A stretch of 64,000 nt of DNA from Natrialbaceae archaeon (lineage in GTDB: Archaea; Halobacteriota; Halobacteria; Halobacteriales; Natrialbaceae), in assembly GCA_003559215.1 (NCBI GenBank), contig PWMF01000022.1, positions 1 to 64,000 of the forward strand. Direction: 5' to 3'. Shown in pieces: positions 1 to 64,000 of this stretch; within the stretch, counting starts at the first letter, position 1; each line of letters begins with the position of its first letter. The position numbers and the translations under genes were made by a program. Under the pieces are notes generated by a model. The model was not told where the DNA came from. It saw nothing but the letters and a program-made list of their open reading frames with translations, and did not search any database.

Positions 1-1
1 C

Positions 2-226
2 GACGACGACGCCCAGGACGCGATGGCGGTGTTGACCGCCCGCGAGCTCCGGCCCGACGTTCGCATCGTCACGGCCGCGACGGATCGGGAGAACACCCGG
101 AAGCTCAAACGCGCCGGCGCGGACGACGTGATCAGCCTCTCCGAACTCGGCGGTCACCTGCTGGTGCAGTCGGCGCTCGGGGAAAACGAGTCGCCGGTCG
201 TTTCGCGGCTGCTCGAGACGGAGTAA
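2..226 (+). CDS. TrkA-N (RCK) domain protein, C-terminal end (5' partial)
   Basis: Only the last 74 codons lie in the window; the frame is open to the left edge. The residues alternate between a beta strand (RIVTAATD), a charged helix (RENTRKLKRAGAD) and DDVISLSELGGHLLVQSALG. This is the second half of a Rossmann NAD-binding TrkA-N/RCK domain as found in potassium uptake regulators and ligand-gated potassium channels. The protein ends about 20 residues after this fold, so no TrkA-C domain follows. Whether the missing N-terminus carries an ion-channel pore cannot be seen. The family is well supported; the exact role (channel or soluble Trk subunit) is open. Confidence 0.75.
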   Translation, partial: DDDAQDAMAVLTARELRPDVRIVTAATDRENTRKLKRAGADDVISLSELGGHLLVQSALGENESPVVSRLLETE

Positions 227-430
227 CCCGACCGTCGACAGCGCAACGTCGCTCTGTCCTCGAGTTACGGCCTATCTCACCGCAAAAAATATAGTGCGCC
301 AGGGGAGAGTGTGTGAGTACAATACATGACACAAATAATACGTGAACGAGCCGTCAGCCGGTCCGGCGGTCCCGGTTCGGGGCGGAGCGTCCCGTATCGG
401 CCGTCGCTCGATCCGATGGAGGGGACGTAG

Positions 431-757
431 ATGCTACAGCTACTCAACGCCGCGCTCGTGCTTCAGGCGGAGGGTGAGGAGTTGCCGATAGACGAGTCGA
501 CGTTCGTCCTCATCGCACTGGCCGTCTCGCTCGTCTTCCTGGTGATCACGATCGGCGTCGCGTACTGGATCTACAAGGACGCTTCGAAGCGGGAGAACAA
601 CGAACTCCTCTGGGCGCTCGGCACCGCCGGACTGCTGTTCCTGTTCTTCCCGCTCGGCGTGGTCGCCGCGATCGCGTACTTCGTCGTCCGCGGCGAGAAG
701 ACGCCCGAGGACGAGGGGGAACCGCGGCAGGCCGAACCCGCCGGCCAGGAGTGGTAA
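431..757 (+). CDS. Small two-helix membrane protein, unknown function
   Basis: A 108-residue protein with two hydrophobic segments, about residues 26-47 (FVLIALAVSLVFLVITIGVA) and 62-86, joined by a short charged loop with KDASKRENNELLW. The C-terminus is acidic and Pro-rich, probably cytoplasmic or disordered. The start ATG directly follows a TAG and is the only plausible one. The loop resembles short haloarchaeal phospholipase-D-nuclease-like N-terminal membrane proteins, but I do not claim that family. It stands alone between a TrkA-type gene and the propeller paralogs. Function unknown. Confidence 0.7.
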   Translation: MLQLLNAALVLQAEGEELPIDESTFVLIALAVSLVFLVITIGVAYWIYKDASKRENNELLWALGTAGLLFLFFPLGVVAAIAYFVVRGEKTPEDEGEPRQAEPAGQEW

Positions 758-866
758 CGGCCGGAGACCGCTCCACTCGAGCCCGCGGAGACACCGTGTG
801 TACGTCCTCGAGCGGTCGATGCAGTCGGTCCCGTTCCGTCGAGTGAGCGCGATTCTCGTCCGTCCA

Positions 867-914
867 AAACAGTTGCGGGGAGGACAAGTCAGTCGTAGCA
901 ACTGGATAGTAATC
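867..914 (+). promoter_or_regulatory. Two-box promoter region of the first propeller gene
   Basis: The box AAACAGTTG (867-875) is followed after exactly 30 bases by ATAGTAATC (906-914), and 24 bases later comes the ATG at 939. The same two boxes with identical 30 and 24 base spacings occur before the paralog at 2993. The downstream box is centred 29 bases before the start, where an archaeal TATA element of a leaderless mRNA would sit. The upstream box may be an activator or BRE-proximal site (inference). Confidence 0.6.
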
Positions 915-938
915 AGACATTCCAGTGTCGACGTCCGT

Positions 939-2843
939 ATGACGAAGTGGCGACGGCGTTCGGTGCTAGCGACCGGTGCAACGCTTACCGCAGGGGGAGC
1001 CCTCGCGTCGATCGGTGCTGGGGAGGAGTCGACCGACGACGACCTGCCGGACCCGGACCGCGATCCGAATCCGGGGATGGACGAGGACTGGCCGTCGTTC
1101 GACGGCGGCGCCGGCCACGCGAGATACGTCCCCGACGGGACCGCACTCGACGGCGACGCGCTCGAGAACGCCTGGTCCGTCGACGGCGCCGCCGGTGACG
1201 TTGCGATCGCCGACGGCGTCGTCTACGCGACGCCTGCGGACGACGTTCTCGCGCTCGACGCCACTGACGGCTCGGCGATCTGGGAAAACACCGAGATCGA
1301 CGCGAACGCGCCGTCGGTCGTCGACGACACCGTCTACGTCACCCGCGACGAACTGTTCGCGCTCGACGCCGCCGACGGCTCGATCCGCTGGCAGACCGAG
1401 TTTGAACCGGAGGATCCGATCGAAAGCCAGACGGTCGCCTACGGTACTGTCTTCGTCGTCGCCGACGGGACGCTGTACGCCCTCGAGCCCGACGACGGCT
1501 CGGTTCGGTGGGAACACGAGTCGATCACCGTCGAATTGGATCATATGGATACGGCGGAAGAAAATCTCGATTTCGTCAGTACCACGGCCGCTGCGAACGG
1601 TGTCGTCTACGCTGGTGTCGCGGACAACGCGGGCGGGGCGACGGCAGCGTTCGACCCCGAAACCGGCGACGAGGTGTGGGCGGAGTCCTCGAGCAACTAC
1701 AGCGACAGTCGGCAGGCACGGGCGACCGCGACCGCAGTCACCGTCGGCAGCGCCAGCTTCTACGCTAGACACATCGCCGACGCGCAAACGGGCGAGCACC
1801 TCATGAAGGCCACTTCCGAGGGAATCAGCGTGGTCTTCGGCGAGGAGCGCTACGTTGGAGGGTACGACGGAAGCCAGCTCGAGGCCGGATCGCTCGACGA
1901 CGGCGAGGAACGCTGGACCGCTGGCGTCCGTCGAAACATCTACGCTCCCCCCGTCATCGTCGACGACGTCGTCTATCTGTACTTCGACGAGTATCCGGGG
2001 CAGGATCCGTCGGACTCGTCCGTATACAGTGGAGAGCTCGTCGCCTTCGCAAAAGACGACGGAAGCGAGCGCTGGGCGATCTCGAAGGAGGTGCTCCCTG
2101 TCGGCGAGGTGCTGGCCGTCAGCGGCGACACGCTGTATCTCGACCACGACGGCGAGCTCGTCGCGCTTCGCGAAGAAACGGACGAGGAAGATGACACCGG
2201 TGAAGACGGAGACGAGGAAGACGACACCGGTGAAGACAACGACGACAACGGAGACGGACAGGGCGAAGACGATGGGGAGCCGAGCGACGGTGATGCGGAC
2301 GAAGGTGAAACCGACGACAGTGGACAGCCGGACGGTGAGGATGAAGCGGGGGATAAAGCGGGTGACGACGAGCCGGAAGAGAGCAGCGAAGGCGAGGACG
2401 AGGAAGACGACGAGGACGACGAGCAGTACGGCGGAGAGGAAGGCGACGAGGACGAGATCGACGACAGCGTTGACGAGACCGACGACAGCGTTGGCGAGAC
2501 CGACGACGAAACCGGCGACGACAACGGAGACGATGGGGTCAGCGACGACGATCCGAACGGGGACGACGATACCGGAATCGATGACGGGCCGAACGGCGAC
2601 GAAGGAGACGACGCGGGTGATGACACCGACGACGGGGACGATGCCGTAGATGCCGACAGCGAGGACGATCCGAACGACGAGACCGCTGACGACGAAGCGG
2701 ACTCCGTTCCCGGGTTCACGACCGGTGCGGGGATCGCAGGCGGCGTGCTGGGGCTCGAGTGGCTCCGACGGAACGCGGGGACGAACGAACAGATCGATGC
2801 GGCAGACGAGCCGACGGAGGCTCCGGAGGACCGAACGGAGTAA
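939..2843 (+). CDS. Secreted PQQ-like beta-propeller protein with acidic tail (paralog 1)
   Basis: A 634-residue exported protein. The N-terminus KWRRRSVLATGATLTAG is a twin-arginine-like signal peptide. Residues about 40-410 contain repeated blades with DGVVYA, LDATDGSAIWE, LDAADGSIRWQTEF and DDGSVRWE motifs, the PQQ-like (PF13360-type) propeller. From about 425 to 590 the chain is almost entirely Asp/Glu/Gly, a disordered acidic stalk. It ends with PGFTTGAGIAGGVLGLEWLRR, which resembles a PGF-CTERM surface-sorting or membrane anchor signal, followed by a short acidic tail. ATG 939 is chosen because the signal peptide begins there; an in-frame GTG at 798 would add 47 residues before it. A paralog follows in tandem. 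Likely cell-surface attached; ligand unknown and no quinone enzyme residues are identifiable. Confidence 0.85.
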   Translation: MTKWRRRSVLATGATLTAGGALASIGAGEESTDDDLPDPDRDPNPGMDEDWPSFDGGAGHARYVPDGTALDGDALENAWSVDGAAGDVAIADGVVYATPADDVLALDATDGSAIWENTEIDANAPSVVDDTVYVTRDELFALDAADGSIRWQTEFEPEDPIESQTVAYGTVFVVADGTLYALEPDDGSVRWEHESITVELDHMDTAEENLDFVSTTAAANGVVYAGVADNAGGATAAFDPETGDEVWAESSSNYSDSRQARATATAVTVGSASFYARHIADAQTGEHLMKATSEGISVVFGEERYVGGYDGSQLEAGSLDDGEERWTAGVRRNIYAPPVIVDDVVYLYFDEYPGQDPSDSSVYSGELVAFAKDDGSERWAISKEVLPVGEVLAVSGDTLYLDHDGELVALREETDEEDDTGEDGDEEDDTGEDNDDNGDGQGEDDGEPSDGDADEGETDDSGQPDGEDEAGDKAGDDEPEESSEGEDEEDDEDDEQYGGEEGDEDEIDDSVDETDDSVGETDDETGDDNGDDGVSDDDPNGDDDTGIDDGPNGDEGDDAGDDTDDGDDAVDADSEDDPNDETADDEADSVPGFTTGAGIAGGVLGLEWLRRNAGTNEQIDAADEPTEAPEDRTE

Positions 2844-2920
2844 CCGGCGACTCGGGGCAATGTTTCACCCTTCGAGTCGAAAGCGCCGCCGTCCGTCGAT
2901 ACCAGCTGGGATGGGTCCTG

Positions 2921-2968
2921 AAACAGTTGTAAAGAAATCAATTCTGTCATAGCGATCGAATAGTAATC
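2921..2968 (+). promoter_or_regulatory. Two-box promoter region of the second propeller gene
   Basis: AAACAGTTG at 2921-2929 and ATAGTAATC at 2960-2968, with the same 30-base gap and the same 24-base distance to ATG 2993 as before the first paralog. Flanking bases (GTCATAGC against GTCGTAGC before the second box) are also similar. Other upstream bases have diverged, so the boxes are either selected or a relic of duplication. Confidence 0.6.
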
Positions 2969-2992
2969 CCACACCTCTGAGTGCGGTCCCAC

Positions 2993-4909
2993 ATGACAAA
3001 ATGGCGACGGCGGTCGGTGCTAACGACAGGTGCAACGGTCGCCACCGGCGGCGTACTCTCCTCGGTTGTTGCCGGCGAGGAACTCAGCGACGAGAACCTT
3101 CCCGATCCGGACGTCGAACCGAACCCGGAGACGGACGCGGTGTGGCCGTCGTTCGACGGCGACGCCGGCCACGCGAGATACGCGAGCGACGCCCCCGAGT
3201 TCGACGGCGACGCGCTCGAGGCCGCCTGGACGGTCGAACACGCCCGCGGTGAGGCAGCCGTCGTCGACGGCGTTGTCTACGCGTCGAGTACGGACGGAAT
3301 CGTCGCGCTCGACGCCGCGGACGGTTCGACCATTTGGGAGTACACAGACGCCGACGCGAATAGGCCGTCGGTCGTCGACGACACCGTCTACGTCGTCGAT
3401 GATGAACTGTACGCGCTCGACGCCGCCGACGGGGACGTCCGCTGGCAGACCGAGTTCGACCCCGAGGACTCGACCGGGACCCAGACGGTCGCCTACGGGA
3501 GCGCGTTCGTCGTCGTCGACGGCACACTATATGCCCTCGATACCGACGACGGCTCTGTTCGGTGGGAACTCGACGCGATCACCGCCGAGTCACAGGAATC
3601 CGACACGGACGATGCGGAGTTCGAGTTCAGGAATACGACCGCCGCCGCGAACGGCGTCGTCTACGCCCTAGCAGCGGATGACGACGGTGGCGCGCGCCTC
3701 GCGCTCGACCCCGAAACCGGCGATGAGATCTGGCGGGCTGAGTACACCCAGCACGACGGCTTCGGCATCCCGCGAGCGCGAGCGACCACGACAGCCGTCG
3801 TTCTCGGCGGAGAGAGCTACTACGCGCGGGATGTCATCGACGCCCAGACGGGCGAAGACCTCGAAACCGGGCAGGGACCGTCTCGGTCCGAGGGAATCGA
3901 TCTCGTCCTCGGCGAGGAGATCTACATCGGCGGCTACTACGGCGACGCGCTGACCGCAACCGCGCTCTCGGACACCGCTGACGGCTGGGGCATCGACGTG
4001 CTCCGAAACGTCAACAACGCGGCGGCCATCGGCGGAGATACTGTTTACGTACACATCAACGACAACGCAGGGACCGGTGATACCACAGAGGCCGACGAGC
4101 TCGATCACTCGGAGTACCACGACGAACTCGTCGCTCTCGATAAGTACGACGGGAGCGAGCGGTGGACGATCTCGGCCGACGAGCTTCCGATCGGCCACGT
4201 TGTGGCCATCGACGACGAGACGCTCTACGTCGAACACGACAACGACCTCGTGGCGCTTCGCGAAGATGTGAACGAAGACGACGACGAATCTGTTGACGAG
4301 GACGAGGCTCCCGAGGAAGACGATGATGAATCTGTCGACGAGGACGAGGCTCCCGAGGAAGACGATGATGAATCTGTCGACGAGGACGAGGCTCCCGAGG
4401 AAGACGACGACGAATCTGTCGACGAAGATGAGGACCAGGGTGAAGACGACGATGACGACGGGGGCCCCGAGGATGCTGACGGCGAAGATGAGGGTACCGA
4501 CGACGAATACGAAAGCGAGGGTAACGAGGACGAAGGCGACGAATCGGATGACGTCGACGGCGGTAACCAGGATGATGGCTCCGACGACGAAGATTATGAC
4601 CCGGATGACATCGATGGAGACGACGAACCGGACGACGACGGTGACCGGGACGATGAGGACGACGATAGGGACGATGACCCGGATGACGTCGATGACGGTG
4701 ACGACAGCGATGCCGACGACGTTGGAGACGACGCAGACGATGGAGACGACGCAGACGACGAGGCCGATTCCGTCCCAGGGTTCACGACCGGTGCGGGGAT
4801 CGTCGGCGGCGCGGTAGGACTCGAGTGGCTACGCCGACGGGCTGCGACCGACGCGTCGGCGGAGTCGCCGAACGAAAAGGGTGAATCCGCGGACGAACCC
4901 GCGAACTAG
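2993..4909 (+). CDS. Secreted PQQ-like beta-propeller protein with acidic tail (paralog 2)
   Basis: A 638-residue paralog of the preceding gene with the same architecture: twin-arginine-like leader KWRRRSVLTTGATVATGG, propeller blades (LDAADGSTIWE, LDAADGDVRWQTEF, DDGSVRWEL), a long acidic stalk, and the end PGFTTGAGIVGGAVGLEWLRRR. The stalk holds a perfect tandem repeat of EDDDESVDEDEAPE that the first copy lacks. The signal peptide and the C-terminal anchor are the most conserved parts, while stalk sequences have diverged. ATG 2993 matches the start of the paralog; an in-frame GTG at 2981 is less likely. The gene is separated by 149 bases from its partner and has its own copy of the two-box promoter. 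Probably a surface protein; function unknown. Confidence 0.85.
   Translation: MTKWRRRSVLTTGATVATGGVLSSVVAGEELSDENLPDPDVEPNPETDAVWPSFDGDAGHARYASDAPEFDGDALEAAWTVEHARGEAAVVDGVVYASSTDGIVALDAADGSTIWEYTDADANRPSVVDDTVYVVDDELYALDAADGDVRWQTEFDPEDSTGTQTVAYGSAFVVVDGTLYALDTDDGSVRWELDAITAESQESDTDDAEFEFRNTTAAANGVVYALAADDDGGARLALDPETGDEIWRAEYTQHDGFGIPRARATTTAVVLGGESYYARDVIDAQTGEDLETGQGPSRSEGIDLVLGEEIYIGGYYGDALTATALSDTADGWGIDVLRNVNNAAAIGGDTVYVHINDNAGTGDTTEADELDHSEYHDELVALDKYDGSERWTISADELPIGHVVAIDDETLYVEHDNDLVALREDVNEDDDESVDEDEAPEEDDDESVDEDEAPEEDDDESVDEDEAPEEDDDESVDEDEDQGEDDDDDGGPEDADGEDEGTDDEYESEGNEDEGDESDDVDGGNQDDGSDDEDYDPDDIDGDDEPDDDGDRDDEDDDRDDDPDDVDDGDDSDADDVGDDADDGDDADDEADSVPGFTTGAGIVGGAVGLEWLRRRAATDASAESPNEKGESADEPAN
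4274..4426 (+). repeat. 42-base tandem repeat in the acidic stalk
   Basis: Three units of 42 bases (4274-4315, 4316-4357, 4358-4399) and a partial fourth encode EDDDESVDEDEAPE each. Units differ only at a few third positions. The repeat is in frame, so unit gain or loss changes stalk length by 14 residues without breaking the protein. Confidence 0.9.
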
Positions 4910-4980
4910 CGGTCCGTCGCGGTACCATCAGCGACGCTTTTTCGGACGATTCGATCGGCAGAAATCGAGATCCTTCCGTG

Positions 4981-5616
4981 CTACTCCGGCGCCCCCTCGA
5001 GGATCTCGACCCCGCTCGAGGCCCCGATGCGTTCGGCGCCAACCTCGAGCATTTCGATCGCCTCGTCGTAGCTGCCGACGCCGCCGCTGGCCTTGACCGG
5101 GAGAAACTCGCTCATGAGTTCGACGTCGGCGACGGTGGCCCCGCCGTCGGCAAAGCCCGTCGACGTCTTGACCATCGCGGCGTCGGCTTCGCGGGCGGCC
5201 TCGCAGGCCCCGCGTTTCTCCTCGTCGCTCAACAGCGCGGTCTCGATGATCACCTTCACCGGTACCGGGACGGCCGCGACGAGCTCCGCAAGCTCGGCCT
5301 CGACGGCCTCGAGCTGGCCGGCCTGAACACGGGCGACGTTGAGTACGACGTCGAGTTCGTCGGCGCCGGCCTTCCAGGCGAGGACCCCCTCGCGACGTTT
5401 CACGTCGGGGGCGTTCTGGCCGTGGGGGAACCCGATCACCGTTGCGAGGGTGACGTCGGGCGCGTAGTCGGCGGCGTGCTCGAGGGCGTAGGGCGGGATA
5501 CAGGCGTTCATCCCGTGGTCGGCGGCGTCGTCGAGAACCGCCTCGACGTCGGCAATGGTGGTCTCGGGGCCGAGGACGGTGTGGTCGATCAGCGGCGCGA
5601 GTTCGGCGCGGTCCAT
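4981..5616 (-). CDS. deoC: Deoxyribose-phosphate aldolase
   Basis: 211 residues, normal length for class I DeoC, which splits 2-deoxyribose-5-phosphate into glyceraldehyde-3-phosphate and acetaldehyde. The TIM barrel shows IDHTVLGP near the start, VIGFPHG (60-66), ELDVVLN with Asp89, the Schiff-base lysine Lys150 in VKTSTGF, and Lys175 in VKASGG, so the active site is complete. It is transcribed divergently from the ribose-1,5-bisphosphate isomerase gene over a 71-base shared promoter region, and a kinase and a nucleoside phosphorylase lie nearby, which points to deoxynucleoside sugar breakdown. A role toward a related ketose phosphate cannot be excluded from sequence alone. Confidence 0.93.
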
Positions 5617-5637
5617 ACCGGACCGACTCGCCGAACG

Positions 5638-5647
5638 ATCAAAAATC
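5638..5647 (-). promoter_or_regulatory. TATA box of deoC
   Basis: On the minus strand GATTTTTGAT is centred about 26 bases before the deoC ATG (5616), the archaeal distance for a leaderless transcript. It lies back to back with the TATA element of the divergent gene. Confidence 0.6.
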
Positions 5648-5657
5648 CGTCCGATCC

Positions 5658-5664
5658 CTTATTT
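5658..5664 (+). promoter_or_regulatory. TATA box of the R15P isomerase gene
   Basis: CTTATTT is centred 27 bases before ATG 5688, as expected for leaderless transcription. It is about 18 bases from the oppositely oriented deoC element, so one regulator bound here could control both genes (inference). Confidence 0.6.
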
Positions 5665-5687
5665 GGGTCCGGTGGGTACTGGGCGCC

Positions 5688-6668
5688 ATGGACGAGGAGC
5701 AACCCAGTGTCGCCCCCGTCGTCGAAGCGACGGCCGACGATATCGCGACGATGGAGATCCGCGGCGCGGCGGCGATCGGTGACGCCGCGGCGGAGGCACT
5801 CGCGACTCAGGCCGAGCACTCCGACGCGTCGACCCCGGCGGCGTTCCGCGATCAGCTACGTGCTGCCGCCAAGGAACTGTACGAGACCCGTCCGACCGCC
5901 GTGAGCCTCCCGAACGCGCTTCGGTACGTCCTCAGAGGGATCGAGGGAGAGACCGTCACGGAGCTTCGGGAGTCGACGGTCGCCTGCGCCCGCGAGTTCC
6001 AGGCCGACCTCGAGCAGGCCCAGGAGCGACTCGGCGAGGTCGGCGCGAACCGGCTTCGCGACGGCGACGTGGTGATGACCCACTGTCACTCGACGGACGC
6101 CCTCTCCTGTGTCGAGGCCGCCCTCGATGCGGGCAAACACGTCGAGGCGATCGTCAAGGAGACTCGGCCGCGAAAGCAGGGCCACATCACGGCCGAACAG
6201 CTCCGAGAGTGGGACGTCCCCGTAACGCTGGTCGTCGACAACGCAGCCCGGCGCTACCTGGACGACGCCGATCACGTGCTGGTCGGCGCCGACAGCATCG
6301 CCGCCGACGGCAGCGTCATCAACAAGATCGGGACCAGTGGGCTGGCGGTCAACGCCCGCGAACGCGGCGTTCCGGTGATGGTCGCTGCCCAGACGATCAA
6401 GCTCCATCCCGACACGATGACCGGCCACACCGTCGAGATCGAGATGCGCGACGAGTCGGAGGTGCTCTCGGAGACCGAGTACGCCGACATCACCGGTGGC
6501 GACCGCGCCGACGACGGACTTACCGTCGAGAACCCCGCGTTCGACGTCACGCCGCCACGTCACGTCGACGCGATCGTTACCGAACGGGGCCAGTTCCCCC
6601 CCGAGAGCATCGTCACGCTGATGCGGGAGCTGTTCGGCGAGACGACCGGTGAGCCCTGGGAAGTGTAG
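5688..6668 (+). CDS. Ribose-1,5-bisphosphate isomerase (eIF2B-like family)
   Basis: 326 residues. The enzyme turns ribose-1,5-bisphosphate into ribulose-1,5-bisphosphate in archaeal nucleoside degradation. The family signature MEIRGAAAIG lies at 22-31. Cys133 in THCHST and Asp202 in VGADSI fall at the numbers of the catalytic pair described for the Thermococcus enzyme. Further signatures are NKIGTSGLAVNA and the C-terminal LMRELFGETTGEPWE. These separate it from methylthioribose-1-phosphate isomerase and true eIF2B subunits. No RuBisCO gene is in the window. Neighbours (DeoC, PfkB kinase, nucleoside phosphorylase) support a nucleoside sugar route in which ribulose-1,5-bisphosphate is dephosphorylated and cleaved rather than carboxylated. 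Confidence 0.9.
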   Translation: MDEEQPSVAPVVEATADDIATMEIRGAAAIGDAAAEALATQAEHSDASTPAAFRDQLRAAAKELYETRPTAVSLPNALRYVLRGIEGETVTELRESTVACAREFQADLEQAQERLGEVGANRLRDGDVVMTHCHSTDALSCVEAALDAGKHVEAIVKETRPRKQGHITAEQLREWDVPVTLVVDNAARRYLDDADHVLVGADSIAADGSVINKIGTSGLAVNARERGVPVMVAAQTIKLHPDTMTGHTVEIEMRDESEVLSETEYADITGGDRADDGLTVENPAFDVTPPRHVDAIVTERGQFPPESIVTLMRELFGETTGEPWEV

Positions 6669-6737
6669 TCGAACCGACGGCGACTCGAGGCGGTTCGGAT
6701 CGGAAACGGTTAGTCGCTGCTGTGTTCCAACTCGAGT

Positions 6738-7550
6738 ATGGTGCTTCCCGAGGGGTTCGCGCTCCCGCCCGCGCAGTTTCTCGTCCCGCTGGCGGTGGCG
6801 GCCGTCGCCGTCGCCGCGGCGCTGTGGTCGGCCGATCCACCCGTAACCGATCGGACGGTGGTCGCCTTCATCCCCTGGATGGTGTTCGGCTCGAGCCTGC
6901 ACGTCCTTCACCGGCTCGGGGCCTACCCCGACGACCTCGCCGTGCTCTTTGGCACGCCGAGCGTCTACGTTGTAACGGGGATCGTCGCCGGCGCCGTCTG
7001 GCTCGGCGGGATCGCCCTCGAACGAACCGGAACTGTCTCGAGCGAGCCCCTGGTCGCCGCCGTCGGCACGCTCGGTTTCGTCGGTGCTGCAGCGACCGCC
7101 GTCGGCGTCCAGGGCGGGTTCGGCGACGTCTTCTGGCCCGTCCTCTCGGTCGTCCTGACGGTGCTGGTGACGGCCGGCGTCTGGGCTGCCCTCGATCGGC
7201 GCTACGAGGAGGTCGCCGCCGTCACGGGCGCAACCGGTGCGCTGGTCGTCTTCGGCCACACCTTGGACGGGATCTCGACGGCGATCGGCTTCGACGTCCT
7301 CGGGGCCAGCGAGGAGGTGCCGCTCTCGCTCGCGATCCTCGAGGCCGGCCACGCTCTCCCGACGGCAGAGTACATCGGTGGCGGGTGGCTGTTCGTGGTC
7401 GTCAAGATCGCGCTGGCGCTGGTCATCGTCGGTCTGTTCAGGGAGTACGTCGAGGACGCCCCGCGACAGGGCCGGGCGCTGCTCGCCCTCCTCGCCGCGG
7501 TCGGGCTCGGACCGGGCGCGCACAACGTGCTCCTGTTTCTCGTCACCTAG
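6738..7550 (+). CDS. DUF63 family integral membrane protein
   Basis: 270 residues with about seven hydrophobic segments (starts near 15, 42, 73, 105, 130, 160, 210 and 243). The motif WMVFGSSLHVLHRLGAYP and the FGHTLDGISTAIG segment match the archaeal DUF63 family, whose function is unknown. It lies between the isomerase and the sugar kinase on the same strand, 69 bases after the first and 37 before the second, so it could be cotranscribed and might serve sugar or nucleoside uptake (inference from position only). No transporter signature is visible. Confidence 0.8.
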   Translation: MVLPEGFALPPAQFLVPLAVAAVAVAAALWSADPPVTDRTVVAFIPWMVFGSSLHVLHRLGAYPDDLAVLFGTPSVYVVTGIVAGAVWLGGIALERTGTVSSEPLVAAVGTLGFVGAAATAVGVQGGFGDVFWPVLSVVLTVLVTAGVWAALDRRYEEVAAVTGATGALVVFGHTLDGISTAIGFDVLGASEEVPLSLAILEAGHALPTAEYIGGGWLFVVVKIALALVIVGLFREYVEDAPRQGRALLALLAAVGLGPGAHNVLLFLVT

Positions 7551-7587
7551 ACTTTTTGCCCCCCGCGCCCTCTGTTGATAATCTGCT

Positions 7588-8481
7588 ATGGTTACCGTCC
7601 TCACCGCGGGTCACGTCAACTGGGACGTGACGCTTCGTATCGATCAGTTCCCGGCAGCAGACGGCGAGGCCTCGATCCGTTCCCAGCAGCAGTCCGGCGG
7701 CGGCAGCGCGGCGAACGTCGCCGCAACGCTGGCCGGACTCGAGGTCGACGTGGGACTCGTCGGCAGCGTCGGCGACGACGACAACGGGCTGCTCGCCCGC
7801 CACGAACTCGAGGAGACTGGGGTCTCGATCGACGGCGTTCGGATCGTCGAGGGCGCCGAGACTGCCGTCAAGTACCTGCTGGTCGAAGACACCGGCGAGA
7901 TCGCCGTGTTGGGCAACGACGGCATCAACGAGGCCGTCGGGCCGGCCGACCTCGAGCCCGAACGGATCCGGGCGGCGAGTCACGTTCACCTGACGAGCCA
8001 GCGTCCCGACACCGCCGCCGAGATCGCGTCGATTGCGAGCGAGGCCGGCGTCAGGGTCAGCTTCGATCCGGGCCGGCGGCTAGGCGAGCGGGACTTCGGC
8101 GACGCGCTCGCGCTCGCGGATGTGATCTTCGTCAACGACCGCGAGGCGGAAGCGATGCTCGAAGACGAGTACAGCGCCTCGGCGTTCGACGATCGGCTCG
8201 TCGTCGTCAAACACGGTGCCGACGGCGCGTTACTCCACACGCCCGACGGCGACCACGTCCACCCGGGATTCGAGATCGAAACCGTCGACACCGCGGGCGC
8301 CGGAGACGCCTTCGCCGCCGGCTTCCTCGCAACGATGATCGCCAGCGACGACGGCGAGTTCGATCCCGAGCGCGCGCTCGAGTACGCGAACGCCTGCGGC
8401 GCGCTGACCGCCGGGCGGAAGGGAGCGCGGAGCGTCCCGTCGGCCGCCGAGGTCGAGGCGTTTCTCACTGATCGCCATTGA
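7588..8481 (+). CDS. PfkB/ribokinase-family sugar or nucleoside kinase, candidate ribose-1-phosphate kinase
   Basis: 297 residues, a complete ribokinase fold. N-terminal GHVNWD and the glycine-rich SGGGSAANVAATLAGL (about 37-52) bind the sugar; the C-terminal DTAGAGDAFAAGF (about 232-244) holds the anion hole and catalytic Asp. VKHGADGALL is the usual strand before it. Sequence alone does not fix the substrate. In halophilic archaea a PfkB member phosphorylates ribose-1-phosphate to ribose-1,5-bisphosphate, and the location between the isomerase and a nucleoside phosphorylase makes that the best guess. Alternatives are a nucleoside kinase or a ribokinase. Confidence 0.85.
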   Translation: MVTVLTAGHVNWDVTLRIDQFPAADGEASIRSQQQSGGGSAANVAATLAGLEVDVGLVGSVGDDDNGLLARHELEETGVSIDGVRIVEGAETAVKYLLVEDTGEIAVLGNDGINEAVGPADLEPERIRAASHVHLTSQRPDTAAEIASIASEAGVRVSFDPGRRLGERDFGDALALADVIFVNDREAEAMLEDEYSASAFDDRLVVVKHGADGALLHTPDGDHVHPGFEIETVDTAGAGDAFAAGFLATMIASDDGEFDPERALEYANACGALTAGRKGARSVPSAAEVEAFLTDRH

Positions 8482-8559
8482 CGGGTTATTTTATATGGCA
8501 TAGTATGATAGAACACAGATAGGTGTCTGACCCACGAATGACGAGCGTATGACGAACGG

Positions 8560-8589
8560 ATGAGAACGTCCGCGTCCGGCGGTTCTCAT
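8560..8589. repeat. Inverted repeat between the kinase gene and the HalOD1 gene
   Basis: ATGAGAAC and GTTCTCAT form an 8-bp perfect stem around a 14-base GC-rich loop. It could be a terminator of the upstream kinase transcript or an operator for the following gene. No T-run follows directly. Confidence 0.45.
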
Positions 8590-8645
8590 TGGATGTTTCC
8601 CGGCGGTACCTATTTGTCGAGTGCCGTTGGCCAGTCGATTAGGGA

Positions 8646-8661
8646 GTCACGGCGACGTGAC
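8646..8661. repeat. Short hairpin just before the HalOD1 start
   Basis: GTCACG and CGTGAC pair around GCGA, ending 8 bases before ATG 8670. It could be a dyad operator or a leader hairpin covering the start region. Confidence 0.4.
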
Positions 8662-8669
8662 TGAGAGAC

Positions 8670-8966
8670 ATGAACGAGCGAACAACACCTAACACCCCTG
8701 GATGTGGGTTCGGTCAGCGCGTCCAGTATGACCGAGACGACAACGAACCGCCGAGTATAGCCGTCGCGACAGCTCTAGCGACCTACCACGGTGAGGACGT
8801 CACCGACTCCAGCATCCGGCTGTACGATTACATCGATCCCGAGGCGCTCGACTCACTGTTCGTCCCCACCTACGGTAGCGGCGATCGATCGACCGGGACG
8901 GTGGTCTTCGACGTTGACGACGTAACCGTCACCGTCGGCCCGGACCAGGTAGAGGTCACCGGGTAG
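8670..8966 (+). CDS. HalOD1 output domain protein
   Basis: 98 residues. The core (about 28-98) reads PSIAVATALATYHGEDVTD, then YDYIDPEALDSLF, then VFDVDDVTVTVGPDQVEV, the pattern of the HalOD1 domain found only in halophilic archaea and thought to be an output module of signalling proteins. It is the free-standing form without receiver or PAS domain. The N-terminal 27 residues are polar. It interrupts the nucleoside salvage genes, so it may be a regulator of them, but nothing in the sequence proves this. Confidence 0.82.
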   Translation: MNERTTPNTPGCGFGQRVQYDRDDNEPPSIAVATALATYHGEDVTDSSIRLYDYIDPEALDSLFVPTYGSGDRSTGTVVFDVDDVTVTVGPDQVEVTG

Positions 8967-9065
8967 GTCGGCCGCGCGCTCGAGGGTCGACGGCGGCTCC
9001 GGGGGTGCTCTCGAGGCCGGCTCGGCCTCGAACCTTTTTTCTCGTCGCCCGCGGAACGCGAGGCT

Positions 9066-9794
9066 ATGGCAACGCAGCCACACCTGTTGGTCGAGGAGGG
9101 GGACCTGACGGACGTCGCGCTGATTCCGGGCGATCCGGGTCGCGTCGATCGGATCGCCGACCACTGCGACGAGGCCGAGACCGTCGCCGAAAACCGCGAG
9201 TACAAGGTCGTCAACGCCACCTACGGCGATCGCGAGCTGACGATCTGCTCGACGGGGATCGGCTGTCCCTCGGCGGCAATCGCGATCGAGGAGATGGCAA
9301 ACGTTGGCGTCGAGACCTTCATCCGTGTCGGAACGACCGGCGCGCTCCAGTCGAACATCGAGATCGGCGACATGATCGTCGCGACCGGCGCCGCGAAAAA
9401 CGAGGGGACCTCGAAGCGCTACGAGGATGTCGAGTACCCCGCCGTTCCCGATTACGAGGTACTCTCCTCGCTGGTCGACTCGGCCGAAGCGAACGACGAA
9501 GACGTCCACGTCGGCCCGATCGCTTCCGACGACGCCTACTACGCCGAGACGGACGAACACGTCGCCGACTGGGAGGACGCGGGCCTGCTGTCGGTCGAGA
9601 TGGAGGCCGCTGCGGTCTTTACGCTGGCACGCCGGCGCGGACTCAGTGCGGGCGCGATCTGTACCGTCGACGGCAACCTCGTCGAGGGAACCCAGAAGGG
9701 CACCGACACCGAGGACGACGAACTCCCGGAGAAGGCCAAAAACAACGTCGGCCGCGCGATCGACATCGCGCTCGAGGCGACGACGCAGCTCTAA
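9066..9794 (+). CDS. Nucleoside phosphorylase (uridine/guanosine type)
   Basis: 242 residues of the PNP/UDP phosphorylase family. Motifs: LIPGDPGRVDRI for phosphate binding (about 19-30), CSTGIGCPSAAIAIEEM, IRVGTTGALQ, and SVEMEAAAVFTLA (about 178-190), whose Glu-Met-Glu contacts the ribose. These enzymes split nucleosides with phosphate to give the base and ribose-1-phosphate, the substrate of the first kinase step in the pentose bisphosphate route. Annotation pipelines usually call this uridine phosphorylase, but base preference cannot be read from sequence; a guanosine phosphorylase of this family acts in the haloarchaeal pathway. Confidence 0.88.
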   Translation: MATQPHLLVEEGDLTDVALIPGDPGRVDRIADHCDEAETVAENREYKVVNATYGDRELTICSTGIGCPSAAIAIEEMANVGVETFIRVGTTGALQSNIEIGDMIVATGAAKNEGTSKRYEDVEYPAVPDYEVLSSLVDSAEANDEDVHVGPIASDDAYYAETDEHVADWEDAGLLSVEMEAAAVFTLARRRGLSAGAICTVDGNLVEGTQKGTDTEDDELPEKAKNNVGRAIDIALEATTQL

Positions 9795-9840
9795 GTCGCT
9801 CCTGGTGAAACCCTAACCCGTCACGGGTCGTAGCGGGCAT

Positions 9841-10383
9841 ATGGGAGCAACACTGTTCGAACTCGAGCACGCCTACGACCGCGACGAACTGGCCACCATT
9901 TTTCGCGAGTTCGCCGTCGCCCTCGAGGCCGAGACCCCGGTTGAACTGCACAGCGGCGAGCGTCGGCTCACCATCGACGTCCCCGCGGATGTCGTCGCCG
10001 AACTCGAGGGCGAACACGAGGACGGACGGACCGAACTCGAGTTCGAACTGGAGTGGGACGACCCCGACGGAAGTAGCATCCGCGTCACGGACGCCGGAAC
10101 GGGAGACGAGTCCGGAGACGCCGAAACGACCGCCGTCGACGAGAGCGCGGCCGGAAAAGAGGCGAGCGATCGCGTCGAGACGAGCGAGCACCCGGGCCGG
10201 CGAAGCCGATTCGAGGTCTACGAGGACCGCGCCCAGGAGTGGCGCTGGCGACTCGTCCACTGGAACGGGAACGTCATCGCCGACAGCGGCGAGGGGTACG
10301 CCTCCCGGTCGAACGCCGAGCGGGCCGTGCGGGGCGTCATGCGAAACGCCCCGAGCGCGCGGATCGAACGCCGCGACGGGTGA
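9841..10383 (+). CDS. Amphi-Trp domain plus DUF1508 (YegP/HVO_2922-like) domain protein
   Basis: 180 residues in two modules. Residues 1-85 (LFELEHAYDRDELATIFREF, VELHSGERRLTIDVP, EFELEW) match the amphi-Trp domain of haloarchaea. Residues about 120-178 (RFEVYEDRAQEWRWRLVHWN, NVIADSGEGYASRSNAERAV) are the DUF1508 fold of E. coli YegP and haloarchaeal HVO_2922. An acidic linker of about 35 residues joins them. Function unknown; single DUF1508 proteins have been linked to stress, but that is weak. Confidence 0.82.
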   Translation: MGATLFELEHAYDRDELATIFREFAVALEAETPVELHSGERRLTIDVPADVVAELEGEHEDGRTELEFELEWDDPDGSSIRVTDAGTGDESGDAETTAVDESAAGKEASDRVETSEHPGRRSRFEVYEDRAQEWRWRLVHWNGNVIADSGEGYASRSNAERAVRGVMRNAPSARIERRDG

Positions 10384-10393
10384 TCAGGATGGC

Positions 10394-11119
10394 TCAGCGC
10401 TCGAGTGCCTCCTCGAGTTTGAGGGTCTCGCGACGGGTGACCCGCTCGTACTCGAGCGCCGGCGTCGTCGACTCCGGGATCGCCTCGTACTCCCGGAGGA
10501 ACGACAGGACGCCGCGCTTGCCGCCGAAGTCGCCGCGATACCGCCAGAAGAGGCGGGGAACCGTCGCCGTATCGTCGTCCGGATCGTAGCCGACGGTCTC
10601 CTCTAAGTACCAGCGGATCGCGATGTCCAGATCCTCGTCGACGTCGGCCGCCGAGTAGACGGCGATCGGTGGACAGTGGTCGCCGCCGCGACTCAGCGCG
10701 AAGTGGATCCGCGGATCGCACTCCTCGAGACGGAACCCGCGCTCGAACCGCGAGGGAAACGGGCGCGGAACGTAGCCGAAGCCCCAGGGGTGTTTCGATC
10801 GGCGGAGCATTCCGTGTTGAATATCGTTGAGGCTCAGCCAGACGCCGCCGACGGGGATCCGGTCGCGGCCGAAGAACGTCCAACGGTCGACGAGTCCGCC
10901 CTCGAGGAGTTCGGGCGACTCCTCGAGCAACAGCTGCGCGTAGGCGTTGTAGCAGTTGAGCCAGAACGCCAGTCGCCGCTCGCGACTCGAGAGCGCCCGC
11001 TCGAGCCGGGAGCGCTCGAGCGTTGCGAGGTGCGTTCGCAACCCGTCGTGGTCGCCCTCGGTCTTGACGGTGTAGAGAAGATCGGCCGACAGCGAGAGGG
11101 GATCGAGCTGAGTCGACAT
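10394..11119 (-). CDS. DUF547 domain protein
   Basis: 241 residues. The DUF547 signature is present: RLAFWLNCYNAYAQLLL near residue 50, then WLSLNDIQHGMLR, and DPRIHFALSRGGDHCPPI with conserved His, Ser, Cys and Pro. The domain has a cysteine-protease-like pattern (His and Cys in the HFAL and C-PP motifs), but activity is unproven. It is convergent with the upstream amphi-Trp gene, with only 10 bases between the stops. The N-terminus SADLLYTVKTEGD is typical of the haloarchaeal members. Confidence 0.82.
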   Translation of the reverse strand: MSTQLDPLSLSADLLYTVKTEGDHDGLRTHLATLERSRLERALSSRERRLAFWLNCYNAYAQLLLEESPELLEGGLVDRWTFFGRDRIPVGGVWLSLNDIQHGMLRRSKHPWGFGYVPRPFPSRFERGFRLEECDPRIHFALSRGGDHCPPIAVYSAADVDEDLDIAIRWYLEETVGYDPDDDTATVPRLFWRYRGDFGGKRGVLSFLREYEAIPESTTPALEYERVTRRETLKLEEALER

Positions 11120-11234
11120 CCGAACTAGGCTAGGCGAACCAGCTTCTTGAAGCCGTGTTGCGACTGGCTACGACACTCCGCTGTTGGAACATGTCGGGTC
11201 CGGCTTTATCTTCATGACGCCGAAATAGTAGTTC

Positions 11235-12254
11235 GTGAACCGCAGCAAAGGGTATCTACTCGTTCTCGTCACGATATTTGCCTACCTTTCCTGGCAGCTC
11301 GTCGTCCCGTTCTTCCAGTACGTATTGCTCGCGCTGCTACTCGGATTCGTCCTGTTCCCGCTTCAGCAGCGACTCGAGGAGTACGTCCCGCCAGCGGTCG
11401 CCGCGATCTCGCTCGTCTTACTGGCGATCGTCGGCTTCATCGTTCCGTTCGTGCTCGTCGCCGCGGTCGTCGCCGAGGACGCGGCGGATCTGATCCAGGA
11501 GACCGATCCCGACGACCTCCAGATCGCCGAGATCGAGGCGCTGATCGAGGAGGAGACCGGCTTCGAGGTCGACATCGTCGGAACGGTCGCCGACTCCGCC
11601 CAGCAGATCGGCTCGATAGTCCTCGAGCAGGCGACGGACTGGTTCGGCGCGCTCACCAGCGCGCTGATCGGGTTCGGGCTGGCGCTGTTCCTGCTGTTTT
11701 ACCTGCTCAAGAGCGGGGACGACCTCATGGACTGGATCCGCGCGCGGACGCCCCTTCCCGACGACGTCCAAGACGACCTCTACGGGGATCTCAACGAGGT
11801 CACGTGGGCAGTGCTCGCGGGCCACGTTCTGATCGCGGTCATCGAGGGCGTCATCGCCGGCATCGGGCTGTTCGCGGTCGGCATCCCCAACGCCGCGTTC
11901 TGGACGTTCATCATGGTGATCCTCTCGCTGGTGCCGCTGATCGGCGCGCCGTTCGTCTGGGTTCCCGCCTCGCTGTACCTCTTTGCGACCGGCGAGCCCG
12001 TCCTCGCCGCGGCGCTCGCGATCTACAGCGCGGTCATCGTCGGCATCTGTGACGATTACCTCCGTCCGGTCGTCGTCGATCGCTACGCCGAGATCAGCCC
12101 CGCCGTGATCATCCTCGGCGTGCTCGGGGGGATCTACGCCTTCGGGGTCATGGGCGTGTTCTTCGGTCCCGTCGTCGTCGGCGCGTTCATCGCCGCCGTC
12201 AACGTCCTCGACGAGAACTACGACCGACTCGGGGCGGAGTCGGGACCGAGGTGA
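11235..12254 (+). CDS. AI-2E family transporter (PerM-like)
   Basis: 339 residues with a GTG start. Hydrophobic segments cluster at the N-terminus (about 7-40 and 60-80), in the middle (LIGFGLALFLLFYLLKSGDDL, about 150) and in the C-terminal half (230-320), matching the AI-2E/UPF0118 topology with 7-8 helices. The C-terminal PAVIILGVLGGIYAFGVMGVFFGPV is the most conserved stretch of the family. Members export small molecules or act as sodium/proton antiporters; the substrate is unknown here. No linked regulatory gene. Confidence 0.85.
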   Translation: MNRSKGYLLVLVTIFAYLSWQLVVPFFQYVLLALLLGFVLFPLQQRLEEYVPPAVAAISLVLLAIVGFIVPFVLVAAVVAEDAADLIQETDPDDLQIAEIEALIEEETGFEVDIVGTVADSAQQIGSIVLEQATDWFGALTSALIGFGLALFLLFYLLKSGDDLMDWIRARTPLPDDVQDDLYGDLNEVTWAVLAGHVLIAVIEGVIAGIGLFAVGIPNAAFWTFIMVILSLVPLIGAPFVWVPASLYLFATGEPVLAAALAIYSAVIVGICDDYLRPVVVDRYAEISPAVIILGVLGGIYAFGVMGVFFGPVVVGAFIAAVNVLDENYDRLGAESGPR

Positions 12255-12661
12255 GTTCCACTACCGACGGATCCGGCTACCGCGCTCGGCATCGCATTTC
12301 CCTGTAGCTGGCGTACGCGACTCCGGCGAGCCCGGGTCCGAACGCCGCTCCGCTCGGCGTCCGTCCGCGCTGTCGCAGCCTGGTGTAGAGACTCGACCCG
12401 GCGACTACCCCTCGCAGTCCCCGCGCTGCTTGAGGCCGCCGGCGGCTTCCTCGAGCCCGCTCTCGGCGTCCGGACGCGGGGGCTCGTCCTTTCGCTGCTG
12501 GGGACCGAAGACGGTTACCTCCCGCTGGGGGTGTTCCGCCGCGTGGAGGATCACTCGAGCGCCGCGTCGCCACGGTCGGCAAGGCGGAGCGGTCGTCCGC
12601 TCGAAGGCGGCCCCGATCCGTCGGGCTTTTGGCTCGCGGGGCCCGAACGGTGGTAACGACG
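12255..12661. other. 407-base stretch with one possible small gene
   Basis: No long gene fits. A convincing small reading frame with GC-rich third positions lies on the minus strand (12405-12554, listed separately). A GC-rich imperfect inverted repeat surrounds 12335-12365. The minus frame covering the rest has Arg-rich, non-acidic composition and is probably non-coding. Confidence 0.5.
12405..12554 (-). CDS. Possible 49-residue acidic small protein
   Basis: A GTG-initiated frame encodes a 49-residue peptide beginning VILHAAEHPQREVTVFG and ending LKQRGDCEG. Nearly every third codon position is G or C, and Glu/Asp/Gln content fits a haloarchaeal protein, while the other five frames look non-coding. 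The frame stays open upstream of the GTG, so it may also be the tail of a degraded longer gene. No family recognised. Confidence 0.4.
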   Translation of the reverse strand: MILHAAEHPQREVTVFGPQQRKDEPPRPDAESGLEEAAGGLKQRGDCEG

Positions 12662-13915
12662 ATGGCCCGGTATCATATCGAGACGTACGGCTGCACGTCC
12701 AATCGCGGGGAGAGCCGCGAGATCGAGCGACGGCTCCGCGACGCGGGCCACCACCGGGTCGACGGCCCCGACGAGGCCGACGTGGCCATCCTCAACACCT
12801 GCACGGTCGTCGAGAAGACCGAGCGCAACATGCTCCGCCGGGCTGAGGAGCTGGCCGACGAGACGGCCGATCTCTACATTACGGGCTGTATGGCCCTCGC
12901 ACAGGGCGAGGAGTTCGCTCAGGCGGACGTCGACGGGCGGGTACTCCACTGGGACGCGGTTCCCGAAGCGGTTACGAACGGCGAGTGTCCGACGACGACG
13001 CCCGACGCCGAGCCGATTCTGGACGGCGTCGTCGGCATCCTCCCGATAGCACGGGGCTGTATGTCCGACTGCTCGTACTGTATCACCAAGCGCGCGACGG
13101 GCAAGATCGACTCCCCAAGCATCGAGGAGAACGTCGAGAAGGCCCGGGCGCTCATCCACGCCGGCGCGAAGGAACTTCGGATCACGGGCCAGGACACCGG
13201 CGTCTACGGCTGGGACGAGGGCGAGCGCAAGCTGCACCGCCTGCTCGAGCAGATCTGTGAACTCGAGGGCAACTTTCGCGTCCGCGTGGGGATGGCCAAC
13301 CCGAAGGGCGTCCACGGTATCCGCGAGGAGCTCGCGGAAGTCTTCGCCGCGAACGAGGAGCTGTACGACTTCCTGCACGCCCCCGTCCAGTCCGGCTCGG
13401 ACGACGTACTCGGCGACATGCGCCGCCAGCACCAGGTCGAGGAGTATCTCGAGGTCATCGAGACGTTCGACGACGCGCTCGAGTACTGGACCCTCTCGAC
13501 GGACTTCATCGTGGGCTTCCCGACCGAGACCGACCACGACCACGCCCAGTCGATGGCGCTGCTCCGCGAGACTCGCCCGGAGAAGATCAACGTCACCCGC
13601 TTCTCGAAGCGACCCGGCACCGACGCCGCCGAAATGAAGGGACTGGGCGGGACGATCAAGAAGGAGCGCTCGAAGGAGATGAGCGCGGCCAAGCGCGAGA
13701 TCGTCGGGGAAGCGTACGAGTCGATGGTCGGTGAGCGGCGCGAGGACGTGCTGGTGGTCGAACACGGAACCGCAGACTCCGTGAAGTGCCGCGATTCCGC
13801 GTACAGGCAGATCATCGTCCAGAACGCCAGCGATCACGGCATAGAGCCCGGCGATTTCGTCGATCTCGAGGTGACGGCCCACGAGACGATGTACGCGTTC
13901 GGAGAACCCCGCTGA
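12662..13915 (+). CDS. tRNA t6A37 methylthiotransferase (radical SAM, CDKAL1/MtaB type)
   Basis: 417 residues. The enzyme adds a methylthio group to N6-threonylcarbamoyladenosine at position 37 of ANN-decoding tRNAs. The UPF0004 domain has Cys11 (YGCTSN), Cys47 (NTCTVV) and Cys76 (TGCMA), ligands of the auxiliary 4Fe-4S cluster. The radical SAM motif follows as Cys133, Cys137, Cys140 in RGCMSDCSYC. A TRAM domain ends the chain (residues about 355-417, VKCRDSAYRQIIVQ). ATG 12662 starts directly at MARYHIETYGC; the longer frame from 12629 adds only an unlikely leader. Single gene, complete active site. Confidence 0.9.
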   Translation: MARYHIETYGCTSNRGESREIERRLRDAGHHRVDGPDEADVAILNTCTVVEKTERNMLRRAEELADETADLYITGCMALAQGEEFAQADVDGRVLHWDAVPEAVTNGECPTTTPDAEPILDGVVGILPIARGCMSDCSYCITKRATGKIDSPSIEENVEKARALIHAGAKELRITGQDTGVYGWDEGERKLHRLLEQICELEGNFRVRVGMANPKGVHGIREELAEVFAANEELYDFLHAPVQSGSDDVLGDMRRQHQVEEYLEVIETFDDALEYWTLSTDFIVGFPTETDHDHAQSMALLRETRPEKINVTRFSKRPGTDAAEMKGLGGTIKKERSKEMSAAKREIVGEAYESMVGERREDVLVVEHGTADSVKCRDSAYRQIIVQNASDHGIEPGDFVDLEVTAHETMYAFGEPR

Positions 13916-14071
13916 TCGATCCGAGCCGAGTCACGCCGCCGGGTCGATCGAACCGAGTGTGGACGTGGTTCCGACCGTTCAGTCAAAGACCCTATTCGAG
14001 TGACAGGTTTTTGGGCGAGTGAATATATTTGCTAGAACGTTTTTCACCCGGCGTCAGCTCCGTTCGTTTGA

Positions 14072-16426
14072 ATGGATCCCACGCAACCGGCGACCGGCGA
14101 CCGAGACGACGAACGAACCTCGCGGCGGCGGGTACTTCGCTCGCTCGGTGCAGCGGCCGGGGCGGCTGGACTGGCCGGAGCGCAGTACGGGTCGACGATC
14201 GGAAGCGCCTCCGACGACGAGTCCACGAATCGCTGTCGGGACCCCCAGGAGTCGGTTTCCTCGCCGGATCCCGGTCCAGCGGTTCTGGACGAGGAGTTGC
14301 CGACCGCGCCGCCGCTCGAGAACGGCGACGGCTGGGAGGCCGATCCGATCATGGTCTCGGGAACCGACGCCTACGTCGACGGCGAGTACCTCTACCAGGA
14401 CTTCGTCTACGACGACCACGGCGCGAACACGACCGACGAGCCGTTGCCGCCGAACCCCCAGCCCAGCGACGAGACGACCTACGGCGAAAACGGGCTGATG
14501 ACGGGCGACGTCGTCTACCCGACCGACGAGGAGACCTACCGGCACAACGCCGCTGATCTGCTCGAGTTCCGCACCCAGCCCGTCTCAGAGGGGATCCGGT
14601 ACCGAATCACGCTCCAGACGATGGTCGAACCCGACGCGGCGGCCGCGTTCGTCGCGATCGAGACAGACCCGGACGAGTCGAGCGAATCGGACGAACTCGG
14701 CTACGGCATCGGTGATCTCGGCATCACCGCCGACCACGAACTCGTCGCCTGGGGAACCGACGCCGAACTCGACGGCGAGTCGGTCGAGTGTTCCGTCGAC
14801 GTCGAACGCAACCAGATCGACGTCACCGTCCCGCTCGATCCCGGCGACGAGACCTGGCGCCACTACGTCGGCGTCGGGCTGTTCGATGCCGACGAGAAGC
14901 GGTTCCGGGAGATTCAGAAAGATCCGAACGAGGATCAGCCAGGCGGATCCCACGGCGAGAACCCGCCGCCGATCTTCAACGTCGGTTTCCGGTTCGACGA
15001 GCCGATGGGTGCACCGAACCTCGACGAGGAGACCCTCGAGACGCAACTCGAGGAGGGAACCGAGACAGGCTCGCGCGGCATCGGCTACGGCCACTGGCGC
15101 GACCACGAGCAGGCCCACGCGCTCGCCGACCGGGACATCTCCGATCTTCACGCGGACGTCGACTTCGGCGCGCTCGAGGCGGGGACGACGACGTACAACG
15201 TCCCCTCCTCCGGGTTTCTGAACCGACTCTACGTCTCCAGCGCCGATCTCGGGCAGGGGATCGACGCCGACGCGGACGTGCTCCTGAACCGGGTCCAGCC
15301 GTACGCGGTGTACGTCCCGCAGGCCGCCGACGGCGGCGCGGAGACCGTGCCGTTTCACCTGCAACTTCACTCGCTCGGCTCGACGCACAACGAGTACGCA
15401 ACGCTGTCGCCGAACCTGCTCCGACAACTGGGCGAGGAACGCGACGCGCTGATCCTCACGCCCGGCGCTCGCGGGCCGGCGGGCTGGTACCAGGACGAAG
15501 CCGAACTCGACGTCTTCGAGGCGTGGCGCGACCTCGCCGCCCACTACGAGATCGACGAGGACCGGGTGACCATCGGCGGGTTCTCGATGGGCGGCCACGG
15601 CACGTACCGGTTCTCCTCGCTGTATCCGGATCTATTCGCGCGCTCGTTCGTGATCGCCGGTCCGCCGGACGAGGATTACTTCGGCGGGCCGACCGGCGGC
15701 GCGGTCGACAGCCCGCAGAACACGCTTCGCGTGACGGACAACCTCCGGAACCTGCCGCTTCGAACCTGGACCGGTTCGAACGACGTGCTCGTTCCTGTAG
15801 CTGGGCCGACGAACTACCACGAACAGCTGCGCGAGCACGGCTACCGCAACGAGCTCTCGGTGTTCCCCGGCTACAACCACTTCATGTTCGCGCTGCGGGA
15901 TCAGTGGGGTCCCGCAGCCGACTACCTCGAGGAGGGGACCGTCGACCGCTCGCCCGCGCAGGTAACCTACCGGGCCGTCCCGGCGATGGACAGCGAGCAG
16001 TTCGGTCTCGTCCACGACGAGGCCTACTGGCTCTCGGATGTCGAGGTCGCCTCGGGCACCGACGAGGGACTCGTCGACGCTCGATCGCTCGCGTTCGGCG
16101 AGGGCGAGCCGGTGCCCGCAGACTACGAACGCGAAGGGATGGAGCCCGATCCACACGTGAAACGTGGAACGTACTGGCGCGATCCGATCTCGTCGCCGGC
16201 CGCGGCGAACGACCTCGAGGTCGAACTCGACGGCGCGTCCGCGGTAACGATCTGGGTCGACGAGGCCGAACTCGACGCGACCGAGCCGATCGATCTCGCG
16301 GTAACCGCGAGCGACGAGGCGACGATCACCCTCGAGAGCGCCTACGGTACGGCGTCGGTGTCAGTCCCCGCTGGCGAGAGCGACCACGAGGTCGAGATCT
16401 GCGGCGATCCGGGTGCGGACGACTGA
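14072..16426 (+). CDS. Secreted alpha/beta-hydrolase (esterase/peptidase-like), twin-arginine exported
   Basis: 784 residues. The leader TSRRRVLRSLGAAAGAAGLAG (about 16-36) is a twin-arginine signal. Residues about 75-330 form a beta-rich domain with acidic surface that resembles the C-terminal module of glucodextranase-like proteins. The hydrolase domain spans about 360-640: nucleophile Ser505 in GGFSMGGHG, probable Asp571 in SNDVLVP, His603 in GYNHFMF, a complete triad typical of depolymerase or S9-like esterases. The last 140 residues are another beta-rich module. No lipid-anchor cysteine is seen. Likely an extracellular polymer- or ester-cleaving enzyme; substrate unknown. Confidence 0.82.
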   Translation: MDPTQPATGDRDDERTSRRRVLRSLGAAAGAAGLAGAQYGSTIGSASDDESTNRCRDPQESVSSPDPGPAVLDEELPTAPPLENGDGWEADPIMVSGTDAYVDGEYLYQDFVYDDHGANTTDEPLPPNPQPSDETTYGENGLMTGDVVYPTDEETYRHNAADLLEFRTQPVSEGIRYRITLQTMVEPDAAAAFVAIETDPDESSESDELGYGIGDLGITADHELVAWGTDAELDGESVECSVDVERNQIDVTVPLDPGDETWRHYVGVGLFDADEKRFREIQKDPNEDQPGGSHGENPPPIFNVGFRFDEPMGAPNLDEETLETQLEEGTETGSRGIGYGHWRDHEQAHALADRDISDLHADVDFGALEAGTTTYNVPSSGFLNRLYVSSADLGQGIDADADVLLNRVQPYAVYVPQAADGGAETVPFHLQLHSLGSTHNEYATLSPNLLRQLGEERDALILTPGARGPAGWYQDEAELDVFEAWRDLAAHYEIDEDRVTIGGFSMGGHGTYRFSSLYPDLFARSFVIAGPPDEDYFGGPTGGAVDSPQNTLRVTDNLRNLPLRTWTGSNDVLVPVAGPTNYHEQLREHGYRNELSVFPGYNHFMFALRDQWGPAADYLEEGTVDRSPAQVTYRAVPAMDSEQFGLVHDEAYWLSDVEVASGTDEGLVDARSLAFGEGEPVPADYEREGMEPDPHVKRGTYWRDPISSPAAANDLEVELDGASAVTIWVDEAELDATEPIDLAVTASDEATITLESAYGTASVSVPAGESDHEVEICGDPGADD

Positions 16427-16434
16427 ACGGAGGG

Positions 16435-16914
16435 TTAGAGATCCGCGACGGCCGCCTCGATCTCCTCGCGGGGTAACGGCGAGATCCAGTCGTCGGCTAC
16501 GAAGGCGTACCGCACCTCGCGGTCGGAATCGATGACGAACGCGGACCGCCAGGGGGTCGAGACGTCGGCCATATGCGAGCGGTCCGCCAGCAGATCGAGC
16601 GAGTCGCTCGCCTCGCCGTTCACGTCCGCGAAAAACCGGAAGTCGGGGCGATCCAGCCACCGGAGAAACTCGTTCTGGGCGTAGGGGCCGTCACGACTCA
16701 CGCCAAGTACAGAGACTTCCTCGAACTCCTCCCAGCCGGCGCGGACGAACCGTTTCCACCAGTTCTGTGCGATCGCGCTGAACGCGAGGCCGGTGCAGAC
16801 GACGACGCCGCCTCGAGCGCCGAGCGCGTCGGAGAGCCGTGTCGATCGGAACGTCTCGCCGTCACACAGCGGTGCCGCGAAGTTGGGTAGCGTCTCGCCT
16901 GCGGTCGGGGGCAT
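16435..16914 (-). CDS. Redoxin (AhpC/TSA-like) lacking the usual peroxidatic Cys
   Basis: 159 residues with a thioredoxin-fold order: LPNFAAPLCDGETF, GGVVVCTGLAFSAIAQNWW (about 35-53), VSVLGVSRDGPYAQNEFL, RFFADVNGEAS, and FVIDSDREVRYAFVAD. The family is peroxiredoxin/redoxin. In catalytic members the helix after the AF motif carries the peroxidatic Cys (pattern TxxC), here replaced by Ala in AFSAIAQN; Cys40 just before is the only nearby cysteine. ATG 16914 is chosen because it starts at MPPTAGE and has a TATA element 27 bases upstream. A glutaredoxin gene is divergent. It may be a reductant-binding or regulatory homologue. Confidence 0.75.
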   Translation of the reverse strand: MPPTAGETLPNFAAPLCDGETFRSTRLSDALGARGGVVVCTGLAFSAIAQNWWKRFVRAGWEEFEEVSVLGVSRDGPYAQNEFLRWLDRPDFRFFADVNGEASDSLDLLADRSHMADVSTPWRSAFVIDSDREVRYAFVADDWISPLPREEIEAAVADL

Positions 16915-16937
16915 ATGCGGGACTCTCGTGCGATCGT

Positions 16938-16944
16938 CAAAAAG
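16938..16944 (-). promoter_or_regulatory. TATA box of the redoxin gene
   Basis: CTTTTTG on the minus strand, centred about 27 bases before ATG 16914; typical of leaderless haloarchaeal promoters. Confidence 0.5.
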
Positions 16945-16993
16945 CTCCGCACCCCGGAACCAGGATCCGGCAACACGGAACGCGCCACGCACG

Positions 16994-17000
16994 CTTTTGA
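16994..17000 (+). promoter_or_regulatory. TATA box of the glutaredoxin gene
   Basis: CTTTTGA centred 27 bases before ATG 17024. Together with the redoxin TATA element it forms a 109-base divergent promoter between two thiol-redox genes. Confidence 0.5.
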
Positions 17001-17023
17001 CGACGGACGAGAAACGCCCGTAT

Positions 17024-17272
17024 ATGGTGACACTGTACCGTCTCGAGGGCTGTCCGTTCTGCGAGGTGGTCGTCGACCGTCTCGAGGAGTACGACGTCGA
17101 GTACGAGAGTATCTGGGTCGAGGGACTTCACTCGAAGCGTGACGAGGTCAAGCGCGTCTCGGGCCAGCGAGGGGTTCCCGTCCTCGTCGACGAGGAGTAC
17201 GGCGTGACGATGCCAGAGTCCGAACGGATCCTCGACTATCTCGAGTCGACGTACTCGAGCGCATCGGTCTGA
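17024..17272 (+). CDS. Glutaredoxin-like / GST N-terminal domain protein
   Basis: 82 residues with the thioredoxin fold: TLYRLEGCPFCEVVVDRL holds the CPFC redox pair (Cys10, Cys13), GQRGVPVLVDEE contains the cis-Pro, and MPESERILDYLE is the C-terminal helix as in glutathione-S-transferase N-domains. Haloarchaea generally use gamma-glutamylcysteine rather than glutathione, so the thiol partner is inferred. A divergent redoxin gene suggests a shared redox role. The ATG follows TATA at the leaderless distance. Confidence 0.88.
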   Translation: MVTLYRLEGCPFCEVVVDRLEEYDVEYESIWVEGLHSKRDEVKRVSGQRGVPVLVDEEYGVTMPESERILDYLESTYSSASV

Positions 17273-17281
17273 CCCCCTCCG

Positions 17282-17692
17282 TTACTCGTCCTCGTCGTCG
17301 ATCGCGTGTGGGTCGAGTCCGGGATCGTCGACCGACGGTGCGCCGATCGCGAGGATGATACCCTCCTCGTCGCCGACATTGCGGTGGCCGTGACCGACTT
17401 CCGGCCGCGCCATCCAGAACGTCCCCGGTCCGGCCTCGACGTACTCCTCCTCGCCGGACCGGCCGAGCTTCAGCGAGAACTCGCCCTCGAGGGCGTAGTA
17501 CAGCTCTTCCTGCTCGGTGTGGGCGTGGTACTGGATCTCCTCGCCCGGCTCGAAGTACCAGAGCTTGAGCTGGATGTGCTCGGTCGGGAGGAAGTCGTCG
17601 ATGGCTCGGATCTGTAGGTCCGGGGGGACCTCGTCGATCTCGGAGAGGTCGGTCAGCGGAACGTCGTCGGTGTGTACCACCTCGTACTCCAT
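17282..17692 (-). CDS. Cupin domain protein
   Basis: 136 residues of one cupin fold. Motif 1 EIQYHAHTEQEELYYALEGEF (residues about 52-72) supplies two His and a Glu, and motif 2 GPGTFWMARPEVGHGHRN supplies the last His of the metal site. The protein ends in an acidic tail. Such single-domain cupins bind Fe, Mn or Zn and act as isomerases or dioxygenases; no specific substrate is evident. Convergent with the glutaredoxin gene, 9 bases apart. Confidence 0.85.
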   Translation of the reverse strand: MEYEVVHTDDVPLTDLSEIDEVPPDLQIRAIDDFLPTEHIQLKLWYFEPGEEIQYHAHTEQEELYYALEGEFSLKLGRSGEEEYVEAGPGTFWMARPEVGHGHRNVGDEEGIILAIGAPSVDDPGLDPHAIDDEDE

Positions 17693-17804
17693 AACGTCCT
17701 ACTCCGGGGCGACGAGAGGGAAAAAGCGTCCGGTCGATCGGGCGGATCTACCGGCTCTCGAACGGGAGACGGGCCGCTATCGCCGCGACGTCGAGGGGAG
17801 AGAG

Positions 17805-18488
17805 TTACCGATCGGCCGCGGTCTCGTCGACGGCGGTCGCCGGCTTCGAAACGACGCCGATCTCGCCCGCGATCTCTTGGGGGCCGGTCCGTCCGAGATC
17901 GACTCCGGCGCCCTCGAGCCGACCGAGGATCTCGCGGGCGTACTCGGACTGGATGCGACCGTACGTGGCCCGGTCGGGCTCGGCGATCCACATCGAGGCG
18001 ACGACCTCGACGGTCTCGTCGAGATCCGTAACCCGCACGACCGGCTCCGGGTGCTCGAGAACGTCCGGATTGTCGGCTGCCGCCTCCGAGAGGATCCGGA
18101 CGACGGCGTCGAGGTCGTCGTCGTATCCGACCCGCACGGGAACCGTCAGACGGAGCCGACCGTTGAGCACGGTGTTGGTAACCGCGTTCGCGGTCAGTTC
18201 GGAGTTCGGAACCGCGATCACCTCGTTGTCGAAGGTTCGAACCCGCGTCGACCGGAACCGGATGTCCTTGATCACGCCCTCCTTGTCGTTCCAGCGGATC
18301 CAGTCGCCGATGTTGAACGTCGGATCGGTGACGATGAAGACGCCGCTGACCAGATTGCCGACGACGTTTCCGTGAGCAAAGCGAACGGAAGCCCGTCACG
18401 AGCGTGGCGAAGTGACGGTGTTCTGGGCCGCGAACCCGAGCGCGACGGTGAAAGCGGCGACGCGGTAGTCGGCGGCGTCACGGCTCAC
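17805..18488 (-). pseudogene. Broken mechanosensitive channel (MscS-type) gene
   Basis: Reading on the minus strand, the MscS pore helix and beta domain are clear: RVAAFTVALGFAAQN, then NVVGNLVSGVFIVTDPTFNIGDWIRW, then STRVRTFDNEVIAVPNSELT and a C-terminal alpha/beta domain to 17805. Two lesions exist. The N-terminal transmembrane helices are missing: the frame begins with a GTG at 18488 that overlaps the stop codon of the HIT gene. A 54-base in-frame segment (about 18367-18420) forming two hairpins is inserted between two AAC codons and brings a TGA. Translation could restart at ATG 18275, giving a 156-residue cytoplasmic domain only. Confidence 0.75.
18368..18418. repeat. Hairpin pair inserted in the mscS remnant
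   Basis: Hairpin 1 at 18368-18390 (stem TTCCGT/ACGGAA, 11-base loop), hairpin 2 at 18393-18418 (stem CCGTCAC/GTGACGG, 12-base loop). Both loops share the pattern GAGC...GCGA. The segment lies exactly where MscS homologues run on without a gap (GFAAQN to VVGN). Confidence 0.75.
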
Positions 18489-19024
18489 TCGAAGACGACG
18501 GCGCCGCCCTCGTCGGGAACGGTCGCTCCCTCCTGGTCGGCGAAGGCCTCGTGGAGGTGATCGTAGGTGTCCTCGAGGGCCTCGACGATCACCGACGTGT
18601 CGCCGATGACAGGCATGAAGTTGGTGTCGCCCTCCCAGCGGGGGACGACGTGGGTGTGGAGGTGGTCGTCGATCGAACCGCCGGCTCCGTCGCCCAGGTT
18701 CAGACCCGCGTTGAACCCGTCGGGCTGAAGTCCCGTCTCGAGCGCGTCAAAGGTGCGCTGTTTCAGGCGCGCGTGATCGAGCAGCTGCTCGTCGCTGAGA
18801 TCACCGTACTCGCCCGTGTGGGCGTACGGAATCACCATCACGTGGCCGGGGTTGTACGGGTAGTTGTTCAGCAGGACGAACGCGTGCTCGCTGCGCGCGA
18901 CGAGGCGGTTCTCCCGATCGTTCTCCCGCTCGGGAAACTCACAGAAGACGCACGAGTCGACGTCCGAGTTCTTCTTTTCACGTCTGATCCACTCGATCCG
19001 CCAGGGTGCGAACACCTGCTCCAT
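18485..19024 (-). CDS. HIT family nucleotide hydrolase/transferase
   Basis: 179 residues. The histidine triad HLHTHVVPRW (about 127-136) gives the catalytic His. CVFC near residue 25 is one half of the zinc site found in the Ap4A-phosphorylase-like branch, and NYPYNPGHVMVIPYAH is the nucleotide pocket. ATG 19024 (MEQVFAPWRIEW) is the conserved start of archaeal members; the frame upstream has no conserved residues. Members hydrolyse AMP-lysine, AMP-glycerol or Ap4A. The stop codon overlaps the GTG of the broken mscS. Confidence 0.88.
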   Translation of the reverse strand: MEQVFAPWRIEWIRREKKNSDVDSCVFCEFPERENDRENRLVARSEHAFVLLNNYPYNPGHVMVIPYAHTGEYGDLSDEQLLDHARLKQRTFDALETGLQPDGFNAGLNLGDGAGGSIDDHLHTHVVPRWEGDTNFMPVIGDTSVIVEALEDTYDHLHEAFADQEGATVPDEGGAVVFE

Positions 19025-19274
19025 ACGCTCGCCACTCGAGGGACGCCTATAGTAGAATCGACCGAAGGCGACGGTACTGTTCGGGAACCAACCACGGCTC
19101 GGCCGTTGTATGACGGATCGGTTCACCAGATGGGAAGCGGCCGGCAGCGCTCTCGATGAACGGTATCGTCGACTCTCGGTCGGTTTCGGCAGACATGATT
19201 GCCCGCCGAACCGGTCAGTATACTTCTCGAAACGATACAGAGGTTTAAGATGGTACTGCGAGAAAGCAGAAGTA

Positions 19275-19475
19275 ATGGCAACCACAGACGACTCCTTCAA
19301 CGGGCTGACCGAGCACTGCGAGGACTGCGACCTCGACACCCCTCACGAGGTGTCGGTGCAGCTCCGCACCGAGAGCCACAAGGAGGAAAACGCGCAGTTC
19401 TCCCGGGAGCCCTACCGCGTCGCCGAGTGCAAACGCTGCGGGACCCGGACCAGCCAGCGGATGAACAACGCCTGA
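19275..19475 (+). CDS. DUF7835-type small zinc beta-ribbon protein
   Basis: 66 residues. Two cysteine pairs, CEDC (about 15-18) and CKRC (about 52-55), form a zinc ribbon. The segment EVSVQLRTESHKEENAQFS and the end SQRMNNA are typical of a haloarchaeal small-protein family. ATG 19275 starts MATTDDSF. It is highly acidic and likely a nucleic-acid or protein adaptor; function unknown. It lies 9 bases before the convergent methionine aminopeptidase gene. Confidence 0.8.
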   Translation: MATTDDSFNGLTEHCEDCDLDTPHEVSVQLRTESHKEENAQFSREPYRVAECKRCGTRTSQRMNNA

Positions 19476-19483
19476 TAGATCGG

Positions 19484-20380
19484 TCAGACCGTCGTCACTT
19501 CGCAGCCGTCCTCGGTGACGATGACCGTGTGTTCTTTCTGACTGACGAGACAGCCCTCGTCCTCTTTCAGTACCGGATAGCCGTGGACGATATCGTTTCG
19601 TTTGAGTCGGCGCAGCGCCATCTCCGGCCGATTTGTCTCGAGCCAGCGGGTCGCAAACGGGAGCGTGCGGAACTCCTCGGTGATCTGCTCTAAGGCTTTT
19701 CGGGCGTCTCGGTTCCGAACCGATCCCTCACGCTCGAGCGCGAAGATCTCCTCGCTGGCGCCCTCGGTGACCTTCCCGCCACCGTCGGTTGCGAACGGCT
19801 CGATGGCGACGACGTCGCCGACCTCCAGCGTCGTTCCCTGCGAGACCGCGCGGTTCGGGATCGTCGGGCTGGTGTGTTGCTCCCAGTGGTCTAGTCCGTG
19901 GCCCGTGAGGTTGACGACGGGGTTGTAGCCGTAGCTGGTGATGACGTCCTCGATCTCCGCGCCGATCTCGCCAGTCTCGACGCCCGGCTCGATCATGTCG
20001 ATCGCCGCCTCGAGAGCCTGTTCGGGCGCCTCGGCGAGTTCGGGGTTGCCCGAGTGGTCGACGGTGATCGCGGTGTCGGCGAGCCAGCCGTCGATGCAGA
20101 CGCCGATATCGAGGTTGATCATCTCTTCGCCGAACGTCGACTCGTCGTCGATCGAGGGGGTCGCGTGGGCCGCCTCCTCGTCGATCGAGATGTTGACCGG
20201 GAACGCCGGTTTCGCGCCCATCTCCCGGATGCGGTCCTCGGCGTACTCTGCGATCTCGAGGTGGCTCGCGCCGACCTCGACGCGCTCTGCGGTCTCTGCG
20301 CGCACCTGCGAGAGGATCTCCCCCGCTTCGCGGAGTTTCTCGTACTTCTCGGAGTCGAAGTCCACCTCGGATTCAGCCAT
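19484..20380 (-). CDS. map: Methionine aminopeptidase type II
   Basis: 298 residues, normal archaeal length. It removes the initiator Met from nascent proteins. The pita-bread fold supplies the five metal ligands: Asp in NLDIGVCIDGWLADTA (two Asp), His in NLTGHGLDHWE, Glu in AIEPFA, and the last Glu in LVSQKEHTVIVTE. The helical insert specific to type II is present around residues 195-260. The ATG at 20380 is preceded by a C/T-rich TATA-like element. A small CPxC protein gene lies upstream on the same strand. Confidence 0.92.
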   Translation of the reverse strand: MAESEVDFDSEKYEKLREAGEILSQVRAETAERVEVGASHLEIAEYAEDRIREMGAKPAFPVNISIDEEAAHATPSIDDESTFGEEMINLDIGVCIDGWLADTAITVDHSGNPELAEAPEQALEAAIDMIEPGVETGEIGAEIEDVITSYGYNPVVNLTGHGLDHWEQHTSPTIPNRAVSQGTTLEVGDVVAIEPFATDGGGKVTEGASEEIFALEREGSVRNRDARKALEQITEEFRTLPFATRWLETNRPEMALRRLKRNDIVHGYPVLKEDEGCLVSQKEHTVIVTEDGCEVTTV

Positions 20381-20436
20381 GTAACCGAGTTACACCGGTC
20401 GGCAAAAAGAGGTTCCGTCTCCCGACGCTCGAGGGG

Positions 20437-20562
20437 CTACCGATCGGACGCCGACGACGCGATCCAGCGACACGCCGGACAGGTCTCGAGGCCCTGAACG
20501 TTCGAGAGGGTGGTCTCGCACTCCGGACACTGTCGAGCGCCGTGGTGGGGTGGCTTGAGCAT
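20437..20562 (-). CDS. 41-residue CPxC zinc-finger protein
   Basis: The peptide begins [19 protein letters not shown] and contains CPEC and CPAC pairs 15 residues apart, a minimal zinc ribbon. Haloarchaea encode many such tiny zinc proteins. ATG 20562 is preferred to the 81-residue frame start at 20682, whose extension has no conserved look. It is 56 bases upstream of map on the same strand. Function unknown. Confidence 0.65.
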
Positions 20563-20714
20563 CTGCTCGGAACTCGATACGACGATAAATAAAAGTATGT
20601 CACGACGATCGTCGATATCAGCCGACCGATCGAGCGCGGTTGTACCGAGGAACCAGTCGTTACGCGGAGAAACCAGGCGCAACCGCGCGAAACGATCGTC
20701 GCGGCTTTGTCGCT

Positions 20715-20820
20715 TGAGGACGTCCTCACTTGCGGCGTGAGAGACGCCAATCCGGACGCCGTACGCACCGATCCCCGAGGCCGAGGGTCCGTACCCGGCG
20801 GGACGACCCCTCGGGGATCG
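20715..20820. repeat. Hairpin cluster downstream of the asparaginase-like gene
   Basis: A 12-bp perfect stem (20769-20780 with 20809-20820, CGATCCCCGAGG/CCTCGGGGATCG) abuts the stop codon of the minus-strand hydrolase gene. Beyond it lie the hairpin GGCGT-GAGAG-ACGCC (20734-20748) and the 14-base palindrome TGAGGACGTCCTCA (20715-20728). The first could be a terminator; the succession of hairpins resembles the other hairpin pairs in this window. Confidence 0.65.
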
Positions 20821-21738
20821 TTAGCGGTCGGACACCCGAGCGGTCTGCATCCCGTCGCTGTTGTACGCCGAGCCCAGCCGACCCCGAGCGTCGATAGCGA
20901 TGACGCCGGCGGTCGCGCCGGTGAGTTCGGCGAACTCCTCGATCGCGAGCTCCGCAGCGGCGTCGGCGTCGAGGCCGCGCTCGACGTGACCGGCGACCCG
21001 CCTCGAGAGGGTTACCCGCGCGATGTCCTCGCCGGCGCCGGTCGCGCTGACCGCTGCTGAAGGACAGCAGTAGAAGCCGGAGCCCACCTGCGGGACGTCC
21101 CCGACGCGGCCGGCCAGCGCGAGCCACCGCCCGCCCGTCGACGTCGCGGCGGCGAGACCCTCGCCGTCGAACGCGACCGCGCCGACGGTGTCGTGATCGA
21201 GGTCCGTGGCGTCCGCATCGATCTCGGTTCCCTCCTCGTCGCGGCCGTCGGGATCCGTCCGGCCGTACCGTTCGCGGATCCACTTGAGTTCGCTCTCGGT
21301 GCCGCCGGCAGGCGGCTCGAGATCGGCCCACTTCTCGCGCGTGCGCTCGGACCAGAGGTCGACGCCCGTCTCGACGCCGAACGCCTCGGCCAGCGAGACG
21401 GCGTGGTCCCCCGAGACGAATCCGTGGGGCGTCTCCTCCATGACGACCCGAGCGACCTCGACGGCGTGTTCGACATCGGGCATCGAACAGGCCGCGCCGA
21501 CCGAACGGTCGTCGGTCATAATCCCCGCGTCGGTGCGGATGCGACCGTCGCTCTGGACGGCGCTGCCGACGCCCGCGTTGAATCGGGGCGAGGACTCGAG
21601 GACGCCGATCGCGTCTTCGACGGCCTCGACCGGGGTCGGTCGCTCGGCGCCGGTTTCGGCCGCCCGCTGTAGGATCTCCTGTCTCCGTTCCGGCTCTTCC
21701 GGCGTGCTTCCGGCACCGCCGTGGACGAGTAGCTGCAT
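20821..21738 (-). CDS. Isoaspartyl peptidase / L-asparaginase (Ntn hydrolase)
   Basis: 305 residues. N-terminal QLLVHGGAG and PRFNAGVGSAVQ are family signatures; the autocleavage site is DHDTVGAVAF with Thr184 as the new N-terminal nucleophile of the beta subunit, followed by ATSTGG. The precursor would split into about 183 and 122 residue subunits. ATG 21738 is chosen since VHGGAG must lie within about six residues of the start. The enzyme cleaves beta-aspartyl dipeptides and asparagine. Alternative name: plant-type asparaginase. Confidence 0.9.
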   Translation of the reverse strand: MQLLVHGGAGSTPEEPERRQEILQRAAETGAERPTPVEAVEDAIGVLESSPRFNAGVGSAVQSDGRIRTDAGIMTDDRSVGAACSMPDVEHAVEVARVVMEETPHGFVSGDHAVSLAEAFGVETGVDLWSERTREKWADLEPPAGGTESELKWIRERYGRTDPDGRDEEGTEIDADATDLDHDTVGAVAFDGEGLAAATSTGGRWLALAGRVGDVPQVGSGFYCCPSAAVSATGAGEDIARVTLSRRVAGHVERGLDADAAAELAIEEFAELTGATAGVIAIDARGRLGSAYNSDGMQTARVSDR

Positions 21739-21831
21739 ACCGACCTCTGGTGAGGCGAGCACGGTAACGGTTTCGCGACGGGCGAGAAACCCTACACACT
21801 TACCAGTAGGGGCTGAGTAGCACCGTCGAGG

Positions 21832-22122
21832 ATGACGTCGGCCCTCCTGCTCGCCGGGTTCTGCGCCGTGATGACCGTACTCGCCGTCGGTCGGTTACTC
21901 ACCGACAACGAGCCGACGCCGTATCAGGGAGGGATCGCACTCGTCGTACTCGGGATCACGCTACTGGCCGGGTTCTGGAGTGCGAGCAGACTCGGGTGGA
22001 CGACGACGACGGGACGAGTGCTGCTCGGCGGAGGCGGAGTCGTCGTCGCAGCCGTCGGTGCGTTCCTCCTCGCTCGCTACTGGGAGACGGCGGCCGACGG
22101 GACGGACGACCCGACGGAGTAA
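21832..22122 (+). CDS. Small three-helix membrane protein
   Basis: 96 residues with three hydrophobic segments (1-20, 35-52, 63-83: VLLGGGGVVVAAVGAFLLA). N-terminus inserts directly without signal. No family recognised; similar short membrane proteins are common in haloarchaea. A hairpin with long stem follows the stop codon and probably ends the transcript. Confidence 0.65.
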   Translation: MTSALLLAGFCAVMTVLAVGRLLTDNEPTPYQGGIALVVLGITLLAGFWSASRLGWTTTTGRVLLGGGGVVVAAVGAFLLARYWETAADGTDDPTE

Positions 22123-22127
22123 TCGCC

Positions 22128-22160
22128 GTTCGTCGGACGCGGGTTCGACAGCCGACGAAC
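22128..22160 (+). terminator. Hairpin after the small membrane protein gene
   Basis: GTTCGTCGG pairs with CCGACGAAC (9 bp, 15-base loop), starting 6 bases after the stop codon. No T-run follows, so this is a terminator-like structure rather than a proven one. Confidence 0.45.
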
Positions 22161-22319
22161 GGGTGTGTAACGATCGAAACTGTGTTTTACCGGTATGAGG
22201 GGTCCTCGAGCGGATTTTTCCACGATCGGCTGCGGTCGTCCGGTTGAGGGGGAAAATCCGGCGCAACATCGACGGAAATGGGAGACCTTTTAGCCCCATC
22301 GAAGCACGGTACAGACGAG

Positions 22320-23567
<1,248 letters not shown>

Positions 23568-23582
<15 letters not shown>

Positions 23583-23869
23583 AGAGCTTTTCAAGCAATC
23601 AGCTGCCGTTGGCAGCTGATGACATTGAAAAACTGGCTTTATGCCAGTTTTTCAAACAATCAGACACCGTTGGTGTCTGATGACATCGAAAAGTTGTCGC
23701 AGGCAACTTTTCGAGCGGTCAGACTGTGTCTGTGGTCTGACGACATCGAGAAACTCGCGTAAGCGAATTTCTCGTCCTCTGGTGGCTCCGCCGGCAGAAC
23801 ACCGAAAAGCTCTCGTAGAGGTTTTCGAGCAGGCGGATGCGACGGCGTCCGACGACGTCGCCGTTTTTT
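23568..23869 (+). repeat. Tandem array of alternating hairpins at the 3' end of icd
   Basis: Five units of about 60 bases, each with an A-hairpin and a B-hairpin. A: 23568-23592, 23627-23653, 23687-23713, 23747-23774, 23803-23827. B: 23598-23620, 23659-23681, 23718-23741, 23778-23798 (degenerate), 23834-23851. A-stems start GAAAA or CGAAAA/CGAGAAA and close a loop of about 3-7 bases; B1 and B2 stems start ATCAG with the 3-base loop GTT. Stem cores differ between units (GCTCT, CTGGC, GTTG, TCGC) but both arms change together, so pairing is kept. Linkers such as AAGCA and GACATT/GACATC recur. The array ends in CGACGTCG and six T (23864-23869), a plausible terminator. Confidence 0.92.
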
Positions 23870-24148
23870 ATCGAGACGCTACCTCCGCCACAGCACCCGC
23901 TCGAGGCCCGACTGTGGCGTCCTTCGACCGGATAAAAGCTTATCCCAATGGCTCGAACAAGAGTAGTTGTTAAGTACATGGTTCGGTGGGCCACAAACAA
24001 TGGAGTTGGTGGTCGAAATAGCTCCGCTCTCGGTGGTACGAAAGCGTCGCGGCGCGACGTGGGTCGAGGGAACGGGACTCCGGGACTCCCGGCCGGGTTC
24101 GTAACGACGTCCGGCAGCGAGCTTCGTTCCGGCGACGGAGGGCGGTAG
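23870..24148. other. Intergenic region upstream of the deacetylase gene
   Basis: 279 bases without a supported gene. A T/A-rich element GTTGTTAAGTACATGG near 23966 could be a promoter for the following gene with a long leader. No repeats beyond a G/C-rich dyad around 24080-24095 (CGGGACTCCGGGACTCCCG). Overlapping minus-strand frames are Arg/Ser-rich and not credible. Confidence 0.5.
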
Positions 24149-25213
24149 ATGCCACGACGAAGCCTGCTGTCGGCGACCGGACTCGCACTCGCCGGGGGCG
24201 TCGCCACGGCGTACGGCCTCTCCGATTCCGAGGACGACCCCACGAACGACGACGGGCGAAACGCGAGCAGCGAGAGCCGATCCCGAGAGCTGGCCGCCGA
24301 GAGCGAGCGCGCCGAGCCCGAGACGGACGAGCGTTCGAGCGCAATCGCGGAGAGCGAGGGCATGGTGGTGTTCACATACGACGACAGCCCGATCGAGGAC
24401 TACACCCTCGCGTACGACGTCCACCAGGAGTACGACGCGCCGGGCTGCGTCGCAGCCTGCCCTGGACTGATGAGGACGGACGACGCCTACCTCGAGCCCG
24501 GACAGCTCCGGGAGATGCAGGCCGACGGCTGGGGCGTCATGTCCCACACCTACTACCACCGGTCGCTCGGCCGGATCCGCCTGAACGGGCCCGCTCGCGC
24601 CGGCGACGAGCGCCTCTACGTCGAGGCCAACCGCCACGGTGCCATCGAGGGGGACCCGCTCGTGATCTTCGACGACAATGTCGAGACGAGCGCGACGGTC
24701 GCCGGGAGGGGCAGCGATTCGACCGGCGAGTACGTCCAACTCGCGGACCCGCTCGCCGAAACGGTCGCCGCGTCGGGGTACGTCAGGTACCCCGAATCGC
24801 TCATGCGGGACGTCCTCGAGCGGACCGACGACCAGCTCGAGGCGTGGGGGCTGGACGTCACCGGGTTCGTCTACACCTACGGGCGCTACCACGGCGTGAT
24901 CGAGGACCTCGTTCGGGACCACCACGACGCGGTCGCGAACCACCGCTACGGCGGCGGCCACAACGACCTCGAAGGTCTCGATCCGACGACGATGCAACGA
25001 ATGTACATCGAGACCGACAAGGCCGGCGAGGACGGCATCGACGCGTTCATGCGAACCGCCGCGGACGAGAACGTCCTCTCGGTCGTCGGCGCCCACTCCC
25101 AGTTCGAGACGTTCACCGAGGAGCGGCCCCGGTACACCCTCGAGTCGGCCCTCGAGCACGACCTCGCGATCGTCACGATGGACGAGGCTCTCGCGGAACT
25201 GGGACAGTTGTAG
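24149..25213 (+). CDS. Exported NodB-type polysaccharide deacetylase-like protein
   Basis: 354 residues with a signal peptide (PRRSLLSATGLALAGGVATAYG) and an acidic linker to about residue 68. The catalytic core follows: motif 1 FTYDDSP (Asp pair, about 75-81), motif 2 MSHTYYH (His-x3-His, about 131-137). Between motif 2 and the C-terminal half sits a segment of about 65 residues with beta pattern (GDERLYVEANRHGAIEGDP to YVQLADPL) not part of the minimal NodB fold. The end VVGAHSQF and AIVTMDEALAEL is typical. Metal ligands Asp-His-His are complete, so de-N-acetylation of a surface or external polysaccharide is likely. Confidence 0.8.
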   Translation: MPRRSLLSATGLALAGGVATAYGLSDSEDDPTNDDGRNASSESRSRELAAESERAEPETDERSSAIAESEGMVVFTYDDSPIEDYTLAYDVHQEYDAPGCVAACPGLMRTDDAYLEPGQLREMQADGWGVMSHTYYHRSLGRIRLNGPARAGDERLYVEANRHGAIEGDPLVIFDDNVETSATVAGRGSDSTGEYVQLADPLAETVAASGYVRYPESLMRDVLERTDDQLEAWGLDVTGFVYTYGRYHGVIEDLVRDHHDAVANHRYGGGHNDLEGLDPTTMQRMYIETDKAGEDGIDAFMRTAADENVLSVVGAHSQFETFTEERPRYTLESALEHDLAIVTMDEALAELGQL

Positions 25214-25274
25214 ACCTCTGTCGGGCCGTTGGTTACCGTAACGCTCTCGAGTCGTATCGCCGTAGCTGCCAGCC

Positions 25275-25703
25275 ATGATCGAAACCCGCGTCGTCGAGTC
25301 CGATGCCGAACGCGAGGACGCCCTCGCCGTTCGCCACGAGGTGTTCGTCGAGGAGCAGGGCGTCGACGAGGATCTCGAGTACGACGAGCACGACCCCGAG
25401 GCCGTCCACTTCGTCGCCTACGACGGGAGCGATCCCGTCGGTGCCGCGCGTCTCCGGGAACTCGAGGACGGCGTCGGTAAGGTCGAGCGCGTAGCCGTCC
25501 TCGCGGACCGACGCGAGGAGGGGATCGGCCGGGAGCTGATGGCCGTTCTCGAGGAACGGGCTCGAGCGGACGGATTCGACGAGCTGAAACTCCACTCTCA
25601 GACTCACGCGGCCGACTTCTACGCGGAGCTGGAGTACGACCGATACGGCGAGGCGTTCGAGGAGGCCGGCATCCCCCACGTGAAGATGCGGAAGGAGCTG
25701 TAG
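25275..25703 (+). CDS. GNAT family N-acetyltransferase (ElaA-like)
   Basis: 142 residues. ALAVRHEVFVEEQGVDEDLEYDEHD is the N-terminal part of ElaA-like GNATs, and KVERVAVLADRREEGIGRELM (about 72-92) is the acetyl-CoA binding V-x-x-R/G motif. The end LKLHSQTHAADFYAELEYDRYGEAFEEAGIPH is characteristic of the same branch. The acceptor substrate is unknown. Monocistronic, convergent with the Nramp-like gene. Confidence 0.88.
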   Translation: MIETRVVESDAEREDALAVRHEVFVEEQGVDEDLEYDEHDPEAVHFVAYDGSDPVGAARLRELEDGVGKVERVAVLADRREEGIGRELMAVLEERARADGFDELKLHSQTHAADFYAELEYDRYGEAFEEAGIPHVKMRKEL

Positions 25704-25721
25704 CTACGGACGGACCTGTCG

Positions 25722-27101
25722 CTACCCCGAACGGGCGCGGAGCCGATCCCGGACCGCGGTCCAGACGAGTCCGACGATCGCCAGCGTCATCGCCGCGGCG
25801 AAGGCGACGACGAACAGCGCGGTCGGATCGCCCGCCGACGCCGCCGGCAGCTCCTCGAGGACGAACTCGCCCGCCAGCACGACCGCCACCGCGAACAGGG
25901 CGAGCCCGCCGACGTTCTCGAGGAGTGAGTTCGTCTCGCCGACGACGTCGGAATCGTTCAACAGGACGAGGATCACCGCGAGCGCGAACGGGGTCCCGAC
26001 GAGGCCGAACGCGAGCACGAGCACGAGCAGTTCGAAGAAGGCACCCTCGAGGAAGGCACCGACGGCAGACGCGAGCGCGACGGCCACGAGGGCGACCCGG
26101 TAGCGCGGGTCCTCGACCGACTGCTCCCAGCCGAGTTTGTCCGCGAGCAGGTAGGGCGGGACAATCGTATTCCCGCCGAGCGTCGAGACCGCGGCGCCCC
26201 ATAGTCCCAGCAGGAACAGCCAGGTCGCGTACTCGCCGGCGATCGGACCCAGCGCCTGCGCGGCCTGGATCTCGTCGATCGTCGCGGGATCGACGACGCC
26301 CGGCAGCACGCTCGCCGCGACGAGAAAGACCGCGAGGCTGAAGATCCCGAAGGCGACGAGCATCGAGCTCACGACGTCGAAGCGGGCGATCCCGCGATCG
26401 CGCTCGGTCCAGCCGCGGGCCCGCATCGTGTAACTCTGCATCGTCAGCAGCGTGATGTGGACGGCGCCACCCAGAACTCCCGCGGCGACGACTGCTCCGC
26501 CGACGCCGGCCGGCATCGAGGGAACCAGTCCGGTCGCGGCCTCGGTCGGATCGATCGGGACGACGAACGCCGAGACGACGAACGCCAGCACGACCAGCGA
26601 GACGAGCAGCTTTGCGCCGATCTCGGCGACCCTGTACCCGCCGCCCGCAAGTCCCAGCGCCAGGACGACGGCCCACGTCACGCCCCACAGTCGGGGATCG
26701 GCCAGCGAGGCGACGCCCGCACTACCGACGATCGTCGCGCTGACGTCGGCCAGCGTCTTCATGATCACCAGCTGTGCGAGCCCTGCCGCGAGCACGACGT
26801 CGATCACGAGCACCCAGGCCCAGACGGAGCCGAGGTGGTCCTCGACGACGGCGACGATCCCCGCCTCGGTGAGCAGCCCCAGTCGCATCGCCAGGTACTG
26901 GCCGAAAGTTCCCAGGATCGCTGAGAGGACGACGACCCACAGCAGGGTGTAGCCGAAGCTCGCGCCCGCGACCAGCAGGCTGACCATCGTCGCCGGCCCC
27001 GCGGCGATCGCACCCGCGAGCCAGGTCGGCCCCAGCCGCTCGAGATAGCCGGTCACGCGCCCGATATCCCACCGATCCGACGATCGCGTCTCCGTTCCCA
27101 T
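25722..27101 (-). CDS. Nramp-related transporter lacking the canonical metal-binding residues
   Basis: 459 residues with about 11 hydrophobic helices. The fold is recognisable from LGPTWLAGAIAAGPATMVS and AGASFGYTLLWVVVLSAILG at the N-terminus and LGGNTIVPPYLLADKLGWEQ later. In Mn/Fe-transporting Nramps helix 1 holds DPGN; aligned by the following AGAxFGY, this protein has GPAT, so the metal-binding Asp and Asn are absent, and helix 6 has GGAVHITLL in place of the Met-Pro-His motif. Such changes occur in Nramp-related Mg2+ transporters. ATG 27101 has a TATA box 26 bases upstream. Substrate therefore open. Confidence 0.82.
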   Translation of the reverse strand: MGTETRSSDRWDIGRVTGYLERLGPTWLAGAIAAGPATMVSLLVAGASFGYTLLWVVVLSAILGTFGQYLAMRLGLLTEAGIVAVVEDHLGSVWAWVLVIDVVLAAGLAQLVIMKTLADVSATIVGSAGVASLADPRLWGVTWAVVLALGLAGGGYRVAEIGAKLLVSLVVLAFVVSAFVVPIDPTEAATGLVPSMPAGVGGAVVAAGVLGGAVHITLLTMQSYTMRARGWTERDRGIARFDVVSSMLVAFGIFSLAVFLVAASVLPGVVDPATIDEIQAAQALGPIAGEYATWLFLLGLWGAAVSTLGGNTIVPPYLLADKLGWEQSVEDPRYRVALVAVALASAVGAFLEGAFFELLVLVLAFGLVGTPFALAVILVLLNDSDVVGETNSLLENVGGLALFAVAVVLAGEFVLEELPAASAGDPTALFVVAFAAAMTLAIVGLVWTAVRDRLRARSG

Positions 27102-27122
27102 CGGTGTCCCTTTCGACGAGAT

Positions 27123-27131
27123 GGATATAAC
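27123..27131 (-). promoter_or_regulatory. TATA box of the Nramp-like gene
   Basis: GTTATATCC on the minus strand, centred 26 bases before ATG 27101. Confidence 0.6.
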
Positions 27132-27172
27132 TCCGTGGTATTCGTGCGTGAAGGAGACGATGGAGACGCTGG

Positions 27173-28561
27173 TCAGTCGTCGTTCGGAACGCGGTCCGTC
27201 ACGGACGCGTCCGACGCGAACGCCGCGAGCGGCCGCGAGACGTACGCAAGCGCAAGGAGTCCGAAGGCGAACATCACCAGTGCGACCGGGCCGGCGACCT
27301 CGCCGTAGCCGGCTTCGGGATCGATCCCGATCGCGGCGGCGCCGCTCAGGAACGCGACGGCGACGGCCGCAGCCGGGAGCGAGGCTCGAGCTGGAATCGC
27401 GGGTGGTCGAGGGACGCGCCCGGCGACGGCGTCCAGGCTCGCGTGACGGCCGGCGAGCGTGGCCGCGACGATCGCGCTCGCGAAAATAAGCGGGGCGAGG
27501 CGAACGAGTCCGAGCGCCGTCAGCAGCGCGAGGTAACCGACGGCGATCGTTCCCGCGACTCTCGTGCGATAACCCACGAGCAGCGCGACCCCGACCGCGG
27601 TCTGGACGGCGGCGAACGCGAGGACCCATGCGCTCATCGCCGGCAACACGGCCAGTTCGATGAACGCGCTGACCGGGGCGACGTGGGCGTCGGCGATCCC
27701 CGCGAACACCTCAGCCTGGGCGTCGACGTTCGCCCAGCCCGGAAGGGCGTTCGCGCCCGGTTCGGACCGGACGACGATCTCCTGGAGGAACCGGTAACCG
27801 ACGAAGACACGAAGCGCATCGGCTGCAACCGACGTCGGGTTCGCCCCGCGATAGACGTACGAGAGGCCGCCGGCGACGAGCCCGGCGAAGACGGTCAGCT
27901 CGAGGCTCGTAAGGTGGACGCGGGTGTCGACGGTTTCGGGAATCGAAAGCAGGTAGTAGACGCCGACGACGGCGACCCCCGCAGCCAGCGGCGGGTACCA
28001 GGCGCGACGGATCGGTAGCGGGGCGTTGACGGCCCGCGTGAGCCGACCGATCGCGCCCGGACGGTTCCAGAGGACGGCGTCGAGCCCGTAGTACCGCCCG
28101 GCGTTCGCCACGAAGGCGAACGCGATCGGGACGGTAAACAGCGGCGACGTCCGGATCATCCCGAGGTGAAACACTGGGAGGAAATAGACGATGCCGAGCA
28201 GGGCCGCCGGGCGCGTCCAGAGGCCAAGTATCAGTCCAACGGCGGTGGCGATCTGGGCTGCCAGCGCGAGGACGGTCCAGAGTTCGGGAGCTGGAAGGAC
28301 GACGGCCTCGAGCAGCGCCGCGAACCAGCCGAACGTCCCCTCCTCGATCGCCTGCTCGGAAACCCCGTACACCTCCGCACCGGCGTCGGCGCCGATCCAC
28401 TCCGGGTTCGGCCCGGTGGTGAACCAGCCGAGCTTCCACCAGCCGCCGAGCGTCAGTTCGTACAACAGGAGGAACCCGGCGAAGACGCGCGCGAACGCGA
28501 TCCACGGTCCCGCTCGATCGTCGGCCATCGATTCCGTCTCGGTGTTTCGCATATTTAGCAT
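27173..28561 (-). CDS. DoxX/DoxD-like integral membrane protein with two repeats
   Basis: 462 residues with about 12 hydrophobic segments. The N-terminal half (WIAFARVFAGFLLLYELTLGGWWKLGWF, then a four-helix bundle) and the middle (DALRVFVGYRFLQEIVVRS, WVLAFAAVQTAVGVALLVGYRTR) both follow the DoxX/DoxD pattern, so the protein seems to be an internal duplication. DoxX-like proteins belong to thiosulfate:quinone oxidoreductase or to membrane redox complexes; no sulfur genes are nearby. ATG 28561, 28552 and 28528 are all possible; the AT-rich TATA region at about 28565-28575 favours one of the last two. Confidence 0.75.
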   Translation of the reverse strand: MLNMRNTETESMADDRAGPWIAFARVFAGFLLLYELTLGGWWKLGWFTTGPNPEWIGADAGAEVYGVSEQAIEEGTFGWFAALLEAVVLPAPELWTVLALAAQIATAVGLILGLWTRPAALLGIVYFLPVFHLGMIRTSPLFTVPIAFAFVANAGRYYGLDAVLWNRPGAIGRLTRAVNAPLPIRRAWYPPLAAGVAVVGVYYLLSIPETVDTRVHLTSLELTVFAGLVAGGLSYVYRGANPTSVAADALRVFVGYRFLQEIVVRSEPGANALPGWANVDAQAEVFAGIADAHVAPVSAFIELAVLPAMSAWVLAFAAVQTAVGVALLVGYRTRVAGTIAVGYLALLTALGLVRLAPLIFASAIVAATLAGRHASLDAVAGRVPRPPAIPARASLPAAAVAVAFLSGAAAIGIDPEAGYGEVAGPVALVMFAFGLLALAYVSRPLAAFASDASVTDRVPNDD

Positions 28562-28715
28562 TCACCCTATAAAAATTAGTATTTCTTAATAACTTTATCG
28601 GACTAGTTATTATATCGGCGATCGGCCGAGAGCTGCTCCTCGAGCCTCGAGTGTAACCGGTGTCGCCGCTACGGAGCGAGATCGTCGGAGAACGAGCCGG
28701 TCGGCCGTGCCTTCG

Positions 28716-29105
28716 CTACTCCTGCCAGGCCGGACGCTCGCGGGGTGGGCTGAAGATGTCGACGCCCCGGACCGTCTCGTCGCCGCGGTTCTCGGCGGCG
28801 TGAGGTTGGTCGCCGGGGATCGCGTAGGAGTCGCCCGGTCCACAGACGACTTCGTCCCCGTCATCGGAAATATTCGATTTCCGATTGCTCGATGAGCTCT
28901 GCTCATCGGTGTCGCTGTAGAAGGTCAGCTCGCCCTCGTAAATGAACCCCGTCTGCTCGTGGGGGTGGCTGTGCTCCTCGACGGCTGCACCGGGTTCAAT
29001 CTCGAAGTGCTGGACGTTCATCTCCGCGGCGCCGGCCATGATCGCGAGGCGGACGCCGTCGGCTGCCTCCGAGGACTCGACGTCGGACAGGGAAACGCGT
29101 TCCAT
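28716..29105 (-). CDS. Cupin domain protein with hairpin-encoded insertion
   Basis: 129 residues of one cupin fold. Motif 1 VEEHSHPHEQTGFIYEGEL gives the His/Glu metal ligands; motif 2 GPGDSYAIPGDQPHAAENRG gives the final His. Between the beta strand TFYSDTD and DEVVCGPGDSY lies an unusual polar stretch (EQSSSSNRKSNISDDG) where haloarchaeal homologues have a tight turn. It is encoded by two DNA hairpins (28863-28908) and stays in frame, so the protein is probably still made with a longer loop. Function of the cupin is unknown. Confidence 0.8.
   Translation of the reverse strand: MERVSLSDVESSEAADGVRLAIMAGAAEMNVQHFEIEPGAAVEEHSHPHEQTGFIYEGELTFYSDTDEQSSSSNRKSNISDDGDEVVCGPGDSYAIPGDQPHAAENRGDETVRGVDIFSPPRERPAWQE
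28863..28908. repeat. In-frame hairpin pair inside the cupin gene
   Basis: Hairpin 1 at 28863-28885 (stem ATCGGAAAT/ATTTCCGAT, loop of 5) and hairpin 2 at 28890-28908 (stem CGATGAGC/GCTCATCG, loop of 3), separated by 4 bases. The 5-base then 3-base loop order equals that of the first two unit pairs in the icd array. Confidence 0.85.
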
Positions 29106-29211
29106 AACGTTCCGAGAGGCGAGGGCGGTGCTAATAGTAGTACGCCTCGGCGACCACTTTCGCCGCGCGTGCCCAAGCTTGAACTACGGTGCCGCCCCAC
29201 CTCGAGCTAGT

Positions 29212-29736
29212 ATGTACGCCGTCGTCGGCTGCAGCGAGTGTTCGCACCTCTGGATGATCGAGGGTCGCTCGGAAACCACGCAGTGTCCTCGCTGTGGTTC
29301 CAGAAAGGCCTACGAGAAGCGAAAGAAGTTCGTCGAGACCGACGACGCCGACCACGCCCGCGACGTCCGCGCGTCGATGCTCGCCAACCGTCAGGGAGAG
29401 GGCGAGAGCTTCGCGAAGCTGGACTCCTTTTCGGATCTCGAGCAGGAGGTCGCTGACGGCGTCGTCGACGACGAGGAGTTCCTCGAGGCCTCGGGGCTGG
29501 ACACCGACGAACTCGAGGCCGCCGGCGAGCGCGATCCTCGCGGGACGACCGACAGCGGCAGCAAGAAGGAGATCGTCGAGCGCGCACTCGAGCAACTCGA
29601 GCGCCCGACCGAAGACGAGGTCGCGGACTACGCGAGCGAGCGCGGCGTGTCAGCTGGCTACGTCGAGGACGCCCTCGAGAAGCTGACCAGACGCGGCGAG
29701 GTCAGTGAGAGTCGGGGACGGTACCGCCGGCTGTAA
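29212..29736 (+). CDS. DUF5817 domain protein (zinc ribbon plus helical C-terminus)
   Basis: 174 residues. MYAVVGCSECSHLWMIEGR and TTQCPRCGSRKAYEKRKKFVETDD form a zinc ribbon with CxxC pairs at 7-10 and 25-28, the DUF5817 signature of haloarchaea. The rest is acidic and helical, ending in a winged-helix-like piece (KKEIVERALEQLERPTEDEV, VEDALEKLTRRGEVSESRGRYR). This suggests a DNA- or RNA-binding role. The ATG is the natural start at the ribbon. Confidence 0.85.
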   Translation: MYAVVGCSECSHLWMIEGRSETTQCPRCGSRKAYEKRKKFVETDDADHARDVRASMLANRQGEGESFAKLDSFSDLEQEVADGVVDDEEFLEASGLDTDELEAAGERDPRGTTDSGSKKEIVERALEQLERPTEDEVADYASERGVSAGYVEDALEKLTRRGEVSESRGRYRRL

Positions 29737-29808
29737 ACTACCCCACCCTACCCCCTCCACGGATCTCGAGCGGCAGTTCTTTGCATCCGCGATCGGTACG
29801 AAACGACA

Positions 29809-30165
29809 ATGGACGAGACGGTCGACGTGCAGGCGATGACGATCGGCGTCGGAACGGTGATCGCGATCGCGCTCCTCGGCTACGGCGCCACCGTTGGCGA
29901 CTCGCTGCTCGGCGCCGATACCACGACGCTCGCGGTCGGCGCGTTCGCCCTGACGTTCGTCGCGCTCGCGGTCCTCCACGGCGCGTACGGGAGGCGGGAT
30001 TTCGCCGCCGCCTACGGCGTCGCCGGGATCGGACTGGGGACTGTCGCCGTCGCCTCGAGCGCGCTCGGGGTGCTCGGCGGCTACCTGCTGCTCGCCGTCG
30101 GCGGGGGATACGTCGCGGTCGCGACGATCCGGGCTCGAGACGACACCCGGACGCTGCCGCAGTAG
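29809..30165 (+). CDS. Small four-helix membrane protein
   Basis: 118 residues with four hydrophobic segments (about 9-25, 45-62, 70-88, 89-108), Gly/Ala-rich. No family recognised. ATG 29809 directly precedes DETVDVQAMTIG. Convergent with the TrkA gene, 35 bases between stops. Function unknown. Confidence 0.65.
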   Translation: MDETVDVQAMTIGVGTVIAIALLGYGATVGDSLLGADTTTLAVGAFALTFVALAVLHGAYGRRDFAAAYGVAGIGLGTVAVASSALGVLGGYLLLAVGGGYVAVATIRARDDTRTLPQ

Positions 30166-30200
30166 CGCAACCGGGACGAGTTTTCGACGGCGGCTACCGA

Positions 30201-30881
30201 TTAAGGGCCGGTTCCGACGGTCCTGACCGTTCCCGAGAGGAGAGTTGCCACTTCGTCCAGGTCGTCGGGATCGACCGCGACGACGTACTGGTGGTTCGGC
30301 TCGAGGATCGTGTCGGCCCTGGCGACGTGGCTGGCGTCCGCGTCCGTGATGACGAGACAGCCCTCGGGGAGGGGCGCGTCGGCGAGAGTTTCCCCGGCGA
30401 GCGGGGCGTTCTCGCCCACCTTCACGCGGACGATTTCGATGTCCCCGGTCAACGCGTTGAACACTCGAGGCGCGTTGCCGACGATCTCGTTCGCGATGAG
30501 CCTCGCCCCGGCCGCCTCGGGGTAGACGACGCTGTCGACCAGTTCGCCGTACTCGTGTCTGGACTCGGTGTCCGTTCGCAGGATCGTGTAGATCGACTCG
30601 TTCATTCGCTGGGCCGCCAGGCAGACCGCCAGGTTCGTCGCGCCGTCCTCCGTCAGCGCGGCGATCGTCTCGCTCGCCGCCGGGTCGGCCTCCCGCAGCA
30701 CGGGCGGCAGGGTCGCGTCGGCCTCGATCACGGTCGGGAAGTGTTCGTCGATCTCCTCACAGCGGAGCGGATCCCGCTCGATGACGACGACCTCGTGACC
30801 GTAGCCGTCGAGCAGTCGGCCTGCGCGGTAGCCGACGCGTCCGCCGCCGACGATGATTACGCGCAGCGAATCTGTAGACAT
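30201..30881 (-). CDS. TrkA family potassium uptake regulator
   Basis: 226 residues, a complete soluble TrkA: Rossmann NAD-binding domain (VIIVGGGRVGYRAGRLLDGYGHEV, VIERDPLRCEEI, EADATLPPVL, residues 1-130) followed by a TrkA-C domain (about 140-226, EIVRVKVGENAPLAGETLADAPLPEGCLVI). Such proteins bind NADH or ATP and gate TrkH-type potassium channels, central in salt-in osmoadaptation. No TrkH gene is in the window. Divergent from nothing immediate: the next gene upstream on this strand is hmgA, 145 bases away. Confidence 0.85.
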   Translation of the reverse strand: MSTDSLRVIIVGGGRVGYRAGRLLDGYGHEVVVIERDPLRCEEIDEHFPTVIEADATLPPVLREADPAASETIAALTEDGATNLAVCLAAQRMNESIYTILRTDTESRHEYGELVDSVVYPEAAGARLIANEIVGNAPRVFNALTGDIEIVRVKVGENAPLAGETLADAPLPEGCLVITDADASHVARADTILEPNHQYVVAVDPDDLDEVATLLSGTVRTVGTGP

Positions 30882-31025
30882 GCGATCGATCGTTTCTCTC
30901 CTTCGCGTTCGGTTTTCTTAGTGGTATGCCAACACATAACGTAACCGATACGCTCCCCGTCGGGAGACGAAACTCGAGAGGCGTCTCACGCTGTGCGGGT
31001 TGGTTGGGGGTGGTTCCCGTCGACG

Positions 31026-32240
31026 CTATCGCCCGAGGTCCTCGTGAGCGCTCGCGAGATGGTTCGACGCCAGCGCCGCGAGAAGCGAGAGTTCGCCGGC
31101 GAGGGCGGCGACGGCGATGATCTCCGCCAGGGCATCGGCGTTCGAGCCCGCGGGATCGCCTCCGCCTCGGAGCCCGAGGACCTCGAGGGCCTCCGACTGT
31201 GTGGGTAGCTTGGTGCCGCCGCCGACGGTGCCGACCTCGAGGGAGGCCAGCGAGACGGAGGCGTAGAGGTCGCCCGAACTGCGGGCGTCCATCGTCGTGA
31301 TCGCGTTCGCCCCCTCGACGACCTGGGCCTCGTCCTGCCCGGTCGCGAGGAAGGCGGCGCCGACGACGTTCGCGGCGTGGGCGTTGAAGCCCAGACTGCC
31401 GGCCTTCGCGCTCCCGACGAGATTCTTCCGGGTGTTGGCCTCGACGATCGCCTCGGCGGTGGTGTGCAGGCGGTCCTCGACGAGCTCTCCGGGGATCACG
31501 ACGTCGGCGGTGACGGATCGGCCCCGCCCTTCGACGGCGTTGATCGCGGCGGGTTTCTTGTCCGAACAGAGGTTCCCCGAGAGCGCGACCAGCGAGGCGG
31601 GGGTCTCCTCGCTGACGACCTCGCAGGCCGCTTCGGTGGCGATGGTGGCCATATTCATTCCCATGGCGTCTTTCGTGTCGTAGGCAAAACGGAGGTAGAC
31701 CGAATCGCCGACGACGTAGGGCTCGACGCCGAGGAGTTCGCCGTGGCTCGTCGTCGATTCGGCCGCCTCCCGGAGCGAGTCGATGTTGTTCTCGACCCAC
31801 TCGACCGTCTCGGCGGCCTCGGCGACGCCGTCGACTCGAAACACCGGGGCGCGGGTCATTCCGTTCTTGGTGACCCGGGCGTCGGCGCCGTCCGCCGAGC
31901 GGATCACCGAGAGGCCGCGGTTGACCGACGCCAGCAGCGCGCCCTCTGTCGTCGCCAGCGGCAGGTAGTGCTCGCCGTCGGCCGCTCCGCCGGAGACCGA
32001 AACGGGGCCGACGACACCCATCGGTACCTGGGCCGCGCCGATCATGTTCTCGATGTTCGGTTCGGCTCGCTCGGCCGGGAACGCGTAGTCGCCGATCGCC
32101 TCGAGGTCGGCGTCGGTCTCGCGCTCGACGAGCAACCGACGAGCCTCCGCGGCGGTGTCGAAGTCGACTTCGGCCTCGAGTTCGTGGATGCGAAGCTCCC
32201 CCTCCTGGACCCTGTCGGCGAGGGACGCTGGATCTGTCAT
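31026..32240 (-). CDS. hmgA: 3-hydroxy-3-methylglutaryl-CoA reductase
   Basis: 404 residues, the NADPH-dependent class I reductase of the mevalonate pathway and archaeal lipid synthesis. Catalytic residues are visible: Glu99 in ATTEGALLAS, Lys228 in CSDKKPAAIN, Asp303 in GQDEAQVVEG and the C-terminal His398 in SAHEDLG. DAMGMNMAT and VGGGTKLPTQ are the cofactor motifs. ATG 32240 begins MTDPASLADRV; the upstream frame is unconserved. This is the gene known as a mevinolin resistance determinant when overexpressed in haloarchaea. A hairpin GAGACG/CGTCTC lies 39 bases downstream. Confidence 0.95.
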   Translation of the reverse strand: MTDPASLADRVQEGELRIHELEAEVDFDTAAEARRLLVERETDADLEAIGDYAFPAERAEPNIENMIGAAQVPMGVVGPVSVSGGAADGEHYLPLATTEGALLASVNRGLSVIRSADGADARVTKNGMTRAPVFRVDGVAEAAETVEWVENNIDSLREAAESTTSHGELLGVEPYVVGDSVYLRFAYDTKDAMGMNMATIATEAACEVVSEETPASLVALSGNLCSDKKPAAINAVEGRGRSVTADVVIPGELVEDRLHTTAEAIVEANTRKNLVGSAKAGSLGFNAHAANVVGAAFLATGQDEAQVVEGANAITTMDARSSGDLYASVSLASLEVGTVGGGTKLPTQSEALEVLGLRGGGDPAGSNADALAEIIAVAALAGELSLLAALASNHLASAHEDLGR

Positions 32241-32292
32241 GGTGGGGTCAACACGCGGCCCGGTCCTAAGGATTGCTGATCGGCGCGCGGAG

Positions 32293-32673
32293 CTACGCCC
32301 GCGACGCGTCGTCGGTTCCGATCGATTCCCGGTAGGCTGTGCGGATCTCACGCCAGCAGACGATCACCAGCGCGATCCCCGCAACCCCGAACAGGAGCAG
32401 TGACGGCGTTCCGGTCGGGACCGCGACGAACCCGAGCGCGAACAGCCCCATGAGGACGGCGGCGACCCCCAGCCTGGTTCGGGGCGCAACCTCGTCGTCG
32501 GTCCGTGCGAGGTACAGCTGCGGGAGGACGATCGCGACGGCGAACGCGAGTGCGGCGAGCGGACCGTCGCCGACCGGGATGCCGAGAGCTCCCTCGAGGA
32601 CCGCGATGCCGGCGAGGGCAAACACGAACACTCCGAAAGAGGCCAGGATCGCCCGATTCTCGCGGCTCGACAT
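32293..32673 (-). CDS. Four-helix membrane protein, unknown
   Basis: 126 residues with four hydrophobic helices (about 10-30, 38-54, 69-85, 88-106) and a polar tail with WREIRTAYRES. Encoded 52 bases upstream of hmgA on the same strand; possibly cotranscribed. No family recognised. Confidence 0.65.
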   Translation of the reverse strand: MSSRENRAILASFGVFVFALAGIAVLEGALGIPVGDGPLAALAFAVAIVLPQLYLARTDDEVAPRTRLGVAAVLMGLFALGFVAVPTGTPSLLLFGVAGIALVIVCWREIRTAYRESIGTDDASRA

Positions 32674-32788
32674 ACGAGAGTCTTCGCTCCCGGAACAGTA
32701 CTAGTTTTTGGCCCGACACGAGGGAGTTTGCGCCGTCCTCGAGTCGGCGACCACTACCGTTTTGCTCCTCGCGTGTGGGATTTCACCT

Positions 32789-34366
32789 ATGACCGAGGCT
32801 GCCGATCTGGTGGTGACGAACGCGCAGATCTACACGCTCGCGGGAGAGGACGACGGCGACGGAGAGCCCGAGCCCGAGGAGGCGCTTGCCGTCCGCAATG
32901 GCGAGATCGTCCGCGTCGGCGACGACTACGAGATCGAGTTCCTCGAGGGCGTCGAGACCGAGCGGATCGACTGCGAGGGGCGGGTCGTCCTGCCGGGCTT
33001 TATTGACGCCCACACGCACGTCGAGAACACGGGCCGGTACCTGGTCCACGCCGACCTCTCGGGTGCCGACGGCTCCGAGGACTGCATCGGGCGCCTCGCC
33101 GAGCGGGAAGCCGAGACCGGGTCGGGGTGGGTGCAGGGCTTCGGCTACGACGAGAGCGAGTGGAAGGGCGACGACCGGAGCTACCTCACCAGCGAACAGC
33201 TCGACCGGGTGAGCGAGGACCGACCCGTCGTCGCCCTGCGGGTGGACATGCACGCCGCCTCGCTGAACTCCGTCGCCCTCGAGGCTCTCGGGGGGGAGCT
33301 CCCGGAGAGCGACGTCCGTCGCGAGGACGGCGAGCCGACGGGCGTGGTCGTCGAAGACGCCGCCGAGATCGTTCGCTCGCGGATCTCGCCGGACTACGAG
33401 GAGACTCGCGAGCTGGTGACCGCGGGCCTCGAGCACGCCGCCGAGAAGGGCGTGACGGCCGTCCACGACATGGTGCGTCACTCCCGGTCGCCGCAGGTGT
33501 ACCGCGACCTCGAGGCGGAGGGCGAGCTGCCGACTCGAGTTCGAATCAACTACTGGACCGACCACGCCGACGCCGTTATCGAAGCGGGACTGACGACGAA
33601 CGCGGGCAGCGAACGCGTTCGGACGGGAGCGATCAAGACCTACACGGACGGCAGCATCGGGGCGCGAACGGCGAAGCTGTTCGAGCCCTACGAGCCCGAC
33701 GAGAGTGAGGCGAAGCCCGATCCCGGAGACGATGGGGAGTGGGTCATCACCCCCGATGAACTCGAGGAAATAGTCGCGCAGGCCGACGGCGCCGGCTTTC
33801 AGGTGACCGCCCACGCGATCGGCGACGAGGCGATCGAAGAGGCGCTGTCGGCACTCGAGGCTACCGGCGACCCCGCAAGCAGGCGCCACCGGATCGAACA
33901 CCTCGAGCTGGCGACCGACGACCAGCTCGAGCGCCTCGCCGAGGCGGGGATCGTCGCCTCGATGCAGCCGAACTTCCACCAGTGGGCCGGGGAGGGGGGC
34001 CTCTACGACCAGCGCCTTGGACGGGAGCGACGGGACCGGACGAACCGTCTTCGGGAGGTGCTCGAGCACGGGATTCCCCTCGCGTTCGGCTCCGACTGCA
34101 TGCCACTGGATCCCCTGCTGGGGATCCACCACGCCGTGAACGCGCCGACCGAGGCCCAGCGGCTCTCCGTGACCGAAGCCCTTCGTGCGTACACCATCGG
34201 AGCGGCCTACGCCGGCTTCGACGAGGACCGGCTGGGGACGCTCGAGGTCGGCAAACGGGCCGATATCGTCGTGCTCGAGGAGTCGCCGTGGGAGCACTCG
34301 GGTCGGATCGACGAGATCGACGTCGCGACGACGCTGGTCGACGGCGAGGTCGTCTTCGAGCGCTGA
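32789..34366 (+). CDS. Amidohydrolase family protein (YtcJ/AepA-like)
   Basis: 525 residues. LVVTNAQIYTLAG and VVLPGFIDAHTHVENTG (HxH metal motif, about 71-73) open the composite amidohydrolase fold. Middle motifs VTAHAIGDEAIEEAL and RRHRIEHLELATDDQL give further His ligands; GSDCMPLDPLLGIHHAVN gives the catalytic Asp. The C-terminus RLGTLEVGKRADIVVLEESPW is typical of the YtcJ branch. ATG 32789 matches the family start. These enzymes hydrolyse N-acyl or cyclic amide bonds; substrate unknown. Confidence 0.88.
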   Translation: MTEAADLVVTNAQIYTLAGEDDGDGEPEPEEALAVRNGEIVRVGDDYEIEFLEGVETERIDCEGRVVLPGFIDAHTHVENTGRYLVHADLSGADGSEDCIGRLAEREAETGSGWVQGFGYDESEWKGDDRSYLTSEQLDRVSEDRPVVALRVDMHAASLNSVALEALGGELPESDVRREDGEPTGVVVEDAAEIVRSRISPDYEETRELVTAGLEHAAEKGVTAVHDMVRHSRSPQVYRDLEAEGELPTRVRINYWTDHADAVIEAGLTTNAGSERVRTGAIKTYTDGSIGARTAKLFEPYEPDESEAKPDPGDDGEWVITPDELEEIVAQADGAGFQVTAHAIGDEAIEEALSALEATGDPASRRHRIEHLELATDDQLERLAEAGIVASMQPNFHQWAGEGGLYDQRLGRERRDRTNRLREVLEHGIPLAFGSDCMPLDPLLGIHHAVNAPTEAQRLSVTEALRAYTIGAAYAGFDEDRLGTLEVGKRADIVVLEESPWEHSGRIDEIDVATTLVDGEVVFER

Positions 34367-34427
34367 GCGCGGCGAGACGGGTCCGAGCGCTCGATGGGCC
34401 GGTCTTTCGACGAGCGTGTCCCTCGAG

Positions 34428-34724
34428 ATGGTCGAACATGTTATCGGGATCATGAAGGCCGTCGGCGCCACGAAGCGCGACGTCATGCAGCTGTTTCTCG
34501 TCGAGTCGGTCGTGCTGGGCGTGATCGGCGCGGTCGTCGGCGTCGCCGCCGGCCTCGGCTTCGGCTACCTCGGGGTGTGGCTGCTCGGCTGGCCGATGGT
34601 GTACCCGCTCGAGTGGGTCGCAATCGCCGTCGCCGTCGGAATCGGCGTCGGCGTCGTCTCCGGGCTCTACCCCGCCTGGCGGGGCGCACGGGTCGATCCG
34701 ATCGAGGCGTTACGCCACGAGTAG
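34428..34724 (+). pseudogene. C-terminal remnant of an ABC transporter permease (FtsX/MacB type)
   Basis: The frame reads IGIMKAVGATKRDVMQLFLVE, two transmembrane segments, and ends SGLYPAWRGARVDPIEALRHE, the exact C-terminal signature of MacB/FtsX permeases. Only about 95 residues remain of about 400; the periplasmic domain and first helix are absent and the sequence before ATG 34428 (amidohydrolase gene end) is unrelated. The matching ATP-binding gene is also missing. It is most likely a deletion remnant, though expression as a two-helix peptide is possible. Confidence 0.75.
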
Positions 34725-34806
34725 CGGTATCCGGAGACGATCCCAGCACCGACGTATCTGATTTCGTACCGGTATCGTTATTGTCATCTCGCGACGATAC
34801 GGACGC

Positions 34807-35568
34807 ATGTTCGGCCCACTGCTCGTTCTCGGCGGGCTCGTCGCCCTCGGGATCGGCTGTCTGAAACTGCAGCCAGCCTACCACGTCTACCGCGGCGAAA
34901 CGGACGACGTCGTCGCGGTCGAGCGCGCGGAGGGGCCGGTCGAACTCGAGGGGACCGCGAGTCCGATCGACGACCCGCTTCGGGCCCCGATCACGGGGAC
35001 GGACGCCCTCGCCTACGAGTACGAGGTCGAGGAGTATCGCTCGAGCGGGAAGAACTCCTCGTGGAAGACCGTCGACGAGGGCCAGGACGCAACGTCGTTC
35101 CGACTCGAGGACGAGACCGCGAGCGTCCGGGTCGAGCCCGCGGGCGCCGAGCTGGCGCTGTCGACCGACACGACGATCGAGGTTGACGGCGGCGAGCCCG
35201 AGCCCGAGCCGATCAGGGAGTTCCTCGCCCACGAGTCCGACCTCGAGTCCGAGAACACCTCGCTCGATCTGAAAGTGGTCGAGCTCGCGACCGGGAACGA
35301 CCGCAGATACCACGAGCGCCGACTCGAGCCCGGCGACGAGGCGTACGTGCTCGGCCAGTCGAGCTACGACGTCGACGCCCGCGAAACGATGCGGGATGTT
35401 AGCGCGGTCGTGGGCGACGGCGACGGAACGCCGGCGTTCGTCGTCTCGGACTCCAGCCAGGACGGGACCGCCCGCCTCCTCGCGACGCGACAGCTGCCCT
35501 GGCTGGTCGGCGGTCTGCTCGCGATCGGCGTCGGCGTCTGGCTGTTGCCCTCGTCGGCACTGTTCTGA
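34807..35568 (+). CDS. GIDE (E3 ubiquitin ligase-like) domain membrane protein
   Basis: 253 residues: one N-terminal helix (2-20), a soluble beta-rich middle and a C-terminal helix (LPWLVGGLLAIGVGVWLLP, about 230-248). The middle (VELEGTASPIDDPLRAPITGTDALAYEYEVEEY, a 2x larger beta domain) matches the GIDE domain first named in mitochondrial E3 ligases; no RING finger is present, so ubiquitin ligase activity is not implied. Prokaryotic members are membrane anchored with unknown role. Confidence 0.75.
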   Translation: MFGPLLVLGGLVALGIGCLKLQPAYHVYRGETDDVVAVERAEGPVELEGTASPIDDPLRAPITGTDALAYEYEVEEYRSSGKNSSWKTVDEGQDATSFRLEDETASVRVEPAGAELALSTDTTIEVDGGEPEPEPIREFLAHESDLESENTSLDLKVVELATGNDRRYHERRLEPGDEAYVLGQSSYDVDARETMRDVSAVVGDGDGTPAFVVSDSSQDGTARLLATRQLPWLVGGLLAIGVGVWLLPSSALF

Positions 35569-35641
35569 GCCGGCGGACGCCGCGTCGATCCCGACGGCGA
35601 CGGCACCGACGCTTTTGTGTCCGCCCGTCCTCGGGACGTTC

Positions 35642-36616
35642 ATGCACACGGGACTGTTGACGACGAGTACAGACGAGCTCTCGGAAGCGGACGTCGCCGT
35701 TCGTGCCGAAGAGCTCGGATACGCCGACGTCTGGCTGCCCGAGCTGTGGGGTGAAAGCGGCGTCGTCCGGGCGACCGAGATCGCGACTCGGACCGATGAG
35801 CTCGGGATCGGGTCGGCGATCCTGAACGTCTACTCGCGCTCGCCGGCCGTCCTCGCGATGACCGCGGCCTCGCTGCAGCGGGTCTCCGACGGCCGGTTCG
35901 TCCTGGGGGTCGGCACGAGCACGCAGAAGTCGATCGAGGACCTCCACGGCGAGAGCTTCAACCGTCCCGTGCGGCGCGCCCACGAGACCATCGAGCTGGT
36001 CCGCGCGTTCACCGCTGGGGAAGGGCGGGTCGACTACGACGGCGAGCTGCTCGAAGCGAGTGACTTCCCCTCCCTCGAGGTACCGACGCCGATCTACCAC
36101 GCGGGGCTGGGCCCCGCGAACCGCCGGGTCGTCGGTCGGCTCGCCGACGGCTGGATCCCGCACAACATCCCCTTCTCGCGGCTCGAGGACGCCTTCGAGG
36201 AGGTCGCAGGGGCGGCCCGAGAGCGGGACCGAGATCCCGACGATATCGCCGTCGCGCCGTACGTTCCGGCGGCCGTCAGCGAGGACCTCGAGGCGGCCCG
36301 GGACGCGATCCGCAGCCACGTCGCCTACTACGTCGGCAGCGGTGAGGGGTACCGACGGGCCGTCGGCGCGGCGTACCCCGGCGAGGCCGAGCGGATCGCC
36401 GAGGCCTGGCGCGACGGAAACAGGGGCGAGGCAGCGGACGCGGTTACGGACGAGCTGGTCGACGACCTCGGCGTGGCGGGGACGCCCGAGGATGCCCGGG
36501 ATCGCCTCGAGTCCCTCGTCGCCGAAACCGGGATCGACCACCCGATCGTGGTGGTTCCCGACCCCGCCTCGGACGAGATCGTCGAGCTGACGGTCGAGTC
36601 GCTTGCTCCGGTGTAA
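35642..36616 (+). CDS. LLM class (F420/FMN-dependent) oxidoreductase
   Basis: 324 residues of the bacterial luciferase-like monooxygenase superfamily. The TIM barrel includes RAEELGYADVWLPELWGESG, GSAILNVYSRSPAVLAMTAA, GRFVLGVGTSTQ and VGRLADGWIPHNIPFSRL, then a C-terminal GTPEDARDRLESLVAETGIDHPIV. Archaeal members usually use coenzyme F420 for hydride transfer; whether F420 or FMN is used cannot be read here. ATG 35642 is preferred to the upstream frame start at 35396, which overlaps the previous gene. Confidence 0.85.
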   Translation: MHTGLLTTSTDELSEADVAVRAEELGYADVWLPELWGESGVVRATEIATRTDELGIGSAILNVYSRSPAVLAMTAASLQRVSDGRFVLGVGTSTQKSIEDLHGESFNRPVRRAHETIELVRAFTAGEGRVDYDGELLEASDFPSLEVPTPIYHAGLGPANRRVVGRLADGWIPHNIPFSRLEDAFEEVAGAARERDRDPDDIAVAPYVPAAVSEDLEAARDAIRSHVAYYVGSGEGYRRAVGAAYPGEAERIAEAWRDGNRGEAADAVTDELVDDLGVAGTPEDARDRLESLVAETGIDHPIVVVPDPASDEIVELTVESLAPV

Positions 36617-37237
36617 CGGGAAGCGGGGTCCAGCGGCCGGATCGAAGGTTGCGGCTCGAGCCGGAATTGTCTCGGACGGAACGTTCGATCGTCGCCACGG
36701 AGGACGCGGAGTTCACCGGAGAGGTGCAACACTGCATCGACTCCGACTCGAGGGCTGAGGCCGTCAGGACATCCTGTGCCACCCACGCGCCGTTGAGCGA
36801 GGGCGTTCCCGGCAGCGGGATCGTGAACGCCGAGACCCTGCCCCTCGACGAGTGCGGGGATCTGATCGACGCTGAAACCCAGTTCGGGGAGGATCGCGGG
36901 TAACCGACGGAGCCGCCGATTCTAGCCGCTCTCACCGTCGATTCGCAATCGGTGTTCGTGAGTACGCGATAGTCGTACGTCTCGCGGCCCGCTCAGTCCC
37001 GGAGACTGCGTCGTCGACGCCGGCCGTTTGTCCGTTCTCCGTCACCCGGACCTGACCCGCAAGGACGCGCTCCACGACCGTCGAACCGTCGGCCGTGGGA
37101 CTGGTCATCCCGTCTGACTGAGTGGTGTTTTTCTGTTCGGCGGGCAACCATCGAGTGGTACCTATACATAGCGCACTATCGAAAGAAAAAGTTATTCAAT
37201 AGTAGTCGATGTGTGCTACTAGCCACGTGAGAAACAG
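36617..37237. other. 621-base region before the nad operon
   Basis: No confidently recognised gene. Two frames have haloarchaeal codon bias: a plus-strand TTG frame 36649-36903 of 84 acidic residues, and a minus-strand frame ending 36932 (listed separately). The stretch 37150-37237 is AT-rich (GAAAGAAAAAGTTATTC near 37178-37194) and probably holds the nadA promoter with a leader of roughly 20 bases. A dyad GTCTC/GAGAC spans about 36980-37010. Confidence 0.5.
36932..37108 (-). CDS. Possible 58-residue acidic protein
   Basis: ATG 37108 opens a 58-codon frame with TVVERVLAGQVRVTENGQTAGVD-like composition, GC-rich third positions and no competing frame; a TTG at 37147 would extend it by 13 residues. 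No family recognised. It may be a small gene or the residue of a lost one. Confidence 0.3.
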   Translation of the reverse strand: MTSPTADGSTVVERVLAGQVRVTENGQTAGVDDAVSGTERAARRTTIAYSRTPIANRR

Positions 37238-38371
37238 ATGGCAAAAATGAGAACCACGGAGATCGAAACCGACCTGAGCCTGTTCAAATACGATCATCTC
37301 GAACAGCTTCCACCGGAGTATCGGAATCTCGAAGAGAACGAGCGAACGGATCGGATCGAGCGTTCGCTCGAGATCCTCGGCGACGACGTCGTCGTCCTCG
37401 GGCACAACTACCAGCGACGGGAAATCGTCGAGCACGCCGACTTCGTCGGAGACTCCTACGGGCTCTCGAGGGAGGCGGCCGCGGCCGACGCGGAGTACGT
37501 GATCTTCGGCGGCGTGACGTTCATGGCCGAGAGCGCCGACATCATCACCGACGACGACCAGACGGTACTTCTCCCGTCGATGGAGGCGTCCTGTCCGATG
37601 GCCGGGATGGCCGAGGCGCTGCAGGTCGACGCCGCCTGGGAGGAGATCACGGCGGCCGCGCCCGACGCCGAGATCGTCCCGATCACGTACATGAACTCCT
37701 ACGCCGATCTGAAGGCGTTCTGTGCGAGCCAGGGCGGACTGGTCTGTACGTCCTCGAACGCCCACGAGGCATTCGAGTGGGCCCTCGAGCGCGGCGACAA
37801 GGTCCTCTTTCTGCCCGACAAACACCTGGGAGAGAACACGGCCCACCGGCTGGGGATAGCCGACGAGACCGTTACGTGGGATCCGTGGGATCCGGACGGA
37901 AAAAGCGCCGAGGAGGTCGCCGAGAAGGACCTGATTCTCTGGAACGGCTACTGCCAGGTCCACGAGCGGTTCAGCGAGGCCCACGTCGAGCAGGTCCGCG
38001 AGGACCGGCCGGACGCGAACGTGGTCGTCCACCCCGAGTGCCGCCGCGAGGTCGTCGAGGCCGCCGACGTCGTCGGCTCGACGGCGACGATCCGCGAGAC
38101 GGTCGCGAACGCCGACCCCGGCGAGACGTGGGCGATCGGCACGGAGATCCACCTCGCGAACCACCTGCAGCGCTGGCACCCCGAGGTCGAGGTCGTCCCG
38201 CTGTGTGGCGACGCCTGCATGGACTGCAACGCCATGCGCCAGATCGACCCCAACTACCTCGCGTGGGTCCTCGAGGAGCTGGTCGCGGGCCGGGAGCGCA
38301 ACGTGATCGAGGTCGCCCCCGAGGAGAAGGAGCTGGCCGAACTGGCGCTCGAGCGCATGCTGGAGCTCTGA
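37238..38371 (+). CDS. nadA: Quinolinate synthase
   Basis: 377 residues. Condenses iminoaspartate with dihydroxyacetone phosphate to quinolinate using a 4Fe-4S cluster. Cys ligands are visible in ADLKAFCASQGGLVCTSSNA, in VVVHPECRREV and in PLCGDACMDCNAMRQ. VVVLGHNYQRREIVEHADFVGDS and LPDKHLGENTAHR bind substrate. ATG 37238 or 37247 (Met4) are both possible; first operon gene, followed by nadB after 6 bases. The product feeds nadC. Confidence 0.95.
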   Translation: MAKMRTTEIETDLSLFKYDHLEQLPPEYRNLEENERTDRIERSLEILGDDVVVLGHNYQRREIVEHADFVGDSYGLSREAAAADAEYVIFGGVTFMAESADIITDDDQTVLLPSMEASCPMAGMAEALQVDAAWEEITAAAPDAEIVPITYMNSYADLKAFCASQGGLVCTSSNAHEAFEWALERGDKVLFLPDKHLGENTAHRLGIADETVTWDPWDPDGKSAEEVAEKDLILWNGYCQVHERFSEAHVEQVREDRPDANVVVHPECRREVVEAADVVGSTATIRETVANADPGETWAIGTEIHLANHLQRWHPEVEVVPLCGDACMDCNAMRQIDPNYLAWVLEELVAGRERNVIEVAPEEKELAELALERMLEL

Positions 38372-38377
38372 TCCACG

Positions 38378-39898
38378 ATGAGCGAGACACCACCCCACGA
38401 CACCGCGGACGTCCTCGTCGTCGGCAGCGGCATCGCGGGCTGTGCGGTTGCCCTGCAGGCCGCACGCGAGGACGCCGACGTCTGCCTGATAACGAAAGCC
38501 GAGCGACCCGCCGACGCCAGCACCGACTGGGCCCAGGGCGGTATCTCGACCGCCCGCGGCGACCCGGAGGCGCTGAAACGCGACGTCCTTGCGGCCAGCG
38601 ACGGGACCGCCGATCCCAACGCCGTCGACGTCCTCGTCCGCGAGGCCGACGCGGCTGTCGAGGATGTCCTCCTCGAGACCCTCGGAATCGGCTTCGACGA
38701 GCGCGAGGACGGCGCGTTCGACTACGCCCGCGAGGCGGCCCACTCCGAGCGACGCATCCTCCACGTCGACGCAGCGACGGGGCGCCACGTCCTGCGCCCG
38801 TTCCTGAACTACCTCGACGACCACGATCGCATCGAGGTTCGCCAGGACACCGCCGCGCTCGAGCTCGTCACCCACGAGGGACGAGTTCACGGCGTCCTCA
38901 CGGACGAGGAGCCGACGGGCAACCCGATCTACGCCGGCGCGACGGTGCTGGCGACAGGCGGGATCGGTGCGCTCTACCCGCGCTCGACGAACCCCGACGG
39001 TGCGACGGGCGACGGGATTTCGATGGCCGCGCTGGCCGGCGCCGACGTCGCCGACCTCGAGTACGTGCAGTTCCATCCAACCGCTTTCGACGGGGAAGAG
39101 CCGTTCCTGCTCTCCGAAGCCCTCCGCGGCGAGGGTGCCGTCTTCCGCAACGGCGACGGAAGGCGGTTCATGACGGAGTACCATTCTGACGCCGAACTCG
39201 CGCCACGGGACGTCGTCGCCCGCGCCGTCGCGACCGAGCGAGAGGAAACGGGCGAAGTCGTCCTCGACGTCTCCCCGATCGCGTTCGACGCCGAGTTCCC
39301 GACGATCGCCGAGAGCTGCCGTGAGCACGGGCTTGAGGGCGCCGAAATACCAGTTGCGCCCTGTGAACACTTCCTGTGCGGCGGGATCGACGTCGACGAT
39401 CGCGGGCGGACGAGCCTCGAGGGACTGTACGCCGTCGGCGAGTGCGCCCGCACCGGCGTCCACGGGGCGAACCGGCTGGCGAGCACGAGCCTACTTGAGG
39501 GGTTGGTCTGGGGATTGCGGGCGGGCGAGGCTGCGGCCGGCCGCAAAGCGAAACCCCGGGTCGTCGACGCGACCGAACTCCGCGACAGCGATCCCGCCCT
39601 TCCCGAGCGCTTCTCGGCCGAGAAGTTCACCCGACTGCAGCGGACGATGAACGACTCGCTGGGCCTCGAGCGCGACCCCGACGGAATCGCCCGCGCGAGC
39701 GCCGTCCTCCGGCGGCTCAAGGGCGAGGTCGACGCTTACACCCGAACCAGGACCTCACGCGAACTCTACGAGCTCCGGAACGCCTGCGTCACCGCCCTGT
39801 TGATCGCGCGGGCCGCGGGCGAGAACCCCGAATCGCGGGGCTGTCACCACCTCGTTCGCGAGGACGCGCCGACCGCCGAGCCGGAGGTACCCCGATGA
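38378..39898 (+). CDS. nadB: L-aspartate oxidase
   Basis: 506 residues, FAD-dependent oxidation of L-aspartate to iminoaspartate, the substrate of NadA. DVLVVGSGIAGCAVALQAA is the FAD dinucleotide motif, followed by TDWAQGGISTARG and the active site HPTAFDGEEPFLLSEALRGEGA. The C-terminal helical domain carries YAVGECARTGVHGANRLAS. Its stop overlaps the start of nadC by four bases (ATGA), so the three genes form an operon. Confidence 0.95.
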   Translation: MSETPPHDTADVLVVGSGIAGCAVALQAAREDADVCLITKAERPADASTDWAQGGISTARGDPEALKRDVLAASDGTADPNAVDVLVREADAAVEDVLLETLGIGFDEREDGAFDYAREAAHSERRILHVDAATGRHVLRPFLNYLDDHDRIEVRQDTAALELVTHEGRVHGVLTDEEPTGNPIYAGATVLATGGIGALYPRSTNPDGATGDGISMAALAGADVADLEYVQFHPTAFDGEEPFLLSEALRGEGAVFRNGDGRRFMTEYHSDAELAPRDVVARAVATEREETGEVVLDVSPIAFDAEFPTIAESCREHGLEGAEIPVAPCEHFLCGGIDVDDRGRTSLEGLYAVGECARTGVHGANRLASTSLLEGLVWGLRAGEAAAGRKAKPRVVDATELRDSDPALPERFSAEKFTRLQRTMNDSLGLERDPDGIARASAVLRRLKGEVDAYTRTRTSRELYELRNACVTALLIARAAGENPESRGCHHLVREDAPTAEPEVPR

Positions 39899-40716
39899 TC
39901 ACCGACGCCCAGGTCGAGCGCTGGCTCCGGGAGGACATCGGTCACCACGACGTCACCAACCGGGTCCCGGGCGAGACGACGGGCCGGCTCGTCGCGAAGG
40001 AGGGCGGCGTTGCGGCTGGACTCGAGGCCGCCCGCGCGGTCTTCGACTATCTGGGCGTCGACGTTTTCGAGGCGTGCGAGCCCGGCTCGCGGATCGAGCC
40101 CGGCGACGAGGTCCTCCGCGTCGCGGGGGCCACGCGCGAGGTCCTCCGGGGAGAGCGCGTTGCCGTGAACCTGGTCGGACACGCCTCGGGCATCGCGACC
40201 CGAACCCGCAGGGCGGTCGACGAGGCGCGAACCGAGTCGGACGACGTCCGGATCGCCGCGACTCGGAAGACGACCCCCGGACTGCGGGGTCTCGAGAAGC
40301 GGGCCGTCGTCGCTGGCGGGGGCGACACCCATCGTCTCGACTCCTCCCATATGGTGATGGTCAAGGACAACCACGTCGCCGAGCTGGGTCTCGAGGACGC
40401 CGTCTCGCGGTTCCGGGAGCGGGCGTCGTTCGCGACGAAGATCGAGGTCGAGGTCGAGTCGCCGGAGGACGCGCCCCGAGCCGTGGAGGCCGGTGCGGAC
40501 GTCGTCCTGCTCGACAACATGACGCCCGCGGGGACCCGGAGGGGGGTCGAGCTGCTCGCCGAGACCGACGCGCTGGTGGAGGCAAGCGGCGGCATCAGGT
40601 TCGAGACGGTCGCCGACTACGCCGCGACGGGCGTCGACGTCATCTCGATGGGATCGCTGACCCACTCGGCGCCCGCGCTGGATCTATCCTTCCGAACCGG
40701 TGAGGAGGCCGCGTAG
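39895..40716 (+). CDS. nadC: Nicotinate-nucleotide pyrophosphorylase (carboxylating)
   Basis: 273 residues. Transfers phosphoribosyl from PRPP to quinolinate and decarboxylates it to NaMN. Family motifs: EDIGHHDVTNRVPGE at the N-terminus, NLVGHASGIATRTRRAV, ATRKTTPGLRGLEKRAVVAGGGDTH-type core (Arg, Lys, His substrate contacts), and VKDNHV, LLDNMTP, SGGIRFETVADYAATGVDVIS toward the end. Completes the aspartate route to NAD in the operon nadA-nadB-nadC. Confidence 0.95.
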   Translation: MITDAQVERWLREDIGHHDVTNRVPGETTGRLVAKEGGVAAGLEAARAVFDYLGVDVFEACEPGSRIEPGDEVLRVAGATREVLRGERVAVNLVGHASGIATRTRRAVDEARTESDDVRIAATRKTTPGLRGLEKRAVVAGGGDTHRLDSSHMVMVKDNHVAELGLEDAVSRFRERASFATKIEVEVESPEDAPRAVEAGADVVLLDNMTPAGTRRGVELLAETDALVEASGGIRFETVADYAATGVDVISMGSLTHSAPALDLSFRTGEEAA

Positions 40717-40769
40717 AGCGCGAAGCTCCGCACACGACCTTTTTGTCCTCGAGCGCCCACCGCTCTCTC

Positions 40770-41462
40770 GTGACGGAACCAGTTCGAACCTGTGCGGAGC
40801 ACGGCCCGTTCGCGACCGACGACGGCACGTGTCCGCGCTGTGGCGCCCGCGGGACGGAGCTTCTCACCGGAGCGCGACGGCGCCGCATCTCGAAGTACAC
40901 GAGCGGCGCCCTGCGGCACTTCCCCGAGGACGCCAGCCTCGAGCTCGACGGTCGTGGATGGACGAGCTACGACGAGCTCGTCGCCGCGGTCGAGCGGAAG
41001 TACGGCTGGGCCGGCCACGAGCACGTCGCGGCCGTGATCGCGACCGATCCGAAGGGACGGTTCGAACGCACCGGTCCGGAAGGGGCGGACGAGGGGAGCG
41101 ACCCCGGCGACCGCGTCCGCGCGGCCTACGGCCACTCCGTCGACGTCGACCTCGAGCCGACCGACGCGCCGGTACCCGACGAGCTCTACCACGGCACCGC
41201 ACCCGCGAACCTCGAGTCGATCCGCGAGTCGGGGCTGCGGCCGATTTCCCGCCAGCACGTTCACCTCTCGGAGAGTCCCGGAGCCGCCCGCCACGTCGGC
41301 AGCCGACACGCGACCGACCCCGTCGTCCTCGCCGTCGACGCGGCCGGAATGCTCGCGGACGATCACCGGATCACGAAACGCGGCCGCGAGACGTACACGG
41401 CGGATCGGGTACCCCCGAGGTATCTCGACGAGTCCGCCTCGAGCGACGATCGCCGTCACTGA
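40770..41462 (+). CDS. kptA: RNA 2'-phosphotransferase (Tpt1/KptA family) with zinc ribbon
   Basis: 230 residues. N-terminal CAEHGPFATDDGTCPRCG is a short zinc ribbon; the Tpt1 fold follows: RRRISKYTSGALRHFPED, ELYHGTAPANLESIRESGL with conserved His, and QHVHLSESPGAA. The enzyme moves a splice-junction 2'-phosphate to NAD+, giving ADP-ribose-phosphate and nicotinamide. In archaea the natural substrate is unclear, since their tRNA ligation does not leave such a phosphate. GTG 40770 is chosen by the position of the zinc ribbon and a CTTTTTG element 28 bases upstream. It sits 53 bases after nadC, the operon that makes its cosubstrate NAD. Confidence 0.85.
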   Translation: MTEPVRTCAEHGPFATDDGTCPRCGARGTELLTGARRRRISKYTSGALRHFPEDASLELDGRGWTSYDELVAAVERKYGWAGHEHVAAVIATDPKGRFERTGPEGADEGSDPGDRVRAAYGHSVDVDLEPTDAPVPDELYHGTAPANLESIRESGLRPISRQHVHLSESPGAARHVGSRHATDPVVLAVDAAGMLADDHRITKRGRETYTADRVPPRYLDESASSDDRRH

Positions 41463-41759
41463 CTGTGACCCGTGAGCGACGTTGCAGATGCGATCGGCGG
41501 CTTCGTTCCAGTGCCGGAGTGGGCCCCTGCTCGCGACGGATCTTCCGCCGGGTCCCGACGCAAGCCCGAACACGCGGTATCTGGGCGACGAGTAGATCGA
41601 TCCCGGCGACCGGCAGTCGATCGCGGTCGAGAACCCCGACACCCGCGAGGGGATCGCGACCCGATCCTCGACTCGCGAATCGATCGACGCCCCGCCGGTT
41701 GCGGATTGCTATCAGGAGCCGACAGGAACCTTATCCGTTTCAATAGCCATTACCCGGAC
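41463..41759. other. 297-base gap with a possible aldehyde dehydrogenase remnant
   Basis: A plus-strand frame reads PPGPDASPNTRYLGDE, then a TAG at about 41594, then IDPGDRQSIAVENPDTREGI. This matches the order NYIGGEW-x-DP-x-SIAVENPAT-x-E-x-IA of aldehyde dehydrogenase N-termini, with the Trp codon changed to a stop. The match ends near 41665 and nothing of the catalytic domain follows. The promoter of the histidine kinase gene probably lies in the AT-richer end (about 41725-41755). Confidence 0.4.
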
Positions 41760-44700
41760 ATGAGCACGGGAGCGGGTCCTGATGAGGGGGACGGACGGCT
41801 CTGGGGGAGCGTCGACGACGACGCGGCACTCCAGCGGTATCGGACGCTCGTCGGTGCGATCGACGACGGCGTCTATCAGCTCGATTCGGAGGGGAACTTC
41901 GTCGCGGTCAACGACGTCATGGTCGAGATGACGGGCTACAGGCGGGCGGAGCTCCTGGGCGAACACGTCTCGCTGATTCTGGACGACGACGACGTTTCAG
42001 CCATCGAGAGCGCGGTGTCGGCCCGTCTCGAGGGAACGAGCAAGGGGAACGAAACGTTCGAACTGGGTGTTCGGACCGCCATCGGCGAGGTCGTACCGTG
42101 CGGACTCCGGGTCAATCCGCTCGCGGATGACGGCGAGCTTCGGGCCACGATCGGCGTGGTGCGGGACCGTACCGAGCCGAAACGACGACTGGACACGTTC
42201 GAGTCCCCGGACGCGCCGCCGGGGTCGGTCACCGACATCCTCGACGAGGCCGACATCGGCGTGTTCGTCCTCGACGACGCGTTCGAGGTCGCGTGGGCCG
42301 ACGAGACCGTCGAACGGTACTTCGGACTGGATCGGGACGCGATCGTCGGCCGCGACAAACGGGTGCTAGTGGAGGAAACGGTAAAACACGAACTCGAGGA
42401 TCCGGAACGGTTCGCCGAAACCGTGCTGGCCACCTACGACGACAACAGCTACATCGAGCGTTTCGAGTGCCAGGTTACGCCGGGCGACGGCCGCGACGGC
42501 CGGTGGCTCGAACACTACAGCAAACCGATCGAGTCGGGCCGGTACGCCGGCGGGCGGATCGAGTTCTACTACGACATCACCGACAGGAAGCGCTCGGAGA
42601 GCGCCCTCTGGGAGAGCAGGGAGGAGTTTCACTCCCTGGTCGACGCGATCGAGGAGTACGCGATCTTCCGGCTGGACCCGGACGGTCGCGTCATCAGCTG
42701 GAACACGGGCGCCGAGCGAATCAAGGGATACGACCGCGAGGAGATCCTCGGCGAACCGTTCTCGGTTTTCTACACGCCCGAGGACCGCGAGGCGGGCGTT
42801 CCGGAGCGGAACCTCGAGCGGGCGACCGAACGCGGCTCGATCGAGGACGAGGGGTGGCGCGTCCGCGCGGACGGCTCGCAGTTCTGGGCGAACGTCACCA
42901 CCACGCCGATTCGGGACAGCGACGGCACTCACCGGGGTTACCTGAAGGTAACGCGGGATATCACCGAGCGCCGACAGCGCGAGCAACGACTCCAGAGCGA
43001 ACTCGAGGAGGTTTTCGGCAGGATCTCCGATGCGTTCTACGCGGTCGACGACGAGTTCCGATTCACACACGTCAACGACCGCGCCGAGGAACTCCTGCAG
43101 CACCCCGAGGACGAGCTGCTCGGCGAACGCCTCTGGGACGTCTTTCCGTCCGCCGCCGAGATCGACGAGGTCTGGGACGCGTTCCACACCGCGCGGGAAA
43201 CCCAGGAGGCGACCAGCTACGAACTCTACTACGACACGCTCGGGTTCTGGGTCGAGGCGAACCTCTACCCCTCCGAAACCGGCATCTCGGTCTACTTCCG
43301 GGACGTCACCGAACGCAGGGAGCGCGAGCAGTACCTGGAGGACGCCAAGGAACAGCTCGAGGCCGCGACCGAGGCCGGTGCGGTCGGAACCTGGGAGTGG
43401 GACGTCGCCGAGGACACGTTCGTCGCCGGCGCCTCCTTCGCCCGGACGTTCGGACTCGATCCGGAGCGGGCACGGGAGGGGGTCCCCCTCGAACGGCTGC
43501 TGTCGTCGATCCACGAGGACGACCGCGAGCGCGTCGCCGCGCGGATCGATGACGCCCTCGAGAGCTGTGACGAGTACGAAGCGGAGTATCGCGTCCGAAA
43601 CGCCGACGGCGAGATCCGCTGGGTCTTCGCCCGCGGCCACGTCGAGTGCGACGAGGACGGGAACGCCGAGACGTTCCCCGGTGCGCTCACCGACATCACC
43701 GAGCGCAAGCGGGCCGAACTCGAGGCCGAGAAGCAACGCAAACAGCTCGAGACCCTGTTCCGGGTGTTGCCCGTCGGCGCCGTGGTCGCGGACGAGGACG
43801 GATCGCTGGTCAGGGCGAACGCCACGGCCAAGGAGATCTGGGGTGGCGACGTCTTCGACGCCGACTCCGTCGCCGAGTACGAGAAGTACACCGCCGTCTG
43901 GGCGGACTCCGGCGAGCCGGTCGAACTCGAAGAGCGGACGATGTCCCAGGTGCTCCGCGGGGAGGAAGTGACCGAACCGAACGTCTATGAGATTCGGACG
44001 TTCGACGGAGAACGGCGGATCGTTATGGAACACGGGATGCCGGTCAGAGACGAACGCGGCAACGTGCGTCGTGCGGTCGTTACGGTCACGGATATCACCG
44101 AGCGCCGCGAGTACCAGCGGAAGCTCGAGGAGACGATCGAGCAACTCGAGACCTCGAACGAACGCCTCGAGCAGTTCGCCTACGCGGCCTCCCACGACCT
44201 GCAAGAGCCCCTACGGATGGTCTCGAGCTATCTGCAGCTGATCGAGAGCCGCTACGGCGACCTGTTCGACGACGATGGCGAGGAGTTCCTGCAGTTCGCG
44301 ATCGACGGCGCGGAGCGGATGCGAAGCATGATCGACGGCCTGCTCGCGTACTCCCGCGTCGAAACGGGTGGGAATCCCCTCGAGCCGACGGACCTCGAGC
44401 GCGTCCTCGACGACGTCCTGGATGACGTTCAGTTCCGGCTCGAGGAGAGCGGTGCTGAACTGACGGTCGACACGCTGCCCCGAGTGAACGGCGATGCGGA
44501 CCAGCTCCGCCAGGTGTTTCAGAACCTGCTGCGTAACGCGATCGAGTACAGCGGCGACGAGCCGCCGACGATCCGCGTCGACGCCGAGCGGCTGGACGGG
44601 AAGTGGAAGATCGCGGTCCGCGACGAGGGGATCGGCATCGACCCCGACGACCAGGACCGCGTGTTCGAGGTCTTCCAGCGGCTTCACAGCCGCGGCGAGC

Positions 44701-44834
44701 ACGAGGGAATGGGGATCGGTCTGGCGCTCTGTCAGCGGATCGTCGAGCGCCACGACGGCGAGATCTGGATCGACTCCGAACCCGGCGAGGGGACGACGGT
44801 CTCGCTGACGCTGCCGGCGGTCGACGAGTCGTAG
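41760..44834 (+). CDS. Multi-PAS histidine kinase
   Basis: 1024 residues without transmembrane segments. About six PAS units span residues 20-785 (for example LDSEGNFVAVNDVMVEMTGY, LDPDGRVISWNTGAERIKGY, WEWDVAEDTFVAGASF, VADEDGSLVRANATAKEIWG), several followed by PAC-like DITERxxxE linkers. The HisKA domain has His812 in ASHDLQEPLRM; the ATPase domain (about 905-1020) has NLLRNAIEYSG, DEGIGIDPDDQDRVF and GMGIGLALCQRIVERHDGEI. It is a cytoplasmic sensor without an adjacent response regulator. ATG 41760 (MSTGAGPDEGDG) is chosen over the frame start at 41472, whose extra 96 residues are basic and unconserved. Confidence 0.9.
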   Translation: MSTGAGPDEGDGRLWGSVDDDAALQRYRTLVGAIDDGVYQLDSEGNFVAVNDVMVEMTGYRRAELLGEHVSLILDDDDVSAIESAVSARLEGTSKGNETFELGVRTAIGEVVPCGLRVNPLADDGELRATIGVVRDRTEPKRRLDTFESPDAPPGSVTDILDEADIGVFVLDDAFEVAWADETVERYFGLDRDAIVGRDKRVLVEETVKHELEDPERFAETVLATYDDNSYIERFECQVTPGDGRDGRWLEHYSKPIESGRYAGGRIEFYYDITDRKRSESALWESREEFHSLVDAIEEYAIFRLDPDGRVISWNTGAERIKGYDREEILGEPFSVFYTPEDREAGVPERNLERATERGSIEDEGWRVRADGSQFWANVTTTPIRDSDGTHRGYLKVTRDITERRQREQRLQSELEEVFGRISDAFYAVDDEFRFTHVNDRAEELLQHPEDELLGERLWDVFPSAAEIDEVWDAFHTARETQEATSYELYYDTLGFWVEANLYPSETGISVYFRDVTERREREQYLEDAKEQLEAATEAGAVGTWEWDVAEDTFVAGASFARTFGLDPERAREGVPLERLLSSIHEDDRERVAARIDDALESCDEYEAEYRVRNADGEIRWVFARGHVECDEDGNAETFPGALTDITERKRAELEAEKQRKQLETLFRVLPVGAVVADEDGSLVRANATAKEIWGGDVFDADSVAEYEKYTAVWADSGEPVELEERTMSQVLRGEEVTEPNVYEIRTFDGERRIVMEHGMPVRDERGNVRRAVVTVTDITERREYQRKLEETIEQLETSNERLEQFAYAASHDLQEPLRMVSSYLQLIESRYGDLFDDDGEEFLQFAIDGAERMRSMIDGLLAYSRVETGGNPLEPTDLERVLDDVLDDVQFRLEESGAELTVDTLPRVNGDADQLRQVFQNLLRNAIEYSGDEPPTIRVDAERLDGKWKIAVRDEGIGIDPDDQDRVFEVFQRLHSRGEHEGMGIGLALCQRIVERHDGEIWIDSEPGEGTTVSLTLPAVDES

Positions 44835-44871
44835 CGGCCGATCGAGATTCGGGAGAACAGTGTCGCCGGAC

Positions 44872-44911
44872 GATCTCGAGCCGAGATCCCGGGAAACGAC
44901 GCTCCAGCGTC
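44872..44911. repeat. Hairpin pair after the histidine kinase gene
   Basis: Hairpin GATCTCG-AGC-CGAGATC (44872-44888) and hairpin GACGCT-CC-AGCGTC (44898-44911), 9 bases apart, in the 254-base gap between the kinase gene and tRNA-Leu. The first could act as a transcript end; no T-run is adjacent, although TTTTTCT occurs at 44971-44977. Confidence 0.6.
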
Positions 44912-44980
44912 TCGCGTGTCTCGTTCGGCGACGCCGGAGTAGCCGGTCCGCTCGAGGCGGTACTCGTCGGTTTTTCTAAA

Positions 44981-45087
44981 CTGCGAGGGAAGGGATTTGA
45001 ACCACGCGAAACGCTCGCTCTCGCTCGCGTTTCTCTCGTTCAAATCCCCTCGTTTCGCAGCTATCGCTCACGGGTGTTCGCGATAGC
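44981..45087. repeat. Palindromic element containing a copy of the tRNA-Leu 3' end
   Basis: Bases 44982-45003 repeat the last 22 bases of the adjacent tRNA-Leu gene (45089-45110) in the same orientation. An imperfect inverted copy lies at 45038-45060, so 44981-45060 folds into a long hairpin with the nested hairpin GAAACGC/GCGTTTC (45008-45033). A second hairpin, GCTATCGC/GCGATAGC with a 12-base loop, follows at 45060-45087 and touches the tRNA. The element is thus bounded by direct repeats of the tRNA 3' end. Confidence 0.85.
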
Positions 45088-45088
45088 A

Positions 45089-45172
45089 TGCGAGGGAAGG
45101 GATTTGAACCCTCGGACCCCTACGGGAGCGGGTCTTAAGCCCACCGCCGTTGGCCTGCTTGGCTACCCTCGC
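45089..45172 (-). tRNA. tRNA-Leu (anticodon UAA)
   Basis: 84 bases from G1 at 45172 to the discriminator A at 45089. Acceptor stem GCGAGGG/CCCTCGC, D-arm with AAGCAGG, anticodon stem GTGGG/CCCGC with loop CTTAAGA (anticodon TAA, reading UUA/UUG), long variable arm (TCCCGTAGGGGTC) as in class II tRNALeu, and T-arm with GTTCAAAT. No intron and no encoded CCA. The 3' end is duplicated next to it. Confidence 0.93.
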
Positions 45173-45266
45173 ACAGAAGCGCGCTCGAGGGTAGTCGCTG
45201 TGCTGGAATGTGTGTTTCGGTGTTCACCCGGACCCTCCGCGTCGGTCGACCGACGTCCGGAGCGTA

Positions 45267-45273
45267 GTTATTT
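45267..45273 (+). promoter_or_regulatory. TATA box of the OsmC gene
   Basis: GTTATTT centred 30 bases before ATG 45300, consistent with a leaderless or nearly leaderless mRNA. Confidence 0.5.
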
Positions 45274-45299
45274 GAGGAGCGACCGATTATCGAGGGTGT

Positions 45300-45821
45300 A
45301 TGAGTGAGAGTAACTTGCAGGAGGAGCAGGAACCGCTGAAGGCCGAGTACGAGGAGAATCCGGAGTCGGCACAGATCACGCTGACCGCAACCGGCGAGGA
45401 GCAAGACGACAGCCGGAGCTGTAACGTAGACATCGGCCGGGCGATCTACGAGGCAGAACTCCACGAGGGCGCCGGCGGTCCCGGAACCGGGGCCTGCTCG
45501 GGCGACCTGTTGCTGGGTGCGCTGGCGGCGTGCTCGCAGCTCACCGCTCAGGCTGTCGCGGAGAACTTCGGCCTCGAGGTCGACGTCGGCGTCGAGGCCA
45601 GCGGCGACCTCGACCTCCGCGGAACGATGGGCGTCGACGAGGACGCGCCCGTTGGCTTTCAGGATATCCGTCTCGAGGTGACCGTCGACGGCGACGTTGA
45701 CGACGATACGAAGGCCGCGCTGCAAAAGTACACCGAGCGGTACTGCGTCGTCTATCAGACTCTCGCGGAGCCGTCGGCCCTCGAGACCGAGTGGACGTTC
45801 CGGGAGGACGAGAGGGACTGA
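45300..45821 (+). CDS. OsmC family protein
   Basis: 173 residues. The OsmC/Ohr fold is recognisable from SGDLLLGALAACSQLTAQAVAENFGLEV with the first redox Cys in ACSQL, and ERYCVVYQTLAEP with the second Cys. Members reduce organic hydroperoxides or respond to osmotic stress using this Cys pair. The N-terminus is acidic. Single gene with its own TATA box. Catalytic arginine position is not certain, so it could be an OsmC-like protein of other function. Confidence 0.87.
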   Translation: MSESNLQEEQEPLKAEYEENPESAQITLTATGEEQDDSRSCNVDIGRAIYEAELHEGAGGPGTGACSGDLLLGALAACSQLTAQAVAENFGLEVDVGVEASGDLDLRGTMGVDEDAPVGFQDIRLEVTVDGDVDDDTKAALQKYTERYCVVYQTLAEPSALETEWTFREDERD

Positions 45822-45867
45822 CCGAGCGGACGCCGCGGACACCGGGGTCGTCGGGGTCGCGCCGATG

Positions 45868-46209
45868 CTACCAGTCGACGCTCAGCGTGCCGTCACCGTG
45901 GGGGTCCGGAGCGATCTCCTCGTCCGTGCGGCGGTCGATCACGTGGATACAGCCGTCGTCTTTCTTGGCCGGGCAGACCTCCGCCGCCCGGACGTTGTGC
46001 TCGAGATCGTCCTCGTCGAAGAAGTAGGTCTCGGGCCTGGCGATCCCCGACGTGATCGACAGCTCCCAGTTGTCGCTGACCTCGGCACACTTGCCCGCGC
46101 CGAAGCACTTGTTCGCCTCGAAGATGATCTTGTACGGCTTCTCCGAGACCGGCGGCGCGTCCGCCGAGCCGACGTCGCTCGCGCGCTTGATTTCCTCGTC
46201 GTCGCTCAT
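45868..46209 (-). CDS. Ferredoxin
   Basis: 113 residues. Cys35 and Cys41 in NKCFGAGKCAEV, with Cys79 and Cys87 in VCPAKKDDGC, are four potential cluster ligands; the first spacing (C-x5-C) and the missing middle cysteine suggest a single 3Fe-4S or 4Fe-4S cluster of the Fer4_13-like type rather than a plant-type 2Fe-2S ferredoxin. Acidic surface, N-terminal 25 residues disordered. Electron partner unknown. Confidence 0.78.
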   Translation of the reverse strand: MSDDEEIKRASDVGSADAPPVSEKPYKIIFEANKCFGAGKCAEVSDNWELSITSGIARPETYFFDEDDLEHNVRAAEVCPAKKDDGCIHVIDRRTDEEIAPDPHGDGTLSVDW

Positions 46210-46267
46210 GGGGTACTCGTTCGGGCGAATTGTCTTTCGCGTTACGGTCGACTCGAGGAGCGACCGC

Positions 46268-47224
46268 TCAGTTCCTCGCCGGCACGCTGGCTTTCGGCCT
46301 CGGGAGGTCGTACGTAACGCCGGTCAGATCGCTCGAGACCGCCCACAGCCAGCGAGCCGTCTCCTCGTCGTACGATCGGTCGGAGGAGGCCTGGCGTTCA
46401 GGTGTCCCGCGTACGCTCGCGAGCCCGCTGGGTCCGTAGTAGGCGCCGCCCTCGGCCTCGGGCGCGGTCGCGGCGTACAGCGTCGGTAGCGCGCCCGTCG
46501 CGGACGGCTGGGCGACCACCGCGTTCATGAGTTTCATCGCCGCCATCCGGAGTCGACTGCCCCGCTGTTCGGGGCCTCGGTACTGCAGGTTCGTGTTCGC
46601 GTAGCCCGGATGGACCGCCATACTGTCGGCGTTCAGTCCGGCAGTGAGAAATCGACGCTCGAGTTCGTACGCGAACAGCACGTTCGCCAGCTTCGACTGG
46701 GCGTAGGCCTCCCACTCGTCGTAGGATCGCTCGCCGTGGAGATCCTCGAAGCGGATCCGGCCCCGCTCGTGAACGGCGCTCGAGACGGTGACCACCCGCG
46801 CGGGCTCGTCGCCGTCGGTCGCCAGGTTCTCGAGGACGAGTCCGGTCAGCGCGAAGTGGCCGAGATGGTTGACGCCGAACTGGGTCTCGAACCCGTCTGC
46901 GGTCTCGGAGCGAGGGATCGCCATGACGCCGGCATTGTTGATCAGGACGTCGATCTCGACGTCGTCAAGCCGATCGGCGAAACGATGAACCGACTCGAGA
47001 TCACCCAGGTCACACTCCTCGACGCGGAGGTCGGCGTCGGGCGCGTCCCGGCGGACGTCGCGTGCCGCCTGCTCGCCCCGATCGATGCTTCGACAGGCCA
47101 TGATCACCGTCGCGCCGTTGCGCGCGAGTTCCCGGGTCGTCTCGAGGCCGATCCCGCTGTTGGCTCCCGTAACGACGATCGTTCGGCCGCTCTGGTCGGG
47201 AACGTCCGCAGCCGTCCAGTTCAT
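46268..47224 (-). CDS. Short-chain dehydrogenase (retinol dehydrogenase-like)
   Basis: 318 residues. TIVVTGANSGIGLETTRELA is the nucleotide motif, ECDLGDLESV and INNAGVM follow, then TVSSAVHE, and the catalytic YAQSK (Tyr-x3-Lys, about 173-177). MAVHPGYANTNLQ is typical of the RDH/WW-oxidoreductase branch that acts on retinoids, steroids or long-chain carbonyls with NADP. Substrate unknown; haloarchaea carry many such genes and retinal turnover is one option. Confidence 0.87.
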   Translation of the reverse strand: MNWTAADVPDQSGRTIVVTGANSGIGLETTRELARNGATVIMACRSIDRGEQAARDVRRDAPDADLRVEECDLGDLESVHRFADRLDDVEIDVLINNAGVMAIPRSETADGFETQFGVNHLGHFALTGLVLENLATDGDEPARVVTVSSAVHERGRIRFEDLHGERSYDEWEAYAQSKLANVLFAYELERRFLTAGLNADSMAVHPGYANTNLQYRGPEQRGSRLRMAAMKLMNAVVAQPSATGALPTLYAATAPEAEGGAYYGPSGLASVRGTPERQASSDRSYDEETARWLWAVSSDLTGVTYDLPRPKASVPARN

Positions 47225-47291
47225 ACGACAGCCAGGGGGGCCGTCCTTCTAAGCGTAGCCGTTGCATCGTTCGGCCGAGCCGGGTCGACCG

Positions 47292-49355
47292 TCAGTCCGA
47301 CCCGAGCGACGGCGACGTGGCGTCGATCGTCGCCTTGAGTTTGAAGCCGTCGTAGGCGGCCGCGACGGGAAGCTCGAGGAGTTCGCCGTCGGTGTCGGTG
47401 TAGCCGTAGTGCTCCTCGTCGGGTTCGAACTCGCCGAAGACCCGCAGCGCCTCGGCCTCGGTGGTGGCGAGGAACTGCTGGAGGTCGCCGGTGTCGTACC
47501 CGATCCAGAGGAGGCCGTCCTCGACCTCGACGGAGACGGGGTCCGGGACGTCCTCGTCGAGGTCGGCCGTTACGCCGAAGAACGTTTCGACGTCGCTGAT
47601 CTCGGCCGCCCCCTCGGGGGCGTCGAAACAGAGCAGCGTTCGACCGTCCTCCCGACGGACGCCCCGGTGGCTTCCGACGTCCTCGTCGACCCGCAGGATG
47701 CGGTTCTCGAGTTCGGGTTCGACGGGGCTGTGCTCCTCGACGTACTCCATCACGGCGGGACCGAGGACGCTCCCGCCCTCCCAGAGTAACTCCGCGTCGC
47801 TGAACGGGTCGTAGGCCTCCGCGGTGTTCTTGAGGTAGTCGGTCGTTGAGACGACGTACGTCTCGTCGGGCTCGAGGGGTTCGCCCTCGATGTAGACGTC
47901 ACCGACCTCCGGCCCCTCGTGGCCGCTCCACTCGTACTGGAGGCCGCCGACCTGCTGACCCTGCTGGGCACCAAACGCGTTGTCCGGGAGCGTGTCGATG
48001 CGGTTCTCGAGCACCTGCAGGATCTCCTCGCCGGTCGCCTCGAAGACGACGGCCTCGTTGCCGAACGGGAGGATGCCCAGGACGTCGCCGGCGGTGAGTT
48101 CGCCCGGACCGTACGTCGTATTGGTCCGGATCCCGCCCCCGTTCTGGAAGGCGACCTGCGCGTCGGGATGCAGGTCGAGCATCGTGTCCGTGATGAGGTT
48201 GCCGATCAGGGCCTCGCGGCCGTAGGTGATCGAGCCCGAGGTGTCGAGTTCGACGGCCGTCTCGCCGATCACCTCCGAGAGCTCCTCGTCGAGCTCGTCG
48301 TACTGGGCCTCGATGCGCTCCTTGAACTCCGGATCGGGTTCGGTGTCCTCATCCAGGTCGAGGCGCTCCCAGCTGACGAGGTTCCCCTCGGAATCGAGCG
48401 TCATCACGCCCAGGTGGAAGTAGGCGTAGCCGACCTCGCTGATGATGGTTCCTTCGTATTCCTCCGCGGTGTCCATCGTGTAGTGAGAGTGCGAGCCGAA
48501 GATGGCGTCCAGCCCGTCGACCTCCTCGGCAAGCTCGAAGTGGGTCTCGTGGGGGGTATGCGACGAACAGACGACGACGTCGGCGTCCTCCTCCTCCCGG
48601 AGCAGCTGGGTCATCTCCCGGGCCGTCTCGACGGGGTCGCGTTGCTCGTAGTCGTCCGGGTAATCCGTGATCCCGTGAAAGCCCCGCAGGACGACGTTGA
48701 AGAGGCCGACCGTGAGGTCGCCGATCTCGAGAGTCGTGTACTCCTCCGTCTCGGGGAACAGGTCGCCCTCGGGCGTGTACAGCGCCGAGTTCAGCCACGG
48801 GAACTCGCTGTCGGCGAACCGTTGCTCGGCGACCTCGACGCCGTAGTCGAAGTCGTGGTTGCCGACCCCGGCAGCGGTGAGGTCCATGTCGTTCATGAAG
48901 TCGATCTTGTGCTCACCCTCGGTGAAAAACGAGATCGTCGAGGAGCCGAGTTCGTCCCCGTTCGCGAGGAAGACGGCGTCGTCCCGGTCCGCGAGTTGCT
49001 CTTGGACCACGTTCCAGTACCGCGCGATGTTCGGCTCGCCGGGTTCGCCGATCTCGCTGTGGGTGTGCAGATCGTGGACGATCGTGACGGTGTCGCCCTC
49101 GGGCTCCTCGGCCGCGACGCCGGAGACCTGCGAGCCGAGCGTCAGCGCGCCGGTGGCGGCCGCGGTCGCTCCCATGAACGTCCGGCGCGTGTGGGTTCGT
49201 CCGCAGCCACACTCCTCGGCTACCTCCGAGGGTTCCTTGGGCCGGAGTTCGCCGTCGTCCTCGACGGCGTACACCTGGCTCCGCTCGCTCGCCGGTTCGC
49301 CCCGCTTCGATCGGACGGCCGTGCGCCGTCCGCAGTCTGACTTGTCGGAAGACAT
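47292..49355 (-). CDS. Exported 5'-nucleotidase / 2',3'-cyclic phosphodiesterase
   Basis: 687 residues. THTRRTFMGATAAATGALTLG, about 55 residues in, is a twin-arginine signal. The calcineurin-like domain gives the metal sites: IVHDLHTHSE, LANGDELG, GVGNHDFDYG, CSSHTPHE and IFGSHSHY. The 5'-nucleotidase C-terminal domain has FQNGGGIRTN and GDVLGILPFGNEAVVFEATG. A beta-rich module of about 150 residues ends the chain. ATG 49355 (MSSDKSD) is preferred; ATG 49376 adds seven residues. Extracellular DNA/RNA-derived nucleotides would be dephosphorylated for uptake. Confidence 0.88.
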   Translation of the reverse strand: MSSDKSDCGRRTAVRSKRGEPASERSQVYAVEDDGELRPKEPSEVAEECGCGRTHTRRTFMGATAAATGALTLGSQVSGVAAEEPEGDTVTIVHDLHTHSEIGEPGEPNIARYWNVVQEQLADRDDAVFLANGDELGSSTISFFTEGEHKIDFMNDMDLTAAGVGNHDFDYGVEVAEQRFADSEFPWLNSALYTPEGDLFPETEEYTTLEIGDLTVGLFNVVLRGFHGITDYPDDYEQRDPVETAREMTQLLREEEDADVVVCSSHTPHETHFELAEEVDGLDAIFGSHSHYTMDTAEEYEGTIISEVGYAYFHLGVMTLDSEGNLVSWERLDLDEDTEPDPEFKERIEAQYDELDEELSEVIGETAVELDTSGSITYGREALIGNLITDTMLDLHPDAQVAFQNGGGIRTNTTYGPGELTAGDVLGILPFGNEAVVFEATGEEILQVLENRIDTLPDNAFGAQQGQQVGGLQYEWSGHEGPEVGDVYIEGEPLEPDETYVVSTTDYLKNTAEAYDPFSDAELLWEGGSVLGPAVMEYVEEHSPVEPELENRILRVDEDVGSHRGVRREDGRTLLCFDAPEGAAEISDVETFFGVTADLDEDVPDPVSVEVEDGLLWIGYDTGDLQQFLATTEAEALRVFGEFEPDEEHYGYTDTDGELLELPVAAAYDGFKLKATIDATSPSLGSD

Positions 49356-49532
49356 CGATCGATAATTGAAAATCATCCGTGAAAGTAGTTCTCATACACG
49401 TTCCGTTCCTGATCCAATCTGACACGGCGGGTGAAGTAACTCGCTCGAATACCGCACCAAACCGAGCGGAAGGCGACGCTCGAAACGGAAGAAGCGGCAA
49501 AACGCGGAGTGACGACCGACGAACGCGAGTCG

Positions 49533-50051
49533 CTACTCGTAGTCGACCGAGACCGACTCGAGGAGGATATCCTCGCGCGGGCGGTCGTTGGCGTCGGTCT
49601 CGACGTTACCGATCTCTTCGACGACGTCCATCCCGTCGGTCACTTTTCCGAAGACGGCGTGGCGGTCGTCGAGGTGGGGCTGGGCGCCCAGCGTGATGAA
49701 GAACTGCGAGCCGTTGGTGTCGGGTCCGGAGTTGGCCATCGAGAGGACTCCGGCATCGTCGTGGCGCAGTTCCTCGTGGAACTCGTCGTCGAACTGGTAG
49801 CCGGGGCCGCCACGACCGGTTCCGGTCGGGTCGCCGCCCTGGATCATGAAGTCCTCGATGATTCGGTGGAAGACCACGTCGTCGTACAGCGGCTCGCCCT
49901 CGACTTCCTCGCCCGTCTCGGGGTCGGTCCACTCCTGACCGCCAGTCGCGAGTCCGACGAAGTTGTCGACGGTTCGCGGCGCGCGCTCGTCGTAGAGTTC
50001 GACGTCGATGTCGCCCTTGCTGGTGTGCAGGGTTGCAGTAACGTTTCCCAT
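49533..50051 (-). CDS. Peptidyl-prolyl cis-trans isomerase (cyclophilin)
   Basis: 172 residues. Signature residues of the cyclophilin active site are present: VVFHRIIEDFMIQGGDPTGTGRGGPGYQF-type core with Arg, Phe, Met and Gln, SMANSGPDTNGSQFFITLG, and HAVFGKVTDGMDVVEEI. No signal peptide, so cytoplasmic. The protein starts MGNVTATLHTSKGDIDVELY, the conserved first strand. Assists protein folding in high salt. Confidence 0.93.
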   Translation of the reverse strand: MGNVTATLHTSKGDIDVELYDERAPRTVDNFVGLATGGQEWTDPETGEEVEGEPLYDDVVFHRIIEDFMIQGGDPTGTGRGGPGYQFDDEFHEELRHDDAGVLSMANSGPDTNGSQFFITLGAQPHLDDRHAVFGKVTDGMDVVEEIGNVETDANDRPREDILLESVSVDYE

Positions 50052-50149
50052 ACGTCGGCCGACGGCCGGGCGGGTGAAAACGGTAGTGGTCTCGGAACGG
50101 TGTGAACGCCTGCCGCAGGTACATACCGCCGGACGTGAAACGATCGCCT

Positions 50150-51121
50150 ATGGCAGCCGGAACCCACACGGCCGAGGAGGTGACGCTCGCACGATTGCCG
50201 TCGGGCGTCGAAATCACGACGACGGTACACAGCTACGACGGCGCCGACGACGGGCCGACGCTCTACGTCCAGGCCGCCCAGCACGGCCGCGAGATCAACG
50301 GCACCGAGGTGCTGCGTCGATTCCACGACCGACTCCCGCTCGAGTCGCTGGCGGGACGGATCGTCGCCGTCCCGGTCGCGAACCCGCTGACCTTCGACCG
50401 GGTCTCCTACACGACCCCGGAGATCATCGACAGCGTCAACCCGAACATGAACCGGGTGTGGCCCGGTAACGCCGGGGGGAGCCTCCACGAGCGCATGGCC
50501 GCCCGCCTCTGGGAGTACGTCGGCGACGCCGACGCCGTCGTCGACCTCCACACCGGGAGTCCCGACATGCTCCCTCACGTCGTCTTCCTCGAGGGCGACG
50601 AGGAGTCGCGGGCGCTGGCCGAGGCGTTCGGCACCGACCTCCTGCTCTCGGAGGAGGCCGACGACGACGCGAGCGAGGAGTGGCACCGCCGCGGGTTCGC
50701 CGGCAAACTGCGGGTCGCGGCCGCCAACGAGGGGATCCCCTCGATCACGCCCGAACTGGCCCACAACAAGCAGATCCTCGAGGACGCCGTCGAGATCGGC
50801 GTCGGCGGGCTGCTCGACGTTTGTCGCCAACTCGGGCTGTTGCCCGGTGAGGTTCCCGCTCGAGAGCAGACCCTCGCCAGAAACCACCTCGGCCAGGTCG
50901 TTACCGACCACTCGGGGCTGTTCCGACCGGACCCGGCCCTCGAAATCGGCCAGCCCGTCTCGGAGGGTGACGTGCTCGGAACGGTGTACGAGCCGACGAC
51001 CTACGAGGCGCTCGAGGAGGCCACCGTCGGTCGCGAGGGGCTGTTGTACACGCTTACCCAGGAGGCGACCGTCGCAGCCGGAGAGAAACTCGCCAGCGTC
51101 GCGTTGATCCGCGAGGAGTGA
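50150..51121 (+). CDS. Succinylglutamate desuccinylase/aspartoacylase family deacylase
   Basis: 323 residues, zinc carboxypeptidase-like fold. AAQHGREINGTEVL supplies His and Glu zinc ligands (about 45-52), VPVANPLTFDRVSYT contacts substrate, and AVVDLHTGS supplies the third ligand His. GIPSITPELA carries the catalytic Glu. C-terminal beta domain from about 245 (TDHSGLFRPDP). ATG 50150 opens MAAGTHTAEEV. The substrate may be an N-acyl amino acid; in haloarchaea members are broadly named. Convergent with the HTH gene, stops adjacent. Confidence 0.85.
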   Translation: MAAGTHTAEEVTLARLPSGVEITTTVHSYDGADDGPTLYVQAAQHGREINGTEVLRRFHDRLPLESLAGRIVAVPVANPLTFDRVSYTTPEIIDSVNPNMNRVWPGNAGGSLHERMAARLWEYVGDADAVVDLHTGSPDMLPHVVFLEGDEESRALAEAFGTDLLLSEEADDDASEEWHRRGFAGKLRVAAANEGIPSITPELAHNKQILEDAVEIGVGGLLDVCRQLGLLPGEVPAREQTLARNHLGQVVTDHSGLFRPDPALEIGQPVSEGDVLGTVYEPTTYEALEEATVGREGLLYTLTQEATVAAGEKLASVALIREE

Positions 51122-51973
51122 TCACGGCTGCGTGATGTCGAGGACGGACAACGACTCGTCGAGGATCGCTTCGAGTTCGTCCCCCTCGAGGTCGATCTCG
51201 ACGCGGAGCCGATCGGAGTCGGCCACAGTCGAAACGTCGACGGCGGTGAAGAACTCGGGCGTCCACAGGGGCCGCTTCCGGACGTCAATCCCGTGCTCGT
51301 AGTAGAACGATGCGACGGTCGGGTGGCGAAGCAGGCTCACGATGACGGGGATTTCGACGCGAACCCCACAGCGCGAACACTGCGTATCGATCGACGGAAG
51401 CTCGGCGTCCGGATCGACCGTCGCCGACCACTCGAGCCGGGCGTAGCAGTACGGACAGACCCGTTCGATTGCGAACGCGAGGTCTCGCCTGGACTTGAGC
51501 GCCAGCAGATCGACGAGCTCCGACAGGGTTCGATCCTCGACCGCACCGGGCGGTAACGCGTTCCGAAACACGTGGTCGTTCGGACAGGTGACAACGAGGA
51601 GGCCGTCCTCGTAGGTCGCTGTGAACGGTTTCGCACAGCCCGGGCAGGTGTCATCGAGTTCGACCGGACCGAGCTGGGTTCCCTCTCCGTAGACCCCAGT
51701 GATCAGCGCGGTCACGACGAGCAGCCCCGCGGGAGCGATCCGGTATCCGTCCGTCGTCCCCCTGACGAACCGGCCCTCCAGCTTCTGCAGGTGGTAGTTG
51801 AAGTTCCCGGAGTCACGAACGCCGACCCGCCGTCGGAGGTCGGCGAAGCCGACCGTCGGATCCTCGGGATTCTCCCGGAGACGTTCGGCGAGCGCCCGCA
51901 GGATCTCGACGCGCGTCTCGTCGCTGAACAGGTCGAACCCGCGCTGCGGGGCGGACTCGTCCGCATCAGCCAT
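51122..51973 (-). CDS. Winged-helix (ArsR-like) regulator with zinc ribbons
   Basis: 283 residues. DLFSDETRVEILRALAERLR and DPTVGFADLRRRVGVRDSGNFNYHLQKLEGRFV form a winged helix; the second half contains two Cys pairs (CPGC and CPYC, CSRC) in zinc-ribbon surroundings and a C-terminal domain. This matches the haloarchaeal wHTH family with DUF7351-like C-terminal domain. It may control neighbouring genes; no operator is recognised. Confidence 0.83.
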   Translation of the reverse strand: MADADESAPQRGFDLFSDETRVEILRALAERLRENPEDPTVGFADLRRRVGVRDSGNFNYHLQKLEGRFVRGTTDGYRIAPAGLLVVTALITGVYGEGTQLGPVELDDTCPGCAKPFTATYEDGLLVVTCPNDHVFRNALPPGAVEDRTLSELVDLLALKSRRDLAFAIERVCPYCYARLEWSATVDPDAELPSIDTQCSRCGVRVEIPVIVSLLRHPTVASFYYEHGIDVRKRPLWTPEFFTAVDVSTVADSDRLRVEIDLEGDELEAILDESLSVLDITQP

Positions 51974-52107
51974 GCTCCGAGATAGGAGCTACCACATCAC
52001 AAGCATTTCGGACCCGGTGTCCGTTCGTCGAACGAACCTATCACGGTCCAAACTGTACTGCGTTGCTGGATCGATACAAGTGCCAGCAACGCGAACTATC
52101 GCTCGAA

Positions 52108-52482
52108 ATGACGACGATCTCGTCACCACTCGGTCGCGTTCCGAACCGTATCGATCCGCTGAACGCGGGCGGGGCGTCGGTTGTCCTGCTCAGTATCGCC
52201 GTCAGCGTCGTTGGCCACGTCATCGGCCCCGAACGGCTGCGTATCCGCTGGACGTACGGAACGTACTACGGACCCGAGTTTGCTCCCGCGGTACTCGTTC
52301 TGATCGCGTTCCCGCTGGCCGTCGCGGCCCTCTACCTCGGCGGACGGTGGCTCCGGGCGAGCCTCGAGCGAGCGAACGAGTTCGACGCGGTTCGGGCGAT
52401 CTACGATGCATGCGTCCTCTTGACGCTGGGAACGCTGGTGCTGGTCCAGTGCGTGCTCGTCGCGGTCAATACGTGGCCGTAA
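52108..52482 (+). CDS. Three-helix membrane protein, unknown
   Basis: 124 residues with hydrophobic segments at about 22-40, 62-82 and 100-120, separated by charged loops (RIRWTYGTYYGPEF, RWLRASLERANEFD). ATG 52108 (MTTISSPLG) is chosen over the upstream frame start at 52063. No family recognised. Confidence 0.65.
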   Translation: MTTISSPLGRVPNRIDPLNAGGASVVLLSIAVSVVGHVIGPERLRIRWTYGTYYGPEFAPAVLVLIAFPLAVAALYLGGRWLRASLERANEFDAVRAIYDACVLLTLGTLVLVQCVLVAVNTWP

Positions 52483-52489
52483 GATTCGA

Positions 52490-53251
52490 TCAGCAGGTCG
52501 AGAAGCCGCCGTCGACAACGAGTCCGTGACCGCTGACGAACGAGGCCTCGTCGCTCGCGAGAAACAGGATCGCGTCAGCGACCTCCTCAGCCTCGCCGAG
52601 CCGTTTGAGCGGGTACTCCGCGGCCATCTCCTCACGAGCCGCCCCGGGGTCGTCCTGCATCGCCAGGTACTGCTCGAGGAGGGTCGTATCGGTAAAGCCT
52701 GGACAGACCGTGTTGGCCCGCACACCGTAGGGGCCCGCCTCTGCGGCGATTGCCCGTGTCAGGTTCAACACGGCGCCCTTGCTCAACGAGTAGGCCGCCT
52801 GCTTGGGCAGCCCGAGGATACTCGCTAGCGAGCCGACGTTGACGATCGATCCGTAACCCTGTTCTTTCATGTGGGGCAGGGCGGCGTGACAGCCGTTCCA
52901 GACGCCCTTGACGTTGACGTCGATGACGAAGTCCCGGATCGAGTCGTCGGTCTCCTCGAGCCGCGAAGAGGGATGGCCCGTCCCGGCGTTGTTGACGATA
53001 ACGTCGAGCCCGTACTCTTCGGCGACGGCGTCGACGACCGCGTGGAACTCCTCGCTGTCGGTGACGTCCAGATCGTGAAACTCCGCGTCGGCGCCCCCGT
53101 CGGCGAGCTCGTCGGCGACCGCCTCCCCGCCGTCGCTGTCGATGTCGGTGACGATCACTCTGGCTCCCTCCTCGGCGAAGCGTTCGGCCGTCGCGCGTCC
53201 GATTCCCGACGCTGCACCCGTGATGAGGGCCGTCTCGTTCTCGAGTCGCAT
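52490..53251 (-). CDS. Short-chain dehydrogenase/reductase (glucose 1-dehydrogenase/FabG-like)
   Basis: 253 residues, classical SDR. ALITGAASGIGRATAERFAEEGA binds NAD(P); NNAGTG and the catalytic Ser-Tyr-Lys (IVNVGSLASI, YSLSKGA) follow. GVRANTVCPGFTDT and the end GHGLVVDGGFS are typical. The enzyme probably oxidises a sugar or alcohol; the name glucose 1-dehydrogenase is a family default. A TATA box lies exactly 27 bases upstream of the ATG. Confidence 0.9.
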   Translation of the reverse strand: MRLENETALITGAASGIGRATAERFAEEGARVIVTDIDSDGGEAVADELADGGADAEFHDLDVTDSEEFHAVVDAVAEEYGLDVIVNNAGTGHPSSRLEETDDSIRDFVIDVNVKGVWNGCHAALPHMKEQGYGSIVNVGSLASILGLPKQAAYSLSKGAVLNLTRAIAAEAGPYGVRANTVCPGFTDTTLLEQYLAMQDDPGAAREEMAAEYPLKRLGEAEEVADAILFLASDEASFVSGHGLVVDGGFSTC

Positions 53252-53273
53252 ACCACGATGCTCGGACGGCTAC

Positions 53274-53282
53274 TATATAAAT
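53274..53282 (-). promoter_or_regulatory. TATA box of the SDR gene
   Basis: ATTTATATA on the minus strand, centred 27 bases before ATG 53251. One of the clearest leaderless promoters in the window. Confidence 0.7.
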
Positions 53283-53368
53283 TCGTTCGTGGTTTCTACC
53301 GATTATCGAACTTCGTTCGGAGTAACGGCCCAAATACGAAACACTGGTAAGCTATCTCGAGCCGACCG

Positions 53369-53779
53369 TTAGAACTCGCTCTCGACGTAGACGCCGATAA
53401 CACCGCCGAGGGCACTCAGACCGACGGTGTATATCGTCACGAAGAAGAGCGCGACCAGTCCCAGCAGGCCCAGTACCGCCGAGTTTGCACCGAACCCGAG
53501 GAGAAAAAGCAGGAAGAACCCGATGACGCTCAGCGGGAGCAGCACGACCAGTCCGGCGAGCGCGCCGACCCTCAGTCCGTCGTCGGTGTCACCGCCCTCG
53601 AGGTAGCCCGCGACGGCGCCCCCGAGCACCGGCGACAGTGGAACGAACGAGAGGACGATCCCGACGACGCCACCGAGGACGGCGTTGAGCGCGGTACTCG
53701 TGCCGCGACCGGGATCCTGTTCGTCGACCGGGGGCGGCGTCGAGTTCTCGAGCGACGGCGGCAGATCGTTCGGAGCCAT
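53369..53779 (-). CDS. DUF5518 domain membrane protein
   Basis: 136 residues with about four hydrophobic helices. NAVLGGVVGIVLSFVPLSPVLGGAVAGYLEGG is the DUF5518 signature of haloarchaea. The N-terminal 28 residues are Pro-rich and acidic. Function unknown, possibly envelope. TATA box 28 bases upstream. Confidence 0.85.
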   Translation of the reverse strand: MAPNDLPPSLENSTPPPVDEQDPGRGTSTALNAVLGGVVGIVLSFVPLSPVLGGAVAGYLEGGDTDDGLRVGALAGLVVLLPLSVIGFFLLFLLGFGANSAVLGLLGLVALFFVTIYTVGLSALGGVIGVYVESEF

Positions 53780-53802
53780 ACGCTAACTGTCACACGATAG
53801 TT

Positions 53803-53811
53803 GATATATTT
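53803..53811 (-). promoter_or_regulatory. TATA box of the DUF5518 gene
   Basis: AAATATATC on the minus strand, centred 28 bases before ATG 53779. Confidence 0.6.
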
Positions 53812-53934
53812 GGCTGTCAGGTCGCCGGAGTGGATGGAACGATCCCCGACGAGGGCCCCGATCGTCACGTTCCGACCGCCAGCGGACTCAGCCGAGACGG
53901 CTCCTCGTGGAAGTCCGAACGGGAATCTCTCGGC

Positions 53935-55002
53935 TCAGAACTCGCGCAACTCCTCGAGCACCGCCCGGGCGCTGCCGTCGGCAATCACGTTACGAGCCCG
54001 CTCGAGACCCACCTCGAGCGAATCGACGTCCTGGCGGGCGTACATCCGGAACGCGCCGTTGAGCGCGATAGCGTCCGCGAAGTGGTCCTCGCGCTCGCCA
54101 GCGAGCACCGCTTCGGTGATCGTCGCCGAGTCGGCGGCGACGTCGTCGACTGCGAGGTCCTCGCTCTCCATCCCCATGCCGTACTCGGCGGTCTCGATCT
54201 CGTAGTCCTCCAGCTCCTCGCTTTCGCCCCACTCGGCGACCTTCGTGTAGCCGGGTCGGATGTCGTCGTACCCCTCCATTCCCTGGAAGAAGATCGCTCG
54301 CGAGTAGTCGAGCCGTTCGCTTCCCTCGATGAGGTCGGTCAGCTTCTTCGCGAACGCGAGGTGGTAGAAGGAGCCGAGGTGGACGTCGGCCTCGGCGGGG
54401 TTGGCGACCGTCTCGATCGTGTTGACGAACGTCCGGACGCCCATCTCGTCGCGTCGCTCGAAGAGGTCGTCGATTCCCGGATTGAACGCAGGCTGGTAGT
54501 AGAAGCCGAAGCCGGTCTCGTCGACCATGTCAGCGCTCTCCGAGGGCTCGAGTTCGGTCCGAACGTCGAGCTCGTCCAGCACGTGTTTGTAGGCGGTCTC
54601 TTTCTGGGTCGGAACGCCGTCGCCGGAGTGGACGACGACCGGGGTTCCGGCGGCGGCGGCGACGACGCCGGCGCCGACGCCGAGCAGTGCGGAGGTGTGT
54701 TTGCCGTCGTAGTTCGCACCGCAGTCGACCGGATTGCACTCGGGTTCGGCCGTGATCACCGACTCCTCGCGCATGACATCGGTGTACGCCGCCAGCTCCT
54801 CGGGGGTGTTTCGCTTCCAGCGATTCGCCAGCCAGAACGCGCCGAGTGTCGTCTTCTCGGGCTCGCCGGCCAGAGTTCGCTGGAACGCCTCGCGGGCCTG
54901 CTCGCGGGTCATGTCGTCGGCCGATTTGGGACCGGAGCCGACGACCTCCGTCAGCAGCCGCTTGAGCGGCCACTCGCCGAACGTGCCGGATGGCTGAGTC
55001 AT
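53935..55002 (-). CDS. TrpD-like (anthranilate phosphoribosyltransferase family) protein
   Basis: 355 residues. The fold of nucleoside phosphorylase-like glycosyltransferases is seen in the helical N-terminus (PLKRLLTEVVGSGPKSADDM) and in GVGAGVVAAAAGTPVVVHSGDGVPTQKETAYKHVLDEL. The canonical TrpD loop GTGGDG is replaced by DCGANYDGKHTS, so this resembles the TrpD2/YbiB group with nucleic-acid or unknown substrate, not the tryptophan enzyme. No trp genes lie nearby. ATG 55002 (MTQPSGTFGEWPL) is chosen over a longer frame that overlaps the UspA gene. Confidence 0.8.
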   Translation of the reverse strand: MTQPSGTFGEWPLKRLLTEVVGSGPKSADDMTREQAREAFQRTLAGEPEKTTLGAFWLANRWKRNTPEELAAYTDVMREESVITAEPECNPVDCGANYDGKHTSALLGVGAGVVAAAAGTPVVVHSGDGVPTQKETAYKHVLDELDVRTELEPSESADMVDETGFGFYYQPAFNPGIDDLFERRDEMGVRTFVNTIETVANPAEADVHLGSFYHLAFAKKLTDLIEGSERLDYSRAIFFQGMEGYDDIRPGYTKVAEWGESEELEDYEIETAEYGMGMESEDLAVDDVAADSATITEAVLAGEREDHFADAIALNGAFRMYARQDVDSLEVGLERARNVIADGSARAVLEELREF

Positions 55003-55162
55003 AGGCCGTCGTTGGCGAAGCGGGCGCAAAAGATTCCCGTTTCCGGCGCTTTTTCGGGGCCGTCTCCGACATCGGGCGTCGCGATGGGGTTCGGGACGGA
55101 GCTCGCTCTCGAGGCGTCTTCGCGATCCGTGCCTGTACCGAGGGCCAGCTCCGAGAGCCGTC

Positions 55163-55597
55163 TCAGCGGACGATCGTGACCGGAACCGGCGAGCGCCGAG
55201 TGACGGCCTCGGCGACGCTGCCCAGCAGGATGCGACTCGCGCCCGAGCGACCGTGGCTTCCCATGACGATTCCGTCGACGTCGTGGTCGGTCGCGTAGTC
55301 GACGATCGATCGGGCGACCGCGCCGGTGACCCACTCCGTCTCGAGCTCGACACCGCGCTCGGCGGCCGTCTCGCTGGCTTCCTCGAGAAGCGACCGGGCC
55401 TGCTGTTCGTAGTTCTCCTTGATCCGCTCGTAGTCGGTTGCGATACTACCCTCGATCCCGGTCCCTGCGTAGAACTTCCGCGGATCGACGACGTATAACG
55501 CCGTGATCGTCGCGTCGGGGTGAACTTCGAAGGCGTACTCGAGGGCTTTGCTCGAGCGCTCCGAATCGTCGATCGGGACGAGTACGGTGGAGACCAT
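55163..55597 (-). CDS. Universal stress protein UspA
   Basis: 144 residues. VLVPIDDSERSSKALEYAF begins the fold, ALYVVDPR follows, and GIVMGSHGRSGASRILLGSVAEAV holds the ATP-binding G-x2-G-x9-G(S) motif near the C-terminus, which ends VPVTIVR. Haloarchaeal genomes carry many copies; the partner is unknown. ATG 55597 (MVSTVLVP) has a TATA box 28 bases upstream. Confidence 0.9.
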   Translation of the reverse strand: MVSTVLVPIDDSERSSKALEYAFEVHPDATITALYVVDPRKFYAGTGIEGSIATDYERIKENYEQQARSLLEEASETAAERGVELETEWVTGAVARSIVDYATDHDVDGIVMGSHGRSGASRILLGSVAEAVTRRSPVPVTIVR

Positions 55598-55620
55598 GGC
55601 GGTTCCTACGAAAGGCAGCG

Positions 55621-55629
55621 CCATAAACC
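55621..55629 (-). promoter_or_regulatory. TATA box of the UspA gene
   Basis: GGTTTATGG on the minus strand, centred 28 bases before ATG 55597. Confidence 0.6.
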
Positions 55630-55822
55630 GACTCCTCGAGTGCTGATCGGTCCGGCTCGCTCGGGTCGGCGTGCCGGCGCGCATCTCCGTTCGCTTATCA
55701 GTTCCTTTTTTGATTTTTCTATCGAGTAAGATCCGGATTGAACGCATATGGTTCACAAAATATATCGATCGGTTGTAACCATAGATTATTTCACACTGTC
55801 TTGGTAACGTATCTCGCGCCGT

Positions 55823-56656
55823 ATGACACGAAACAGATCGCGTCGAGCAGTACTGGCGGGAACGGGCGCTGCGGTCGCCGGACTCGTAGGGATCGGCTCT
55901 CAGGCGGCCGCCGACGGACACGACGTACCGGTCGTCATCGAGTCGGTGACACCGGATCAGGACCTCATCGTTCTGCGAAACGAGGGAGAGTCGACCGTCG
56001 ACCTCTCAGATTACATCGTCGACTGGCTGTACAACAGTCCGGACTACGACCAGTCCGACTCGCTGCCGAGCGGAACCGAGATCGAGGCTGGAGGCGAGCT
56101 CCGGGTCACCTCCGGATACTACGACACCGACGCCGACGTCACCTACGACTACGGGGCCGGACGGATCGACAACGAGGGAACGAACGTGATCGCCCTGTAC
56201 ACGCCGAGTCGATCCGACGCCGTCTCCGTCTACGACACGTCGACGGGTGAAACCGAGCCCGGCGATCCCGTCGACGACGAGGAGGGCGAGGAACCGGAGA
56301 CTGAAGAGCCCGAAGACGGGGAGGAAGACGTCGAGGAGGAGCCCGACGAGCCGGAGTCCGAGGACGAAGAACAGGAAGACGAGAGGGAGAAAACTGAGGA
56401 GAAATCGGACGAGTCGGAACCCGAGTCCGAGGACGAAGAAGCAGCTGAACGAGAGGAAGACGACTGTCCCGAAGAAGAAAAGGAGAAGAAGGAACCCGAA
56501 CCCGAAGACGACGACTGTCCAGAGGAGCAAAAGAACGAACCCGAGCCCGAGGATGACGACTGCCCCGACGAAGAAGAGACGGAGCGATCCGAAAAGAAGG
56601 AGGACGACTCCGGGAAAGAGACGGACGAATCAGAGCGCACGGAAGACGACTGCTAA
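55823..56656 (+). CDS. Exported lamin-tail domain protein with acidic Cys-containing tail
   Basis: 277 residues. MTRNRSRRAVLAGTGAAVAGL is a twin-arginine-like signal. Residues about 35-140 form a lamin-tail (LTD) beta domain: VIESVTPDQDLIVLRNEGESTVDLSDYIVDW, SLPSGTEIEAGGELRV, YDTDADVTYDYG. From about 148 the chain is Glu/Asp-rich with repeating EPEPEDDDCPEEQ-type units; cysteines sit in DDC contexts and one is the last residue. This tail is unlike the acidic tails of the two propeller proteins. Possibly surface exposed, with LTD often found in exported nucleases and adhesion proteins. Confidence 0.82.
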   Translation: MTRNRSRRAVLAGTGAAVAGLVGIGSQAAADGHDVPVVIESVTPDQDLIVLRNEGESTVDLSDYIVDWLYNSPDYDQSDSLPSGTEIEAGGELRVTSGYYDTDADVTYDYGAGRIDNEGTNVIALYTPSRSDAVSVYDTSTGETEPGDPVDDEEGEEPETEEPEDGEEDVEEEPDEPESEDEEQEDEREKTEEKSDESEPESEDEEAAEREEDDCPEEEKEKKEPEPEDDDCPEEQKNEPEPEDDDCPDEEETERSEKKEDDSGKETDESERTEDDC

Positions 56657-56675
56657 CCCACGATCGGGTAGCGCA

Positions 56676-56701
56676 GTCCGCCACCGGACGGTGACTTTTT
56701 T
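56676..56701 (+). terminator. Terminator after the lamin-tail gene
   Basis: GTCC/GGAC hairpin (56676-56689) followed by GTGAC and six T (56696-56701). It lies 20 bases after the stop codon and 25 before the stop of the convergent gene. Confidence 0.55.
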
Positions 56702-56725
56702 GTAGCGAGACGACTCGAGCGGGGG

Positions 56726-59700
56726 CTACCGGAGCGCGGCGTCGACGAGTTCGATCGGCGCCGGGGGGTCCTCGACGTCGCCGTCGCGGTTCTGAAGCTG
56801 GGTGCGACACGAAGCGCCAGGGGCGACGACCCGTTCGCCGGGGCTCGCCTCGACCTGGTCGTACAGTATGGCTGCGATGGCGTCGCTCATCGAGCCGTGT
56901 TCGGCCTCGTAACCGAAGCTGCCGGCCATCCCGCAACAGCCCGAGTCGAGGGGGTCGACGGCGTACCCCGCCCGCCGGAGCACGCCGACGGCGTGGTGGT
57001 CCTTCGCCGTCGCCTTCTGGTGGCAGTGGCCGTGGTAGGTCAGCGACTCCTCGGGAGCGTCGAACGCGAGCCGTTCGTCCAGCCGGAACGTATCGATATA
57101 CTCGCAGATGCCGTAGCTCGAGTCCGCCAGGGTTCGGGCCCCCTCGTCGGAGAGCAGGTCGAGGTAGTCCGACTGGAACATCACCGCGTCGGAGGGTTCG
57201 ATCACAACCACGTCCCATCCGTCCTCGATCAGCGGGGCGAGCGCCCGGACGTTCTCGCGGGCGGTCCCCTCGGCCTGCTCGAGGAAGCCCTTCGAGAACG
57301 CCGGCCGACCCGTATCGTCGAGCTCGTCGGGCACCTTGACGGGGACGCCCGCGGCCTCGAGGACGCGCACGGCGGCCTTCCCCGCCTCGGGGTGGCTGTA
57401 GTTCGTGTAGGTGTCGGGGTAGACGATCGCCTTCCGGTCGGCGCCGCGCTCGGGAACGCGCGAGCCACCTCGCTCTATCTGCTCACGGGACTGCGTCCCG
57501 TTCGCACGATCCGAGGAATCCGTCGGATCCCTCGCTGCTCGCGCTTCCAGCGCTCGCGCTTTCGAGGCGGCTGCGCCGCCTCGCTCTCGAAACCAATCCC
57601 GAAACGTCATCGGGCGGAACGACGGTAACGGTCGGGTCGAGTCGATCCCGATCGTCGCCTCGAGCAGTTTGCGGGCGCCGGGGAGCTTCGGGGCCGCACT
57701 CGATAGAAGTGGGAACTTCGAGCCCCACTTCGAGAGGGTCGAGACGTTGGCGAACAGTCGATCCCGCAGCGACGAGCCGTTTCGCTCGTGGTACTCGTGG
57801 GTGACCTCGGCCTTGAGCTTCGCCATGTCGACCTCGCTGGGACAGTCGATCGCACAGCCCTTGCAGCCGATACAGAGGTCCATCACCTCCTCGACGAACT
57901 CGTCGGAGAAGGCCTCGCCGGGTTCCAGATCGCCGCTCATCGCCTGCCGAAGCGCGTTCGCCCGGCCCCGGGTGCTCGTGATCTCCTCCTCGCTCGCCCG
58001 GAACGTCGGACACATCACGCCCCCGGTCGTCGACTGCTCTCCCCGACAGCCGCCACAGCCGTGACAGAGCTCGACCATCCCCTGGAAGCCGTTGTCGTTG
58101 TCCCACTCGAGGGTGGGGTCGAAGCCGGGCTCGAACGTGTAGTCGGGGCCGAACCGGTGGTGTTCGGTCATGTCGGTCGGGTTCTCCTCGCGGAAGACGA
58201 CCTGCCCGGGATTCAGGAGCCAGTCGGGGTCGAACGCCGTCTTGAGCTCCTGAAAGGTCTCCCACAGCTCCTCGCCGTACAGCTTGCGGTTCCACTGGGT
58301 ACGCGCGCGGCCGTCGCCGTGCTCGCCCGAGACCGAGCCGTCGTACTCGACGACGAGATCCGTGACGGCGTCGGCGATCGACGACATCTCCTCGAGGCCC
58401 GCCTCGGTCTTGGTGTCGATCAGCGGGCGGATGTGGAGGACGCCGGGTCCGGCGTGGGCGTAGAAGCTGGCGTAGGTGTCGTGGTCCTCGAGCACCTCCT
58501 GGAAGTCCGCGACGAACGCCGGGAGGTTCTCCGGCGGGATCGCGGTGTCCTCGAGGAAGGCGATGTGCTTCTCGTCGGTCGTCCGCGAGAGCAGGATCGG
58601 GAGGCCGGACTTTCGCAGCTTCCAGATCTGGCTCCGGCTCTCGGCGTCGTGGGCCTCGATCGCGTCGAACGCGTGGACTTCCTCGTCGGCGACGACTCGC
58701 TTTTCGGGAGGGTCGACCTCGCCGACAGGGTCGACCGACGGACAGCGGTCCGCGAGCAGGTTCGCCACCCGTCGCTTCCCGTCGGCGTCGTTCTCGGCGT
58801 AGAACTCGACGATCAGGACGGCGCCGGTTCCCTCCGGAAGCATCTCGGTGACCGACGCGAACTCGGCTGTCCCTCGCGCAAGGTCGATCAGCACGTCGTC
58901 GATGACCTCGACCGCGGCCGCGTCGTGATCGACGATCGCCGCCACGTCGTCCATCGCCTCGAGGACGCTGTCGTAGGCCAGCAGCGTCATGCTCTTCTCG
59001 GCGGGGATCGACTCGAGCGAGACGGTCGCCTCGGTGACGATCGCGAGGGTTCCCTCGCTGCCACAGAGCAGCTTTGCGAGGTTGACCGTCCCGCCCTCGG
59101 AATCGGGCTCGCCGACGCCCCGAGTTGCGCCCCGGGCGTCCTCGACTAACCAGTCCAGGTTGTATCCGGAGACGTTGCGCTTGAGGTCGGGGTACGTTTC
59201 CTCGATTAGCTCGCCCCGTTCCTCGAGGATCCGCGCGATCTCGGCGTAGATCGCCGACTCGAGGTCGTTACCGTCGGCGAGCTCGGGCAGCTCCTCGAGG
59301 GCGACTTCACCGAACCGCGTGCGGGTGCCGTCCGCGAGGACGACCTCCACCTCCTCGACGTAGGCGTCTGTCTTCCCGTACTGCAGGGAGTGAGCACCCG
59401 TGGAGTTGTTCCCGATTGCGCCCCCGAGGGCGCTCTTGTCGCCCCAGGCGGGATCGGGTGCAAACTTCAGCCCGTGGGGCTCGAGGGTCTCGTTGAGCGT
59501 CTCGAGGTAGATTCCGGGCTGGGCGGTCGCCCGGCGGGCGTCGGGGTCGACGTCGACGACGCCGTCCATGGACAGCGTGAAATCCAGGACGACAGCCTCG
59601 TTGACCGTCTGGCCCGCGAGGCTCGTCCCGCCGCCGCGGGGCAACACCGGGATCTCACGCTCGGCGCAGTACTCGACGGTCGCGGCGACGTCGTCGGTCG

Positions 59701-59911
59701 ACCGGGGGAAGACGACCGCAACGGGCGTGACCTCGTAGATGCTCGCGTCGGTCGCGTACAGCTCCCGGGAGTACGAATCCGCGCGGACATCGCCGTCGAT
59801 CAGACCGCCGATGTCCTCGACCAGCGCCGGCCGATCGACGTCGTCGCTTCGGTAGTCGTAGTCGGCTCTGGGATCGTCGGCCGGATCCGACCCGGAGGGT
59901 GGCGTCGTCAT
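56726..59911 (-). CDS. FAD/FeS oxidoreductase, fused GlcD-GlcF type (D-lactate/glycolate oxidation)
   Basis: 1061 residues. Residues about 50-245 are an FAD_binding_4 domain (VLPRGGGTSLAGQTVNEAVV), about 270-555 the FAD-oxidase C-terminal domain (HAGPGVLHIRPLIDT). About 615-715 carry FeS motifs CHGCGGCRGE and CIGCKGCAIDCPSEVD; the end has CCG-domain motifs YHGHCHQKA and CCGMAGSFGYEAEHG. The plan equals GlcD fused to GlcF, oxidising glycolate or D-lactate into the quinone pool. Residues about 770-816 (AAASKARALEARAARD and following) form an insertion encoded by hairpins (57485-57583), absent from the neighbouring LUD/CCG fusion. Divergent from that fusion pair. Confidence 0.87.
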   Translation of the reverse strand: MTTPPSGSDPADDPRADYDYRSDDVDRPALVEDIGGLIDGDVRADSYSRELYATDASIYEVTPVAVVFPRSTDDVAATVEYCAEREIPVLPRGGGTSLAGQTVNEAVVLDFTLSMDGVVDVDPDARRATAQPGIYLETLNETLEPHGLKFAPDPAWGDKSALGGAIGNNSTGAHSLQYGKTDAYVEEVEVVLADGTRTRFGEVALEELPELADGNDLESAIYAEIARILEERGELIEETYPDLKRNVSGYNLDWLVEDARGATRGVGEPDSEGGTVNLAKLLCGSEGTLAIVTEATVSLESIPAEKSMTLLAYDSVLEAMDDVAAIVDHDAAAVEVIDDVLIDLARGTAEFASVTEMLPEGTGAVLIVEFYAENDADGKRRVANLLADRCPSVDPVGEVDPPEKRVVADEEVHAFDAIEAHDAESRSQIWKLRKSGLPILLSRTTDEKHIAFLEDTAIPPENLPAFVADFQEVLEDHDTYASFYAHAGPGVLHIRPLIDTKTEAGLEEMSSIADAVTDLVVEYDGSVSGEHGDGRARTQWNRKLYGEELWETFQELKTAFDPDWLLNPGQVVFREENPTDMTEHHRFGPDYTFEPGFDPTLEWDNDNGFQGMVELCHGCGGCRGEQSTTGGVMCPTFRASEEEITSTRGRANALRQAMSGDLEPGEAFSDEFVEEVMDLCIGCKGCAIDCPSEVDMAKLKAEVTHEYHERNGSSLRDRLFANVSTLSKWGSKFPLLSSAAPKLPGARKLLEATIGIDSTRPLPSFRPMTFRDWFRERGGAAASKARALEARAARDPTDSSDRANGTQSREQIERGGSRVPERGADRKAIVYPDTYTNYSHPEAGKAAVRVLEAAGVPVKVPDELDDTGRPAFSKGFLEQAEGTARENVRALAPLIEDGWDVVVIEPSDAVMFQSDYLDLLSDEGARTLADSSYGICEYIDTFRLDERLAFDAPEESLTYHGHCHQKATAKDHHAVGVLRRAGYAVDPLDSGCCGMAGSFGYEAEHGSMSDAIAAILYDQVEASPGERVVAPGASCRTQLQNRDGDVEDPPAPIELVDAALR
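57485..57583. repeat. Two in-frame hairpin pairs inside the GlcDF-like gene
   Basis: Four hairpins: 57485-57501 (ACGGGA/TCCCGT, loop 5), 57508-57529 (GATCCGA/TCGGATC, loop 8), 57541-57553 (GCGCT/AGCGC, loop 3), 57563-57583 (CGAGGCGGC/GCCGCCTCG, loop 3). The region reads through without stop in the gene frame. Confidence 0.85.
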
Positions 59912-60209
59912 GGAGGCGTTCGGAGTTCGTCCGCGCTAAGCGTTGCTGTCGCGATACTCGAACGACCGCCGAGAACCGCAGGGGGACGGTCACCGCCACG
60001 CTCGAGGGGAGGTCGAACGGCCATCATCCGACCATGAGTGGACCCCACATATAGTTGCTGGGCTAGAGGACGGTGTTTCGTCCGGGCCCCTGCGGTCGAC
60101 TCGACTGTGATCCCCGACGACACCGAGGACCCGTACCCAGTGAGTGAGACAACCACTCGAGGGAACGGGTTGCACAACAGTAATGTGGATCGGGTCGCAG
60201 GGTCGAGGT

Positions 60210-60731
60210 ATGAGTACCGAATCAGGGGCGCTTCGACGGCGGTTCCAGGACTCGCTCGCCGACCTCGAGGTCGGGGTGAGCCGGACCGAGCCCGCCTCGT
60301 TCGAGGCGACGCTCGAGGAAGTCGTCGACGACCCCGTCGTGGGGACGCCCCTCCCGTTCGACGGCGTCTCGCTGCCGGCGTGGATCGACGAGGATCCCTC
60401 ACCGCGAACGCTCGAGGCGGCGACGACGGGCGTCACCGCCGCCTCGTTCGGGATCGCCGACTACGGCAGCGTCGTCCTGCCGTCGACCGAGGACGGCGCC
60501 GAGCAGGTGAGCCTCTTTCCGGATCTCCACGTCGCCGTCCTCCGGGAGGCGGATCTGGTCCCCGACATGCCAACGGCGATCGATCGCCTCGGGCCGACGC
60601 TCCGGGAGGGCGGCAGCGCGATCCTCGCGACGGGGCCGAGCGCGACCGCCGATATGGGGTCGCTCGTGAAGGGGGCACACGGCCCGAAGGCGGTCCACGT
60701 CGTCCTGCTCGAGGAGGGCACCGATGAGTAA
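60210..60731 (+). CDS. LUD domain protein (LutC-like)
   Basis: 173 residues. The LUD core is seen in VTAASFGIADYGSVVLPS, VSLFPDLHVAVLREADLVPDM, and ILATGPSATADMGSLVKGAHGP near the end. This family provides the small subunit of the LutABC L-lactate oxidation complex. ATG 60210 (MSTESGALR) is the natural start. Its stop overlaps the start of the next gene by eight bases, so the two form an operon. Confidence 0.85.
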   Translation: MSTESGALRRRFQDSLADLEVGVSRTEPASFEATLEEVVDDPVVGTPLPFDGVSLPAWIDEDPSPRTLEAATTGVTAASFGIADYGSVVLPSTEDGAEQVSLFPDLHVAVLREADLVPDMPTAIDRLGPTLREGGSAILATGPSATADMGSLVKGAHGPKAVHVVLLEEGTDE

Positions 60732-62943
60732 GCCCGACGACCGACGGGCGAAGGCGGCCCGGATCCGCCACCTCCTCGAGACCGAAGGCGACGCCGTCGA
60801 GGCAAACACCGCCGGCTTCAACCGGGGGCGGTACGAGGCCGTCGCCGACCTCGAGGACTACGAAGAGCTGAAGTCGGAGGCCCGCGCGATCAAGGAGGAC
60901 GCGATCGAGCGCCTGCCGGAGCTGCTCGAGCGGATGACCGAGACCGTCGAGGAAAACGGCGGAACGGTCTACCTCGCCGACGACGCCGCGGACGCGAACC
61001 GCTACATCCGGGAGATCGCCACCGAGAAGGAGGCCGACCGCGTGGTCAAGTCGAAGTCGATGACAAGCGAGGAGCTCGAGGTCAACGAGGCGCTCGAGGG
61101 CGACGGTGTCGACGTCGTCGAGACCGACCTCGGCGAGTGGGTGTTACAGGTCGCCGACGAGTCACCCTCCCACATCGTCGCGCCGGCGATCCACCGCTCG
61201 CGGGCGGAGATCGCCCGGCTGTTCAACGAGCGCTTCGAACTCGAGGACCCGCTCGAGACGGCCGAGGAACTGACGATGTTCGCTCGCGAACGTCTCGGAG
61301 AGCAGATTCGGGAGGCCGACATCGGCATGACGGGTGCGAATTTCATCACGGCCGACTCGGGAACGATCATGCTCGTCACCAGCGAGGGCAACGCCCGCAA
61401 GACGGCCGTCGTGCCGGACACCCACGTTGCAGTCGCGGGCATCGAGAAGATCGTACCGTCGGTGGAGGATCTCTCGCCGTTCGTCGAGCTGATCGGACGG
61501 TCGGGAACCGGCCAGGACATCACCTCCTACATCTCCCTCCTGACGCCGCCGGTCGAGTCGCCGACCGTCGATATCGACGAGCCCGACGTCGCCTTCGCCG
61601 ACCGGGACGACGCCCGCGACTTTCACCTCGTGTTGATCGACAACGGCCGCACGGCGATGCGCGAAGACGACCAACTCCGGGAGACGCTGTACTGCATCCG
61701 GTGTTCGGCGTGTGCGAACTCCTGTGCGAACTTCCAATCGGTCGGCGGCCACGCATTCGGCGGGGAGACCTACTCCGGCGGGATCGCGACGGGCTGGGAG
61801 GCCGGCGTCCACGGCGCCGACAGCGTCGCCGAGTTCAACGACCTCTGTACGGGCTGTTCGCGCTGTGTCAACGCCTGTCCCGTCGAGATCGACATCCCCT
61901 GGATCAACACCGTCGTCCGCGATCGGCTCAACCGCGGGGGCGATCCGGACAGGTTCGAGTTCCTCTACGACGAACTCGTCCCCGACGAGGAGCCAAGCGG
62001 GCTCGACCTCCAGAAGCGCCTCTTCGGCAACTACGAGACGCTCGCGAAGCTCGGCAGTGCGACCGCGCCGCTGTCGAATCGGCTCGCCGAGCTGGGGCCG
62101 GTTCGCTCGCTGCTCGAGCGAACCGCCGGGGTCGACAGCCGGCGCCCGCTGCCGGCGTTCGAGCGCGAGACGCTCCGCGAGTGGTACCACGAACGAGGGC
62201 CACAAGTCGCGGCGAGCGAGGCCGAGCGCGAGGTCGTCCTCTATCCGGACACGTACACGAACTACGTCGACGTCGACCGTGGGAAGGCAGCAGTCAGGGT
62301 CCTCGAGGCGCTGGACGTCCACATCCGCGTTCCGGACGTCGGCGAGAGCGGCCGGGCGCCGCTCTCCCAGGGGATGATCGCGACGGCCGACGAACAGGCC
62401 AGCGAGGTGTACGCGGGGCTGGCCGAACACCTCGACGCGGGCCGAGACGTCGTCGTCATCGAGCCCTCTGATCTGGCGATGTTCCACCGGGAGTACGAGA
62501 AGCTCCTCCCCGAGCGCTCGTTCGAGCGACTTCGGGACGGGAGCTACGAGGTCCTCGAGTACGTCTACGGCTGCCTCGAGAACGGCGCCGACCCTGCGGC
62601 GCTTCAGGCCCCCGACCGACCGATCGCCTACCACGCCCACTGCCAGCAGCGAACGCTGGGACTCGAGGCGTACACGACGGCCGTTCTCGAGGAGCTCGGT
62701 GCGGACGTCTTCGAGAGCGACGTCGAGTGCTGTGGAATGGCTGGCAGCTTCGGCTACAAGCACGAGTACTACGAACTCAGCATGGACGTCGGCGACCGAC
62801 TGCGCGACCAGTTCGAGAGCCCGACCGCCGAGGACCGACTGGTCCTCGCCAGCGGTACCTCCTGCGAAGATCAGCTCGACGACCTGCTCGAGCGCGAGGC
62901 CAGTCACCCGGTCGAAGCGATCGACCCGAGCACCGACGGCTAG
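60724..62943 (+). CDS. LUD / 4Fe-4S / CCG fusion protein (LutB-LutA-like)
   Basis: 739 residues. The first third (about 60-300) is a LUD domain (VVKSKSMTSEELEVNEALE, TGANFITADSGTIMLVTSEGN). Ferredoxin-like cysteines follow, CIRCSACANSCANF and CTGCSRCVNACPVEID (about 330-400). The last third is a CCG domain (VLYPDTYTNYVDVDRGKAAV, YHAHCQQRT, ECCGMAGSFGYKHEY), equivalent to LutA. So LutB and LutA are fused into one chain. With the upstream LutC-like gene it forms an L-lactate oxidation pair; the divergent GlcDF-like gene would handle D-lactate or glycolate. Confidence 0.87.
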   Translation: MSKPDDRRAKAARIRHLLETEGDAVEANTAGFNRGRYEAVADLEDYEELKSEARAIKEDAIERLPELLERMTETVEENGGTVYLADDAADANRYIREIATEKEADRVVKSKSMTSEELEVNEALEGDGVDVVETDLGEWVLQVADESPSHIVAPAIHRSRAEIARLFNERFELEDPLETAEELTMFARERLGEQIREADIGMTGANFITADSGTIMLVTSEGNARKTAVVPDTHVAVAGIEKIVPSVEDLSPFVELIGRSGTGQDITSYISLLTPPVESPTVDIDEPDVAFADRDDARDFHLVLIDNGRTAMREDDQLRETLYCIRCSACANSCANFQSVGGHAFGGETYSGGIATGWEAGVHGADSVAEFNDLCTGCSRCVNACPVEIDIPWINTVVRDRLNRGGDPDRFEFLYDELVPDEEPSGLDLQKRLFGNYETLAKLGSATAPLSNRLAELGPVRSLLERTAGVDSRRPLPAFERETLREWYHERGPQVAASEAEREVVLYPDTYTNYVDVDRGKAAVRVLEALDVHIRVPDVGESGRAPLSQGMIATADEQASEVYAGLAEHLDAGRDVVVIEPSDLAMFHREYEKLLPERSFERLRDGSYEVLEYVYGCLENGADPAALQAPDRPIAYHAHCQQRTLGLEAYTTAVLEELGADVFESDVECCGMAGSFGYKHEYYELSMDVGDRLRDQFESPTAEDRLVLASGTSCEDQLDDLLEREASHPVEAIDPSTDG

Positions 62944-63383
62944 AACGAACGTACCATATTCGATAGAATACGTCGGAAGAGACAGGTATTTCGGAAATCG
63001 TCGCGAAAGGTGGTCCCGGCGAGCTACTCCCTGGCAAGGGATGGTGAAAATGAGTCGCAGCGCGCTCGGACCATAGGTTCGGAATCGATCTTCGGTCGAT
63101 CGAGGCCCTCAAATTGTTCGAAGCCGTTCGCGAAAACGAACTGTTTCATCTATCTACAAATAATTATACTGATAATACCTGTATCGTACCGGGCCCGAAG
63201 GTAATATTCGTATCGGAAGAGTAGGACTCGGATAAATCGTCGTGCAAAGCGGATCGAAGCCATCGAACCGAAACGACACCCTCACTCGAGCGATGCCGTG
63301 GACCGAACGGAGAGAGCCCTGCTCTCGGCGTGTGACAGAATGCGTACCACAATACCTATTGGGTCGTTAGCGTAGTATTCGGT
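62944..63383. other. 440-base intergenic region
   Basis: No supported gene. The region contains an AT-rich stretch (about 63150-63175, ATAATTATACTGATAATACC) that may hold a promoter, and a partial dyad around 63190-63210. The following acyl-CoA dehydrogenase gene starts at 63384, and its promoter likely lies near 63350 (ACCACAATACC). Confidence 0.5.
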
Positions 63384-64000
63384 ATGCTGGATTTCGTCCA
63401 ACTCGAGGCCGAGCTCGACCAGGAGGAGCGCATGATCCGGGACACGGCCCGGGAGTTCGTCGAGGAACACGTCAAACCCGACATCGGCGACCACTTCGAG
63501 GCCGGAACCTTCCCCGAGGAGCTCATCCCAAAGATGGGAGAGCTCGGCTTCTACGCGCCGAACCTCGAGGGGTACGGCTCGCCGAACGTCTCGGAGACGG
63601 CCTACGGATTACTGATGCAGGAACTCGAGGCCGGCGACTCGGGACTGCGCTCGATGGCCTCGGTCCAGGGCGCGCTCGTAATGTATCCGATCCACGCCTA
63701 CGGCAGCGAGGCCCAAAAGGAGGAGTGGCTCCCGGCGATGGGCCGGGGCGAGGCGATCGGCTGTTTCGGGCTCACAGAACCCGAACACGGCTCGAATCCG
63801 TCGGCGATGGAGACGTACGCAGAGGCCGACGCGGACGGCTACGTGCTGAACGGCTCGAAGACCTGGATCACGAACTCGCCGATCGCCGACGTCGCCGTCG
63901 TCTGGGCGCGCGATCGCTCGAGCGAGGACGACCCCGTTCGCGGGTTCCTGGTCGAGACCCATCGGGACGGCGTCTCGACGAACAAGCTCACCGAAAAACT
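63384..64000 (+). CDS. Acyl-CoA dehydrogenase, N-terminal part (3' truncated by the window edge)
   Basis: About 205 codons are visible. LDFVQLEAELDQEERMIRDTAREFVEEHVKP is the N-terminal helical domain and GCFGLTEPEHGSNPSAMETYAE is the FAD/substrate binding signature before the beta domain (YVLNGSKTWITNSPIADVAVVWAR). The sequence is closest in style to glutaryl-CoA dehydrogenases (FGLTEPEHGSNP). The catalytic Glu lies outside the window. Confidence 0.9.
   Translation, partial: MLDFVQLEAELDQEERMIRDTAREFVEEHVKPDIGDHFEAGTFPEELIPKMGELGFYAPNLEGYGSPNVSETAYGLLMQELEAGDSGLRSMASVQGALVMYPIHAYGSEAQKEEWLPAMGRGEAIGCFGLTEPEHGSNPSAMETYAEADADGYVLNGSKTWITNSPIADVAVVWARDRSSEDDPVRGFLVETHRDGVSTNKLTEK

Follow-up and report, generated by a model that had tools for sequence, protein, structure and literature searches.

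Tandem double-hairpin units behind a haloarchaeal icd gene and their probable kinship with dispersed palindromic elements

Results

The icd locus and its five-unit array

The window, by which we mean the whole analysed stretch of 64,000 nucleotides, carries an isocitrate dehydrogenase gene (icd) whose stop codon lies inside the first of several tandem double-hairpin units. The gene is matched in 9 of 9 genomes of the window's genus, its own genome counted, and among the matches listed, which may leave out the window's own records, the best one with a name comes from Natronococcus amylolyticus, at 97% identity across residues 1-434. The host is a Natronococcus-like organism. Translation may truly begin at the ATG at 22320. 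The features of the locus are given below with their scores against two models, R1 for the icd unit and R2 for the B2-type unit.

22278..23582, plus strand: icd (isocitrate dehydrogenase), open reading frame with the C-terminal end ...NNIEKLS-TAG
23562..23620, plus strand: unit 1; A-hairpin 23566-23594 spanning the icd stop, linker AAGCA, B-hairpin 23598-23620; R1 78.4 bits (model member)
23621..23681, plus strand: unit 2; A-hairpin 23625-23655, B-hairpin 23659-23681; encodes DIEKLA without a stop; R1 67.4 bits (model member)
23682..23741, plus strand: unit 3; A-hairpin 23686-23714, B-hairpin 23718-23741; encodes DIEKLS without a stop; R1 63.1 bits (model member)
23742..23797, plus strand: unit 4; A-hairpin 23747-23774, B2-type hairpin 23779-23797; encodes DIEKLA-stop; R2 62.4 bits (model member)
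23798..23853, plus strand: unit 5, eroding; A-hairpin 23803-23827, B-hairpin about 23834-23851; encodes NTEKLS-stop; R1 42.2 bits (outside the model)
23864..23869, plus strand: T-run 3' of the array, a probable transcription terminator

A sequence-only reading of this DNA had described five units with an A- and a B-hairpin each, and five such units of 56-61 nt are present between the icd stop codon and the T-run. Its placement of the stop codon in the loop of the first A-hairpin is correct, and the array does end in the T-run at 23864-23869. Its description of the linkers as conserved survives in a looser form: AAGCA is exact only ahead of the B-hairpin of unit 1, and conservation elsewhere is rough. 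The linkers following the A-hairpins of units 2-5 are AAACA, GAGCG, TCCTC type and GAGCA, and units 1-5 begin with AACATT, GACATT, GACATC, GACATC and AACACC. The A-stems form 13 uninterrupted pairs in units 1-3 and are imperfect in units 4 and 5; the first three units of the window are clean, and the last two are eroding. Tandem Repeats Finder reported no period near 60 at the array.

Three other descriptions of these repeats were considered and rejected. A CRISPR array disagrees with the variation of the A-stems and with the B hairpins in the spacer position, which are palindromic and common to several genomes. The intergenic repeats of haloviruses are, in the portion of the source available, AT-rich with promoter activity (PMC7230728). 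An inversion of the A-hairpin in unit 2 is superfluous, its closest relative in genome G117 explaining it without one.

A second icd end is found in the window's assembly on a 3336-base contig (G000:C15, locus L031), with a re-encoded copy of its own. This icd is 93% identical to that of the window across the last 120 residues; the assembly is rated 6.25% contaminated, so the gene possibly comes from another species.

Folding, covariation and wobble pairs

The RNA fold of positions 23562-23871 reaches -154 kcal/mol against -95.0 (sd 5.0) in 100 dinucleotide shuffles (z = -11.8), and none of the 100 shuffles folds equally well. For comparison between genomes we collected 144 distinct icd 3' ends out of 159 loci. 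The sample contains the second icd genes of some genomes; one end (L058) comes from a contig labelled as a Thermoplasmata MAG, and all others come from the window's order or from records named as haloarchaea. A stop-spanning hairpin with a score of at least 8 is found in 57 of the 144 ends, compared with a mean of 11.1 after the 3' arms were re-dealt between genomes. Among 68 distinct full units, none excluded for fit, 53 have A-stems with at least 9 of 10 Watson-Crick pairs (re-dealt arms: mean 16.6, maximum 24) and 60 have near-perfect B-stems (mean 9.8, maximum 19).

The pre-specified structure is paired in 95.9% and 95.5% of cells in two unit alignments, against 32-51% in slid-structure controls. 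Covariation scores are 0.493 and 0.374 versus 0.177 and 0.147 in shuffled alignments, and were reached by 0 of 500 shuffles; on a weaker measure, the count of further pair types, 23 of 500 shuffles equalled the second alignment. These alignments, and models R1 and R2, are built from 29 of 35 and 25 of 33 distinct units; the 6 and 8 left out mostly have odd arm or loop lengths, with one near-duplicate. The stop-hairpin, wider wobble and re-dealt-arm tests include all ends or units. The two arms of each stem, which had been read as changing together, do so both within and between genomes, and their co-change exceeds the shuffled and re-dealt-arm controls.

Covariation of this strength, with a score reached in none of the 500 shuffles, supports an alternative in which the array is a structured 3' untranslated region or bidirectional terminator under RNA-level selection, its hairpins at the icd stop codon ending or protecting the transcript and its units made by tandem duplication and compensatory divergence. 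Mismatches within the stems bear on it in both directions. The B-stems at icd keep G.T over A.C (15 vs 2 in the model alignments; 11 vs 3 in a wider set), but the A-stems show no wobble preference (12 vs 13; 30 vs 37 in the wider set). The B-stems of the dispersed copies described below have 10 GT and 11 AC. RNA-strand selection is therefore visible only in the icd B-stems, where alone G.T is preferred over A.C, and for those stems the excess favours RNA-level selection. The strand symmetry of mismatches in the A-stems and the dispersed B-stems also lends support to another alternative, namely that the palindromes are only a by-product of mutation, through quasi-palindrome correction by template switching together with slippage, and have neither mobility nor function.

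Copies of the icd end downstream of the gene

In every A-hairpin, the 5' arm spells out the end of icd. Read as codons, the arm of unit 1 gives NIEKLS-stop, which is the real icd end, and the later units give the variants listed above. The proposed search of other haloarchaeal icd 3' regions, made with a position matrix for the last codons of the gene, revealed 71 downstream copies of at least 14 bits, spread over 56 of the 144 ends with one or more in each, and 0 in a reversed-sequence control; the matrix was trained on first ends (reversed control 0 or 1), and is therefore biased toward codon-like copies. Hairpin and extra copy occur together in 43 ends and are both missing in 74, with the hairpin only in 14 and the copy only in 13. 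At a threshold of at least 10 bits the stop codon is kept in 58 of 74 copies, and 31 have the exact [N/D]IEKL[S/A]-stop. The 71 copies differ from the genome's own icd end at 47, 22 and 164 sites of codon positions 1, 2 and 3, respectively. Second-position differences per pair amount to 0.54 among downstream copies versus 0.036 among first ends; the copies are looser than true coding ends, and thus also drift. In sequence, they look like icd ends without the full constraint. Full units number 74, of which 73 measure 52-61 nt and one 113.

Stop-spanning hairpins are not general to gene ends within the 517 called ends that we scanned (331 + 52 + 20 + 20 + 18 + 19 + 17 + 20 + 20). These ends come from 400 kb of one relative, the window and seven loci chosen for carrying icd, with genes called through a custom composition filter. 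Six of the 517 have such a hairpin at a score of at least 8, and all six are icd by sequence; in three of the seven icd-bearing loci the icd hairpin falls below 8. This restriction to icd stands against the mutational by-product. Copied 3' ends were also observed at two other genes in G105:C1 (positions 295899-299105 and 328643-330406 of the 400-kb stretch from 2950001), where 21/21 and 19/21 of the last 21 nt recur downstream; neither gene has a stop-spanning hairpin.

In Escherichia coli, the prophage e14 and phage 21 restore the end of icd on integration. By the same gene-end restoration logic, the downstream copies could be attB scars left by an element that carries an integrase and restores the end of icd, and an icd relative with 50-55% identity does lie at or near one end of 15 viral contigs. 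Against such scars, all 29 exact matches to an icd-end pattern in 41 genomes fall at icd ends or in icd arrays, plasmid and phage records contain nothing that matches the window array, and units of 52-61 nt (73 of 74) leave no room for an integrase gene. We consider this origin very remote. An icd attachment site for integrative elements in general was rejected on the same observations, with no distant copy in the 41 genomes and no phage or plasmid match to the array.

T-tracts and termination

In the 25 nt that follow the stop, 32 of the 57 hairpin-bearing icd ends have the sequence TTTTC, against 8 of the 87 others. The codon GAA is used in 34 of the 57 hairpin ends vs 21 of the 87 ends without a hairpin, and AAA in 27 vs 11; the body of the window icd uses them for 4 of 52 Glu and 0 of 18 Lys codons, respectively. 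With GAA and AAA in the 5' arm, the mirrored arm holds a T-tract. For Haloferax, the accessible sections of a terminator study describe T-stretches, hairpins upstream of 503 termination sites, and T5C as the best of the terminators described, with 95% termination in a reporter (PMC7237163). Mirrored T-tracts and the action of T5C in Haloferax thus support the idea of termination, and the earlier suggestion of termination or mRNA stabilisation holds as a plausible secondary role of the array, subordinate to its reading as mobile elements. In the transcript the stack probably forms the 3' untranslated region of icd, where it may help termination or block 3' decay. Unlike the window units, the Haloferax terminators are not described in those sections as re-encoding a gene end (PMC7237163).

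The same data weigh on the reading of the array as a 3' untranslated structure under RNA-level selection. It gains from the enrichment of GAA and AAA, from the T-tract in the mirrored arm and from the strength of T5C as a Haloferax terminator (PMC7237163, as far as that source is drawn on here), but 23 of the 57 hairpin ends use GAG, which breaks the mirrored T-tract.

Gain, loss and exchange of units

Where an icd gene has no array, the flank behind its stop codon can be aligned to array-bearing relatives. In four clean pairs (L245/L243, L222/L243, L028/L031, L252/L009) it aligns directly behind the last copy, with local scores of 119-228 against a shuffled maximum of 28; units have therefore been gained behind icd or lost there. 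The extra DNA in L028/L031 is one B-hairpin and one re-encoded icd end with its palindrome. A score of 60 was reached by 13 of 88 array-less ends, only 4 of which give clean junctions: for L014, L203 and L007 the score behind the first stop is just as high, and others align only deeper in, as if after a decayed unit. Array ends with a common flank form 11 pairs, and copy number differs in 5 of them. Two pairs with common flanks (L226/L229 and L238/L242) differ by one unit, a difference that fits gain and loss alike.

Tandem neighbours are seldom each other's closest relatives. Arrays of two or more full units contain 28 units in all; 24 of them match a unit from another genome better than any neighbour, which argues against tandem duplication with compensatory divergence under RNA-level selection. 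The remaining four, identical 56-nt copies in tandem behind the icd of G105:C1 (L225), point to recent local tandem amplification and accord with it. The closest relative of unit 1 of the window, the real icd end, is a downstream copy (unit 2 of G005), and that of unit 2 of the window is the real icd end of another genus (unit 1 of G117); unit types are common to different genera. Where two genomes have the noncoding part of the unit in common, the gene itself becomes more similar from about codon -5 on (17 vs 713 pairs), and the stem alone could be the cause.

Dispersed relatives of the unit

The double-hairpin unit is not specific to icd. Model R1 has matches away from icd in the 41 genomes searched; R2 has just five weak ones (E 0.001-0.009). 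The general plan is an A-hairpin, AGCA, a B-hairpin (often GTCAGAACGC nnn GCGTTCTGAC) and GAC(ATC). A pattern of the B-hairpin and its linkers gave 86 matches in 50 of 293 genomes, and its reversed control gave 0. An A-hairpin stands directly before AGCA in 83 of 90 distinct dispersed matches, though the pattern did not demand one; with shuffled upstream DNA the mean is 1.25 and the maximum 4, and at other positions upstream the count is 3-12 of 87-89. By context, 16 of the 90 lie in tnpB tails (with a TnpB match), 12 are coding, 3 are at icd and 59 are elsewhere; judged by their flanks, the last group includes further tnpB-like tails as well as intergenic families that occur repeatedly. In Halobacterium sp. 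DL1, a plasmid match falls within the 3' end of a gene annotated as an IS605 transposase and confirmed as OrfB_IS605. Phage records hold no match to the element; the four icd-end pattern matches on viral contigs have neither a palindrome nor icd nearby and were judged to be chance. Common descent of the icd and dispersed units appears probable from their common plan, linkers and B-stem, with only 3 of the 90 dispersed matches at icd.

Several individual loci deserve mention. Three tnpB tails of G046 (L335, L346, L351) hold at least two tandem double-hairpin units each, that is, icd-like arrays in the end of a transposon gene. A multi-copy intergenic repeat with T-rich stretches surrounds a double hairpin in G003 and G005 (L339, L341, L352, L357), and is common to genomes of the window's genus. 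A histidine-kinase-like gene (L344, G042:C13) encodes VEHG at four places around two double-hairpin stretches that differ from each other, as though a target sequence had been copied at each insertion.

In-frame inserts in protein genes

One dispersed copy lies in the window itself.

28860..28910, minus strand: in-frame double-hairpin insert of 51 nt in a cupin gene (28716-29105, minus strand; Cupin_2); R1 match 28863-28913, 39.9 bits, E 3.9e-8

The insert adds exactly 51 nt, or 17 codons (TDEQSSSSNRKSNISDD), behind a GAC codon of the window cupin gene (G000). It is absent from 8 of 8 other genomes of the genus, six of them read base by base and two by match coordinates. Inserts of exactly 51 nt, in frame and by comparison with relatives free of them, are found in two other genes, which from the look of their translations we take to be Hef-like (G275) and PurA-like (G095); in two relatives the in-frame form in the PurA-like gene is shorter, with match lengths of 48 and 45 nt. 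Another gene, presumably DphB-like on the same grounds (G021), is 51 nt longer than L379, L385, L386 and L387 in the same loop, a loop of varying length among relatives, so that the difference is not 51 nt against all 18 others read. Three of the coding inserts have only GAC in common at both edges, short of a clear target duplication. A coding filter was passed by 11 of 89 matches, all 11 on one strand and in one frame, an agreement partly forced by stops in some of the element's other frames; a single DphB site accounts for 4 of the 11, which leaves about eight independent in-frame sites.

Inserts of 51 nt with a common linker and frame in unrelated genes are at odds with a mere by-product of template switching and slippage, which we regard as quite improbable. 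Similar elements inside coding genes also count against the structured 3' untranslated region or terminator, which seems to us rather unlikely. The sequence-only reading's inference of selection on the RNA or DNA fold accordingly holds in part. The co-change of the arms is strong, but the A-stems show no wobble preference, and selection on an RNA fold covers neither the re-encoded icd C-terminus, which an RNA-only reading does not predict, nor the dispersal of related units, some of them as in-frame inserts in other genes.

Discussion

The reading that we favour, at a probability of about 0.6, is of a short two-palindrome insertion element (51-61 bp) that is dispersed in haloarchaeal genomes, is stacked in several copies in the array, and in its icd form carries a spare icd end. 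The stems of such an element would be free to change as long as they remain self-complementary. Where the unit sits at icd, the last codons of that gene, usually with the stop, serve as the 5' arm of its A palindrome, and with this arm doubling as the icd end the gain or loss of a unit would leave that end intact. The units would move as DNA, perhaps as folded single strands through machinery of the IS200/IS605 type; single-strand transposition of this type is a candidate in view of the dispersed copies in IS605 tnpB tails. Recombination between repeats would assist the spread, and amplification by slippage also seems to occur (G105).

Among known systems, two come closest in behaviour, both by description. 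Rickettsia palindromic elements (RPE) are short palindromic repeats that, in the parts of the literature drawn on here, lie in frame within unrelated protein genes (PMC3733652, PMC10969869). The haloarchaeal units resemble them in their insertion in coding genes (11 of 11 coding-filter matches in one frame, about eight sites, four inserts of 51 nt). The length differs, about 150 nt for RPE compared with 51 nt in the four genes and 52-61 nt in 73 of 74 icd units; in addition, the units are archaeal, consist of two separate hairpins with variable stems, and are stacked in tandem over one gene end. The PATEs of Haloquadratum have palindromes near both ends, are too short for a transposase and include a 52-bp terminal-only form, according to the available part of their description (PMC3119063). 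With PATEs and IS200/IS605 elements our units share, again by description, an association with IS605, 16 of the 90 dispersed copies lying in tnpB tails. Complete PATEs are probably larger, judging from the core deletion described there, and neither in-frame use nor copying of a gene end is described for them in that part of the source (PMC3119063). On the favoured reading the dispersed family is RPE-like but archaeal, and probably mobile.

The wRNA/sotRNA of IS200/IS605 tnpB overlaps the 3' end of tnpB in Halobacterium and has conserved hairpins, in the sections of the report cited (PMC12558985). Rfam covariance models, sotRNA included, gave no match at E<=0.05 in 15 loci, among them six tnpB tails and three icd ends; two other matches were far below their gathering scores (AgrB 25.2 vs 40; mir-598 22.1 vs 69). 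The double-hairpin elements (DHE) of Allomyces mitochondria have two adjacent hairpins, as our units do, and have been proposed to be mobile; they are fungal, mitochondrial and mostly intergenic. In the open-licence literature on haloarchaeal palindromic, tandem or in-frame elements, the titles and abstract beginnings of the matches listed do not name the element. Its habit of copying a gene end is unusual.

More tentatively, these could rank with the smallest mobile elements so far observed that bring along a replacement end for the gene they target. A palindromic unit of 51-61 bp, with a left hairpin that spells the last icd codons and the stop, could then be stacked, swapped or deleted harmlessly in many haloarchaeal genera, and its siblings would enter other housekeeping genes in frame as 17 codons. 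Strong covariation by itself is no proof of RNA function. For annotation, peptides of the SSNQNASRSDD type in haloarchaeal DphB-, PurA- and Hef-like proteins look element-encoded. If the favoured reading is true, the family would be an archaeal counterpart of in-frame palindromic elements, and icd ends with and without units in many genera would form a recurrent natural experiment on how palindromes spread, how their arms stay matched and how genes tolerate insertion.
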